DNA of 46,711 bases from Treponema sp. (GTDB taxonomy: Bacteria > Spirochaetota > Spirochaetia > Treponematales > Breznakiellaceae). Shown in pieces: positions 1 through 46,711 of the stretch. The stretch is taken from positions 1 to 46,711 of the forward strand of contig JAISMJ010000035.1 of NCBI GenBank assembly GCA_031276815.1. Direction: 5' to 3'. The position numbers were made by a program, and so were the translations under genes. A model generated the notes under the pieces. That model was given only the letters and a program-made list of their open reading frames with translations, was not told the DNA's origin and ran no database searches. Numbering within the stretch: position 1 is the first letter of the stretch; each line of letters opens with the position of its first letter.

Positions 1-480
1 AAGAAGATGAACAGGCTCCATGCTAAAAGTAAGAAACGGACGAGGAACCATGAAAGACGGCGGAAGATAGTAGATAAAGCATACGAAAAGATAGGCAATA
101 AGAAACGGGATGAAAAGAATAAGTTTGTAGCGAAGATATGGCAAGAGAACGATGTGATAGCGGTACAGGACGAGAATATCGCCGGATGGAAAGCATCAAA
201 GATGAAGGGGTGGGGAAGACGGATACACCATTCGATTATGGGCGGGATAATGAGAGACATACGGAACCTGTCTCAAACGGTCATAGTGGATAGATGGTTC
301 GCCTCAACTCAAATATGTCCCCGGTGTGGGATAAAAAACAAACTCACATTGGAAGACAGGAGGTATACATGCGGATGCGGATACTCAGAAGAGAGAGATA
401 GGAAAGCGGCGCGGAGTATACTACAGGAAGGAATAAAGATTCTTGCGGGGCGCAAGAATACCATGCTTGCGGAGGCTTAA
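1..480 (+). CDS. tnpB: TnpB (OrfB) of an IS200/IS605-family element, 5' end outside window
   Basis: The reading frame is open from base 1, so this is the C-terminal part of a longer gene. It shows the end of the RuvC-like nuclease core (QDENIAGW segment, then an IVDRWFASTQ stretch), a zinc finger (CPRCG followed by CGCGY), and the final ERDRKAARSIL motif that carries the last RuvC aspartate. TnpB proteins are RNA-guided nucleases of IS200/IS605 transposons that cut at sites left after excision. The recombination hairpin typical of the element's right end follows about 60 bases after the stop. No tnpA is visible, and it could lie upstream of the window. Family assignment is firm. Whether the protein is active cannot be judged without the N-terminal half. 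Confidence 0.9.
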   Translation, partial: KKMNRLHAKSKKRTRNHERRRKIVDKAYEKIGNKKRDEKNKFVAKIWQENDVIAVQDENIAGWKASKMKGWGRRIHHSIMGGIMRDIRNLSQTVIVDRWFASTQICPRCGIKNKLTLEDRRYTCGCGYSEERDRKAARSILQEGIKILAGRKNTMLAEA

Positions 481-567
481 ACCGCTGGACTTTCAGGGCT
501 TGCTCTGTCAGTTTAAGTTTGGTCTGTGAAACAAGAAGCCCATCGCTTTAGCGTTGGGTAGCTCACG
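481..567 (+). ncRNA. Probable omega-RNA / right end of the IS200/IS605 element
   Basis: Directly after tnpB lies a GC-balanced stretch ending in a hairpin at 538-560: CCCATCGC, loop TTTA, GCGTTGGG, with one mismatched pair. It is followed by the sequence AGCTCAC. This position and shape match the right end of IS605-type elements, where the transposon-end hairpin is also the 3' scaffold of the guide RNA used by TnpB. The RNA assignment rests on family knowledge. The hairpin is seen directly. Confidence 0.5.
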
Positions 568-592
568 AGGACACCTACAAAAGCGTTTCATG

Positions 593-1828
593 TTATTCTT
601 CTTGATGATAATGTAACAGAAAACGCCCGATGCGGTGCGCGACGTCGTTCAGCGTATCTTTATCCGGTAGAAATACAATGCGGAAATGGTCGGGTTTCTT
701 CCAGTTAAAACCGGTACCCTGTACGAGAAGCAGATGCTGCTCACGCAGTAAATCCATGATAAATCGCTCGTCATCGGTAATATTGAACCGTTCTATATTG
801 ATTTTCGGGAAACAGTACAACGCGCCTTTGGGCGGCACCACAGAAAGACCGGGAATGGCGTTGACCAGTTCAACCACCGTATCCCGCTGTTCCTTGAGCC
901 TGCCTCCGGGCAGCACCAGATCGTTGATGCTCTGATAACCGCCGAGCGCGGTCTGTATGCCGAATTGCGCCGGCATGTTCGCGCAGAGTCTCATATTGGA
1001 AAGCATATCAAGCCCGTCAAGGTATCCGTTGCCCGCGTGATCGGTGATGATCTTCTTGTTGCCGGAAAGCGCCATCCACCCTGAACGGAATCCCGCGGCG
1101 CGGTACGCCTTTGACAAGCCGTTAAAACTGATGGTGAGTATTTCGGGATCAATAGAAGCCATCGGTATATGCCTCGCCCCGTCATAGACGATGCGCTCGT
1201 AGATTTCATCGGCAAACACGATGAGTTCATGTTCGCGAGCTATCTTCGCAATGCCTTCGAGTACCGCCCTATCGTACACTGCGCCGGTGGGGTTGTTCGG
1301 ATTGATGACCACAACCGCTTTGGTACGGCTGTTCACCTTTGCCGCCATATCCTCAAGGTCGGGATTCCACTCTGATGCCTCATCGCACAGGTAATGCACC
1401 GCAGTCCCGCCGGCAAGGGTAACCGCGGCGGTCCACAGCGGATAATCCGGCATGGGAATCAGCACCTCGTCTCCAGAATCAAGAAGACCCTGCATAGACA
1501 TCATAATAAGCTCGCTTACCCCGTTCCCGATAAAAACATCGTCAATGCCCACATCCAGTATGTTTTTCGATTGAAAATCGTGCATCACGGCTTTACGCGC
1601 CGCAAACAAGCCCTGAGAATCACCGTAGCCCTGGGCGTTCTGCATATTTATAATAATGTCGTGGATGATTTCATCAGGCGCATTGAACCCAAAAACCGCA
1701 GGATTACCGGTATTCAGCTTAATGATCCGAAAGCCGTCATTTTCAAGCCGTTTGGCTTCCTTCAGCACGGCTCCTCTAATGTCATAACATACCTCATTGA
1801 GCTTTGAAGATTTTGAGAAATTACGCAT
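593..1828 (-). CDS. alaA: Alanine-type aminotransferase (PLP-dependent, class I/II)
   Basis: This 411-residue aminotransferase of fold type I probably makes alanine from pyruvate and glutamate in the cytoplasm. Visible landmarks are the substrate region KLNTGNPAVFGF near the N-terminus, PMPDYPLW, NPNNPTGAVY, the cofactor region FADEIYE, and the Schiff-base lysine in SFNGLSKAYRAAGFRSGW. The C-terminus has the usual small domain with the FRIVFLPD motif. Length and motif order fit the AlaA group (YfbQ-like). The ATG at 1828 is chosen over a GTG at 1834 because a TTGACA-17-TATCTT promoter ends only six bases before it and no Shine-Dalgarno is present, suggesting a leaderless mRNA. Exact amino donor and acceptor are inferred from family resemblance. 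Confidence 0.85.
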   Translation of the reverse strand: MRNFSKSSKLNEVCYDIRGAVLKEAKRLENDGFRIIKLNTGNPAVFGFNAPDEIIHDIIINMQNAQGYGDSQGLFAARKAVMHDFQSKNILDVGIDDVFIGNGVSELIMMSMQGLLDSGDEVLIPMPDYPLWTAAVTLAGGTAVHYLCDEASEWNPDLEDMAAKVNSRTKAVVVINPNNPTGAVYDRAVLEGIAKIAREHELIVFADEIYERIVYDGARHIPMASIDPEILTISFNGLSKAYRAAGFRSGWMALSGNKKIITDHAGNGYLDGLDMLSNMRLCANMPAQFGIQTALGGYQSINDLVLPGGRLKEQRDTVVELVNAIPGLSVVPPKGALYCFPKINIERFNITDDERFIMDLLREQHLLLVQGTGFNWKKPDHFRIVFLPDKDTLNDVAHRIGRFLLHYHQEE

Positions 1829-1834
1829 ATACAC

Positions 1835-1863
1835 AAGATATGCTTTTATATTCCACTTGTCAA
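1835..1863 (-). promoter_or_regulatory. Promoter of alaA (leaderless type)
   Basis: Minus-strand -35 TTGACA (1863-1858), 17-bp spacer and -10 TATCTT (1840-1835). The -10 box ends six bases before the ATG at 1828, so transcription would start at or next to the start codon. A second TTGACA lies 11 bp further upstream in a direct duplication of CTATTGACAAG. Confidence 0.65.
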
Positions 1864-1927
1864 TAGCTTGTCAATAGAGAAGTACTTGACCGCGCCGCCG
1901 CGGCGCACCCCGCGAGCGGCTGATCCG

Positions 1928-2119
1928 TTATACCTTTTTTGTAATAAACCCGCTTTTCAAACAGCGCGTACACACTTTCAGCGTACCTGTCGTACCTTCA
2001 ACTTCGGTCTTTACTTTGACCAAATTGGGACGCCACGTACGACGGGTACGGTTTTTGGCATGGCTTACCTTATTACCGGTTATCGGACGTTTTCCACAAA
2101 TATCACACACTCGAGACAT
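1928..2119 (-). CDS. rpmB: 50S ribosomal protein L28
   Basis: This 63-residue protein begins [12 protein letters not shown] and contains the Cys pairs CDIC and CTRC of the zinc-binding form of L28, with the basic RTRRTWRPN segment that contacts 23S rRNA. Length matches the family. A good ribosome-binding site (AAAAGGAAGG) lies upstream of the ATG at 2119. It stands alone between alaA and the divergent transporter operon. Confidence 0.95.
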
Positions 2120-2315
2120 AGTACCCTTCCTTTTAAGAAATCATATAGAATGATGTATGGTAGCAAAAAAGGGAAAAAAAAGCAAGTGGAGACGGCTATA
2201 AAAACCTCTGCTATTCCATGCAAGCGTTTGTATACTACTGATGCGGCATAAAGCAGAGAGAATCGGCAGTTGAAGATTTTATTCATAAAAAACAACAACG
2301 AGGGCAATGTACATC

Positions 2316-2344
2316 TTGACAAAAAGTATGCGGCATGATATACA
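2316..2344 (+). promoter_or_regulatory. Promoter of the osmoprotectant transporter operon
   Basis: TTGACA (2316-2321), 17-bp spacer, TATACA (2339-2344). The predicted start near 2351 leaves about 50 nt of leader before the AGGAGG at 2387-2392 that serves the first gene. Confidence 0.65.
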
Positions 2345-2400
2345 TATAAAATACACTGATATTATAGGTAATATAAGCATGAACAAAGGAGGTTTTTATC

Positions 2401-3039
2401 ATACTGGAGAAGATGGGGGGATATTTTTCCCGGCACGGCGGTGATTATCTAATCGCTTTATGCGAACACGTGGCAATCAGCGGCATTTCCCTTGCTCTGG
2501 CGTGCGCGGTAGGAATCCCGCTGGGAATTTTTTGCAGCCGCAGACGGCGCATCCGGTTCTGGATTACCGGTATGTTCGCCATCATGCGGGTGATACCCAG
2601 TCTCGCCGTCCTGTTTCTGTGTATTCCCATCATGGGAACCGGGGTTAAACCGGCGGTAACGGCGCTTGTCTTTTTGGCAATGCCGCCCATCTTGATCAAT
2701 ACCACGCTGGCTTTCAGTTCTATTCCGGCGCCGGTATTGGAAGCCGCTTTTGCAATGGGCATGAGCAAATGGCGGATATTTTTTCTCATCAAAGCGCCCT
2801 TGTCCCTGCCGGTAGTGCTGGCGGGATTCAAAACCGCTACGGTAGAAGTGATAGCCAGCGCAAGTCTGGCAGCCTATATCGGCGCGGGCGGATTGGGAAC
2901 AATCATATTTACCGGATTGGGGCTTTTGCGTTCGGAGCTTTTGCTGATAGGCGGAATTTCCGTTGCTGTTATCTCCATTACGGCTGATTTTTTCTTGTAC
3001 CGGCTTGAACGCCGACTTGTCCGGCATCTTGTCCTCTAA
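2401..3039 (+). CDS. Osmoprotectant ABC transporter permease 1 (OpuBB/OpuCB-like)
   Basis: Integral membrane subunit of a glycine betaine/choline/carnitine-type ABC importer. It has five to six hydrophobic segments and the cytoplasmic coupling-loop region EAAFAMGMSKWRIFFLIKAPLS, characteristic of MetI/OpuB permeases. The N-terminal HGGDYLIALCEHV matches the usual OpuBB start. The first ATG is at 2413, but the strong AGGAGG ends at 2392, 20 bases away. Reading back in frame gives ATA at 2401 and CTG at 2404, at 8 and 11 bases from the Shine-Dalgarno, so a non-standard start is plausible and the annotated 5' end is uncertain. First gene of a tight five-gene operon. Confidence 0.88.
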   Translation: MLEKMGGYFSRHGGDYLIALCEHVAISGISLALACAVGIPLGIFCSRRRRIRFWITGMFAIMRVIPSLAVLFLCIPIMGTGVKPAVTALVFLAMPPILINTTLAFSSIPAPVLEAAFAMGMSKWRIFFLIKAPLSLPVVLAGFKTATVEVIASASLAAYIGAGGLGTIIFTGLGLLRSELLLIGGISVAVISITADFFLYRLERRLVRHLVL

Positions 3040-3082
3040 GGACGATGCGAAACCGGACAATATCTTTTATAGGAGACACAAT

Positions 3083-4009
3083 ATGTATTTTAGGAGTAAT
3101 GTTATGAGTATCAAAAGAAGCGTCGCATTTTTTCTTGTAACGCTGGCGGTTACGGGAGGCGTTTTTGCCGGAAGTAACCGTGAGAAGAGCGCCGGAACTG
3201 ATCCGGTACGTATCGGTTCAAAAAACTTTACGGAAAACTATATCCTCGCCGAAATTTACGCGCTGGCGCTGGAGGATGCGGGTATTCCGGTGAAGCGGAA
3301 TTTCGGTCTTGCCAGTTCTGTCGTCCATACCGCTATCGTCAATAACGAAATCGATCTCTATCCCGAATATACCGGGACAGGACTTCTGGCAGTATTACAG
3401 CATGAGCTGGTTACCGATCCACGGGAGGTGTACCGGATTGTCAAGACGGAATACGAAAAACGGTTCAACCTCGTATGGCTTGATTACGCGCAAGCCAATG
3501 ACGGGCAGGGATTGGTAGTTACCGCGGAAATTGCCCGGCAGTACGGCATCCGCACCATTTCTGATCTTCAGGCTAACGCCGAGCGCATACGTTTCGCTTC
3601 GCAAGGTGAATTTGATGAACGTGAAGACGGCATACCCGGACTAACTGCGGTATATGGTCCATTCAATTTCCGTTCTTCCCGTGTATACGACAATGCCCTC
3701 AAGTATGAAGTGCTTCTGCGCGGCGAGGCAGACGCCGCGCCCGCGTATACCACGGAAGGACAGTTGGCGACTCCCGACTTTGTTCTCCTTGAAGATGATA
3801 AGCGCGTATGGCCGCCCTATAATATCGCCCCGGTGGTACGGAAAGTAACACTGGAACACTATCCCACAGTGGCGGACATTCTGAACAAGGTTAATAACGC
3901 TATCGACACTCCGGCAATTACGGCGTTGAACGCCCGTGTTGATGTGGATAAACAGGACTATGCGGAAGTAGCCCGGGAGTTTTTTAATTCAATACAAGGA
4001 ACATACTAA
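3083..4009 (+). CDS. Osmoprotectant ABC transporter substrate-binding protein (OpuBC/OpuCC-like)
   Basis: Periplasmic binding protein of the OpuAC/ProX fold that delivers a quaternary-amine osmolyte to the permeases. Start ATG at 3083 has AGGAGA six bases upstream. An alternative ATG at 3104 also has AGGAG upstream. A signal peptide (SIKRSVAFFLVTLAVTGGVFA) ends in an Ala-Gly cleavage site with no lipobox cysteine. The mature part starts with VRIGSKNFTENYILAEI, the family signature, followed by DLYPEYTGTGL. Ligand identity cannot be read from sequence. It sits 43 bp after permease 1 and 9 bp before the iron-sulphur gene. Confidence 0.88.
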   Translation: MYFRSNVMSIKRSVAFFLVTLAVTGGVFAGSNREKSAGTDPVRIGSKNFTENYILAEIYALALEDAGIPVKRNFGLASSVVHTAIVNNEIDLYPEYTGTGLLAVLQHELVTDPREVYRIVKTEYEKRFNLVWLDYAQANDGQGLVVTAEIARQYGIRTISDLQANAERIRFASQGEFDEREDGIPGLTAVYGPFNFRSSRVYDNALKYEVLLRGEADAAPAYTTEGQLATPDFVLLEDDKRVWPPYNIAPVVRKVTLEHYPTVADILNKVNNAIDTPAITALNARVDVDKQDYAEVAREFFNSIQGTY

Positions 4010-4018
4010 ATCAGAACA

Positions 4019-5032
4019 ATGACGGATACCGCCCTGTTTTATCGCGTATTTAAAGTTCCCGAGGTTGCCTATCCCGTGATAGACGCCATCGTCTCCCCGT
4101 TGGAGCAGCGTCTTATATGCCTTCTGAACAAAGGGCGGTTTACCGTAGATGACGTTGAGCAGGCGTTTTGGGATATCGAAGGTAGTTCCCGAAGCGGCGA
4201 ATCGGCGCGAGACTTTGCCGGCAGGGCGTACCGGCGGGGGATTTTCTCCCTCGTTATACCGGAAACCGGCGAAGCGGGACCGGACCGGTATACGCTTTCA
4301 GACTTCTACGGACGCCTTGACGTGTTTGTGGTAACTGAACAGGAACGGTACCGCTCATTTGATCCGGAGCGGCGGCATGCGCTGGACGAGTGGTATTTTA
4401 ACGCATACTGCGCTCGCCTGAATCCCGATCCTGCGGTTTCCCCCACGGAGGATGCGGTTCTGCCTCTTGCGGAGGTTTTGGCGCGGATCGAACAGGACCC
4501 GCGTCAGCTCTACCTTTCGCCCTGTGACTGCCGCTCCCTGTCGGGGAACTGCGGGAAACCTCAATTAACCTGTCTGTCTTATCGCGGCGGTCCTAATACG
4601 TTTGCCGGACGCGGCATTGCAAAGCCGGTATCCCGTGAAGAGGGAAAACGGGTGGTCATGGAGGCGGAACGAGCGGGGTTGATGCATACGGCGGGTCCAA
4701 TGGCGATTTGTAACTGTTGCGGCGATTGCTGTTACCTATTTCGGGCGGGCAAACGGCGGAGCAGTATGCCCCGGTGGCCTCTAATCCTGTGGATCATAGC
4801 CCTTGCAGAGGAACGGTGCGTTAGATGCGGACAATGCGTCCGGCGCTGCCATTTCGGAGCGTTGGCTATGAAGGCGTCTAGGGGAAGAAAGAATGTCATT
4901 TCTCTTGATCAGGAACGCTGCGCTGGCTGCGGTATCTGCGTCTCCGCCTGTCCGTCAGGCGCTCTGAGTGTGCGGCGCCGCGATCCCCCATCCGGTCGCG
5001 AAGGAGCATCCGGTGATAGCGTTAGAATTTGA
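4019..5032 (+). CDS. Iron-sulphur (2x[4Fe-4S] plus extra Cys clusters) protein in transporter operon
   Basis: This 337-residue cytoplasmic protein has no signal peptide. The N-terminal half is a helical region beginning with FKVPEVAYPVIDAIVSPLEQ that looks like a winged-helix-type segment. The middle carries two cysteine-rich patches: CDCRSLSGNC followed by a further Cys, near residue 165, and ICNCCGDCC further on. The C-terminus is a bacterial ferredoxin domain with CVRCGQCVRRC and CAGCGICVSAC. The layout resembles 4Fe-4S proteins of unknown function often found in anaerobes. It lies between the binding protein and the ATPase of an osmolyte importer, and its last 20 bases overlap the ATPase gene. 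A redox or regulatory role linked to the imported amine is conceivable but not shown. Confidence 0.8.
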   Translation: MTDTALFYRVFKVPEVAYPVIDAIVSPLEQRLICLLNKGRFTVDDVEQAFWDIEGSSRSGESARDFAGRAYRRGIFSLVIPETGEAGPDRYTLSDFYGRLDVFVVTEQERYRSFDPERRHALDEWYFNAYCARLNPDPAVSPTEDAVLPLAEVLARIEQDPRQLYLSPCDCRSLSGNCGKPQLTCLSYRGGPNTFAGRGIAKPVSREEGKRVVMEAERAGLMHTAGPMAICNCCGDCCYLFRAGKRRSSMPRWPLILWIIALAEERCVRCGQCVRRCHFGALAMKASRGRKNVISLDQERCAGCGICVSACPSGALSVRRRDPPSGREGASGDSVRI

Positions 5033-5780
5033 GGACGTTGTTAAACAGTTTCCCGGCGCCAGCTATAACGCGGTGGATCGGGTCTCTCTCTCCATTGAAG
5101 AAGGGGAATTAATAACCATTGTGGGCAGTTCCGGCTGCGGTAAAACCACGCTCCTCAAGTTGGTAAACCGTATCTATGAGCCTGACCGGGGAACAATCCG
5201 GCTCTTTGGAGAAGATAGCGCCGGTAAAGACGCGGTTCGGCTTCGGCAGGGAATCGGATACGTGATTCAGCAGATCGGGCTCTTTCCCCACATGACCGTC
5301 CGGCAGAACATCGCCACGGTACCGTCTATCCTCAAATGGGACAAGAAACGAATCAAGGAGCGGGTGCATGAATTGCTTCTTCTGGTGAACCTCGATCCCG
5401 ATGAGTTCGGCGGACGCTATCCGTATCAGCTTTCAGGAGGACAACAACAGCGCGTCGGGCTGGCGCGGGCATTGGCGGCGGACCCCGCCGTGATGCTCAT
5501 GGATGAGCCTTTCGGCGCCATTGACGCCATTAACCGTATCAATTTACAGAATGAACTGCTCCGTATCCATGAAACAAACCGGAAGACGTATCTCTTTGTA
5601 ACGCACGACATCAACGAAGCCTTCAGACTTGGCACACGTATTCTCATCATGGATCGGGGGAGGGTGCAGCAATATGGAAAGCAAGAAGAAATTATCCGCT
5701 CGCCCGCTAACGACTTTGTCCGTTCATTGTTGAATTCCGCCGGGGAGCGGCGGGACTATACGCAGGGAGGCGGAATCTGA
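5013..5780 (+). CDS. Osmoprotectant ABC transporter ATP-binding protein (OpuBA/OpuCA-like)
   Basis: Nucleotide-binding subunit of the importer. Walker A is GSSGCGKTT, the Q-loop follows in YVIQQIGLFPHMTV, the ABC signature is LSGGQQQRVGLARAL, Walker B is VMLMDEPFGAID and the switch histidine is in FVTHD. The protein ends shortly after the core domain, so CBS regulatory domains found in many OpuCA proteins are absent. I chose the GTG at 5013 because AAGGAG lies six bases upstream and translation then begins VIALEFEDVV, the normal family start. This overlaps the iron-sulphur gene by 20 bases, indicating translational coupling. Confidence 0.93.
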   Translation: MIALEFEDVVKQFPGASYNAVDRVSLSIEEGELITIVGSSGCGKTTLLKLVNRIYEPDRGTIRLFGEDSAGKDAVRLRQGIGYVIQQIGLFPHMTVRQNIATVPSILKWDKKRIKERVHELLLLVNLDPDEFGGRYPYQLSGGQQQRVGLARALAADPAVMLMDEPFGAIDAINRINLQNELLRIHETNRKTYLFVTHDINEAFRLGTRILIMDRGRVQQYGKQEEIIRSPANDFVRSLLNSAGERRDYTQGGGI

Positions 5781-6433
5781 TGATAGCGTACTGGATCGCC
5801 TATCACGGACGGCTCACGGCGGCTTTCCGGGAGCATCTCCTTATGTTGGGGATAACTCTTTTCCTTTCGATACTCCTGTCATCGGGTATTACCATACTTA
5901 TCATGGAACGCCCGCGCATCGCCCGCTGGGTGGTACGCTTTTTCGGAGCGGTGTATGCCATCCCCAGCCTTGCCCTCTTTGCCATCCTCATTCCATTTCT
6001 GGGCATTGGCATGAAAACCGCCATAACCGTACTGGTCTTTTATAACCAGTTTCCGCTCATCAGAAATTTTCTGGCTGGCTTCAATGCGATTGATCCGGCG
6101 CTTATTGAGGCGGCGCTGGGTATGGGCATGACGGAAACGCGGATGCTTCTGCGGATTAAGCTGCCCTTGGCGTTTCCCGTCATCATGGCGGGCATTCGGC
6201 TTTCAATTATTTCCACCATCGGCATTGCCACTATAGCGGCGGTGATCAACGCCGGCGGACTCGGCGTTATCCTCTTTGACGGACTGAGAACCTTGAACGC
6301 GGTAAAAATACTCTGGGGGACGCTCCTTTCAGGAGGGCTTGCCGTTGCCGCTAATGCCCTCATGATGTGGCTTGAACGGCTTGCGGCGGCAAAACTGCAT
6401 TATGACGTTCACGTGAAAGAACCGGATGATTAG
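5780..6433 (+). CDS. Osmoprotectant ABC transporter permease 2 (OpuBD/OpuCD-like)
   Basis: Second membrane subunit of the importer, 217 residues with about five hydrophobic helices. It has the coupling-loop motif EAALGMGMTETRMLLRIKLPL and the conserved INAGGLGVILFDGL segment. The start codon overlaps the ATPase stop (TGATG, one shared base), so the two are translated together. With permease 1, binding protein and ATPase it completes a four-subunit importer in one operon. Confidence 0.9.
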   Translation: MIAYWIAYHGRLTAAFREHLLMLGITLFLSILLSSGITILIMERPRIARWVVRFFGAVYAIPSLALFAILIPFLGIGMKTAITVLVFYNQFPLIRNFLAGFNAIDPALIEAALGMGMTETRMLLRIKLPLAFPVIMAGIRLSIISTIGIATIAAVINAGGLGVILFDGLRTLNAVKILWGTLLSGGLAVAANALMMWLERLAAAKLHYDVHVKEPDD

Positions 6434-6490
6434 GCGGCAACGGCGGTCAGGTACCATTCTCTATGTCCGGCTCAAGCAGTTTTATCGTAT

Positions 6491-6511
6491 CGGATCAAAC
6501 ACCTTGATCCG
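6491..6511. other. Perfect inverted repeat upstream of metY
   Basis: CGGATCAA, a 5-base spacer, TTGATCCG: an 8-bp perfect stem. It lies about 60 bases after the transporter operon and 60 bases before metY. There is no following T-run, so it fits an operator or leader hairpin better than a factor-independent terminator. Confidence 0.5.
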
Positions 6512-6571
6512 CACTGTACAGACCATACCTATAACGTTCAAAGACTGCAGTCATTGGACGAGGAGAGAACT

Positions 6572-7873
6572 ATGAGTTATGAAGCATATAACGACAATAC
6601 ATTGGGATTTACCACCAAGCAACTCCATGCCGGATACAATCCGGCGGAACATTACCGCTCAAAGGCGGTGCCTGTGTATCAAACTGCGGTTTTTGAATTG
6701 GGGGATTACGACCGGTGCGTACGGCTCTTTTCCTATGAAGAAGACGGCTTCTCCTATGCGCGCTTTTCAAACCCCACCAATGCGGTATTAGAACGGCGGA
6801 TTACCGCGTTGGAAGGCGGCGCCGCAGCCGTCTCTTTTAGTTCGGGCATGGCTGCCATCTCCAATACCTTGCTCAACCTTGCCCGCGCGGGAGACGAGAT
6901 TCTGGCGATCAAGACGCTCTACGGCGGCGCCACCACTCTGCTGCGAAAAATCCTTCCCCAATACGGCATTAGGGGAGTCTTTGTAAAGGATGAGGGGGAA
7001 CTTCGCTCCTATGAAGCGGCGATTACCGGAAAAACCCGCGCCGTCTACCTTGAAAGTCTGGGCAATCCAACCATCACTATCGTTGACATCAAAGGCATTG
7101 CGGACATTGCCCACCGTTACGGGATTCCGCTGGTTGTGGATAATACCTTTGCCACGCCCTACCTGTTGCGCCCCTTTGAATACGGGGCGGACATTGTGTG
7201 TTACTCGGCAACGAAGTATCTGGGAGGACACGGTACTACCATCGCCGGACTCGTGGTGGAAAAGGGCGGGTTCGACTGGCTGACGCTGCGTTTCCCCCAG
7301 TTCAAGACGTTCTATGATGATTGTAAAACCGCCGTTTCGGAGGATGAACTGAAGCGGAGCCTCTTTACGCGGCGGCTGCGGCAGGTGTATCTCACCGATA
7401 TGGGCGCGCATCTCAGCCCTATGAGCGCCTTTAACCTGTTACAGGGAATGGAAACCCTCTCTCTCCGTATGGAGCGGCATGTGGAAAACGCCGTCCGTAT
7501 CGCGGAGTTCCTTGCCGGACATCCGGCGGTACAGGACGTATCCTACCCGGCTCTTCCCGGAAACAGATGCCACGCCCTGTGCCGCGCCTATTTTCCCAAA
7601 GGACCTGGCGCGATTCTGGCGCTACGGCTCAAGGGCGGAAAGTCCGCCGCGCTGAAGGTGTTGGAGACGGTGCGGATATTCGACTACATGGTAAATGTCG
7701 GCGATGCGAAATCCCTTATTGTTCATCCCGCGTCATCTACCCATTTCTCGGTTGATGAGAAAGAACGGGAAGCAGCGGGCATCTTTGACGACACGCTGCG
7801 GCTCTCTATCGGCATCGAGGATTGTGATGACCTGATAGCGGATCTCCGCCATGCGTTAGAAGCCGTCCGGTAG
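6572..7873 (+). CDS. metY: O-acetylhomoserine sulfhydrylase (Cys/Met metabolism PLP enzyme)
   Basis: This 433-residue enzyme of the MetC/MetY family probably makes homocysteine from O-acetylhomoserine and sulphide. It starts GFTTKQLHAGYNP and shows PVYQTAVFEL, the cofactor-contact region SFSSGMAAI, VVDNTFATPYLLRP and the PLP lysine in CYSATKYLGGHGTTIAG. The C-terminus carries HPASSTH, which binds the substrate carboxylate. The longer length and the lineage-typical segment after GGFDW favour MetY over cystathionine beta- or gamma-lyases. The ATG at 6572 has AGGAGA upstream at a 5-base distance. It stands alone between the transporter operon and convergent coaD. Confidence 0.88.
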   Translation: MSYEAYNDNTLGFTTKQLHAGYNPAEHYRSKAVPVYQTAVFELGDYDRCVRLFSYEEDGFSYARFSNPTNAVLERRITALEGGAAAVSFSSGMAAISNTLLNLARAGDEILAIKTLYGGATTLLRKILPQYGIRGVFVKDEGELRSYEAAITGKTRAVYLESLGNPTITIVDIKGIADIAHRYGIPLVVDNTFATPYLLRPFEYGADIVCYSATKYLGGHGTTIAGLVVEKGGFDWLTLRFPQFKTFYDDCKTAVSEDELKRSLFTRRLRQVYLTDMGAHLSPMSAFNLLQGMETLSLRMERHVENAVRIAEFLAGHPAVQDVSYPALPGNRCHALCRAYFPKGPGAILALRLKGGKSAALKVLETVRIFDYMVNVGDAKSLIVHPASSTHFSVDEKEREAAGIFDDTLRLSIGIEDCDDLIADLRHALEAVR

Positions 7874-8074
7874 TTGCCCCGTCAGGGTTTCTCTCAACGC
7901 CGGCTGTAGCCGCTCCCTCTCCCGCGCAAAATCCGTCCGCAGGGTACCGGCGCCTTCCAGCGCGAGTCCCTGTTCACCGTAGTCCACAGCCCTGTTCTCG
8001 TCTTTCAAGGGCGCGTTCCGTATGTGTCTCCGATGGCGGTAGCGCCGCTTTATGCGGTATAGAGCGCTATTCAT
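7856..8074 (-). CDS. Small basic hypothetical ORF behind coaD
   Basis: A 72-codon open frame whose ATG overlaps the end of coaD by eight bases, as expected for a coupled downstream gene. The product is rich in Arg, with a basic N-terminus (YRIKRRYRHRRHI) and a charged helical C-terminal half (DFARERERLQPALRE). It overlaps the 3' end of convergent metY by 18 bases. I recognise no family. It could be a real small protein or a chance frame in GC-rich intergenic DNA. Confidence 0.3.
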   Translation of the reverse strand: MNSALYRIKRRYRHRRHIRNAPLKDENRAVDYGEQGLALEGAGTLRTDFARERERLQPALRETLTGQLPDGF

Positions 8075-8546
8075 CTGCGTATTTCGCTTTTAAAGCCCGG
8101 GCGACAAGTGGAGAAACCATAGAAGAAACATCGCCGTGAAATGAGGCAAGTTCCTTTATTGAGGAAGAACGAATCGTAAAATACTTCGGAGCCGCCGGAA
8201 TGAAGATCGTTTCTATGGATGGGTCTATGGTTTTGTACATGAGGGAGAGTTCAAACTCGTAGTCAAAATCTGCGGCGCTCCGCATACCCCGCACGAGGAT
8301 GTGCGCGTTTTTCCGCTTCATAAAGTCAGCAATGAGGGAATCCCACACAAAAATCGCTACATTGGAAAATGGGCGTGTAAGCTCCTTTAACATGCCCACA
8401 CGCTCTTCCGTAGAAAAAAGATACTTTTTTTGCCGATTCTCAGCAATGACCACAAACAGTTCATCAAAAATACCTGCAACCCGCTCAATAAGGTTGATAT
8501 GCCCCAGTGTCGGCGGATCAAAGGAACCCGGAAAAACCGCTTTCAT
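8067..8546 (-). CDS. coaD: Phosphopantetheine adenylyltransferase
   Basis: This 159-residue nucleotidyltransferase converts 4'-phosphopantetheine and ATP to dephospho-CoA in coenzyme A synthesis. It shows the nucleotide-binding motif FPGSFDPPTLGHINLI (T/HxGH type), the central VRGMRSAADFDYEFEL segment that binds phosphopantetheine, and the C-terminal ISSS-like motif in IRSSSIKELASFHGDVSS. Length is normal. It follows the OppA-like gene by three bases in the same operon. Confidence 0.96.
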   Translation of the reverse strand: MKAVFPGSFDPPTLGHINLIERVAGIFDELFVVIAENRQKKYLFSTEERVGMLKELTRPFSNVAIFVWDSLIADFMKRKNAHILVRGMRSAADFDYEFELSLMYKTIDPSIETIFIPAAPKYFTIRSSSIKELASFHGDVSSMVSPLVARALKAKYADE

Positions 8547-8549
8547 ACG

Positions 8550-10379
8550 CTATTTTTTCGGCGCAAACGCGACGCCGGGCAACGGTTTCAGCATGGCGAA
8601 CTTAAGGTACTTAAACGGATGAATGTCCAGCATATTGGGATACCAGCCTTCAAGTTCATCGGTATCGACAATGTTAAGCGCGGGCGTATAGTAGATGGGA
8701 AGCACAATGCCGCGGTCAAGGAGCATCTCCTCCGCCTTGGCAAGGGTAGACATACGGGCAGCTCCTTCTTCAGTCATGGATTTTTGTATCAGATTCTCAT
8801 AATCCGGATCGCTGTACCCCGCTTCGTTGAGGTTAGAACCCTGTCTGAATAACAGGAGGAACGTATACGGATCGGCGAAGTCTCCTATCCATGACATATA
8901 TCCCACTTGGTAATCGTGTTCTTTAAGGGTATCCGAATAATTGTAAGACGAGACAGTTTTGATTCTTACCGGTACGCCTAACTTTTCTAGCCATGCCGTA
9001 GCCATAATTTCCGCAAGCCGTTTCGCATCTGAATAGTCGCCTATTTTGATAACCAGTTCTGGCAGTCCTACGCCTTTTGGGTAACCGGCTTCGGCAAGGA
9101 GTTTCAGAGCCGCGTCTATATCCGTTTTTGCCATACCTTCAATTTCAGGATACCCTTGAAGCGGAAGAATAAGCGTTTTAGCAGGCAGCATGTAATTCTC
9201 GCGGATTTCGTTCCATGGCAGGGCAAGAGTAAGCGCTTTGCGTACACGGTAATCGTTCCACGGAGCTTCATCCGATCTAATAAAGTAGTAATGCGTACCA
9301 AACATGGGATTAAGCTGTATGCCAACGCGATCCGTAAGCGTATCAAGGTTCATGTTTCCCGCAATCCAGCGAGCTTGTCCGGAATTCCACAACGCCGTAG
9401 CTTCATCGGCATCATCAATAAACTTAATAACGATCTTCTTCAGTTTGACATTGACGGCATCCCAATACAGGGGATTTTTTTCAAATGTAATGTGCTGTTC
9501 ATCGGCTTCACTCATGATAAAAGGTCCGTTGCTTATAAAGCGTTGGGGATCGAAACTGCCTGAATCCAGCATGGCGCGGGTATCTGGATGTACCACGCCG
9601 AAGGAATGATGGCACAGCATACTTGGCAGAAATGCCGCTGGCGAGGTAAGCGTTACGATCAATTTTCCTTCTTGTACCTGTATGCCTACCCGATTGGCAT
9701 CCGTGAGCTTGCCGGTGCGGAAATCCTCCGCCCCTTCTATAATGTCGAACAGTGACGAGTATGGTGCGTCGGGAATTGCCAGCAGAGAAAGCCATGAGGT
9801 GCGGAAATCTTCCGCTCTAACCGGCTCGCCGTTTGAATACCGTGCATTTTCCCTAATGGTGAACGTCCATTGCTTCTTATCGGAAGAAAGCTCATACTTT
9901 GAGATGACGCCCATGATGGGTCTCATATTCACCGGATTGTACGTAAAAAGCCCTTCGTACATACCGGTAAAAATCTGAGCCTCGCTTGTGTACCACGCTT
10001 TCCTGAAATCAAACTCTACGCCGGATCCTACCGATAAGGTCATGGTAAGCGTATCGGGAATAATAGAGGATGAAGGCTCTGTCTCATAGGTATAGGGTGG
10101 AACTTCAGGGTACGGTTCATTGTCAAGCAAATTCTCCGCCGGCTGTTCCGCTCTATCCGGCGTTTTGCCGGAATCATCGGACGGTTGCGGCATATCCTGC
10201 GCTGCTTTAGGGATGGCTTCCGCATCCTGTGGCGCGGCAGGGGGTGGTGATCCTATGCTTGACGGATCGAAATTCGGCTGGGCTTGTACCGGCGTCTGGT
10301 ACGCCAATAACAACACAAGACATAATACGCCCGCAATACCAGGAGTTACATGTAATCTCTCTACAGTTCTGTGCATCAT
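8550..10379 (-). CDS. Peptide/nickel-type ABC transporter substrate-binding protein (OppA/DppA family)
   Basis: This 609-residue extracytoplasmic solute-binding protein of family 5 has an N-terminal signal peptide (hydrophobic GIAGVLCLVLLLAYQ, then AQA-type processing). It is followed by a low-complexity Pro/Ala/Asp-rich linker of about 70 residues before the binding domain starts at PDTLTMTLSVG. Conserved landmarks include WTFTIRENARYSNGEPVRAEDF and NGPFIMSE. No permease or ATPase genes lie nearby, so it is an orphan binding protein. Its ATG overlaps the stop of the upstream gene (ATGA), indicating coupling. The natural ligand cannot be told from sequence. Confidence 0.85.
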   Translation of the reverse strand: MMHRTVERLHVTPGIAGVLCLVLLLAYQTPVQAQPNFDPSSIGSPPPAAPQDAEAIPKAAQDMPQPSDDSGKTPDRAEQPAENLLDNEPYPEVPPYTYETEPSSSIIPDTLTMTLSVGSGVEFDFRKAWYTSEAQIFTGMYEGLFTYNPVNMRPIMGVISKYELSSDKKQWTFTIRENARYSNGEPVRAEDFRTSWLSLLAIPDAPYSSLFDIIEGAEDFRTGKLTDANRVGIQVQEGKLIVTLTSPAAFLPSMLCHHSFGVVHPDTRAMLDSGSFDPQRFISNGPFIMSEADEQHITFEKNPLYWDAVNVKLKKIVIKFIDDADEATALWNSGQARWIAGNMNLDTLTDRVGIQLNPMFGTHYYFIRSDEAPWNDYRVRKALTLALPWNEIRENYMLPAKTLILPLQGYPEIEGMAKTDIDAALKLLAEAGYPKGVGLPELVIKIGDYSDAKRLAEIMATAWLEKLGVPVRIKTVSSYNYSDTLKEHDYQVGYMSWIGDFADPYTFLLLFRQGSNLNEAGYSDPDYENLIQKSMTEEGAARMSTLAKAEEMLLDRGIVLPIYYTPALNIVDTDELEGWYPNMLDIHPFKYLKFAMLKPLPGVAFAPKK

Positions 10380-11800
10380 ACTGATCCTTTCTCACCATCA
10401 CTTTTCGAGACAGTGATGCCGAGTTTCTTGAATTGCTCTACTTCTTCTTTTTGAGCGTTATAATCACACCGTTTCTGATTTGCCCTGATGAACGCATTTT
10501 TAATGGTGGATAATTCTGGTTTAATACCTTTTACCTTAGAACGGTCGTCTTTGTCAATATTGGTTTTGAAATACTCATCCATAGCGGAAAGAGTCTTGTG
10601 CAGGGATTGCATATCACGGATATTCTTTTCGAGGAAACCCATAAGTTGGGTTTCCTGCAATGCTGCAAGTTTCGATGTTACAGAGGCTTTGTCCATTCCC
10701 ATTGGGCTTAAGTTTTTAATCCATTTATCCATATCAGCGCGTAACACGTTAAAATTTACTTTTCTCATAACCCGATTACCCGACCGATCTGCGTATTGCA
10801 GTTCGTATATAATGGATTCAGGTTCCTTATTGAGTAGAGAGTTGATAAAACGGCTGAATTTCTCTCTTAAAGTAAGCCTCTTATGGGCAAACAGATTATT
10901 GTTTTCATCAAGTTTAAGCGCCACCTCAGCCAGTACCCTCGAAATCGATCCAAGCGCACGTATACCTTCTATTAAAATGTACTTGACCGATACGGCGGCG
11001 GTTTCTTCTTCTTTTTTTTGCTTGCCAGCAATAATGATGAAAGATTTTAACACTGCCTCCCGTAGTTCTTTACTGCTATCCGAATAATCCTCTTTGAGGA
11101 TTTCTTCAATAAGATCGGGATAGTATGCGGTTCCGGGCAACAATTGGGGAAATTTCTTCTTTATTTGAGCCGCTGTTGGTATTTCTCCTTCCGGCAAATT
11201 GGCGGTTATCGCGGTACGCGCCATTAGTTTGTATGATTCTCTGTTAAAATTGGCAAGCTGCTTCAAAGATGCCGTCACCTTGCCGGTGGTACTTACCAGA
11301 TTAGATGTTGATTCGTTGATAAGGCTTAACGTCAACGAATCAAGCCCGCTTTTTACCTGATTGATGAACTCCGCCATGTAATGGGTGTTTATAGACATAG
11401 AATTTGATGTAAGATGCGACCAGTCAATGAACTTTATCAATTCTAATATACGTTTAATTCGATCCATAGTGAAAAAATCAACGCTGTATTGATAGAAATT
11501 GACCAAAAAATCCAGCTGGTTATCAAAATCTGCAAACCGTAACGTAAGTTTATCGTTTTTTTCATTTTCGAGAAAATTACTGGTATCAGGCGCCTGAATT
11601 TCGTCCACCTTCGCTTCTTGCTTATAAGGGTCTTCGTTGATAAGTCCTTTTTTGAGAATGGCTTTATACAACACGGAATAGGATGTCTGAAAAACGCGCA
11701 GCTCTTCTTTTAGTTTCGGTATTTCGTTTTTTTCAAGCCAATCGCGTCTGGCATCAATGGCTTCCGACAACTTTTTGATGTAATCTGTCAATTCACTCAT
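10376..11800 (-). CDS. Conserved spirochaete-type hypothetical protein, helical, cytoplasmic
   Basis: A 474-residue protein without signal peptide or membrane segment. It is mostly charged helix with heptad-like stretches near the N-terminus (TDYIKKLSEAIDARRDWLEKNEIPKLKEELR) and C-terminus, and contains no recognisable catalytic motif. I do not recognise a named family. Its place upstream of, and overlapping (ATGA), the orphan binding protein suggests co-expression. The ATG at 11800 is preferred because a TTGCTT-17-TATACT promoter ends six bases before it and there is no Shine-Dalgarno. Confidence 0.75.
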   Translation of the reverse strand: MSELTDYIKKLSEAIDARRDWLEKNEIPKLKEELRVFQTSYSVLYKAILKKGLINEDPYKQEAKVDEIQAPDTSNFLENEKNDKLTLRFADFDNQLDFLVNFYQYSVDFFTMDRIKRILELIKFIDWSHLTSNSMSINTHYMAEFINQVKSGLDSLTLSLINESTSNLVSTTGKVTASLKQLANFNRESYKLMARTAITANLPEGEIPTAAQIKKKFPQLLPGTAYYPDLIEEILKEDYSDSSKELREAVLKSFIIIAGKQKKEEETAAVSVKYILIEGIRALGSISRVLAEVALKLDENNNLFAHKRLTLREKFSRFINSLLNKEPESIIYELQYADRSGNRVMRKVNFNVLRADMDKWIKNLSPMGMDKASVTSKLAALQETQLMGFLEKNIRDMQSLHKTLSAMDEYFKTNIDKDDRSKVKGIKPELSTIKNAFIRANQKRCDYNAQKEEVEQFKKLGITVSKSDGEKGSV

Positions 11801-11806
11801 GTCTCT

Positions 11807-11835
11807 AGTATAATAAAAGCGCTTAATTAAAGCAA
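11807..11835 (-). promoter_or_regulatory. Promoter of the 474-residue unknown / OppA-like / coaD operon (leaderless type)
   Basis: Minus-strand -35 TTGCTT (11835-11830), 17-bp spacer, -10 TATACT (11812-11807). The -10 ends six bases before the ATG at 11800. Confidence 0.6.
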
Positions 11836-11863
11836 TACCGTACATCAATCCCGTTTATAATGT

Positions 11864-12670
11864 ATGAAACATTTTTTTCTCGATGTCAGCTTCCGAATAT
11901 GGACATTTCTCTGTTTATCCGGCTTGATTACGGCGTGTAACAGCCCCTACGACATGCCGTACCGCGTTACGCTGCCAGCGCTTCCCGATACATGGACTGA
12001 AATTGCAGGGGTTGATCGCTGGCATATCGAATGGATCAATTCCAGCGGAGACAAGGAAAGCCGCGATATAGACGAAGGCGCTAAAACCAGAGATGGCTTT
12101 GAGATTTATATCCTACAGGAATGGGCAAGTCCGGTTATCGCCTATCCCTACCGGAGCGGAACGGTTCTTGTACCAGATACGCTGTGCCCCGCCGGCGCGA
12201 TATTCCCAGCCGATGCGGATGTTTCTTCCGGTACGATTTCCCTGTCATGGACCGGCGGCGTAGCGGCGTTTTTGTATGTGGAGTTTGCGCGGCATACGGA
12301 TCATCATTCACTACGGCAGCCGCAGTATTTTGATTGGCGGCGGTTTAGGGAACTGATTGAAAGCGACGTTGTTTCCGAAGACGTCCGGTTAGATCCGTGG
12401 CTCGCTGACTGGAAAACAATAGCGGAGAAAACCGTATTATCAGGATTCGACAGACGCCGGATTACCGCAATAAAACCACAGGAAATTTCCATATCTGCAC
12501 CGTCAGGCGGACCGTGGATAGGGACTTCGCCATTTTCATCTCCTATTGCCGCAACCGGAAAAATGGAAACAACACTTATTCTGCCAGTACGCGATGCTAT
12601 TGATACGTATATTTCAAAGGACGGTATACTACGAATTTCCTTAAATACATGGATATGGATTGCGTGGTAA
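11864..12670 (+). CDS. Hypothetical lipoprotein
   Basis: A 268-residue protein with an N-terminal hydrophobic stretch ending in the lipobox LITAC, so it should be lipidated at Cys 25. The mature part begins NSPYDMPYRVTLPALPDTW and is beta-rich with many Trp and Tyr residues. No family is recognised. It is transcribed divergently from the conserved unknown gene and converges on the PASTA gene. No clear Shine-Dalgarno precedes the ATG, although a TATAAT lies at 11856-11861. Confidence 0.75.
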   Translation: MKHFFLDVSFRIWTFLCLSGLITACNSPYDMPYRVTLPALPDTWTEIAGVDRWHIEWINSSGDKESRDIDEGAKTRDGFEIYILQEWASPVIAYPYRSGTVLVPDTLCPAGAIFPADADVSSGTISLSWTGGVAAFLYVEFARHTDHHSLRQPQYFDWRRFRELIESDVVSEDVRLDPWLADWKTIAEKTVLSGFDRRRITAIKPQEISISAPSGGPWIGTSPFSSPIAATGKMETTLILPVRDAIDTYISKDGILRISLNTWIWIAW

Positions 12671-12680
12671 GGAAAAAGAA

Positions 12681-13718
12681 TTAAAATTCAGTGGGAGCGG
12701 ATACAGTTTCCCGGTACAGCTCGCGTTCCAGCATAGAAAGGATAAGGATGGAGCCTGCGGGCAGTTTGTAAGGAACGGTGTATTCACCGCCCGGAAAGCC
12801 GGTTTGTAAAAGAGTTTGCCGCTCTCCGGAAGGCAGCCTGACATCAAGCCGTGTGCTCAGAGGATAAGGATTCTTCGCCAGATTGTACCTGAATAGGGAG
12901 AAAACTTCTCCTTCCGCTATCTTTTCCGGGTTTGTGAAGGTGAGCAGTACGCGGGTATCCGCCTCAATCTCTATATCGGGCAAGGGCAATTGCTCCACAA
13001 TGGTTTCGGCTTTTTCGTTTTCCATGGCGGGACGTGTCTTAAAAACAAAATCGACTTTTGTTTTGCCTATAAGCTCAAGGGCTTCCCTCAAAGAAAGCCC
13101 GGTAAATTTCGGCGTCTTGATAAGGGCTTTTTCAGTACCGCGGCTCACCACAAATTCCAGAACCGTTCCGCTGGTAATGGAGGAACCGGGCGTAGGACGC
13201 TGATCAAGTATGGTGCCGGCAGGTTCATGCGAATATTCGTACATAAACGGCTCTTTGATAGTAACAGCTGGCAGGTCGGACGATAAAAGGGTCTGCATCT
13301 CGGCGCGTACCGTCTCGACAGAGCGTCCCCGGTAATCTTCCAAGCTGTTTATCATGACGCCCTGGTTTACCACAAGCCTGATACGCCGCCCCGCCTTGAC
13401 AATGGTGCCCGCAGGCGGATCCTGCTCTAACACGACGCCTCTATCCGCAGCCATATCCGCGTACCGGAGTTGAATACGCGGGTACAATTCCTTTTCCTGT
13501 AGTTCGAGCAGTACGCTGATAATATCTTTTCCGCACACATCGGGTACCATGATCTGCTCCTCGCCCCGCACCGCGGCAAAGAAAACCGCCGTACCCGCAA
13601 GGGATGCAAAAACAAGGACGCCGAATAGCATAAAAACGAATTTGCCATAGGAACCGCTTTCTTTAGTCCCTGTACCGTCTTTCTGTTCTGCTTGTTTGCT
13701 TTTTTTGCCCTCGTTCAT
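12681..13718 (-). CDS. Membrane-anchored protein with three PASTA domains
   Basis: This 345-residue protein has a short Lys-rich cytoplasmic tail, one transmembrane helix at about residues 28-50 (FVFMLFGVLVFASLAG) and three extracytoplasmic PASTA repeats. The repeats begin at VPDVCGKDIISVL, EDYRGRSVETVRAEM and TPKFTGLSLREALEL, each followed by the P-AGT-V type strand. There is no kinase or transpeptidase domain, so it is a free-standing PASTA protein that may bind cell-wall peptides. The ATG at 13718 has AGAGGAG eight bases upstream. It follows fmt in the def-fmt-PASTA cluster, a translation and cell-wall grouping seen in spirochaetes. Confidence 0.85.
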   Translation of the reverse strand: MNEGKKSKQAEQKDGTGTKESGSYGKFVFMLFGVLVFASLAGTAVFFAAVRGEEQIMVPDVCGKDIISVLLELQEKELYPRIQLRYADMAADRGVVLEQDPPAGTIVKAGRRIRLVVNQGVMINSLEDYRGRSVETVRAEMQTLLSSDLPAVTIKEPFMYEYSHEPAGTILDQRPTPGSSITSGTVLEFVVSRGTEKALIKTPKFTGLSLREALELIGKTKVDFVFKTRPAMENEKAETIVEQLPLPDIEIEADTRVLLTFTNPEKIAEGEVFSLFRYNLAKNPYPLSTRLDVRLPSGERQTLLQTGFPGGEYTVPYKLPAGSILILSMLERELYRETVSAPTEF

Positions 13719-13735
13719 AGTAAGCGCTCCTCTCT

Positions 13736-14677
13736 TCAGCCCAACCGGCTGCCTATAAAATTCCGCGCTCCGTTGAGAAACGCCTTCCACTCAAGTACTT
13801 TTCTAGCCTGATACTGTAATTTTGTTACCGCAAGCAGATCGCTTCCGGTCTGAATCAGGATGCCATGTTGCGCGTTTGCGCCAAGAACCGTACCCGCAAC
13901 CGCTTCAGACTCGCCGGAAACCGGTTTTGCATCAAGGATAAAGAGCTTTTCTCCGTTATGTGTTGTCCACGACTGGGGCCACGGGGTAAACGCCCGAATA
14001 CGGGCATCAATGATGCCGGCGCTTACTGTCCAGATGATACGTCCATCCTCTTTTTTTATGGCGGTACAATAAGAAACCGCTCCGGTTTGGGGCTTTTCCG
14101 GAAGCGTCTTTTCCGTAATGCCGCGTATCGCTACGGTAAGCAATTCGGCTGCCTTCACCGCTACAGAGCCGCTTAAACTTGCCGCAGTCTCCCGTCCCGT
14201 AAGAGGGATCGTTTCCTGCAAAAGCAGGTTGCCGCTGTCCATCTCCGGCGCCAGCCGCTGGATGCTGATTCCCGTTTCCGTATCGCGGTTGAGAATAGCC
14301 GCCTGTATGGGGCTTGCCCCCCGGTATTTGGGCAGGAGGCTTGGATGTACATTGATGCCGCCACGCGAAAAAAGAGAGAGAAATTTCGGCCCAAAGAGGC
14401 GTCCGTAGGCAAATGACACGAGCATATCCGGTGTAAGAGCCGCAACCGCTTCACGCGCTTCGGCATTGAGTTTTTCCGGTTTCAGTACCGGAAGCCCCAA
14501 AGACGCGGCGGCGGCGCCCACTTCGGTTGGTTCCGCCCGCCCCTTGCGTCCCTTCGGCGTATCGGGATTAGTCAGGACGCCGGCAATTTCGTACCCCGCG
14601 TTGCCAGCGGCGCAATTAACAAGCGCCCGCAGAGAAGGGACGGCTATTTCAGGGCTTCCGGCAAATAGAATACGCAT
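13736..14677 (-). CDS. fmt: Methionyl-tRNA formyltransferase
   Basis: A 313-residue enzyme that formylates initiator Met-tRNA using 10-formyl-THF. It begins MRILFAGSPEIAVPSLRAL, has the catalytic core with GGINVHPSLLPKYRGASPIQAA (His of the HPSLLP motif) and the catalytic Asp region PEMDSGNLL, and a C-terminal tRNA-binding domain. The ATG at 14677 is chosen because it gives the family N-terminus and has AAGGA upstream. It lies 34 bases after def, the partner that removes the formyl group later. Confidence 0.95.
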   Translation of the reverse strand: MRILFAGSPEIAVPSLRALVNCAAGNAGYEIAGVLTNPDTPKGRKGRAEPTEVGAAAASLGLPVLKPEKLNAEAREAVAALTPDMLVSFAYGRLFGPKFLSLFSRGGINVHPSLLPKYRGASPIQAAILNRDTETGISIQRLAPEMDSGNLLLQETIPLTGRETAASLSGSVAVKAAELLTVAIRGITEKTLPEKPQTGAVSYCTAIKKEDGRIIWTVSAGIIDARIRAFTPWPQSWTTHNGEKLFILDAKPVSGESEAVAGTVLGANAQHGILIQTGSDLLAVTKLQYQARKVLEWKAFLNGARNFIGSRLG

Positions 14678-14711
14678 TTTGAAAAATCCTTGATTATAAA
14701 CATAGGGGCGG

Positions 14712-15200
14712 TTAAGAAACCCGCTTCTTTTTCTCATACTTGGCGAGGACGCGACTGCGAGCCGGTTCGGAAAGCCGATCGATAAACAAGGTTCCTTCTA
14801 AATGATCGTACTCATGCAGCATCACCCGCGCAAGGATGCCATCCGCTTCTATGGTAAACGCCTTGCCTCTCTCGTTCCAAGCCTGTACCTTGATTTTTTC
14901 CGGTCTCGTTACTTCGGCGTATACGCCCGGTATGGAAAGGCAGCCTTCTTCGTAGCTAACGGTTTTCTCGGAAGTCTCCAGAATCGAAGGATTGATAAAC
15001 ACTCTGGGAGTATCCCCGTCAACATGCGTTACAAATATCCGTTCCATAAGCCCCACCTGCGGTCCTGCAAGTCCGACTCCTTTGCCCGCATGCATAAGGT
15101 CAATCATTTCCTCCGCGATTTTCACGGTTTCCACAGTAAATCGCTTCACCGGATGCGCCTTTTCTTTAAGCGTCTCGTTTCCCAGCAATAATATTTCCAT
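14712..15200 (-). CDS. def: Peptide deformylase
   Basis: A 162-residue metalloenzyme that removes the N-formyl group from nascent proteins. All three motifs are present: GVGLAGPQVG, EGCLSIPGVYA (metal-binding Cys) and HEYDHLEGTLF (two metal-binding His and the catalytic Glu). The ATG at 15200 begins MEILLLGNETL, a normal family start. Upstream in-frame codons are ignored. First gene of def-fmt-PASTA. Confidence 0.96.
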   Translation of the reverse strand: MEILLLGNETLKEKAHPVKRFTVETVKIAEEMIDLMHAGKGVGLAGPQVGLMERIFVTHVDGDTPRVFINPSILETSEKTVSYEEGCLSIPGVYAEVTRPEKIKVQAWNERGKAFTIEADGILARVMLHEYDHLEGTLFIDRLSEPARSRVLAKYEKKKRVS

Positions 15201-15637
15201 AGCGGTATGATATAGGAAACAGGCTTTTTTTTCAATAGCGGCGTTGAAACAAAACGTATGCCGCGGCAGAGTACGCCTCCCTATCTCCTCACGGTATAAG
15301 CGCTTTATGCAACATGGCATGAATACTTTAGACAACCTATTAACTCCCTAAAGATTCGGTGTGGGCATGTTCAGATCAAAGCTCTCATACCTTCGGTTTG
15401 CGCGTAATTTTCTTAAAATATTATAAGGAGTCGCCATCCAACCCAATGCATTACTTTTACAAAAATATGAGGTAGAGTACCGGTAAGAAGAGATAGTGTT
15501 GCGGTGACAGGAAGATAAGACTAGGGATAGAAGAGCGCCGGCTCTTTGTAAGGAGGTGGCGCTATTTCGTACGCCCTCCGCCTCTTTTTTAAGGCGCTCC
15601 CCCTCACTATGGCATGACGCGGCAATGGCGCGCTATA
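15201..15637. other. Gene-free interval between def and ffh
   Basis: About 440 bases with no convincing ORF. It holds a small hairpin AAGAGC-GCCG-GCTCTT at 15531-15546 and two AAGGAG stretches (near 15425 and 15550) that precede no long frame. I looked for a 4.5S/SRP RNA (because ffh is adjacent), tmRNA and tRNA signatures and found none that I could defend. Confidence 0.4.
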
Positions 15638-15660
15638 AACCGCCGCCGCCTCCGGCGGTT
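15638..15660 (-). terminator. Hairpin at the end of ffh
   Basis: AACCGCC, a short GC-rich loop, GGCGGTT. The stem begins within the ffh stop codon region and is followed on the minus strand by only a weak AT stretch, so termination is likely but not textbook. Confidence 0.45.
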
Positions 15661-16996
15661 AGCGGAAGCCCTGCATCATTGCCTGCATTGCGTTCGGTTT
15701 TTTGCTCATTTTCGACATCTTCTTCATCATGGTCTTCATCTTCTCGAATTGTTTCAGAAGCCGCGCCACTTCCGCAACCGAGGTGCCGGAACCGCGCGCG
15801 ATACGCGATCTCCTGCCCGGGCCTATGATGAGATGGTTCGCCCGCTCTTTCTTCGTCATGGAAAGGATGATGGCTTCCTGAGATTTGAGGTTCGCTTTGT
15901 CAATGTCCTGTTCGTTTATCTGCCCGGACATACCCGGAATCATGTCAAGCATGGATTGCAGACTGCCCATTTTCTTGACCGATTGGAGTTGGGTAAGCCA
16001 ATCCTCAAGGGTGAACGTCTCCTTTTCCATTTTCTTTTGGAGCGCAATCGCTTCGTTCCGGTCAATGACTTCCTGCGCTTTTTCAACAAGGCTCACGATG
16101 TCGCCCATGCCGAGGATACGGCTCGCCATGCGTTCAGGATGGAACGGTTCAAAGTCTTCCGGCTTTTCGCCCACGCCGGTGAATTTGATTGGTTTGCCGG
16201 TGATGGTTTTGAGGGACAGCGCCGCTCCGCCCCGCGTGTCGGAGTCGAATTTGGTGAGGATGACGCCGGTAAGTCCGATTTTTTCATCAAACGCCTTGGC
16301 TATGTCAACCGCCGATTGACCGGTCATGGAGTCCGCCACTAAAAGGAGTTCGTCCGGAGACGAGGCGTTCTTGAGCGCGGACAATTCTTGCATCATGGGT
16401 TCGTCTATCTGGAGCCGCCCTGTGGTGTCAATGATGAGCGTGTCGATGAGGTGTTGCTTTGCCCATGAAACGGCTTCTTTGTACACCTTCACGCTGTCTT
16501 TCGCCCCGTCAACCTTATACACCGGTACGTTGATCTGGCTTCCCAGCACGGCAAGCTGCTCCATGGCGGCGGGACGCACGAGATCGCACGCGATGAGCAA
16601 GGGCTTGCGCCCGTCTTTTTTCAGGCGGAGCGCGAGTTTTGCGGAACTGGTCGTTTTACCCGAACCCTGTAAGCCCAGCATGAGGATCGTGGAAAGGACG
16701 TCCGGACCCTTGAGTTTCAGCCCCTGATGATCGCCGCCCAGAAAGGACACGAGTTTGCCGTGTACTATTTTAACGAATTGCTCTCCCGGGCGTACAGAGC
16801 GGAGGACTTTTTCGCCTTTCGCTTCTTCTATGGTTGAATTGACAAATCTCCTGACAACCCGAAGGTTGACATCCGCTTCCAAAAGCGCCATCTTAATAGC
16901 GTCAACCGCGTCGTCAATGTTCTTTTCAGTAATGGTTGCTTTACCGGAAAGAAAGCGCATCGCATCGCTGACTTTAGTAGTAAGTGTATCGAACAT
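15659..16996 (-). CDS. ffh: Signal recognition particle protein Ffh (SRP54)
   Basis: A 445-residue GTPase that binds signal peptides and SRP RNA and targets ribosomes to FtsY. Domain order is the N-domain (FDTLTTKVSDAMRFLSG), the G-domain with GLQGSGKTTSSAKLA, DTTGRLQID and TKFDSDTRGGAALS, then the Met-rich M-domain with the GPGRRSRIARGSGTSV RNA-binding motif and a C-terminal Lys/Met stretch. The ATG at 16996 has no Shine-Dalgarno. A TTGTAA-17-TATAAT promoter ends seven bases before it, so this mRNA appears leaderless. Confidence 0.97.
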   Translation of the reverse strand: MFDTLTTKVSDAMRFLSGKATITEKNIDDAVDAIKMALLEADVNLRVVRRFVNSTIEEAKGEKVLRSVRPGEQFVKIVHGKLVSFLGGDHQGLKLKGPDVLSTILMLGLQGSGKTTSSAKLALRLKKDGRKPLLIACDLVRPAAMEQLAVLGSQINVPVYKVDGAKDSVKVYKEAVSWAKQHLIDTLIIDTTGRLQIDEPMMQELSALKNASSPDELLLVADSMTGQSAVDIAKAFDEKIGLTGVILTKFDSDTRGGAALSLKTITGKPIKFTGVGEKPEDFEPFHPERMASRILGMGDIVSLVEKAQEVIDRNEAIALQKKMEKETFTLEDWLTQLQSVKKMGSLQSMLDMIPGMSGQINEQDIDKANLKSQEAIILSMTKKERANHLIIGPGRRSRIARGSGTSVAEVARLLKQFEKMKTMMKKMSKMSKKPNAMQAMMQGFR

Positions 16997-17003
16997 GAGG
17001 GGA

Positions 17004-17032
17004 ATTATAAACAAAATGCTTTTTCTTTACAA
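17004..17032 (-). promoter_or_regulatory. Promoter of ffh (leaderless type)
   Basis: Minus-strand -35 TTGTAA (17032-17027), 17-bp spacer, perfect -10 TATAAT (17009-17004), and a 7-base gap to the ATG. The predicted start coincides with the A of the ATG. Confidence 0.7.
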
Positions 17033-17136
17033 GGTACAGACGATGAGCGGCGATCCCGCGTTACCGGCATACATAGCGCTCCCTTGTATCATGGTGTTGT
17101 CAGTACTCAAACCGGAAAATAGGTACAAACGTCTCG

Positions 17137-17793
17137 TTAGACGGCGCCGGCGTAATCGTTTCTCATTTGTATATATTCTCCATAATTTGCGCGATGCCAT
17201 TCTATCATCTTTTTTACTATTCTTGCCGGATTTCCCGCTATTATAATATTTTCTTGCTCATATCGTTTTGTAACGACCGCATTAGCTCCTATTACACTAT
17301 TATTGCCTATATGTACGCCTTTTAATAGTGCCGCATTCATACCAACCCACACATGGTCTCCTATCACTATGTCTTTATTCCTATTTATTATTTTTTGCTT
17401 CTTTTTATCTAGTATGATATGCGCGTCTGAAATTGCCATTGTTATTCCAAACGAAAACATACAATCATTCCCTATTCGTATATTTCCTTCATCAGGGCTT
17501 ACAAACATGTGTAATCCATTACACGTAAAATGCGAACCTATCGCTACAGTACTTACCGGATACGGTCGTATACTTCCCCACATCTTATGTATTGTTACAT
17601 TATCTATTGATGAATGCGCTCCTATTGTTACTCTCAAGTTATCTCTGGTTTCTATATGATTATTCCAAAACCTAAACGGTTCATAAATCTCAATACTGTT
17701 GTTTTCTCCATGAAAATGTATAGTAAGACCATCTATGCGGTCTACTTCCGTTTTTGTTCCGTCTGTTTTTACAACAATGATGCTATTACTCAT
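17137..17793 (-). CDS. Hexapeptide-repeat acyltransferase (likely O-acetyltransferase for a surface glycan)
   Basis: A 218-residue protein with left-handed beta-helix repeats in two blocks (for example VAIGSHFTCNGL, IRIGNDCMFSFG, IVIGDHVWVGMNAALLKGVHIGNNSVIGANAVVTK). It has the likely catalytic His in ISDAHII and the terminal AGNPARIVKK typical of LacA/CysE-like sugar acetyltransferases. The acceptor is unknown. Base use is much more AT-rich than ffh next door, a sign of transfer. The start overlaps by eight bases the end of an upstream leader frame that carries a 15-C tract, so its translation may be switched by slippage. Confidence 0.82.
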   Translation of the reverse strand: MSNSIIVVKTDGTKTEVDRIDGLTIHFHGENNSIEIYEPFRFWNNHIETRDNLRVTIGAHSSIDNVTIHKMWGSIRPYPVSTVAIGSHFTCNGLHMFVSPDEGNIRIGNDCMFSFGITMAISDAHIILDKKKQKIINRNKDIVIGDHVWVGMNAALLKGVHIGNNSVIGANAVVTKRYEQENIIIAGNPARIVKKMIEWHRANYGEYIQMRNDYAGAV

Positions 17794-18021
17794 AGGACCC
17801 CTCTCTTCTTGGTTTCATAAGATTTTGATAGCATTGCGGAGTATTCCCCAGATATTCCCTAGTCTTTGCGGACTTTTCCAGAAAAACCTCATGTTCGAAG
17901 ATATATAGAGCGGGCTTACCGGTCTTTTTGTTTATATATTGATTATTACGCTTTGCGGTATAAAAGGTTAATTCAAAAATAACGGGGGGGGGGGGGGGAT
18001 CAACTTATACGGCTCTTTCAT
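17786..18021 (-). CDS. Poly-C leader ORF upstream of acyltransferase (out of frame at 15 C)
   Basis: On the minus strand AAAAGGAG (18039-18032) precedes an ATG at 18021 by ten bases. Translation begins MKEPYKLI and enters 15 consecutive C (17998-17984). With 15 C the frame ends quickly at TAA 17970-17968. With one C more or two fewer it reads PPPPPV (five Pro) or the equivalent with fewer Pro, then about 64 further codons (IFELTFYTAKRNNQYINKK and onward) and stops at 17788-17786, overlapping the acyltransferase ATG by eight bases. With 14 or 17 C it stops at a TGA just after the tract. It may be a short phase-variable protein or a translational switch. The tail resembles no family I know. Confidence 0.6.
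17984..17998 (-). repeat. 15-base homopolymer (C on the coding strand)
   Basis: Fifteen consecutive G on the plus strand. Homopolymers of this length are prone to slipped-strand mispairing. It lies inside the leader ORF and within the transcript, not between promoter elements. Confidence 0.9.
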
Positions 18022-18118
18022 TTTTTATACGCTCCTTTTGAAAACTTAAAAATCTCGCCGCTCTACCATAGCAACTCTTGTTAACGGCTACCATGGCAAC
18101 GCTACGAATTTCACTAGA

Positions 18119-18147
18119 AATATATCTTTATTATGGATAATTGTCAA
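18119..18147 (-). promoter_or_regulatory. Promoter of the poly-C leader and acyltransferase
   Basis: Minus-strand TTGACA (18147-18142), 17-bp spacer, TATATT (18124-18119). The predicted start near 18112 gives roughly 90 nt of leader before the ATG at 18021. That leader contains two related segments, GTTGCCATGGTAG and GTTGCTATGGTAG. Confidence 0.65.
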
Positions 18148-18239
18148 GTCTTTTGGAGGTGTGTGTCCAAACCGTATTTGAATTTGTTGGCGAAGGTCAG
18201 GAATTCCGCTTCGGAAGCCGGAATAAAATCATTACTCAT
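18144..18239 (-). pseudogene. Truncated hypothetical gene (31 codons)
   Basis: ATG at 18239 with AAAGGA seven bases upstream, beginning MSNDFIPASEAEFLTFANKF and ending at TGA after only 31 codons. The beginning resembles the N-terminus of a longer protein family that I recall from treponemes (inference), so this looks like a 5' stub left by a deletion. Its last bases overlap the -35 box of the leader promoter. The 21-bp array ends directly upstream of its ribosome-binding site. Confidence 0.45.
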
Positions 18240-18250
18240 AGATAATCCTT

Positions 18251-18664
18251 TCTTTAGGCTATGGCTTTAATTTTTTAGGCTACGGCGTTTTTTCTTTACG
18301 CCATGGCTTTAACTTTTTAGGCTATGGCGTTTTTTCTTTAGGCCATGGCTTTAATTCTTTAGGCTACGGCGTTTTTTCTTTACGCCATGGCTTTAACTTT
18401 TTAGGCTATGGCGTTTTTTCTTTAGGCTACGGCTTTAATTCTTTAGGCTATGGCGTTTTTTCTTTAGGCTACGGCTTTAATTCTTTAGGCTATGGCGTTT
18501 TTTCTTTAGGCTACGGCGTTTTTTCTTTACGCCATGGCTTTAACTTTTTAGGCTATGGCGTTTTTTCTTTACGCCATGGCTTTAATTCTTTAGGCTATGG
18601 CGTTTTTTCTTTACGCCATGGCTTTAATTCTTTAAGCCATGGCGTTTTTTCTTTAGGCTATGGC
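18251..18664. repeat. Tandem array, 21-bp period, about 20 units
   Basis: Units read like TCTTTAGGCTATGGCTTTAA plus one base, alternating with TCTTTACGCCATGGCTTTAA-type and TTTTTAGGCTATGGCGTTTT-type variants. The period is 21 bp throughout. Every frame on both strands that I checked meets stops, so it is non-coding. It separates the XRE regulator from the truncated ORF. Confidence 0.9.
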
Positions 18665-18711
18665 CTAAAAAGGCGCCAGCTGGCTTTTGCGCTGCCCTAT
18701 TGCCTTTGCCC

Positions 18712-19011
18712 TTAGCCCGCATATTGCTTAGAAACGCCTTCCAATGCCAAATTCAGTTTGCCGGTAATGTCTTCGGAAAGACGAGTAATCAGTTCCTTAG
18801 TGCCGGAAAGCGCCAGATCGCCCTTAAAAACTTCAAAAACCTCCGCCTCAAGGGTTTTTGCTATGCGGACCGGCACATCCGGTTTGGGATATTTAGTCCC
18901 CCGCTCAACGCTGCCAAAAAAAATGATAGAAATGTCCGCTTTTCCGGCTAAAACAGGCTGGGTAAAGCCCCTGCGGGCGCGTAGAAATTTGATACTTTTT
19001 CCTATAAGAAT
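18712..19011 (-). CDS. XRE-family transcriptional regulator lacking a standard start codon
   Basis: An uninterrupted frame of about 99 codons encodes a Cro/C1-type helix-turn-helix (SIKFLRARRGFTQPVLAGKA, then DISIIFFGSVERGTKYPKP), then PVRIAKTLEAEVFEVFKGDL and a C-terminal helix (TRLSEDITGKLNLALEGVSK) ending at TAA 18714-18712. No ATG, GTG or TTG exists between the upstream TAG (19017-19015) and the HTH. The only candidates are ATT at 19011 or ATA at 19005. Either an unusual start is used or the start codon has decayed. A TATTCC-5-GGAATA inverted repeat just upstream could be its operator. Confidence 0.6.
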   Translation of the reverse strand: MLIGKSIKFLRARRGFTQPVLAGKADISIIFFGSVERGTKYPKPDVPVRIAKTLEAEVFEVFKGDLALSGTKELITRLSEDITGKLNLALEGVSKQYAG

Positions 19012-19015
19012 ATAC

Positions 19016-19032
19016 TATTCCTATACGGAATA
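19016..19032. promoter_or_regulatory. Inverted repeat, possible operator of the XRE regulator
   Basis: TATTCC, a 5-base spacer, GGAATA, in a region dense in GGAATA/TATTCC half-sites (another pair surrounds 19040-19047). Such symmetric sites are normal targets of XRE dimers, here just upstream of the regulator's own frame. Confidence 0.5.
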
Positions 19033-19105
19033 CACAGGATATTCCGGAAACCTGTCCTTGCGGGCGGGAATTTGAGGGGCGTAAGCCCCAAGAGGAGTTT
19101 TTCAC

Positions 19106-19432
19106 ATGAAAAAGCTTATGGTACTTTCGGTTCTCGCGGTGATTACCGTGTGAGGGGTCTTCGGACAGACGTGGCACAACAGTTACACGCCGGGGATTGA
19201 AGGCTCGAACATCTTCGTCAACGGCGGGATATGGTTTGGCGTTCTTCCCTACAAGATGGCGCTGCCTCCGATCGCGGCGGGCGTTGAGTATGGGCTGGAC
19301 AAGATACCGCTGTCTGTTGGCGCGTATTTCGGCATTACCGGGTATGACGAGGAATTGAGCGCATACAGTTCATATAAAGGGACGCTGGCGGGTTTTGGCG
19401 CGAAAGCGAGTTATCACTTCAAATTAATCTAA
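19106..19432 (+). pseudogene. Outer-membrane-type secreted protein with premature TGA
   Basis: AGAGGAG eight bases before an ATG at 19106 leads into a signal peptide (MKKLMVLSVLAVITV) broken by TGA at codon 16 (19151-19153). The same frame continues GVFGQTWHNSYTPGIEGSNI and on through glycine- and aromatic-rich strands such as AAGVEYGLDKIPLSVGAYFG to TAA at 19430. The pattern resembles small beta-barrel surface proteins. At 108 codons it is probably also shortened at its C-terminus. I call it a pseudogene. A sequencing error at one base would restore the signal peptide. Confidence 0.6.
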
Positions 19433-19632
19433 TGACAATAAGTACAGTAATGAATTTCCGATCTATCATCTCAACCCTTTTGACGGCGCCTCCTAGGGCG
19501 TGCCCTATGAAAGAGAGGGAGGAGAACTCTATGCCAGCGCTTGATGTACTATATAAATCTAGGGAATAATGCGATTCGCCATAGAAATAAAGCGCCCCAT
19601 AGCAGATTGATTTACTTTCGCTGCTTTTTTCC

Positions 19633-19661
19633 TTGACAAACCGTAAAAACGGCTGCATGAT
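19633..19661 (+). promoter_or_regulatory. Candidate promoter of the EF-G-like gene
   Basis: TTGACA (19633-19638), 17-bp spacer, CATGAT (19656-19661). A better-looking TATAAT at 19665-19670 is 26 bp from this -35. An AGGAG follows seven bases before the ATG at 19695. Confidence 0.45.
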
Positions 19662-19694
19662 AGCTATAATACTTTATCTATTAGGAGCTGTTTA

Positions 19695-21779
19695 ATGAGT
19701 TACACTATTGATGCCATTAAAAATGTTTCCCTTGCCGGACATGGCGGAACCGGCAAGACCACCCTGTTTGAACATCTGCTGTATGCCGGCGGAGTGATTC
19801 AAAAAGCTGAACCGGTTGAATCCGGCAGGACCGTTTCAGATTCAAGCCCTGAAGAAATTGAGCGAAGAATCTCAATTCACACGGCGTTAGCGCATATTAC
19901 GTGGAACGGTAAGAAGATCAATATCTTTGATACGCCCGGTTCTTCGGATTTTACCGGAGACGTCATACTCTCATTCAGGGCGTGCGACTTTGCCGTGCTG
20001 AGTGTTGACGGACGCTCCGGCGTACAGATAGAAACCATAAAACTATGGCGGAATCTTGAGGGAAGACGGAAGCCGCGCGGTATATTTGTAACCCGTCTTG
20101 ATGAGGATCGGGCGGATTTTGACAAAAGTTTGCGCGATATAAAGGAGACGTTCAACATAACGCCGGTACCGGTTACTCTGCCTATGGGCGCCGGAGCCGC
20201 GTACAAGGGCGTTATTGATGTGCTGAACGAGAAGGCGTATTTTACGCAAGGCGGAAATGCCCTTGAGAAAGAAGGCGAGATTCCGGCTGAATATAAGGAG
20301 GCGGCGGCTGCGGCGCGGGAACGGCTCATTGAAGCCGCCGCGGACGGGGACGATACGCTCATGGATCGCTACCTTGAACAAGGCTCGCTCGACGCCGAAG
20401 AAATGCGGCTCGGTCTCATTGAAGCGATTGCGGATCATAAATACGTACCGGCGTTCACGGGTTCGGCGGTCAAGAATTCCGGTCTTATTCCATTCTTACG
20501 CTTCATCGCCGATATTGCGCCCACTCCAAAAACAGCGCGCGATGCGATAGTTGACGCCAAAGGCGCTACGGAGGACATTGCGCTTGATCCCGCAAAACCG
20601 CTGGCGGCGTTTGTCATAAAGACAACCTATGATCAGTTCTCCGGAAAACTGTCATGGGTAAAGGTTATCAATGGAACGCTATCCGCGGATTCCGAGGTGT
20701 ACAACGTGTCTGAAAACAAGAAAGAGCGTATTGGAAAACTCTTCGTTTGTCAGGGCAAGAAACTTGAGGAAGTAGCGGAAATCTGCGCGGGCGATGTCGG
20801 CGTCATCACCAAGTCGGCAAGCCTCAAGACCAATGATACGATTACCGCCGGCGATTCATCATTCACGTTTCTGCCGTTGCGGCTGCCGGAGCCGGTACAC
20901 TCGGTGGCGGTGAACGCCGCGGCTAAAAAAGACGATGACAAACTCGGCGCATCCCTTATCCGCGCCGCAGAAGAAGACCGTACCTTCCGGTACGCGTTTA
21001 ACGCGGAAACGAAGGAATCCGTTATTTCCGGCATGGGCGAACTGCACGTTACTATTCTTCTGGATAAGATTAAGACGTCTCAAAAAATGGATATTGAAAC
21101 CCACATTCCCCGCGTGCCGTACCGTGAAACAATCACAAAAAAGGCGACTGCGGAATACACGCACAAGAAGCAGACCGGCGGACACGGTCAGTTCGGACGG
21201 GTAGTGCTTGAAATCCTTCCGCTTCCCCGCGGCGAACAGTACAAATTCAACAACAAGATTTTCGGCGGCGCCGTTTCCAAAGGCTACATTCCCGGCATAG
21301 AAAAGGGCATCCATGACGCCATGCAACGCGGCGTCATGGCTCAGTATCCGGTGGTTGATGTGGAAGTGAGCCTGCTTGACGGCAAGGAGCATCCGGTTGA
21401 CTCAAACGAGCTTTCGTTCAGACTCGCGGCGCGCAATGCGTTCCGCGAGGCGATGAAACAGGCCTCTCCAACCCTGCTTGAGCCTATCACCAACCTGACG
21501 GTCTTTGTGGAAGACAAGTATTTGGGCGATGTGATGAGCGATCTTTCCGGCAAGCGCGGCAAGATTTTAGGACAGGACACGGTCGGCGGCATCGGCGAGA
21601 TCAAGGCGCAGGTTCCCCAGTCCGAGTTGCTGCGGTACTCCATTGATTTACGCTCCATCACGAGCGGAACCGGCTCTTTCAGCGTGGAATTCGACCACTA
21701 CGCGCCGGTTTCCGGCAAGATCGCCGAAGATGTGATCAAGGCTTCCGCCGCGTTCCATGTCCATGAAGAAGAAGAGTGA
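19695..21779 (+). CDS. Elongation factor G-like GTPase (EF-G paralogue, EF-G-2 type)
   Basis: A 694-residue translational GTPase with all EF-G domains: G-domain (GHGGTGKTTL, DTPGSSDF), domain II (PLAAFVIKTTYDQFSGKLSWVKV), domain III, domain IV (KKQTGGHGQFGRVVLEI) and domain V ending in HYAPV. It differs from canonical EF-G. The G3 motif has Ser where EF-G has the catalytic His (DTPGHVDF), the G4 motif is TRLD rather than NKxD, and the start is SYTIDAIKNVSLAGHGGTGK. These mark the EF-G-like group found beside a true EF-G in spirochaetes and others. Its role (recycling, back-translocation or stress) is not settled. Confidence 0.88.
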   Translation: MSYTIDAIKNVSLAGHGGTGKTTLFEHLLYAGGVIQKAEPVESGRTVSDSSPEEIERRISIHTALAHITWNGKKINIFDTPGSSDFTGDVILSFRACDFAVLSVDGRSGVQIETIKLWRNLEGRRKPRGIFVTRLDEDRADFDKSLRDIKETFNITPVPVTLPMGAGAAYKGVIDVLNEKAYFTQGGNALEKEGEIPAEYKEAAAAARERLIEAAADGDDTLMDRYLEQGSLDAEEMRLGLIEAIADHKYVPAFTGSAVKNSGLIPFLRFIADIAPTPKTARDAIVDAKGATEDIALDPAKPLAAFVIKTTYDQFSGKLSWVKVINGTLSADSEVYNVSENKKERIGKLFVCQGKKLEEVAEICAGDVGVITKSASLKTNDTITAGDSSFTFLPLRLPEPVHSVAVNAAAKKDDDKLGASLIRAAEEDRTFRYAFNAETKESVISGMGELHVTILLDKIKTSQKMDIETHIPRVPYRETITKKATAEYTHKKQTGGHGQFGRVVLEILPLPRGEQYKFNNKIFGGAVSKGYIPGIEKGIHDAMQRGVMAQYPVVDVEVSLLDGKEHPVDSNELSFRLAARNAFREAMKQASPTLLEPITNLTVFVEDKYLGDVMSDLSGKRGKILGQDTVGGIGEIKAQVPQSELLRYSIDLRSITSGTGSFSVEFDHYAPVSGKIAEDVIKASAAFHVHEEEE

Positions 21780-21788
21780 GCGAGGTGA

Positions 21789-21817
21789 AACGTCTATAGA
21801 CGCCGTCTATAGGCGTT
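21789..21817. other. 29-bp near-perfect palindrome after the EF-G-like gene
   Basis: Arms AACGTCTATAGACG and CGTCTATAGGCGTT match in 13 of 14 positions around one central base. It lies 10 bases past the stop codon of the EF-G-like gene. Confidence 0.7.
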
Positions 21818-21838
21818 CCGTACTAAAAGCGCGCACGA

Positions 21839-21886
21839 AGACGACTCAAGCCGTCTGTTTTGGAAGCCGGTTTCAAGAAACCGGCT
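21839..21886. terminator. Two hairpins between convergent EF-G-like gene and dam
   Basis: The first hairpin is AGACG...CGTCT (21839-21856) followed by GTTTT. The second is AGCCGGTTT-CAAG-AAACCGGCT (21865-21886), a 9-bp perfect stem. Together they can serve as a bidirectional terminator for the two converging genes. Confidence 0.6.
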
Positions 21887-21889
21887 CAC

Positions 21890-22825
21890 CTACGATGAGC
21901 CATCTGTGATGATGCCATAATTTGTAATAAGTAATTCCCTTATTTTGCCGCGTCCGCTGCCTTTGCAATTTACCGCCCTGTTTGCAAAAACGTTGAAGAC
22001 ATTATACCCACGATACGCCTTTTCAAAGAAACTATCGTCTTGGTTTGTGTTTGTCGGATCGGAATTCGACAACATGAGTTTTGCGCCTTTCTCCTTGTCT
22101 AGTCTTCGGAAAAATGCCGCCAGCGCCATTTGTTCTTTATCGGTGAAAAGAGAACCAGTATATGTTGTGAAGCTAGATGTTCGGGTTATCGGGCGGTATG
22201 GCGGATCAAAATACACAAACGATTGAGCGGTAACGTGTGCAAAACAAGCCGTGTATTCGGCATGGATTATTTCAGCATTCTGCAATGCGCGGGAGACAGC
22301 GATAATATTTTCGCCGTCAAAAATGGCGGCAGTCTTATACTTTCCAAAAGGGACATTAAACTCCCCCTTTGCATTAAGGCGGAAAAGACCGTTATAACAC
22401 GTTTTGTTCAGGAAAATAAACTGCGCTGCCCTCGGAATCCATTTTTCCGAAAATTTCTTATTATGTATTTCAAAGCGCTGTTCATTAAAATCCCTGCGTA
22501 TTGCAAGAAATAAAGCGCACCGTTTATCCTGCGCGGTTTTATCGTACTCTTTTTGGTATTTTTCCAAGAAATCAAGCAACGTTTCATGTTTCCTCTGTAT
22601 GACCGTATAGGTTATAATGAGATCGTGGTTTACATCGGAGAGATAGGCGTCTTTAATCGTATATGTTCCGCTAATAGAAAAATATAATGCCCCGCCGCCA
22701 AGAAATGGTTCAATATACGTCTTGATCGTCCCGTTTTTTAATTCTTCGGGGTAATAGCGTTCAATTTGTCCTAAAAGCCCCCCTTTTCCTCCAACCCATT
22801 TTATAAATGGTTTCGCTTTTCTCAT
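21890..22825 (-). CDS. dam: Dam/DpnIIA-type adenine-N6 DNA methyltransferase
   Basis: A 311-residue class-alpha (D12) adenine methylase. It has the SAM-binding start KPFIKWVGGKGGLL, motif I region FLGGGALYF, the SDVNHDLI segment and the catalytic motif DPPY in VYFDPPYRP. The C-terminal NSDPTN and GRGKIRELLITNY stretches are typical. The family usually methylates GATC. No restriction endonuclease gene lies nearby, so it appears to be an orphan regulatory or protective methylase. The ATG at 22825 is preferred over a TTG at 22861, which itself forms part of a -35 box (TTGACA), with a weak TACCGT -10 ending seven bases before the ATG. Confidence 0.9.
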   Translation of the reverse strand: MRKAKPFIKWVGGKGGLLGQIERYYPEELKNGTIKTYIEPFLGGGALYFSISGTYTIKDAYLSDVNHDLIITYTVIQRKHETLLDFLEKYQKEYDKTAQDKRCALFLAIRRDFNEQRFEIHNKKFSEKWIPRAAQFIFLNKTCYNGLFRLNAKGEFNVPFGKYKTAAIFDGENIIAVSRALQNAEIIHAEYTACFAHVTAQSFVYFDPPYRPITRTSSFTTYTGSLFTDKEQMALAAFFRRLDKEKGAKLMLSNSDPTNTNQDDSFFEKAYRGYNVFNVFANRAVNCKGSGRGKIRELLITNYGIITDGSS

Positions 22826-22973
22826 GCTGCGTACGGTAGTATATGGTTTCTTTCTTGTCAAGAATATTGTTATTCAAAAAATTTCGTTTTAATAGCCGAT
22901 GCGGAAACGGCTCCTCACAAAGCGGCAAAGAGAAACGAGCGGTAATGCGTTTTTCAGCCGGAGTATCCTGTCA

Positions 22974-23002
22974 TTGACAAAAGCCGCAAACTAGCATATA
23001 GT
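22974..23002 (+). promoter_or_regulatory. Promoter of the class I methyltransferase / deaD cluster (leaderless type)
   Basis: TTGACA (22974-22979), 17-bp spacer, TATAGT (22997-23002), then six bases to the ATG at 23009. No Shine-Dalgarno is possible within that space. Confidence 0.7.
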
Positions 23003-23008
23003 ACCGCA

Positions 23009-23788
23009 ATGAAACAGCGGAAATATACCGATCTGAACGTCTCCGTTATTAACAAATGGGTACAGAATGGCTGGCAATGGGGAACGCCTATCAGCCATGA
23101 AGAATTCTTGAAAGCAAAAAACGGCTGCTGTTCCATATTATTATCGCCGAATATATATGTTCCCACAGAATGGTTTCCCCCGTTAAACGGGAAAAAGTTG
23201 CTGGGACTTGCCTGCGGCGGCGGTCAGCAAATGCCTGTGTTCGCGGCGTTAGGCGCTGATTGTACTGTGCTTGATTATTCGGATGAACAGCTCGCCCGCG
23301 AACGGTTCGTTGCGGAACGGGAATCCTATCGCATACGCATCATTAAAGCGGATATGACGGAACGCTTTCCCTTTCCTGATGAACTGTTTGATGTGATAGT
23401 TCATCCGGTATCGAATTGCTATGTTGAAGACGTCTACCATATTTGGAACGAGTGTTTTCGCGTATTAAAAAAGGGCGGCGTTTTATTAGCGGGAATGAGT
23501 AATGGGATATGTTATTTATTTGATGATATTGATACGCTTCCCCTCGTCGTAACGCATAAACTGCCGTATAATCCCTTAAAAGATCAGAACGTATATGAAA
23601 CGCTACAGTGGGAAGATGACGCTATTCAATTTAGCCATTCTCTGGAAGAACAAATAGGCGGACAATTAAAAGCGGGTTTTATCCTGACCGATCTGTATGA
23701 AGATTATGATAACGAAGGCGTGTTACGGGACTATGTACCGGAATATTTCGTTACCCGGTCGGTTAAACCCCCGATACACTGCGGTTAA
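23009..23788 (+). CDS. Class I SAM-dependent methyltransferase
   Basis: A 259-residue cytoplasmic protein with the methyltransferase type-11/25 fold. Motif I is LGLACGGGQQMPVFAALGA, the acidic ribose-binding residue is in TVLDYSDEQL, motif II is ERFPFPDELFDVIVHPVSNC and motif III follows in FRVLKKGGVLLAGM. Substrate unknown. It is the first gene of a run with deaD (21 bases on), an RlmK-like methyltransferase and nadK. Confidence 0.85.
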   Translation: MKQRKYTDLNVSVINKWVQNGWQWGTPISHEEFLKAKNGCCSILLSPNIYVPTEWFPPLNGKKLLGLACGGGQQMPVFAALGADCTVLDYSDEQLARERFVAERESYRIRIIKADMTERFPFPDELFDVIVHPVSNCYVEDVYHIWNECFRVLKKGGVLLAGMSNGICYLFDDIDTLPLVVTHKLPYNPLKDQNVYETLQWEDDAIQFSHSLEEQIGGQLKAGFILTDLYEDYDNEGVLRDYVPEYFVTRSVKPPIHCG

Positions 23789-23809
23789 ACCGCACACTAT
23801 AGGAGTTAT

Positions 23810-25681
23810 ATGAACAATACCAGCACTAGCGAAACCGAAACCGGTTTCGGCGCCGAAAGTTTCGGCGCGCTGAATTTCGGCGCCGCCTTATCCGATGCGG
23901 TGCTTGAAGCGTTAAAAAACAAGGGCTTTACCGCGCCAACGCCCATTCAGGCGCTCAGTGTACCGCGCTTGCTTGCGGACGAGGGGCATCTGGTGGTAAA
24001 AGCCCGCACCGGCACCGGAAAAACCGCGGCATTCGGCATTCCGCTTGTGGAAAAGCTCACGACGGGTACGCACGCCCCGCGCGCCCTTATCCTCACGCCA
24101 ACCCGCGAGCTGTGTCAGCAGATTTGTAAAGAGATAGCGTCTCTTACCACACGGCAGTTCCCGCGTATTACCGCAGTCTACGGCGGCGCGTCTATCCGCA
24201 ATCAGATATTCGACCTTAAACGGGGAACGGAAATAGTCGCCGGAACTCCGGGCCGGGTCATGGATTTAATGGACCGCAAGGCGCTTGATCTCTCCGCAGT
24301 CGACTATTTCATCTTGGATGAAGCGGATGAAATGCTTGACATGGGCTTTTTTGAGGATATTGAAACCATTCTCAAGGCGGTAAAACCGGAACGCAGAGTC
24401 GGGCTTTTTTCCGCAACCATGCCCGAACCCATTCTGAAAATCGTCCGCACCTATATCGGCGAGGTGGAAATTCTGGAGGACGCCGCGCCGGAAGACGAAA
24501 AACCCGCGGTTGATCAATACTACCATCTGATCAAGAAGGAAGACCGTCTGGAAGCCTTGCGCCGTATTATAGATGCGGCGGAGGATTTTTACGCGCTTAT
24601 TTTTTGCGCGACCAAGATAGGCGCGGACGAACTTGCACACCGTCTGGTGGAAAACGGGTATCCCGCCGAAGCCATACACGGCGATCTTTCCCAAGAGGCG
24701 CGTGAACGGACGTTACGCAGATTCCGCTCAAAACTAACTAAAATCCTCGTGGCAACCGATGTCGCCGCGCGAGGGCTTGACATAGAGCGCCTTACCCACG
24801 TCGTCAACTTCGATCTGCCAAACGACAAGGAAATCTACATTCACCGCATCGGCAGAACCGGACGAGCCGGACGCAGAGGCACGGCTATCAGCCTCGCCCT
24901 TCCTTCCGAGCGCCGGCGCATACAACTCCTTTCGCTGACCATGGAGCGGATACTCGGCACTCCTATCATCTTTGCCAAGGTTCCCCCTGTGAAAACCGTG
25001 ATGAAAGCCATGAAACGCCGGATTGTCGGTTCCGTCATGGAGGCGTGGAGCGCGGAAGACACGGAAGCCGCTATAGAAGAAACCGCTCCCGCCGCGGGTC
25101 CCGTTCATGAGGGTCTCGCTCCTGATAGCCCCGCAGCCGCTCCTGTGTTGAACCCCGCTCCTGCGGGACTGCTTTCGGATCCAGTTGCGGCAATCAGCAG
25201 GGAATTGATAGAAAAATTAGGCGCGGAACAGGCGGTAAAGGCGCTCCTCACCCTGTCCTACGGCGAACAGCTTGATCCTTCTCGCTATGCCGCTATCGTG
25301 GAATTCCATGAACAGGCGGAACGGGACGCGCCCTTTCACGGAGGTCCGCGCGGCGCCATACGCGGGGAAAAACGTCATGCACGACATTCCGCTATCCGGT
25401 ACGACCGCCATTCAGAATCCCGCTATGCGGGCGCAACGGCGAAACACGGTACGGTGCGGGTCTATGTGGGGCTTGGACGGCAGCACGGCGCATCCGCCCG
25501 CGATGTGGCGCAGCTTCTTTCGCGCGCGGGAACAGTCTCGGGACGCATGGTTGACGCCATTGAAATGCAGGACTTCTGCGCCTTCGCCACTATGCCCGAA
25601 GACGCCGCCCGGCGGGCTATCACCTATTCCCGCGCCACGCGGCATGAACCCGTTATAAAAAAGGCGCTTGAGCGGGGATAA
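23810..25681 (+). CDS. deaD: DEAD-box RNA helicase with C-terminal RNA-binding domain (DeaD/CsdA type)
   Basis: A 623-residue ATP-dependent RNA helicase. The order is Q-motif (FTAPTPIQALSVP), Walker A ARTGTGKTAAFG, PTRELCQQI, GTPGRVMDL, DEAD (LDEADEMLDMG), SAT, and helicase C with VATDVAARGLDIE and HRIGRTGRAGRRG. After a Pro/Ala-rich linker the C-terminus (VRVYVGLGRQHGASARDVAQ) is a DbpA-like RRM that usually directs the enzyme to rRNA or ribosome precursors. AGGAG precedes the ATG by five bases. The neighbouring rRNA-methylase-like gene supports a ribosome-assembly role. Confidence 0.93.
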   Translation: MNNTSTSETETGFGAESFGALNFGAALSDAVLEALKNKGFTAPTPIQALSVPRLLADEGHLVVKARTGTGKTAAFGIPLVEKLTTGTHAPRALILTPTRELCQQICKEIASLTTRQFPRITAVYGGASIRNQIFDLKRGTEIVAGTPGRVMDLMDRKALDLSAVDYFILDEADEMLDMGFFEDIETILKAVKPERRVGLFSATMPEPILKIVRTYIGEVEILEDAAPEDEKPAVDQYYHLIKKEDRLEALRRIIDAAEDFYALIFCATKIGADELAHRLVENGYPAEAIHGDLSQEARERTLRRFRSKLTKILVATDVAARGLDIERLTHVVNFDLPNDKEIYIHRIGRTGRAGRRGTAISLALPSERRRIQLLSLTMERILGTPIIFAKVPPVKTVMKAMKRRIVGSVMEAWSAEDTEAAIEETAPAAGPVHEGLAPDSPAAAPVLNPAPAGLLSDPVAAISRELIEKLGAEQAVKALLTLSYGEQLDPSRYAAIVEFHEQAERDAPFHGGPRGAIRGEKRHARHSAIRYDRHSESRYAGATAKHGTVRVYVGLGRQHGASARDVAQLLSRAGTVSGRMVDAIEMQDFCAFATMPEDAARRAITYSRATRHEPVIKKALERG

Positions 25682-25688
25682 CCGCAGT

Positions 25689-26750
25689 ATGGAGCGCAGC
25701 GATCAGAAAACCGCGTGTCAGGCGGAGATGCTCTTTAACCGCCTCACAAAAAGGCAGCGGCATCTTATGAAATGGGCTGCGCGAACCGGTACCGATGCCT
25801 TCAGACTATACGATAGAGACATTCCCGAAATCCCCCTCCGAATCGATCGCTATAACGATGCGGTATGCGGTGCGCTTTTTGAGCGTCCCTATGATACGGA
25901 TGCTGATGAGGAGGCGCGCTGGCTTATGGTTATGACGGATGCGGTGGCGCAAGCGCTCTCCATACCCGCGGATCGTATTTTTCTGAAAATCCGCAAACGG
26001 CAGCGGGGAGGAAGCCAGTACAGCCGGTTCGTTCATCAGAATTTTTTTGTTGACGTGCATGAATACGGGTATACCTTTCGGACAAATCTTTCGGATTATC
26101 TTGATACGGGACTATTTCTGGACAGAAGAAAGCTCCGCCATATAATTCAGCGCGATGCGGCGACCGTGCGCGGCGGAACACGGACAATGGTCCTGAACCT
26201 TTTCTGCTATACCGCGGCGTTTTCCGTGTATGCGCTTCACGCGGGAGGGGCGGTAGACGTGGATTCGGTTGACCTGTCCAACACCTATCTTGACTGGGCG
26301 AAAGTAAACTGTGCGCTCAACGGTATACGCGCGGAGCTGCTGTCCCAAGAAGCGGTTCTTTCCGCTCTGCCCTCTGTCCCGTGCTCCCGCCGCCTTCCGC
26401 CCTGCCGTCTCATCCGCGCAGACGCGCTCCGGTTTATTGATGAAGCGGTGAGACGAAAGCGTAGATGGGATATTATCATTCTGGATCCGCCGACATTTTC
26501 CAATTCAAAGACCATGCGTTCTGACTTCGATGTGAACCGCGATCACCACGCCATCATTACAAAATGCTTAACGTTGCTGGGTCCGGGCGGCGCGCTCTAT
26601 TTCTCGACTAACGCGCGGCGTTTCAATCTTACCGGCGCAGGATTGCCCGCCCGGTATACGTGCCGGAACATCACCGAACAGGCGCGGGACGAAGATTTTC
26701 GGGGAAAGACCATACCCGCATGTTGGGTATTCACGGATCCGTCATGCTGA
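25689..26750 (+). CDS. 23S rRNA methyltransferase, RlmK-like (stand-alone RlmL C-terminal domain)
   Basis: A 353-residue protein matching the C-terminal (m7G2069, RlmK) half of E. coli RlmL. The N-terminal part has NRLTKRQRHLMKWAARTGTDAF, then RLYDRDIPEIPLRIDRY. A Rossmann methylase follows, with LNLFCYTAAFSVYALHAGG (motif I), VDLSNTYLDWAK and the catalytic-type motif ILDPPTFSNSKTM. Here it is a separate protein without the RlmL THUMP/N-methylase half. The ATG at 25689 lies eight bases after deaD, suggesting coupling. The exact target base is inferred. Confidence 0.8.
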   Translation: MERSDQKTACQAEMLFNRLTKRQRHLMKWAARTGTDAFRLYDRDIPEIPLRIDRYNDAVCGALFERPYDTDADEEARWLMVMTDAVAQALSIPADRIFLKIRKRQRGGSQYSRFVHQNFFVDVHEYGYTFRTNLSDYLDTGLFLDRRKLRHIIQRDAATVRGGTRTMVLNLFCYTAAFSVYALHAGGAVDVDSVDLSNTYLDWAKVNCALNGIRAELLSQEAVLSALPSVPCSRRLPPCRLIRADALRFIDEAVRRKRRWDIIILDPPTFSNSKTMRSDFDVNRDHHAIITKCLTLLGPGGALYFSTNARRFNLTGAGLPARYTCRNITEQARDEDFRGKTIPACWVFTDPSC

Positions 26751-27616
26751 AAAAAGCCGCGCTGTTTGTAAACCCGCACAAAGACTTTGCGTCCGCTATC
26801 GTGCCGGACATTACCGCAATGCTTGCGGATCATGCCGTTGAGTACCGGTTTTTCTCATTTCACGACGCCGCATGCGCCGCTGAATACGGCGTCGACGGTA
26901 CCGCATCCGGCGGCGCGGAATACGGCGTAGCGTTCAGTCTGGGTGGGGACGGCACCGTGCTGTACGCTGCCCGTACCATGTCCTCCTTCGGCGTACCCGT
27001 GTTTCCTATTAACATGGGTACGCTTGGGTTCATCGCCGCGATCCCGCATGATGAATGGAAGCCGGTGTTCGAGCGGTTTTTAGCGGGGAGCGCGGAGATT
27101 TCAAAGCGGCTCATGCTTGACGTACGGATAGAACGGAACGGCGCAGTCATAGAGTGCGGCTGCTGCCTGAACGACGCGGTTGTCTCCGCATCTGGCATAG
27201 CGAAAATCATCCGGCTCCGCGTCAAAACGGACGACCAGCGCGGGGAGCTTTCCCTCGGCAGGTACCGTTCAGACGGACTTATCGCCGCCACGCCCACCGG
27301 TTCCACTGCGTATTCCGCAGCCGCGGGCGGTCCCATCATTGACCCTGAAATGGAAGCCATTATCATAACCCCTATCTGTCCCTTTATCCTATCGAACCGC
27401 CCGCTGGTACTGCCCTCCGGCGCCGCCGTTATCATCAATGTAGAAGAGGAGCAGCGGAGCGGGCTCCTCCTGACGATGGACGGGCAGGTAACGGTTCCTC
27501 TGGTTCCCGGAGACAGGATTATCATACGAAAAGCGCCCTATTACGCATCCCTTATCGACACAGGACGGCAGAGTTTCTACTACGCGCTCCGCACAAAACT
27601 AGCGTGGACAGGCTGA
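26744..27616 (+). CDS. nadK: NAD kinase
   Basis: A 290-residue enzyme that phosphorylates NAD to NADP. It shows the GGDGT motif (SLGGDGTVLYAAR) with the catalytic Asp, NMGTLGFIA, the NDAVV segment and TPTGSTAYSAAAGGPI. The ATG at 26744 overlaps the upstream methylase stop by seven bases. Length matches the family. Last gene of the run starting at 23009. Confidence 0.95.
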   Translation: MLKKAALFVNPHKDFASAIVPDITAMLADHAVEYRFFSFHDAACAAEYGVDGTASGGAEYGVAFSLGGDGTVLYAARTMSSFGVPVFPINMGTLGFIAAIPHDEWKPVFERFLAGSAEISKRLMLDVRIERNGAVIECGCCLNDAVVSASGIAKIIRLRVKTDDQRGELSLGRYRSDGLIAATPTGSTAYSAAAGGPIIDPEMEAIIITPICPFILSNRPLVLPSGAAVIINVEEEQRSGLLLTMDGQVTVPLVPGDRIIIRKAPYYASLIDTGRQSFYYALRTKLAWTG

Positions 27617-27678
27617 TCTTCCCCAAAAGCGCCGTGAAACAAGAGCGCCACCCGCATCTATAGAACAGGAGTCTGTAG

Positions 27679-27804
27679 CATATCCCGCGCGGCTCCGTGC
27701 GTGTCCCCAGCTGTGCGGGAATATTCCCGAGTCGTTCCGTGAACGTCCTGCGCCATTCTGTGAATGTCCCCAGCCATGCGGGAATGTCCCCGAACCGCTC
27801 TATA
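27679..27804. repeat. Tandem array, 21-bp period, six degenerate units
   Basis: Units such as CGTGTCCCCAGCTGTGCGGG and AATGTCCCCAGCCATGCGGG recur every 21 bp. On the minus strand an open frame over the array reads as heptads (SRMAGDI, HRMAQDV, HGTTREY, SRTAGDT, HGAARDM), but there is no good sign that it is translated. Confidence 0.75.
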
Positions 27805-28035
27805 AACAGCGCACATTGGGAATAGCGCTATAACGCCGCCAGCCTCATGCATCGTGTGCCTTTTGCGGAATAGCATCAGAGCGCGCCGTCTGATAAAGAG
27901 GGACATTATTACAATGAGAGAACCTCTCTCTATCATCTTTTGCGTCCGCCCGCGTCCTCTTGCCGTGTATAGGTATAGTGTATACCCGCATTTTAATTTT
28001 TTCTATTATTTTTCACAATTTATATAGGTACCGGC

Positions 28036-28065
28036 TTGACTATCAGCATAACCTCTCCCTATACT
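28036..28065 (+). promoter_or_regulatory. Promoter of the uracil permease gene
   Basis: TTGACT (28036-28041), 18-bp spacer, TATACT (28060-28065). GGAG lies ten bases before the ATG at 28094, so this gene has a normal leader. Confidence 0.6.
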
Positions 28066-28093
28066 AACGCATTGAAAAAAGGAGAATATTGTT

Positions 28094-29359
28094 ATGGAAA
28101 ACAAACCGTTATACACGGTCGATGAGAAGCCGCCGTTTGTTCAAAGCGCTTTTTACGGCTTGCAGCACCTTTTGGCGTGTTTCGGCGCTACAGTGCTGGT
28201 GCCGATTCTGGTAGGCGTGAACCCGCTCTACGCTATTTTCAGCGCGGGCGTGGGAACCATTCTGTATGTGGTCATTACCAAGTTCAAAGTGCCGAACTTC
28301 GTGGGCAGTTCATTCGCGTTCATCGCTCCGGCGATTTTGGTGCTTGGGCAATACGGACCCGGGTATCTGGCGGGAGGCGCTATCGTATCGGGCGTGTTTT
28401 ACTGCCTGATAGCAGCGCTGATCTATGCGGTCGGTCCGCAGTGGATTGAAAAAGCGCTGCCGCCGGTGGTCATAGGACCCGTGGTTGCGGTCATCGGGCT
28501 GGCGCTGGCCGGAACGGCTATTGATATGGCGTCAACGGGCGTTGACGGCAATTACAGCATCTGCGCGCTCATCATCGCCGCCGTTACCCTTCTCATCACC
28601 ATTTTTACAAACTATTCAAAAAATCAGTTCATTGCAAGTATTTCGATCATCATAGGGCTTGCCGGCGGCTACCTCATTACCTTCCTTCTGGGACTCATAC
28701 ATCCGGGTTTCAAATTCGTTTCTTTTGAGGCGATCAAGAACGCGCCAGCGATCAACCTGCCCGTATTCATCGCCCCCCAGTTTAACGTTGCGGTTGTCGT
28801 TACCTTTGCTATCGTGTCGTTTGCGACCATCTGCGAACATATCGGGCATACCATCGTAACGGGCGACATTGTGGGAAGGGACTACGTGAAGGATCCGGGT
28901 CTGCACCGGACCATCGCCGGAGACGGCGTTGCAACCGCGGTCGCAGGCATGTTCGGTTCGGTATGCAACACGACCTATGGCGAGTCACTCGGCGTGCTGT
29001 CAACGACGCGGGTGTACTCGGTGGTTGTGTTTATCTTTGCCGGCGTGATTGCCGTCTTGCTTTCCCTGTTCGGCAAATTCGGCGCGTTTCTGCAAGCCCT
29101 GCCGGCGCCGGTACTTGGCGGCGTGTGCATCCTGCTGTACGGCAGCATTGCGGTAAACGGGCTGAAACAACTGGTTATCAATAAAGTAAATTTTGATGAA
29201 AAACGGAATCTGATCATCGCTTCGATCATCTTTATTCTGGGCGTGGGCGGCAGTAAAATCTCCTTCCCTATCGGCGGCTTTACCTTTGAGCTGGGCGCTA
29301 TTGCGGTTGCCGCGCTGGTGGGAATCATTTTGAATCTTGTCATTCCACGCGCGAAATAA
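28094..29359 (+). CDS. uraA: Uracil/xanthine permease (NCS2 family, UraA-like)
   Basis: A 421-residue inner-membrane proton-coupled nucleobase importer with about 14 hydrophobic segments. The start QSAFYGLQHLLACFGATVLVPILVGVNP and the transmembrane motif TICEHIGHTIVTGDIVGRD (with the substrate Glu and His) are characteristic of uracil rather than purine members. GDGVATAVAGMFGSVCNTTYGES is the second conserved block. It heads a run with an aldo/keto reductase and a DUF554 gene. Confidence 0.92.
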   Translation: MENKPLYTVDEKPPFVQSAFYGLQHLLACFGATVLVPILVGVNPLYAIFSAGVGTILYVVITKFKVPNFVGSSFAFIAPAILVLGQYGPGYLAGGAIVSGVFYCLIAALIYAVGPQWIEKALPPVVIGPVVAVIGLALAGTAIDMASTGVDGNYSICALIIAAVTLLITIFTNYSKNQFIASISIIIGLAGGYLITFLLGLIHPGFKFVSFEAIKNAPAINLPVFIAPQFNVAVVVTFAIVSFATICEHIGHTIVTGDIVGRDYVKDPGLHRTIAGDGVATAVAGMFGSVCNTTYGESLGVLSTTRVYSVVVFIFAGVIAVLLSLFGKFGAFLQALPAPVLGGVCILLYGSIAVNGLKQLVINKVNFDEKRNLIIASIIFILGVGGSKISFPIGGFTFELGAIAVAALVGIILNLVIPRAK

Positions 29360-29413
29360 CGCGCGGAGCGTCATCTGAAGAACTATTTTGAAGACATACC
29401 TATAAGGAACACT

Positions 29414-30346
29414 ATGAAAACTATATCTTTGGGAACATCCGGACTTCGAGTTCCGGCAATCGCTATCGGATGTATGAGGCTCAACGGGCTTGACAAGGCG
29501 AAGGCTCAACGGTTCATCCACACCTGTATTGATCTGGGGGCGAACTTCTTCGATCACGCGGACGTGTACGGAGGCGGCGCTTCCGCCGGCGCGTGCGAAA
29601 CGCTCTTTGCGGAGGCGCTGGGTATGAATTCCCTTGTCCGCGAGAACGTTATGCTACAGTCAAAGTGCGGAATACGTCCGGGCGTCGCCTTTGATTTCTC
29701 AAAAGAACATATCCTTGCATCGGTTGACGGCATCCTGAAACGGCTTAAAACTGATTACCTTGACACGCTGCTCCTGCACCGCCCCGACGCCCTCATGGAG
29801 CCGGAAGAGGTGGCGGACGCCTTTACAGCGCTCCATAACGCGGGCAAGGTACGCATATTCGGCGTTTCAAATCAGAATCCCATGCAGATACGGCTTCTGC
29901 AAAAATACGTGCCGCTGCCTATCGCCGTAAACCAGCTCCAGTTGAGCATCACCAATGCGGCTATGATTTCTCAGGGGCTGCATGTCAACATGCAGGACGA
30001 TGCCGCGGTGAACCGCGATGGCGGCGTACTGGACTTCTGCCGGCTCAATGACATCACCATTCAGGCGTGGTCACCGTTCCAGTACGGTTTCTTTGAAGGG
30101 GTATTCTTGGGAAGTGAAAAGTTCCCCGCGCTGAACGCGAAAATCACTGAAATCGCCGCGAAATACGGCGTGTCCGGCACGGCTATAGCGATTGCGTGGA
30201 TACTGCGGCATCCGGCGCACATTCAGCCAGTAACCGGCAGCATGAATGAAGAACGGATTAAGGACTGCGTGAAAGCGACGGACATTACCCTGACGCGGGA
30301 GGAATGGTACGCTATATACATGGCTGCCGGAAACACGCTACCGTGA
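29414..30346 (+). CDS. Aldo/keto reductase (YdhF-like)
   Basis: A 310-residue NADPH-dependent TIM-barrel oxidoreductase. It has the catalytic Asp/Tyr pair in NFFDHADVYGGG, Lys in MLQSKCGIRPG and His in LDTLLLHRPDAL. The FGVSNQNPMQI and AWSPFQYG segments and the C-terminal cofactor loop (IQPVTGSMNEERI) match the YdhF branch. Substrate unknown. It begins 54 bases after the uracil permease with AAGGA upstream. Confidence 0.9.
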   Translation: MKTISLGTSGLRVPAIAIGCMRLNGLDKAKAQRFIHTCIDLGANFFDHADVYGGGASAGACETLFAEALGMNSLVRENVMLQSKCGIRPGVAFDFSKEHILASVDGILKRLKTDYLDTLLLHRPDALMEPEEVADAFTALHNAGKVRIFGVSNQNPMQIRLLQKYVPLPIAVNQLQLSITNAAMISQGLHVNMQDDAAVNRDGGVLDFCRLNDITIQAWSPFQYGFFEGVFLGSEKFPALNAKITEIAAKYGVSGTAIAIAWILRHPAHIQPVTGSMNEERIKDCVKATDITLTREEWYAIYMAAGNTLP

Positions 30347-30379
30347 ACGCCGCTCCGCTAAAAAAGCGCCATTAAGAAC

Positions 30380-33156
<2,777 letters not shown>

Positions 33157-33196
33157 CATGGAAATGCATGTGGTTTTGTGCTATATTTAAGACACT

Positions 33197-34225
33197 ATGC
33201 GGATAAAAACAGGTAAAATTTTTGATATTTTCTCAATCTTTTTGCCTTTTCTGTTTAATGCGTGTGATGATACTTCTTTAGATACGATGTTTTATCTCTC
33301 GTTTAATCCGTATGAGATGAGCGTATTTCTTGATGAGAAACAACAGTCTATAGATACTGCCGTCATTATCAACAGCGAGGATACGATTCGTCCTTATTTT
33401 GTTAATTCACGGTCAGAGAGCGATTCCGACATAACAGGTTTTCAGGTTTTTCTACAGAGAGCAGATCGTACAATACGTGAGGAAAGGCTTGACTATACGT
33501 TTGTTCGATCAGTAAGCCCATTAATTGAAGCGGATGCTTTGGCAGAATCCGCGGCAGACGCTGTACCAACAGAGATTAACGAGGTACATTGGACGGAAAC
33601 CATATCGGTCTCTGTCCCGGCGTGGAGTATGGAATTGCCCGCATTTACCCTGTCCGAGACACTTGCTATAGGTCAATACTCTATGATATTTCAGGTTGTG
33701 GGGAAGGACGGCGTCCCGCTTTCATCTACTGATAAACCGTTTTATTTTTTAGCTGACGCACAGTTCGCCGTTAAAGACCCGCAGATGTATCTACCCGGAG
33801 GATCGGAAGAGCGTATGGCAAACGCCGATACTCTCATTCTGCTGGATGTCCCGATTATTTGGGATAAGAGGCTCGATCCGTATATCATTTGGTCTGAAGG
33901 GGGAACTGAATTCAGCGCGGGAAGGGTTTCAGAAGGAGCAAATCGAATACTGTGGAAGGTACCGAAGTTTACCGGTTTCAAGAATATCAGCGTAGAGGTC
34001 TTTCCCTTTCCGCCTTTTGAAGGAACTCGAAAAATCAATGGTATAACAACGACAATTTCAATTCCTATAACGGAAAAAAAGACAAAAAGTGAATATAGTA
34101 GTATACCGGATGGAGGTATTCATTGGTACGCGCTTCAAGGCGATCTTTCTGACAAAAGAAGCGGAATACTGCTACAGCCATGGCTGATCACTGCGGCTCA
34201 ATGGGCGCCTGTCTCGTTTTACTGA
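33197..34225 (+). CDS. Hypothetical lipoprotein
   Basis: A 342-residue protein with a hydrophobic N-terminus ending in LFNAC, a plausible lipobox (Cys 23). The rest is beta-rich with several acidic patches and no recognised domain. It follows gyrB by 40 bases. A TATATT lies nine bases before the ATG and there is no Shine-Dalgarno, so it may have its own leaderless promoter (the -35, TGGAAA, is weak). Confidence 0.7.
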   Translation: MRIKTGKIFDIFSIFLPFLFNACDDTSLDTMFYLSFNPYEMSVFLDEKQQSIDTAVIINSEDTIRPYFVNSRSESDSDITGFQVFLQRADRTIREERLDYTFVRSVSPLIEADALAESAADAVPTEINEVHWTETISVSVPAWSMELPAFTLSETLAIGQYSMIFQVVGKDGVPLSSTDKPFYFLADAQFAVKDPQMYLPGGSEERMANADTLILLDVPIIWDKRLDPYIIWSEGGTEFSAGRVSEGANRILWKVPKFTGFKNISVEVFPFPPFEGTRKINGITTTISIPITEKKTKSEYSSIPDGGIHWYALQGDLSDKRSGILLQPWLITAAQWAPVSFY

Positions 34226-34328
34226 AAATAATTATAATAATTGACAACTATAATATCGTTATTCGTTGCTGATTTTAAAACATCAGATTTTGAAATAGGC
34301 TCATTACACTTGCGCTCCGCCGCCGCGT

Positions 34329-36326
34329 TCACCGCTCAAATTTCGCGCTCATCCCCATGGTTACCGTAAACCCCGGCATGGGGTAATCTTGAATGGAAAC
34401 GTACGACATGTTCAGCAGATTGCGTAGCGCAAGAAACGCCGTGAGCCGCGCGGTAATCCGCTGGTTTAGCGCCGCGTTAAGCAGCATATACGGCTTTAGC
34501 CTGACGACATTCAAGGTCTCCGTATAGCGCGTGCCGGTATAATGCCCGGAGAGGCGCACGGAACCTTCCTTCCCGGAACCCGTGTTCCACCGTGCCTCAA
34601 GCGCCGCGCTGAAGGCGTGTTCGGGCATATACGGCATACGGATATTGGAGGCGAAGGTGAAATCTTCCGTCAAAATATAACTACGTACGTATTGATACGA
34701 AACCGATGGGACGATCGCGGTAATGCCGCCGCGATGAAGGGCGAATTCCTTTTGGATGCGGACGTCCGCGCCGAAAAGCGCGGCTTCTCCGATGTTCACG
34801 GGCTGCCATACGCCGTTTCTTGACCGCCAATGAATACTATCCCTGATATAGGAAGCGTATACAGCCGCGTCAACGGTGAACGCGCCCGCGTATGCCGCGC
34901 CTATATCCGCGCCCCACCCGTCTTCGGAGCGCAGGTCCGGATTGCCCTGCGCGGTCGCATCGCCCGACCAATAGCGGTCATTGAAGGTAGGAAACTTGAA
35001 CACCCGAAAGGCGTTGGCGCTGATGGAAAACGCGCCGCCTGATGCGCCGTTTATGCGCCGCGCGACGCCCAGTTTCGGAATGGGAACAACGCCGCCGCGG
35101 TCAAGCGCGAGTTTTACCGAAGGGATAATCAAAATGCCCCGATCCCATTCTCCGGTCAGATACACGCCTTCATTATGGGCGTCTATAACGCCGGTATTGG
35201 TCGAATCAAGGTAATTGTAGGCGTAGTCCCAGCCCGTCTTGAGCGTGAAACGCCGCGCCGTATACCATGTCCAGCGGTTCGCGGCGTACACGGCGCACAG
35301 CGTATGGAGGGACGCGGCAGCGGACTCTTCATAGCCGAGCCGCTGTAAGGCGTAGCTCACAGTCGCTTCAACCGCGAGATCGTCTCGAAACGCGGCGGGC
35401 GTATCAAAGAACAGGCTATGGCGGGTGGAAAAATCCTTTTGTTTCCCATACGCGGTCGCGGTCATGGGACCCGGTATGTTTTTATCGCCCGCGTACAGAT
35501 CGCCCGTATAGGAAAGCCGCGCCAGATTCGCGAAATCCCATGTGAACGCGAGCCTCCCTCCGCCGTCCCGCGTCTCGTTATTGATACGGCGGCGTGTTAT
35601 GCCGTAATAATCATCAAACAGAAAATGATTTTCCGCGCTGTTCGCAAACAAAGAAACGGCGACGGAGAATTCGTCCCGTGCCGTATCCCACATATGATAC
35701 GCAAACGCATTGATATGTTGGGTATCGAATACATCGCCATACGCCGCGTTCGCATGAACGCCGTCTCGTGTCCGGTAGGAACCGGGCAGCGTGGCGGTAT
35801 TGGAAACGCCGCCGCCGAACCGCAATTTTTTTTGATCATGCCCCCGCTCTTTTACCGTGATGATATTGATAACGCCGCCCATTGCGCCGGATACGTTAAA
35901 CTCCGTATCCGCGCCGCCGTACTTCACCTCAATACGCTCAATGCTGTCGACGCCGATGCTTTCGGCGCTGAAAGCGCCAGACTGCGCGGAATTAACCGGT
36001 ACCCCGTCAATGAGTACGGCTACCCGCCCCGATCCCATGCCCCGCATGTTCACCGAAGCGGTATTGCCGTAGGGACCGTAACTCATCGCGCCCATATCAA
36101 CCAGTTCTTCCAGCAGCGCGGTAACGGTCGGCGCATGAGCGCGTTCAATCTCCTCTTTGGTGATGACGCGCGCCGGCTGCGTTGTTCCGGCGCTTCCGGT
36201 AACGGTTACGCCTTCGCCCTCCTCAACCATATCTTCAAACGCTTCCTCTGTTTCATGGGCTTCTTGAGAGAATAACGGGCAAAGGCATAACAAGGAAAGT
36301 ATATAAAAGAAAAAAGGTCTATTCAT
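34329..36326 (-). CDS. TonB-dependent outer membrane receptor, BtuB-like (cobalamin)
   Basis: A 665-residue outer-membrane transporter. A signal peptide (FFFYILSLLCLCPLFS) is followed by a plug domain starting TVTGSAGTTQPARVITKEEI. The plug includes NMRGMGSGRVAVLIDGVPVN and IERIEVKYGGADTEFNVSGAMGGVINI. A 22-strand-type barrel ends in TVTMGMSAKFER with the terminal aromatic motif. It overlaps the upstream lipoprotein gene by eight bases, and both lie under a cobalamin riboswitch, which supports corrinoid uptake. No TonB-ExbBD or BtuFCD genes are in the window. Confidence 0.88.
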   Translation of the reverse strand: MNRPFFFYILSLLCLCPLFSQEAHETEEAFEDMVEEGEGVTVTGSAGTTQPARVITKEEIERAHAPTVTALLEELVDMGAMSYGPYGNTASVNMRGMGSGRVAVLIDGVPVNSAQSGAFSAESIGVDSIERIEVKYGGADTEFNVSGAMGGVINIITVKERGHDQKKLRFGGGVSNTATLPGSYRTRDGVHANAAYGDVFDTQHINAFAYHMWDTARDEFSVAVSLFANSAENHFLFDDYYGITRRRINNETRDGGGRLAFTWDFANLARLSYTGDLYAGDKNIPGPMTATAYGKQKDFSTRHSLFFDTPAAFRDDLAVEATVSYALQRLGYEESAAASLHTLCAVYAANRWTWYTARRFTLKTGWDYAYNYLDSTNTGVIDAHNEGVYLTGEWDRGILIIPSVKLALDRGGVVPIPKLGVARRINGASGGAFSISANAFRVFKFPTFNDRYWSGDATAQGNPDLRSEDGWGADIGAAYAGAFTVDAAVYASYIRDSIHWRSRNGVWQPVNIGEAALFGADVRIQKEFALHRGGITAIVPSVSYQYVRSYILTEDFTFASNIRMPYMPEHAFSAALEARWNTGSGKEGSVRLSGHYTGTRYTETLNVVRLKPYMLLNAALNQRITARLTAFLALRNLLNMSYVSIQDYPMPGFTVTMGMSAKFER

Positions 36327-36870
36327 TCTGTTTGCTATATGTTCCCCACATGGAAACGTACGAACCTACGGAATCTATAGATACAAATGCAAGATTAGCT
36401 TCCTCAAACGTATCAAAACGAGTCGGCTGATTAGAGGAATAAGGGTTAGCCATTTCTATGCTGTCTGGCGTTTTATTCCGATAGTAAACGGCTCCATATT
36501 TATTATCAGATGAAAATTTCACTATAAATACGCCGGACTTATCGTTAATACCTGTTTGGATGGAACCGCTGTTTGATGATTCTGCATTAAACACAATAAA
36601 TTGGTAACAACCGCTTATAGGCGCTTCCTCAAAATCAGAATCAAATTCACCATAGTCGCCGCCGTCATTGTAACTTATAGTACCATTAGCAATAGAGTAA
36701 CTATCTTCATACAAGGATTTCCATGTACCGGCAAAGTCTGAGTAAACGATATTTGCGTAATAGACATCACTATTCGCATCCGTCTCGCACGCTGAAAACA
36801 GCGCGAGCGCGGCGAGACACGCCGCAATCAAGGAAAATATTCTTTTCCTTTCCACTAAAAATGAGAACAT
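36319..36870 (-). CDS. Lipoprotein of the cobalamin-riboswitch operon, unknown function
   Basis: A 183-residue protein with a signal peptide ending in the lipobox ALFSAC. The mature part is rich in Tyr, Ser, Asn and acidic residues (DFAGTWKSLYEDSYSIANGTI, SYNDGGDYGEFDSDFEEAP), lacks recognised domains and looks beta-rich. GAGGAG is six bases before the ATG. It is the first gene behind the riboswitch and overlaps the BtuB-like receptor gene, so it may help capture or pass on corrinoids at the cell surface. That role is inference from context. Confidence 0.8.
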   Translation of the reverse strand: MFSFLVERKRIFSLIAACLAALALFSACETDANSDVYYANIVYSDFAGTWKSLYEDSYSIANGTISYNDGGDYGEFDSDFEEAPISGCYQFIVFNAESSNSGSIQTGINDKSGVFIVKFSSDNKYGAVYYRNKTPDSIEMANPYSSNQPTRFDTFEEANLAFVSIDSVGSYVSMWGTYSKQNE

Positions 36871-36942
36871 ACAATACTCCTCGGCTCAATCCGCGAAGCC
36901 GTAAGAATGTAACGGAACGCCATACGGCATCCGCGTATACCA

Positions 36943-37140
36943 AAGTCTCCTGGCTTACGCGCCGGCTCCTGAAGCCGTACTCCGCCGCAGCCTTCCCAGC
37001 GTACGCCAGTGGCTGTTGTGCGGAAGAGACCGGAGCGGGGAATATCGCCCGCTCCGGACGCGATCACAGTTACGGGATAGCGGAGGATTCACGCCGCCGC
37101 GCACACGCGCCGCGCCGTCCACCTCGCTTCCTTTGAAATA
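36943..37140 (-). promoter_or_regulatory. Cobalamin (adenosylcobalamin) riboswitch
   Basis: Read on the minus strand, the conserved elements come in order: AAAGGAAGCGAGGTGG near 37137, GAATCCTCCGC then ATCCCGTAACTGTGATC, a GC-rich optional arm, AGCCACTGGCG then CTGGGAAGG (the B12-box-like core near 37000), and AAGCCAGGAGAC at 36956-36945. These match the cobalamin riboswitch consensus. A short hairpin (GGCT...AGCC) lies just before the GAGGAG of the lipoprotein gene, suggesting control of ribosome access. Confidence 0.92.
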
Positions 37141-37150
37141 TACGCCGATC

Positions 37151-37180
37151 ATCCTACTAGATATGCCGCCGCGCTGTCAA
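37151..37180 (-). promoter_or_regulatory. Promoter of the cobalamin-uptake operon
   Basis: Minus-strand TTGACA (37180-37175), 18-bp spacer, TAGGAT (37156-37151), placing the transcript start just upstream of the riboswitch aptamer. Confidence 0.5.
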
Positions 37181-37370
37181 CCCATTAAGAAAAAGCGTGG
37201 ATGGAGAGCGCCCGTGCTGAAAAGCGTACGCCCGCCGCCGTCAATGCCGCGCAATGGCGACAGCCGTATGGCTTATATCGCTCATTCTTCACGACCCGCT
37301 TTGTTCAGCAAGCCCCCGCTCCTGCGGTACGTCCAGTTATGCGCGGTACGCCCCTTCTTATATTTTTTCT

Positions 37371-37707
37371 TTATGCCATTATAATGATTGATAATATCGT
37401 AATAAATTTTTTATATTCATATTCTATTGAGATTTTTAATATTCCGGTGAATAAAAAGACATAAATTATTGCCTCCGGATACCCTAAAATCTGATACATA
37501 TATGGTATTTTTGTATACATGTATCCTTCAAACGATCCCGTTTTCGGGACCATAGTCGATAATAATGATAATCCGATAATTATTATTCCCAATTTTATTA
37601 ATCCATATTTTTCCTCAAAGAATGTTTTCCGCTAATTTACGACGGCAAGCGCAAATAAACCGGCAATAAAATAGGCTATTGTATGCGCGTATATAATTTT
37701 ATAATTT
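37371..37707 (-). pseudogene. Small membrane protein gene with in-frame stop
   Basis: One frame on the minus strand encodes a hydrophobic protein in two parts. The first part (NYKIIYAHTIAYFIAGLFAL and on) ends at TAG 37634-37632. The second resumes RKTFFEEKYGLIKLGIIIIG and runs through two more hydrophobic helices to 37371. There is no ATG at the 5' end. The DNA is very AT-rich. I recognise no family. The single in-frame stop and missing start favour a pseudogene. Confidence 0.45.
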
Positions 37708-37735
37708 ATTTTATCAGATTGTATTACTGTGTCAA
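37708..37735 (-). promoter_or_regulatory. Promoter upstream of the membrane pseudogene
   Basis: Minus-strand TTGACA (37735-37730), 16-bp spacer, TAAAAT (37713-37708), immediately before the open frame. Confidence 0.4.
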
Positions 37736-37833
37736 TAGTTTTTTATAATTTTTTCGACAAAATTTGGGGCGTATTGCGCCTAACTCCTCATATACGTTCA
37801 CATTTACGCAATGCAATCCCCCCATCGTATACA

Positions 37834-38640
37834 TCAATAATTTTTATTACATAGTTCCTTTATCATGTTTAAATATACTTCTAAAACATCCGCCCCTTTA
37901 TATTTAATTCTGTAAAAATCTACTATTCCGGCGTGAGATATTCCCCAAATCCCTTCAGTTGTTATTGTTCCCTTAAAATCTCCCCATTTTGCCGACTCCA
38001 CAGGACACAGACCATCGGTCTCTCCGTCAGTAATTGATAATAGCAAGTAAAGAATACCAAAAAACAAATCACTGAAAAAATATTTCAATTTCGCGGCATA
38101 ACTTTGATAATAAATATTTTCTTTATTTGGATATTTTTTGTTGAATTCCGCACAACGCCTCTCTGAAAGCGCTAAACTGCTGTTATAAAAATCCGGCTTT
38201 TTATCCCCCATAATCTTACTCCATACATTTACGAAAAACGCCGCAAACTTGTATAAAGGCATTGGAATATAAAAGCAAATATTCATTATTTTTACCCCTC
38301 TGTGAGGCGTTGAAATAGTTGTCAGCGAAGCGATTGAATTAGCCATTTGCAGTTCATTTATTAAATATCGAGCCTCAAGCCCTCCGCGGGAATGTGCAAT
38401 AATATTTACCTTTTCTTTATTACATGCCTCTTTTATTTGTAATACTTTTTGTTTGAGTTTATCGGCGTTATTTTCAATGGTTCCCCATGCATCAGTACCG
38501 CCATGATATACGACTACTCCATGATTTTCAAGATATTTTGGAATACGCCCCCAATAATTTATTATCCCCAAAATTGTATCTCTAAACCCGGCTCCATGAA
38601 TTAAAAGAACAGGATATTTTAAGTTGATTATATTTTCCAT
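37834..38640 (-). CDS. Lipase-like alpha/beta hydrolase
   Basis: A 268-residue hydrolase related to triacylglycerol lipases and PGAP1-like proteins. It shows the oxyanion-hole start YPVLLIHGAGFRDT, the nucleophile elbow AHSRGG (Ser), LTTISTPHRGV, DGLCPVESAKWGD for the acid region and GISHAGIVDF for the catalytic His. There is no signal peptide, but a hydrophobic stretch lies near residues 185-205. The DNA is strikingly AT-rich compared with the core genes, suggesting recent acquisition. No Shine-Dalgarno is present. A TTTACA-17-TATAAA promoter ends eight bases before the ATG. Confidence 0.82.
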   Translation of the reverse strand: MENIINLKYPVLLIHGAGFRDTILGIINYWGRIPKYLENHGVVVYHGGTDAWGTIENNADKLKQKVLQIKEACNKEKVNIIAHSRGGLEARYLINELQMANSIASLTTISTPHRGVKIMNICFYIPMPLYKFAAFFVNVWSKIMGDKKPDFYNSSLALSERRCAEFNKKYPNKENIYYQSYAAKLKYFFSDLFFGILYLLLSITDGETDGLCPVESAKWGDFKGTITTEGIWGISHAGIVDFYRIKYKGADVLEVYLNMIKELCNKNY

Positions 38641-38648
38641 GAGCGTTA

Positions 38649-38677
38649 TTTATAAACCATTCCCTAAACAATGTAAA
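38649..38677 (-). promoter_or_regulatory. Promoter of the lipase-like gene (leaderless type)
   Basis: Minus-strand TTTACA (38677-38672), 17-bp spacer, TATAAA (38654-38649), eight bases before the ATG at 38640. Confidence 0.6.
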
Positions 38678-38823
38678 GGGGGCATTTTGCATACTCATTC
38701 TCTTATGCAACACGCTCTACCCGCAAGACGAACCTGCGGAGGATTCACTCGCTTTGTTACGGTATGACTGCGCTCACTATCTGGGCAAGGAGTGTACGCG
38801 CCAGTCTCCTCGTGCGGCGGATT

Positions 38824-39003
38824 TTCGACAGTATAGCCCAGATTTCTGAACATGCGTCGTAGGAAGTCGACAACGCGCCGAAGATTGTCGACAGCGTATC
38901 GAAGGTTGTCGACAACGTGCCGTAGAATGTCGACAGCGCGCCATAGATTGTCGACAGCGTACCACAGATTGTCGACAACGCGCCGTAGATTGTCGACAGC
39001 TTT
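38824..39003. repeat. Tandem array, 21-bp period, with GTCGAC in each unit
   Basis: GTCGAC occurs at 38866, 38887, 38908, 38929, 38950, 38971 and 38992, exactly 21 bases apart, with two degenerate units before. On the minus strand a frame reads as heptads with the core VDNL (for example RRVVDNL, WYAVDNL, RYAVDNL). No ribosome-binding site or known protein supports translation. Confidence 0.9.
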
Positions 39004-39146
39004 CATTGCGCCGCTCATCATTTCTTGACAACCTTATGAGGCGCACTCCGGCGTGCGCTACGCATGTCGTCCGCTTTTCAGCCGTTCCGCCACGTTTTGA
39101 CTGCTAGAGGAGGCGGTATGCTTTTGTCGGTCTTTCTTGTCAATTG

Positions 39147-39440
39147 ATATTTCACTAGATGGCGTCGTCAAAAGGAGGGAAAGAACTACACAAGGCGGAC
39201 ATAAGGACAAAGGTATGGAAAAAGATAGAAGGTTTACTGCCGGGAAGGGCGGGCAATAGGGGCGGGTGGCGCAAGACAACCAGCGGTTTATCAGCGCACG
39301 GTCAGGCGGCGTATCAGAGCCGGCACGTTCTGGAGAGATGTACCCCTGAATACGGCGAATGGAAAACGCCCAATAACGGGAAGCAAAAGAGCGTCATACG
39401 GGCGTCCGGGCGTAAAAGACCGTGCGCCTTCAAAAGGGGA
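39147..39440 (+). pseudogene. IS5-family transposase remnant, N-terminal part
   Basis: The frame ELHKADIRTKVWKKIEGLLP then GRAGNRGG matches the N-terminus of IS5-family transposases. It then shifts frame to DNQRFISA, to WRDVP, and to PEYGEWKTP, which are the next conserved pieces in order. At least three frameshifts or small deletions separate them. GATGGCGTCGTCAAA just upstream resembles the terminal repeat of the second remnant near 44615. Confidence 0.7.
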
Positions 39441-39456
39441 ATAATACACGCGCCGG

Positions 39457-39948
39457 TTATTCGCCGTCCGCTATCGCGTTCCGTTTCAAGCTGTTTATGG
39501 CTACCTGCGTCATGTTATCACAGAGTTCATTGTAGGCGTTTCCTGAATGTCCCCGCACCCACTCCCATTGTATGGGGAGTTTGCTGACCGAGGCGGCGAG
39601 CGCGTCTAATTTTTGCCATAGGTCTTTGTTTTTCACGGGCTTTCTTTCTGAATTACGCCACCCGTTCTTTTTCCACAGGACTATCCATTCGCTGATGCCT
39701 TTCTGAACATATTGAGAATCCGTGTACACCGAAATGTCAGGCGGCCGTTTGCCTAACGTGGGGAGCAGCTCTTGTATGGCTTCCATAGCGTTTGTTACCG
39801 CAGTCAATTCCATACGATTATTGGTAGTAAACATATCCGCGCCCCATTTCTCGGCGAGGACTTTTTTAGTATTCATAATTATATATGCCCAACCGCCTGG
39901 TCCTGGATTGCCGTGGCATCCGCCGTCTGTGTAAATTGCTATTTTCAT
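39457..39948 (-). CDS. rnhA: Ribonuclease HI
   Basis: A 163-residue enzyme that cuts the RNA strand of RNA-DNA hybrids. The catalytic carboxylates are visible: Asp in IYTDGGCHGNPGPGG, Glu in NNRMELTAV, Asp in VYTDSQYVQ and the last Asp in NELCDNM, preceded by the His loop VRGHSGN. Length is normal. No Shine-Dalgarno is present. TTGACA-17-CATACT ends nine bases before the ATG. A second, truncated copy lies at 44331. Confidence 0.95.
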   Translation of the reverse strand: MKIAIYTDGGCHGNPGPGGWAYIIMNTKKVLAEKWGADMFTTNNRMELTAVTNAMEAIQELLPTLGKRPPDISVYTDSQYVQKGISEWIVLWKKNGWRNSERKPVKNKDLWQKLDALAASVSKLPIQWEWVRGHSGNAYNELCDNMTQVAINSLKRNAIADGE

Positions 39949-39957
39949 AATGTAATA

Positions 39958-39986
39958 AGTATGCGTTGAATAATACGATATGTCAA
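39958..39986 (-). promoter_or_regulatory. Promoter of rnhA (short-leader type)
   Basis: Minus-strand TTGACA (39986-39981), 17-bp spacer, CATACT (39963-39958), nine bases before the ATG at 39948. Confidence 0.6.
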
Positions 39987-40009
39987 GTGTAAAAAGCGCA
40001 TAAAAGCGG

Positions 40010-40386
40010 TTGAACGAAAATTTATATCAGAAATTTTCCCCCTTGACGCACAATGATCCGTGTACGCAGGATAATGCCATCATAATTTTGCATACTTTGC
40101 ATGTGTTGCATTACAGAAAGGCGAATTCCCGATCAGCCTCAGGGAAACGCATCAGATTCGGAAGAGCCGGCGTCTCTTTCTGGGAAGACGGGAGAAGAAC
40201 CCGCCGTGCCGCCGCGCTTGCCGGTCTTGATATTCAGATAAACGGCGCCTCCCCGCAGAGTATGCGTCAAAGCATCGCTATGTGGAATGATCTGACCGGT
40301 AATCCTGCACAGGGTACGTCTGGCTATGGCGTATTGAAGCTCGTGAAAAAGGAATAAACGCGCGATTTTTGGCGGTTGATTGTTCA
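40010..40386 (+). other. Interval with an unrecognised open frame
   Basis: A 115-codon plus-strand frame at 40010-40357 ends in GASPQSMRQSIAMWNDLTGN and a Lys-rich tail. It has no ribosome-binding site and no family I recognise. It may be a decayed gene fragment like the amidohydrolase remnant next to it. I see no RNA gene here. Confidence 0.3.
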
Positions 40387-40620
40387 CAACCGCTCAAACA
40401 CACGCTCTCCGTTAATCATCGTCCACTCCGCCCCGCGTGTAGTTATCCGCCGCCGTGTATACATCGACACATTTTTCAGGATAAAAGCCGTGATCCGGAT
40501 AGTTCTTTGTCAGGTCTTTGCGAGTAACCGCGCAGGCAATGCCGTAGAGGGGTTATCGGCTCAACCGGCGCATCCGTGCCGTAGGAGGCGCGGACGCCGA
40601 GCCGTTCCATGCTTCCCCAT
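40387..40620 (-). pseudogene. Amidohydrolase (YtcJ-like) C-terminal remnant
   Basis: Three successive frames on the minus strand give ordered pieces of an amidohydrolase C-terminus: LGVRASYGTDAPVEPITPL, then LYGIACAVTRKDLTKNYPDH followed by GFYPEKCVDVYTAADNYTRGG, then EWTMINGERVFERL ending at TGA. The metal-binding Asp of the GTDAPVEP motif is intact, but the frame breaks and the missing N-terminal 400 or so residues make this a relic. Confidence 0.65.
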
Positions 40621-40634
40621 TTCGACTGAACTGG

Positions 40635-40664
40635 TTGACAACATAGTATATTTTATGCTATTCT
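40635..40664 (+). promoter_or_regulatory. Promoter of the LCMT-type methyltransferase gene (short-leader type)
   Basis: TTGACA (40635-40640), 18-bp spacer, TATTCT (40659-40664). The ATG at 40677 follows twelve bases later in an A-rich run with no Shine-Dalgarno. Confidence 0.6.
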
Positions 40665-40676
40665 AATAAAAGAAAA

Positions 40677-41477
40677 ATGGAAAGTTTACAAGGTATCGCA
40701 CATACATTGTTTATCCCTTTGGCTGCCCGTGTTTTTGCTTCAAAGAAATTTCCCGAATATTTTTATGATGAAAAATCACTCTCAATGGAAAAATATATTC
40801 CCGGCGATACGATACAAAAAAAATCATCCGAATATTCCTTTATGGCTTCCGTTGCCAGATATTACAATATGGACAACATGGTAAAATCTTTTATTGCAAC
40901 ACATCAAAAGTGCAATATTGTGTATCTTGGAGCCGGGCTTGAGACCGCATATTATCGCCTCAATAATCAAAGCGCGTTGTTTTATGAGGTGGATTTACCC
41001 GAAGTGATTGATATACGGCGTTCAATACTGGGGGAACATGAACATGAAATATTGATCGGCGGAGATATATTTGATACGTTGTGGATACATACCATTAATA
41101 AATCTTTCCCTTCTTTGCTCATTGCATCCGGCGTTTTTCAGTATTTCACGGAAGATAAAGTCATACGGTTTATAGCAAACATACAGGCTAATCTTAAAGA
41201 CGTTGAATTGATATTTGACGCTACTAATGAAACAGGTATTAAATACGCAAATAAATATGTAAAGAAGACGGGTAATACCAATGCGCTTATGCGCTTCTAT
41301 GTCAACGATGCTGTTGATTTCGCCCGCAAAACTGACGCCACTTTGATAGAAGACCGTGTATTTTTCACCGATGCAAGAAAGCTACTTTCAAAAAAACTGG
41401 GTCTTTACACGCGAATAGCGATGCGAATTGTTGACAATAAAAAAAGAGCTATAATATTACATCTTAAAATAAATTAG
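40677..41477 (+). CDS. SAM-dependent methyltransferase of the LCMT/TcmP family
   Basis: A 266-residue O-methyltransferase related to leucine carboxyl methyltransferases and polyketide TcmP. It shows the N-terminal helical SLQGIAHTLFIPLAARV and motif I NIVYLGAGLETAYYRL. The acidic SAM contact is in FYEVDLPEVIDIR, GGDIFDTLW follows, and the conserved FPSLLIASGVFQYF lies in the middle. Such enzymes often act in secondary metabolism, but no biosynthetic partners are near. The gene is AT-rich and probably acquired. Substrate unknown. Confidence 0.82.
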   Translation: MESLQGIAHTLFIPLAARVFASKKFPEYFYDEKSLSMEKYIPGDTIQKKSSEYSFMASVARYYNMDNMVKSFIATHQKCNIVYLGAGLETAYYRLNNQSALFYEVDLPEVIDIRRSILGEHEHEILIGGDIFDTLWIHTINKSFPSLLIASGVFQYFTEDKVIRFIANIQANLKDVELIFDATNETGIKYANKYVKKTGNTNALMRFYVNDAVDFARKTDATLIEDRVFFTDARKLLSKKLGLYTRIAMRIVDNKKRAIILHLKIN

Positions 41478-41574
41478 ATGTTGTGTTGTTAGATAATTGT
41501 GAGTCGTAAGCTAGATAAAGGAATATAATAATATAATCAAATAAAGTAGCAAAAAACGGCGTATAATAGCCGCG

Positions 41575-41615
41575 TATATGCTTCGCCGCCTGTAGGCGGC
41601 TCGGCTACGGTTTTA
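41575..41615. repeat. Dispersed palindromic repeat, copy A
   Basis: Contains GCCGCC-TGTA-GGCGGC (41585-41600) followed by TCGGCTACGGTTTT. A related stretch lies reversed at 45773-45812. Probably a REP-like intergenic element or the stem of a terminator. Confidence 0.5.
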
Positions 41616-41755
41616 CTAGAATTCCGTAATATACAGGCAACAAGATTGTGATGTGATATTTAGGGGATGAAACGAGCGGTACGCATCCAAATAATAAGGA
41701 AAGGGATAGCGCCGCTCCATGCTGACGAATGAGGGGCGCTGGTTTTGCATGTATA

Positions 41756-43831
41756 TTAGAGGGTTTTAAGGGAGCTGATCTGCTGAATGACTAATTCTCC
41801 GGATACTAAGAGTGAGCGGGAGGTTTCTTCGATCCTCCCAATCAGGGCGTTTATTTCATTCAGCGCGTCTAACACCTTGCTTCCTTCGGAATTTTGGACG
41901 TTCATAGTGCTTTGTATAGACAGTTCTTCGCTTTTTACCTTGTCAATAAGCAAAACCATTTCTTCAAATTGTTCGCGGGCATAGGCAGCTGATTCTTTTG
42001 ATGCGGCAATAAGACTTTTGATGCTTTGCAGACTGCCGCTTATTTTCACCGCCTGCTTTCCGGAATTGTCCGCCAGTTTCCTGATTGCTCCGGCAACGAC
42101 CGCAAAGCCTTTGCCCTGTTCGCTGGCGTGAGCCGCCTCAATCGCCGCGTTCATACCGAGAATATTGGTCTCATCCGCAATATCTCCGATTATCTTAGAT
42201 GCATCAATAAGGACATTAGATTGATTTTCCACATTGGTTATAACTTCCTCAATCTTATAAAGCCGCTCTTTCCCCTCTGTTGAGGATGCGTTCAGTTTCA
42301 ATACGGATTCCGCGTTATGATTCAGATTCTCATACATAGCCCGGATATTTTCTACAATCCCTTCTATGGTTTGTGAGGAACGTAACACATAGGCTGCGGT
42401 TTCACTGATCTGGCTGGTTAAGGTCACAAGACCATCTTTATTTTTATGCATTTCTTCCAACGTACGCTCGTAGACCTGGTTAAGCAGATGCTTGACGTTT
42501 TCATTGGCTTGCAGCTCTTTTTCAATCTCTATATAATGCCGGCAATTCTCAGGCTTGTTAAGATTGTTAATAATAGCCACCGCCATCTGTTCACAGCTTT
42601 TATACCCGCACGCTCCGCAGTTGAGAAGGTCGCTCTCTTTCGTTTTATGCATAGTGGTAAATGTCGCGGTAATCGCCGCCTGACTTGGAAAAATCATTCT
42701 TTTTCTAAAAATATCCGACCTGTCTACATAGGAACGCCGGTATAAATCAGCATCCCAATACCGGTCAAGAATCTTTTCAAGTATATTCTGCCTGAGGAGC
42801 TTTTGCCTCACGGTAGGCTGATACCGTTTTCGCATCTCGCTATTCCGCTGTTCCGTAAAACGCTCCAAATCATCGAAATGCTTGTTTTGATTCAGCGTGG
42901 CAGGACCCCCATTACATCCCATAGCGCAGTTGAGACAGTCAATGAGTCTATAGACCGAGCGGTTGTCTTTTTTAATGGAATCCGCCAGATAGGCAAGGTA
43001 CCGGTATATCTCATGGGTCCCCTCGATCTTACGGGTATAGCTGCCGGCCTCGCTATCATATCGCTGCAATGTCCGCATAAGTCCACCGGGACTTGAAAAC
43101 AGCACCGCCCGTTCCGCCGGAGGATTATCATAGTCCACGTCGGGATAGGCGTTTATGGTCTTGCGGGACTCATCAAGGTACTGATGTATTGATCTAAACC
43201 CCACATTGTAATCGCCTATGCCCACCACGTCGAATTCGCGGCGTTTGGAATAACAGGGGCTTATAGCGGCAATTTGGTGATGCTTATACTGAGGGTAGAA
43301 GCGCTTGATCATCTTCATCGTATGGACCATAGGGCTGTCTACCGGCGCAAGGTAAGGGAGCAGAGCAGGACGGTACATTTCGATGAAAGACACCAGCGTA
43401 GGGCAGGGCTGCGCTATGACTATAGGGGGATTTACTGCTTTCATATACGCGAGGTAGGATTTGATCGTAAGCTCAGCGCCGAAACTTACGTCAAATACGG
43501 CTTTTATCCCCAGCGATTTAAGAAATCCATTCACCTTCAGGTAGGCGCCTTCGAAACTTGCGGCAACGGCGGGGGCCACGATGGCGATGATGTCCGCGCC
43601 TTTTTGCAGGTCTTCCATAAACACATGAAAATCGTCAATGCCGATACGGGCGCCGTGGGTACAGGCATTGATACATTCCCCGCAGCCGATACATAATTCA
43701 GGATGATGATCTATAACGTCTCCAGAGCCATTATTGCACATTTTGACAGGACACACCATGATGCACCGGTGGCAATTAACGCATTTCTCTTTTATCACTT
43801 TGATAATCGAACGCAAAACATTTTTTTCCAT
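41756..43831 (-). CDS. Soluble [FeFe]-hydrogenase-type sensor fused to a methyl-accepting chemotaxis signalling domain
   Basis: A 691-residue cytoplasmic protein without membrane segments. The order is two [4Fe-4S] motifs (CVNCHRCIMVC, CIGCGECINAC), then a hydrogenase large-subunit H-cluster domain with cysteines in AQPCPTL, ISPCYSKRREF and CLNCAMGCNGGP. A Fes-type four-Cys motif (CGACGYKSC ... ENC) and a long coiled coil follow, with the chemoreceptor tip ETNILGMNAAIEAAHASEQG then KGFAVVAGAIRKLA. All H-cluster ligands appear present, but the position before the first ligand, normally the proton-relay Cys of TSCCP, is Pro, as expected for a sensory rather than catalytic hydrogenase. Hydrogen- or redox-taxis is the likely role. 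The ATG at 43831 has AGGAG seven bases upstream. Confidence 0.88.
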   Translation of the reverse strand: MEKNVLRSIIKVIKEKCVNCHRCIMVCPVKMCNNGSGDVIDHHPELCIGCGECINACTHGARIGIDDFHVFMEDLQKGADIIAIVAPAVAASFEGAYLKVNGFLKSLGIKAVFDVSFGAELTIKSYLAYMKAVNPPIVIAQPCPTLVSFIEMYRPALLPYLAPVDSPMVHTMKMIKRFYPQYKHHQIAAISPCYSKRREFDVVGIGDYNVGFRSIHQYLDESRKTINAYPDVDYDNPPAERAVLFSSPGGLMRTLQRYDSEAGSYTRKIEGTHEIYRYLAYLADSIKKDNRSVYRLIDCLNCAMGCNGGPATLNQNKHFDDLERFTEQRNSEMRKRYQPTVRQKLLRQNILEKILDRYWDADLYRRSYVDRSDIFRKRMIFPSQAAITATFTTMHKTKESDLLNCGACGYKSCEQMAVAIINNLNKPENCRHYIEIEKELQANENVKHLLNQVYERTLEEMHKNKDGLVTLTSQISETAAYVLRSSQTIEGIVENIRAMYENLNHNAESVLKLNASSTEGKERLYKIEEVITNVENQSNVLIDASKIIGDIADETNILGMNAAIEAAHASEQGKGFAVVAGAIRKLADNSGKQAVKISGSLQSIKSLIAASKESAAYAREQFEEMVLLIDKVKSEELSIQSTMNVQNSEGSKVLDALNEINALIGRIEETSRSLLVSGELVIQQISSLKTL

Positions 43832-43841
43832 ATTCATGCTC

Positions 43842-44008
43842 CTAATTATTTGAACCATAAAATGTTATATTCCGGCGATACGGATATATAACATTGACTA
43901 TAAAAAATAAGAGACTTGGCAATCTCCTAAAATTAAAGAGATGTGTAGTTTGTATGGGGGGGGGGGGGGGATAACGATCATATCTAACCGACCAGTTGAT
44001 TTGTTCAC
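43842..44008 (-). CDS. Poly-C leader ORF upstream of the hydrogenase-type sensor (out of frame at 15 C)
   Basis: AAAAGGAGCGTAGAAAAA precedes a GTG at 44008, the same module as at 18021. Translation begins VNKSTGRLDMIVI and enters 15 C (43970-43956). With 15 C it reads PPPPPYKLHISLILGDCQVS and stops at TAG 43900-43898. With 16 or 13 C the frame runs on for about 37 more codons (IQTTHLFNFRRLPSLLFFIV and onward) and ends at TAG 43844-43842, inside the AGGAG of the sensor gene. With 14 C it stops soon at TAA. The design suggests a slippage switch on translation of the downstream gene. Confidence 0.6.
43956..43970 (-). repeat. 15-base homopolymer (C on the coding strand)
   Basis: Fifteen consecutive G on the plus strand, the same length as at 17984-17998, inside the leader ORF of the hydrogenase-type sensor gene. 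Confidence 0.9.
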
Positions 44009-44029
44009 TTTTTCTACGCTCCTTTTAAT

Positions 44030-44059
44030 AGCATAATCCTTCTATAAGTTATGTGTCAA
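44030..44059 (-). promoter_or_regulatory. Promoter of the poly-C leader and sensor gene
   Basis: Minus-strand TTGACA (44059-44054), 18-bp spacer, TATGCT (44035-44030). Transcription would begin just before the AAAAGGAG of the leader ORF. Confidence 0.55.
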
Positions 44060-44330
44060 GTTGCCTTTAACAAAAAAGCACGGTTTACAAAAGATAATTT
44101 CGTCCTTCAATTCACGAAAGCAACGTCTTCTTTGAAGCGCTCTAATGTTTCATATAGACCGATACAGGAGACAGGGGATCAGCAGCAAAAACGGCGACGC
44201 ATAGCGCGCAATCTATCGCTTTTTCCCGCACGATCACTCCCCTTCCTTTTCTTTTTTTACCGGCTTCAACAAAATTCAGGTATACGTCAAAGGATAGTTG
44301 CGGCGACGGGTTATTCGCGGATAATGCCTG

Positions 44331-44612
44331 CTACCGCTTACATACAATGCTGTCTATAGCTACCTGCATCATTTTATCACAGATTTCGTTATAGGTGTTT
44401 CCCGAATGTCCCGGCACCCACTCCCAGTTTATAGGGAGCTTACTTACCAAGTCGGCGAGCGCGTCTAATTTTTGCCATAGATCTTTGTTTTTCACAGGCT
44501 TTCTTTCCGAATTACGCCAGCCGTTCTTTTTCCACAGGAATATCCATTCGCTGATACCTTTTTGAAGGTATTGAGAATCCGTATACACCGAAATATCATG
44601 CGACCGTTTGCT
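44331..44612 (-). pseudogene. Truncated second copy of rnhA
   Basis: Close relative of the complete rnhA at 39457 (VYTDSQYLQKGISEWIFLWK, then KNGWRNSERKPVKNKDLW, identical or nearly so). It begins only about residue 65, after which the sequence runs straight into the IS5 remnant at 44613. Two of the catalytic acids (first Asp and Glu) are lost. Its C-terminal end differs, showing independent drift. The IS appears to have removed the 5' part. Confidence 0.85.
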
Positions 44613-45080
44613 TAGGGCGTGTCGTCAAAGACAAGGAAGATAGATCTGAGATAGAGGCGGCAAGAAAGGAATCAGAGCGTTTAGCATACCGAGTGGCAAT
44701 ACTTCTCCACTGTTTAAGCCACCGAAATACATTCTCAATAAGATGGCATTCCTTATACAGCTCTTTGTCATAGTACCGCTGCTCCGTCCGACTACACTTG
44801 GACGGGATAACTAGTTCAGTGCCTCTTGAACGGGCGCTGTTTACTATCTCGTTCACATCACACCCGCTATCGGCTAACAAGATCCCTACCGGCACGCCCG
44901 CACCTCAGCTCGCTGTTATGCGTAATCCACCTCCTGCCCTGCCGAAAGAAGGATACGTACTGGCTTGCCCTTCTTTTGTACGCCCTATCGTTTGATTTCC
45001 TCCAACCGCTCCGCATGGACTTTGCTATAAGTGGCATCTATAATATATCCACGTGGTATCCACTTCCCGCTTCTTGAAGG
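44613..45080 (-). pseudogene. IS5-family transposase remnant, C-terminal part
   Basis: Minus-strand pieces in order: YIIDATYSKVHAERL, a frameshift to GGNQTIGRTKEGQ, an in-frame TGA, then VGILLADSGCDVNEIVNSAR, ELVIPSKCSRTEQRYYDKEL and YKECHLIENVFRWLKQWRSI, ending in IATRYAKRSDSFLAA. The YREK-like Glu of the DDE triad is in HLIENVF. The end TAGGGCGTGTCGTCAAAG at the rnhA junction looks like the element's terminal repeat. Not functional. Confidence 0.8.
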
Positions 45081-45131
45081 GATGTAGTCGCCTTTGTGAG
45101 CCATAATAGCCTCCTTTTTAGTCCCCCGCGT

Positions 45132-45236
45132 ATGTTTTTACCAGTCTTGCGGGTGTTTAGGAGTGTCTCCCAAATGTTTGGGAGTCTCTCACAGGTGTTC
45201 GTGAGTGTCTCACGGGTGTTTGGGAGATGGTCCATA
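45132..45236. repeat. Tandem array, 21-bp period, five units
   Basis: Units start at 45132, 45153, 45174, 45195 and 45216, for example GTGTTTAGGAGTGTCTCCCA and GTGTTCGTGAGTGTCTCACG. The minus strand reads as heptads (DHLPNTR-, ETLTNTC-, ERLPNIW-like) in an open frame, without a ribosome-binding site. Confidence 0.8.
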
Positions 45237-45382
45237 AAAAGCGACTTTCGCGTCTAGTGTGAATGAAAAAACCGCCATTACGCCGAGGGATTTGTGCAAC
45301 AGGGCGGGAGAAGCGCCGCCCCTCTACTGCTTCGACCAGATGGGGCCCGTTCTTGAGGTAAGTCCCCGGCGCACGTTTTTGG

Positions 45383-45556
45383 CTATTGTAGAAAGAGATT
45401 GCCGCTATTTTTCAGTTCCCCTGTTGTTCCGGCAAGCAAGGGCTCGGTTTCTCCCAAGCCTTCAGGCACACGCCTGACCTTGGGCCCGGCGGCGCATGAA
45501 ACGAAACCCAACACGGCGCTTATTGCCAAAACCGCCGCAAAAAATGCCTTCTTCAT
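45383..45556 (-). pseudogene. N-terminal fragment of a lipoprotein gene
   Basis: MKKAFFAAVLAISAVLGFVS followed by Cys is a clean lipoprotein signal peptide, but the frame stops after 57 residues (the mature part starts AAGPKVRRVPEGLGETEPLL). The mature start resembles lipoproteins I recall from treponemes that continue much further (inference). I therefore read this as a truncated gene, though a small intact lipoprotein is possible. Confidence 0.5.
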
Positions 45557-45589
45557 GGTTAATCTCTTTACATTCTTTATAGTTCTCAT

Positions 45590-45794
45590 ATATACACTCT
45601 TTAATGATTTTTATATCCATATTTTACAAAATATTCTTGTTTAGAGAATCAAGAAACAGTAAATTTCCCGCGCCAAGGAGGGCGCGGCGCGGGCGAAAAG
45701 GCGGGGCAAAAAATGGCGCCTAACGTTCCGTCGGAGCAACGTCGTGGGAATGGAGCGCAGCGTGAAGACCGGAGCAAAACCGTAGCCCGAGCCG
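45590..45794. other. GC-rich gene-free interval
   Basis: No convincing gene. It contains a GCGC-rich inverted stretch near 45670-45695 and, at 45773-45812, the second copy of the dispersed repeat (TTCGCCGC...GTAGCGGCTCGGGCTACGG on the minus strand). Confidence 0.4.
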
Positions 45795-46711
45795 CTACTG
45801 CGGCGAAGCGTAAACAGTACTGTTATGCGCAGTTTTTTCTGCTGCCATTTTATTTTCAATATTATATATTCTTTTTCTAAAATAATTAATTAAATATTGT
45901 TCATTAAATTCAATTTCCAATAATTCTAATATATTGTAATATGCGTGAGTTACTATCTCGGTACAATTTATTGAATCATCAAAACCTAAATATACGTCAT
46001 TAAATTTTTCTATATTTGATATCTTTGACAAGTATCATAACTTCATGTTTGATATAGGATTGGCATAATAAACTTTTATTGTTTTTTTCTTATTTCCCAA
46101 ACTTCTATACAAACGAAAACCAACCAAAACCAAATATTGATCTGGAAATCCATATTCATCTTCATATTTCAATAAAACAGGGAGATAATATTTATGCAAA
46201 TATAATAATCTTATAATAAAATATTGTATATTCATTCCATATATTTCTACTAATGATTTGTAAAATATACAATTCCCAATTTTATTTATGTGGTTATAAA
46301 CCAGTGGGATATATTGCGGAAGATACATTATGTATTCGACCAATTTCAAAATACTGATAAATATTTATTGATGTGTTTGAACAATAGGCAAACATTTTTT
46401 ATTTATGTATGGATCTTTTTGTAATAATGAGTTATTGGGAAATGGAATATTTTTTATCATAAAGTAATATATATCATACAGTACATTGTTTACAATATTA
46501 TATATTTCAGAGCAGCTTAATATTATGCCATTATAATGTTTGTACCAATGAATTACTCTCCTTATAAATTCTTCAAGGTTGACAACCAATGTAGCAACTT
46601 CACCTTGAGCAAGAAACAATCTCTTTTTTAAAAACAATATATCATTATATATATTTGACAATTCTTTTATCGAAAGATGAAAGAACTCTTTCTCACCGTG
46701 ATTGAAGAAGC
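45795..46711 (-). pseudogene. AT-rich unknown gene with two in-frame stops, 5' end outside window
   Basis: One minus-strand frame runs from the window edge (HGEKEFFHLSIKELSNIYND) to TAA at 46367-46365, continues in the same frame (LVEYIMYLPQYIPLVYNHIN) to TGA at 46037-46035, and resumes (SKISNIEKFNDVYLGFDDSI) to 45795. Composition is uniformly AT-rich and Tyr/Ile/Asn-rich throughout, as in one gene rather than three. No family is recognised. The last few codons fall in the GC-rich dispersed repeat, so the original 3' end is gone. Confidence 0.5.

What the first reader, a model, noticed from the sequence alone, without database searches (positions are those of the whole stretch)
43842..44059. 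Poly-C leader in front of a hydrogen-sensing chemoreceptor
Seen: promoter, AAAAGGAGCGTA-type ribosome-binding site, GTG, 13 codons, exactly 15 C. The present frame stops 54 bases before the sensor ribosome-binding site; with 16 or 13 C the leader frame ends within the AGGAG of the sensor gene. Inference: switching of a chemotaxis or redox sensor by slippage, which would create subpopulations with different responses to hydrogen. Phase variation of a chemoreceptor-type sensor by a translated leader is unusual.
Basis: partly seen in the sequence, partly recalled or inferred. Interest (0 to 1): 0.88.

Follow-up and report, generated by a model that had tools for sequence, protein, structure and literature searches.

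The report
Switchable leader before a hydrogen-sensor gene
A gut spirochaete carries a run of 15 identical DNA letters inside a short leader gene in front of a probable hydrogen-sensing chemotaxis receptor, and gain or loss of one letter should decide how far ribosomes travel towards the receptor; the same arrangement recurs in sister species and before other genes, so it looks like a random genetic switch on a sensor rather than a chance repeat.

Summary
A promoter-like site, SD, GTG, 12 codons and 15 C lie in front of an [FeFe]-hydrogenase-like/MCP gene. At 15 C the leader stops 54 nt before the sensor SD; at 16 or 13 C it stops inside AGGAG.

The tract is not isolated. The genome has 77 C/G tracts of 13-16 nt (52 of 15) and none of 10-12, many within or at the 5' ends of genes. 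In the same genus, six sensor-gene copies in four genomes (this one included) have a poly-C tract just upstream; a seventh has an interrupted tract. The leader start is readable in five of the six, and in each of those some register ends the leader ORF within -25 to +4 nt of the sensor start. A second leader in this window, and others in this genome and a sister genome, are built alike.

Best reading: slipped-strand phase variation of a leader cistron that gates the sensor by translational coupling, perhaps with attenuation (two terminator-like hairpins here). The leader-peptide principle is known (S. gallolyticus pil1), as is a variable homopolymer in a chemoreceptor mRNA leader (H. pylori tlpB). 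New are the combination, the target and the lineage-wide repertoire. Length switching, expression effect and H2 sensing are inferred, not shown.

The parts
44030..44059 (-). sigma-70-like promoter TTGACA-18-TATGCT of the leader/sensor transcript
   Evidence: 10 of 12 consensus matches; number of such sites not above shuffles
44015..44026 (-). leader ribosome-binding site AAAAGGAGCGTA, shared exactly with the second poly-C leader of the window (18028-18039)
43971..44008 (-). leader ORF before the tract: GTG + 11 further codons + AT (MNKSTGRLDMIV...)
43956..43970 (-). 15-C tract (15 G on the + strand), the proposed slippage site
43933..43935 (-). leader stop TAA reached with 14 or 17 C, just before hairpin 1
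43902..43929 (-). terminator-like hairpin 1 (TAGGAGATT GCCA AGTCTCTTA, -9.1 kcal/mol) followed by T6; only two G-C pairs
43898..43900 (-). leader stop TAG reached with 15 C (assembled state), between the two hairpins
43862..43894 (-). hairpin 2 (ATGTTATATATCCG...CGGAATATAACAT, -10.4 kcal/mol; 0 of 300 shuffles of the spacer as stable by the terminator-like criterion used), followed by TTT
43842..43844 (-). leader stop TAG reached with 13 or 16 C, overlapping the sensor SD
43839..43843 (-). sensor SD AGGAG, 7 nt before ATG 43831
41756..43831 (-). sensor CDS, 691 aa: ferredoxin-type 4Fe-4S sites, Fe_hyd_lg_C, PF04060 FeS, MCPsignal
17984..17998 (-). second 15-C tract, inside a leader ORF starting at ATG 18021 (SD 18039-18028)
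17786..18021 (-). second leader ORF; with 13/16 C it is 77-78 aa and ends ATGAGTAA, overlapping the next start by 8 nt; with 15 C it is 17 aa
17137..17793 (-). hexapeptide-repeat acyltransferase downstream of the second leader

Best explanation
A phase-variable leader cistron. The promoter makes one transcript with a short leader ORF and the sensor. DNA polymerase slippage changes the poly-C tract by one base and puts leader ribosomes in one of three registers. In the 13/16-C register they translate the whole spacer and terminate inside the sensor SD, so initiation or re-initiation at ATG 43831 is favoured (high). In the other registers they leave 66 or 101 nt upstream and the sensor start must be found without coupling (low); here two hairpins lie in the spacer and may reduce transcription or access further. 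The target is a cytosolic [FeFe]-hydrogenase/MCP receptor, so subpopulations would differ in a probable H2/redox taxis input. Shown: tract, registers, stop positions, recurrence in the genus, genome-wide tracts, protein domains. Inferred: length switching in cells, coupling, attenuation, H2 as signal.
For: Exact registers. In the genus, six sensor-gene copies in four genomes have a poly-C tract just upstream: this window C15, G153 C15, G151 C14 twice, G119 C15 and C16. The leader start is readable in five (the first G151 copy begins 75 nt before its tract at a contig end and was not tested by register). In each of the five some register ends the leader ORF near the sensor ATG: -10, -25, -11, -12, +4; the G119 C16 leader has two such registers (-25 and +4). 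At assembled lengths three are in the register reaching the sensor (G153, G151 second copy, G119 C16) and two are not (window, G119 C15). By shuffles each case is weak (0.14-0.54); all five together 0.0017 if independent, which they are not. L124, without a tract, has a 47-aa leader ORF ending right at the sensor start. Four other leader loci in this genome end with an 8-nt stop/start overlap in register n=1 (two of them near-copies), and 6 of 33 tracts examined in G119 have leaders ending near a start, the sensor leader among them. Genome: 77 tracts of 13-16 nt, none of 10-12; of 45 tract-bearing ORFs of at least 100 aa judged, 23 read through and 22 do not at assembled length. Tracts sit near contig ends more than expected (9 within 141 nt, 1.2 expected), as length heterogeneity would cause, though repeats contribute.
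Against: No read or population data on tract length. The sensor has a good SD of its own, so coupling may be dispensable. Leader peptide sequence is poorly conserved and the register that works differs between orthologs. Computed SD accessibility gives no consistent sign of sequestration. In the four other sensor leaders tested the spacer shows no comparable terminator-like hairpin (L146 weak). The coding-selection test on the L086/L091 pair is weak (pN/pS 0.57 in the coupled frame against 1.11 and 0.81). Two relatives have interrupted tracts (L148, L123) and two paralogs in this genome have none. Leader candidates within the genomes were picked because they fit.
Confidence: 0.6

Rival explanations
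1. Mainly transcription attenuation, as in S. gallolyticus pil1: a short leader lets a terminator hairpin form, a long leader keeps the ribosome on it and transcription continues. Translational coupling would be secondary.
For: Two terminator-like hairpins lie between tract and sensor, hairpin 2 more stable than in any of 300 shuffles, and the three registers stop before hairpin 1, between the two, or past both. L086/L091 leaders hold GC-rich hairpins followed by T-rich stretches. pil1 is an experimental precedent.
Against: Hairpin 1 has two G-C pairs and hairpin 2 only a short T-run, and the consensus scan does not list either. L150, L147 and L156 have none and L146 only a weak one.
Confidence: 0.17
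2. The tract is a hypermutable passenger: length may vary, but the sensor is translated from its own SD regardless of leader register.
For: The sensor has AGGAG at good spacing. A leader ending near the sensor start in some register is not rare in shuffled spacers (0.14-0.54 per case). Leader peptides are poorly conserved; some relatives lack the tract.
Against: Tract just upstream in six copies across four genus genomes despite diverged flanks; the same architecture in other leaders; an untracted leader ORF ending at the start in L124.
Confidence: 0.15
3. The tract acts through its length or through a G-rich small RNA, as RepG does on the tlpB G-repeat, giving graded control without leader translation.
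For: A variable homopolymer in a chemoreceptor mRNA leader is a documented mechanism.
Against: Here the tract lies inside an SD-headed ORF in all five readable leaders, with stops placed at the next start; no small RNA was searched for.
Confidence: 0.04
4. Programmed slippage of RNA polymerase or ribosomes on the C run produces several registers in every cell, so there is no genetic switching.
For: About half of the tract-bearing ORFs judged are out of frame at assembled length.
Against: Slippage is best known on A/T runs (own knowledge); assembled lengths differ among tracts and among orthologous leaders.
Confidence: 0.04

Closest known systems
Streptococcus gallolyticus pil1/pil3 leader-peptide phase variation (PMC3894217)
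   Same: A repeat inside a translated leader; repeat number shifts the leader frame; the short leader stops before a hairpin and the long one passes into it; two subpopulations
   Different: Pentanucleotide GCAGA repeat, strong terminator, pilus operon, Gram-positive, experimentally shown. Here a C homopolymer, weak hairpins, long leader ending in the sensor SD, a sensor target, no experiment
Helicobacter pylori tlpB leader G-repeat with small RNA RepG (PMC8295292)
   Same: Variable homopolymer in the mRNA leader of a chemoreceptor gene
   Different: Untranslated leader, small-RNA target, graded by length; here the tract lies in a predicted ORF and would act by register
Treponema pallidum polyG/C tracts, including one in mcp1 (PMC10013896)
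   Same: Spirochaete, polyG/C length variants between clones, one in a methyl-accepting chemotaxis gene
   Different: That tract changes the C-terminus of Mcp1; 10-11 nt; not a leader
[FeFe]-hydrogenase group C2, chemotactic (putative), of HydDB (PMC5037454)
   Same: Hydrogenase linked to methyl-accepting chemotaxis signalling
   Different: HydDB classification was not run here; H2 sensing is putative there too; nothing there about phase variation

Membership tests
Simple-sequence contingency locus (slipped-strand phase variation) | Long mononucleotide tract beyond chance | tested here: met
   two C15 in the window; 77 tracts of 13-16 nt in the genome, none of 10-12
Simple-sequence contingency locus (slipped-strand phase variation) | Placed where a one-base change alters a reading frame or expression | tested here: met
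   register changes the leader stop from -66 to -10 or -101 (frame shown, effect on expression not)
Simple-sequence contingency locus (slipped-strand phase variation) | Tract-length variation within a population | not testable with these tools
   no reads; only indirect signs: lengths 14-16 among orthologous leaders, excess of tracts at contig ends
Simple-sequence contingency locus (slipped-strand phase variation) | Reversible expression switching | not testable with these tools
   needs cells or reporters
Phase-variable leader-peptide attenuator (pil1 type) | SD-headed leader ORF with the repeat inside | tested here: met
Phase-variable leader-peptide attenuator (pil1 type) | Terminator hairpin between leader and gene, reached only by the long leader | tested here: inconclusive
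   two terminator-like hairpins here, none in three of four other sensor leaders tested
Phase-variable leader-peptide attenuator (pil1 type) | Leader translation raises transcription of the gene | not testable with these tools
   experiment needed
Translational coupling | Upstream stop at or overlapping the downstream start or SD | tested here: met
   -10, -11, -12 and +4 (and a looser -25) at sensor genes in one register; +8 at four other loci
Translational coupling | Downstream start hidden unless the leader is translated | tested here: inconclusive
   SD accessibility low in L150 and, less clearly, L156 and L146; not in the window; no consistent signal
RepG/tlpB-type control | Repeat lies in untranslated leader | tested here: not met
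   tract lies inside a predicted SD-headed ORF (prediction, not measured translation)
[FeFe]-hydrogenase group C2 (chemotactic) | Hydrogenase H-cluster domain joined to MCP signalling domain | tested here: met
[FeFe]-hydrogenase group C2 (chemotactic) | The four H-cluster cysteines kept | tested here: met
   alignment: QPCP, SPC and CAMGC face the CCP, MPC and ACVGGC motifs of a solved hydrogenase (third motif in a low-scoring stretch)
[FeFe]-hydrogenase group C2 (chemotactic) | Signals in response to H2 | not testable with these tools
   putative also in HydDB

The most novel reading that the evidence does not exclude
A three-position dial instead of an on/off switch: in this species each of the three tract registers parks the leader ribosome at a different place (before hairpin 1, between the hairpins, inside the sensor SD), giving three heritable expression levels of a hydrogen-taxis receptor, in a lineage of gut symbionts that uses poly-C leaders for sensors, lipoproteins and surface-modifying enzymes.
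Probability: 0.15. Interest if true: 0.78.

Novelty: new variant of a known kind. Interest (0 to 1): 0.62.

Why it matters
Phase variation is studied mainly in pathogens and mostly changes surface structures. Here a sensory input, probably for hydrogen, seems to be randomised among cells of a gut spirochaete, and C tracts of at least 12 nt occur in 135 of 150 sampled genomes of its family. If so, gut symbionts may hedge their response to steep hydrogen gradients, which read-level data from such metagenomes could test directly. It also suggests looking for homopolymer-bearing leader ORFs before sensor genes elsewhere. Ten literature searches in open-access papers found no report of such tracts in termite-gut treponemes or of a phase-variable hydrogenase-type sensor; most subscription papers were not searchable.

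Tried and rejected
Chance repeat: rejected (shuffles, 77 genome tracts). Assembly undercounting by one base (most leaders need 16, most tracts read 15): not favoured, because 16 ORFs of at least 100 aa read through at their assembled length in the n=0 register. In-frame fusion of leader and sensor: no register does this in the window. Shared mobile cassette carrying SD and tract: the AAAAGGAGCGTA motif occurs three times exactly in the genome, two of them at the window leaders, and copies with up to one mismatch are no clear excess over the reversed control (44 against 32), so dropped. SD sequestration as a general rule: not supported. Fisher's method on the five shuffle fractions gives 0.23, but these are success probabilities of a yes/no outcome, so the plain product 0.0017 was used, with the caveat that orthologs are not independent. 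Group C3 as the hydrogenase class: wrong, HydDB names C2 as the chemotactic one. Distant orthologs with C17-C21 tracts 312-461 nt upstream (L127, L128, L130, L131) have no leader ending near the sensor start from those tracts and were not counted as support.

Full report
What is there. The minus strand of 43842-44059 carries TTGACA-18-TATGCT, the SD AAAAGGAGCGTA, GTG at 44008, 12 codons plus AT, and 15 C at 43970-43956. Leader registers end at TAG 43900-43898 (15 C, 66 nt before the sensor ATG and 54 nt before AGGAG), TAG 43844-43842 (13 or 16 C, overlapping AGGAG) or TAA 43935-43933 (14 or 17 C). The sensor start is best read as ATG 43831 (691 aa), since AGGAG stands 7 nt before it. Two 15-nt C tracts in this window exceed all 100 shuffles.

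The sensor. Pfam gives Fe_hyd_lg_C (E 4e-28), two ferredoxin-type 4Fe-4S stretches, PF04060 and MCPsignal (1e-19). Alignment to solved hydrogenases places QPCP, SPC and CAMGC at the cysteine motifs of the H-cluster, the last in a low-scoring stretch; the extra cysteine of CCP is replaced by proline. HydDB lists hydrogenases linked to methyl-accepting proteins as group C2, 'chemotactic (putative)'; I did not run HydDB. The closest named relatives are spirochaete MAGs, 'Treponema sp.' or 'Spirochaetaceae bacterium', at 57-78% identity. That they come from termite guts is my inference from the style of the record names; the paper I opened does not confirm it. H2 sensing is not shown.

The second leader. 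At 17998-17984 the window has another 15-C tract after AAAAGGAGCGTA, ATG 18021 and 7 codons plus AT. With 15 C the leader is 17 aa; with 16 C it is 78 aa and ends ATGAGTAA, overlapping by 8 nt the start of a hexapeptide acyltransferase.

The genome. G000 (2.37 Mb, 131 contigs, 80.6% complete) has 79 C/G runs of at least 9: lengths 9 (2), 13 (2), 14 (16), 15 (52), 16 (7), none of 10-12. A few share near-identical flanks. Many lie inside or at the 5' end of open frames. Among ORFs of at least 100 aa with an SD-headed start and a tract, 23 read through and 22 are interrupted at assembled length. These frames were chosen mechanically as the longest joinable ones, so the counts are approximate. Examples include a GT92 glycosyltransferase, a nucleotidyltransferase-aminotransferase, a solute-binding protein, an oligopeptide ABC ATPase and a LuxR-type response regulator. 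In the family, 135 of 150 genomes have at least one tract of 12 C or more, up to 265 in one. Modal lengths are 15 in 30 loci sampled from G119 and 14 in 30 from G052.

Sister species. All 12 genus genomes have matches to the protein, many only to its parts. Upstream sequences of the closest copies were read. Six sensor-gene copies in four genomes (this one, G153, G151 with two tandem copies, G119 with two) have a poly-C tract just upstream: C15, C15, C14, C14, C15, C16. Five have a readable leader start. The sixth, the first G151 copy, begins 75 nt before its tract at a contig end and was not tested by register; that copy is also split between frames. In G023 the site reads CCCCCGCCCCC and the leader start lacks an SD; in the named relative L123 it reads CCCCTTCCC. 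For G154 the contig starts inside the gene.

Register test. Stop ends relative to the sensor ATG for n mod 3 = 0, 1, 2 are: window -66, -10, -101; G153 -25, -131, -63; G151 second copy -45, -109, -11; G119 C15 -91, -113, -12; G119 C16 -25, +4, -108. So each of the five has some register ending within -30 to +12, and the G119 C16 leader has two. The register that works differs between copies. At assembled length three are in it and two are not. Dinucleotide shuffles of the spacer give such an outcome with probability 0.305, 0.143, 0.257, 0.273 and 0.541; the product is 0.0017 if independent, which related genes are not. In L124, 74% identical and without a tract, a 47-aa SD-headed leader ORF ends right at the sensor start, so such a leader may exist without the tract.

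Other leaders. In G000, L086, L091 (near-copies), L089 and window 17984 have leaders whose n=1 register ends with an 8-nt overlap of the next start; these were found by searching for the pattern. In G119, 6 of 33 tracts examined, one of them the sensor leader, have a leader ending near a start; the others include a lipoprotein-like gene and a membrane sensor with what looks like the beginning of a GGDEF domain (by eye). In L086/L091 the leader spacer differs at 23 of 261 positions with one 3-nt indel; pN/pS is 0.57 in the coupled frame against 1.11 and 0.81 in the others, weak support for coding.

Hairpins. The window spacer folds two terminator-like hairpins, TAGGAGATT-GCCA-AGTCTCTTA followed by T6 (-9.1 kcal/mol, two G-C pairs) and ATGTTATATATCCG...CGGAATATAACAT followed by TTT (-10.4; none of 300 shuffles as stable). 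The three leader stops lie before the first, between them, and past both. Of the other sensor leaders, L150, L147 and L156 have none and L146 a weak one. The consensus scan lists neither window hairpin. SD accessibility is no lower than in shuffles for the window, and clearly low only in L150. So a leader ending at the sensor start is the feature common to the orthologs, and attenuation is possible here in addition.

Literature. S. gallolyticus pil1 switches by GCAGA repeats in a leader peptide that controls a terminator, shown by mutants. H. pylori tlpB has a variable G-repeat in its untranslated mRNA leader, read by the small RNA RepG. T. pallidum clones differ in polyG/C tracts, one in mcp1. 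No held paper that I found reported poly-C leaders in termite-gut treponemes.

Judgement. The mechanism most likely is slipped-strand variation of a leader cistron that gates the sensor, known in principle and new in this combination. Switching and its effect remain to be measured.

Noticed in passing
17984-17998 and 17137-18021: Second 15-C leader before a hexapeptide acyltransferase, same SD string and same register rule as the sensor leader.
   Followed up: yes
18249-18664: Tandem array, 42-nt period, about 10 copies, upstream of the second leader; a 213-aa leader-frame ORF made of short repeats also occurs in L109.
   Followed up: partly
38854-39000 and 45152-45226: Further short tandem arrays with 21-nt period (6.3 and 3.6 copies).
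   Followed up: no
39457-39948 and 44331-44588: Intact RNase H gene and a second RNase H fragment lying next to a transposase-like fragment (44596-44895).
   Followed up: no
L157 (G000 C9) and L170 (G000 C18): Two paralogs of the hydrogenase/MCP sensor in the same genome, 58% and 44% identical, without a tract in front.
   Followed up: partly
L158/L147 (G151 contig 11): Two tandem copies of the sensor gene, both with a C14 tract upstream; the first copy is split between frames with a stop inside and its leader start lies beyond the contig end or was not identified.
   Followed up: partly
L179 (G119 contig 5): Poly-C leader ending within 1 nt of the start of a membrane sensor whose C-terminus looks like the beginning of a GGDEF domain (by eye).
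   Followed up: no
L086 and L091: Near-copy leaders before a lipoprotein-like gene, with GC-rich terminator-like hairpins in the spacer (-10.5 and -23.8 kcal/mol).
   Followed up: partly
G052 (other genus of the family): About 273 C tracts of at least 11 nt in 2.5 Mb; modal length 14 in the 30 loci sampled.
   Followed up: partly
L127, L128, L130, L131: More distant sensor orthologs have C17-C21 tracts 312-461 nt upstream, on the same strand as the sensor; purpose unclear.
   Followed up: partly
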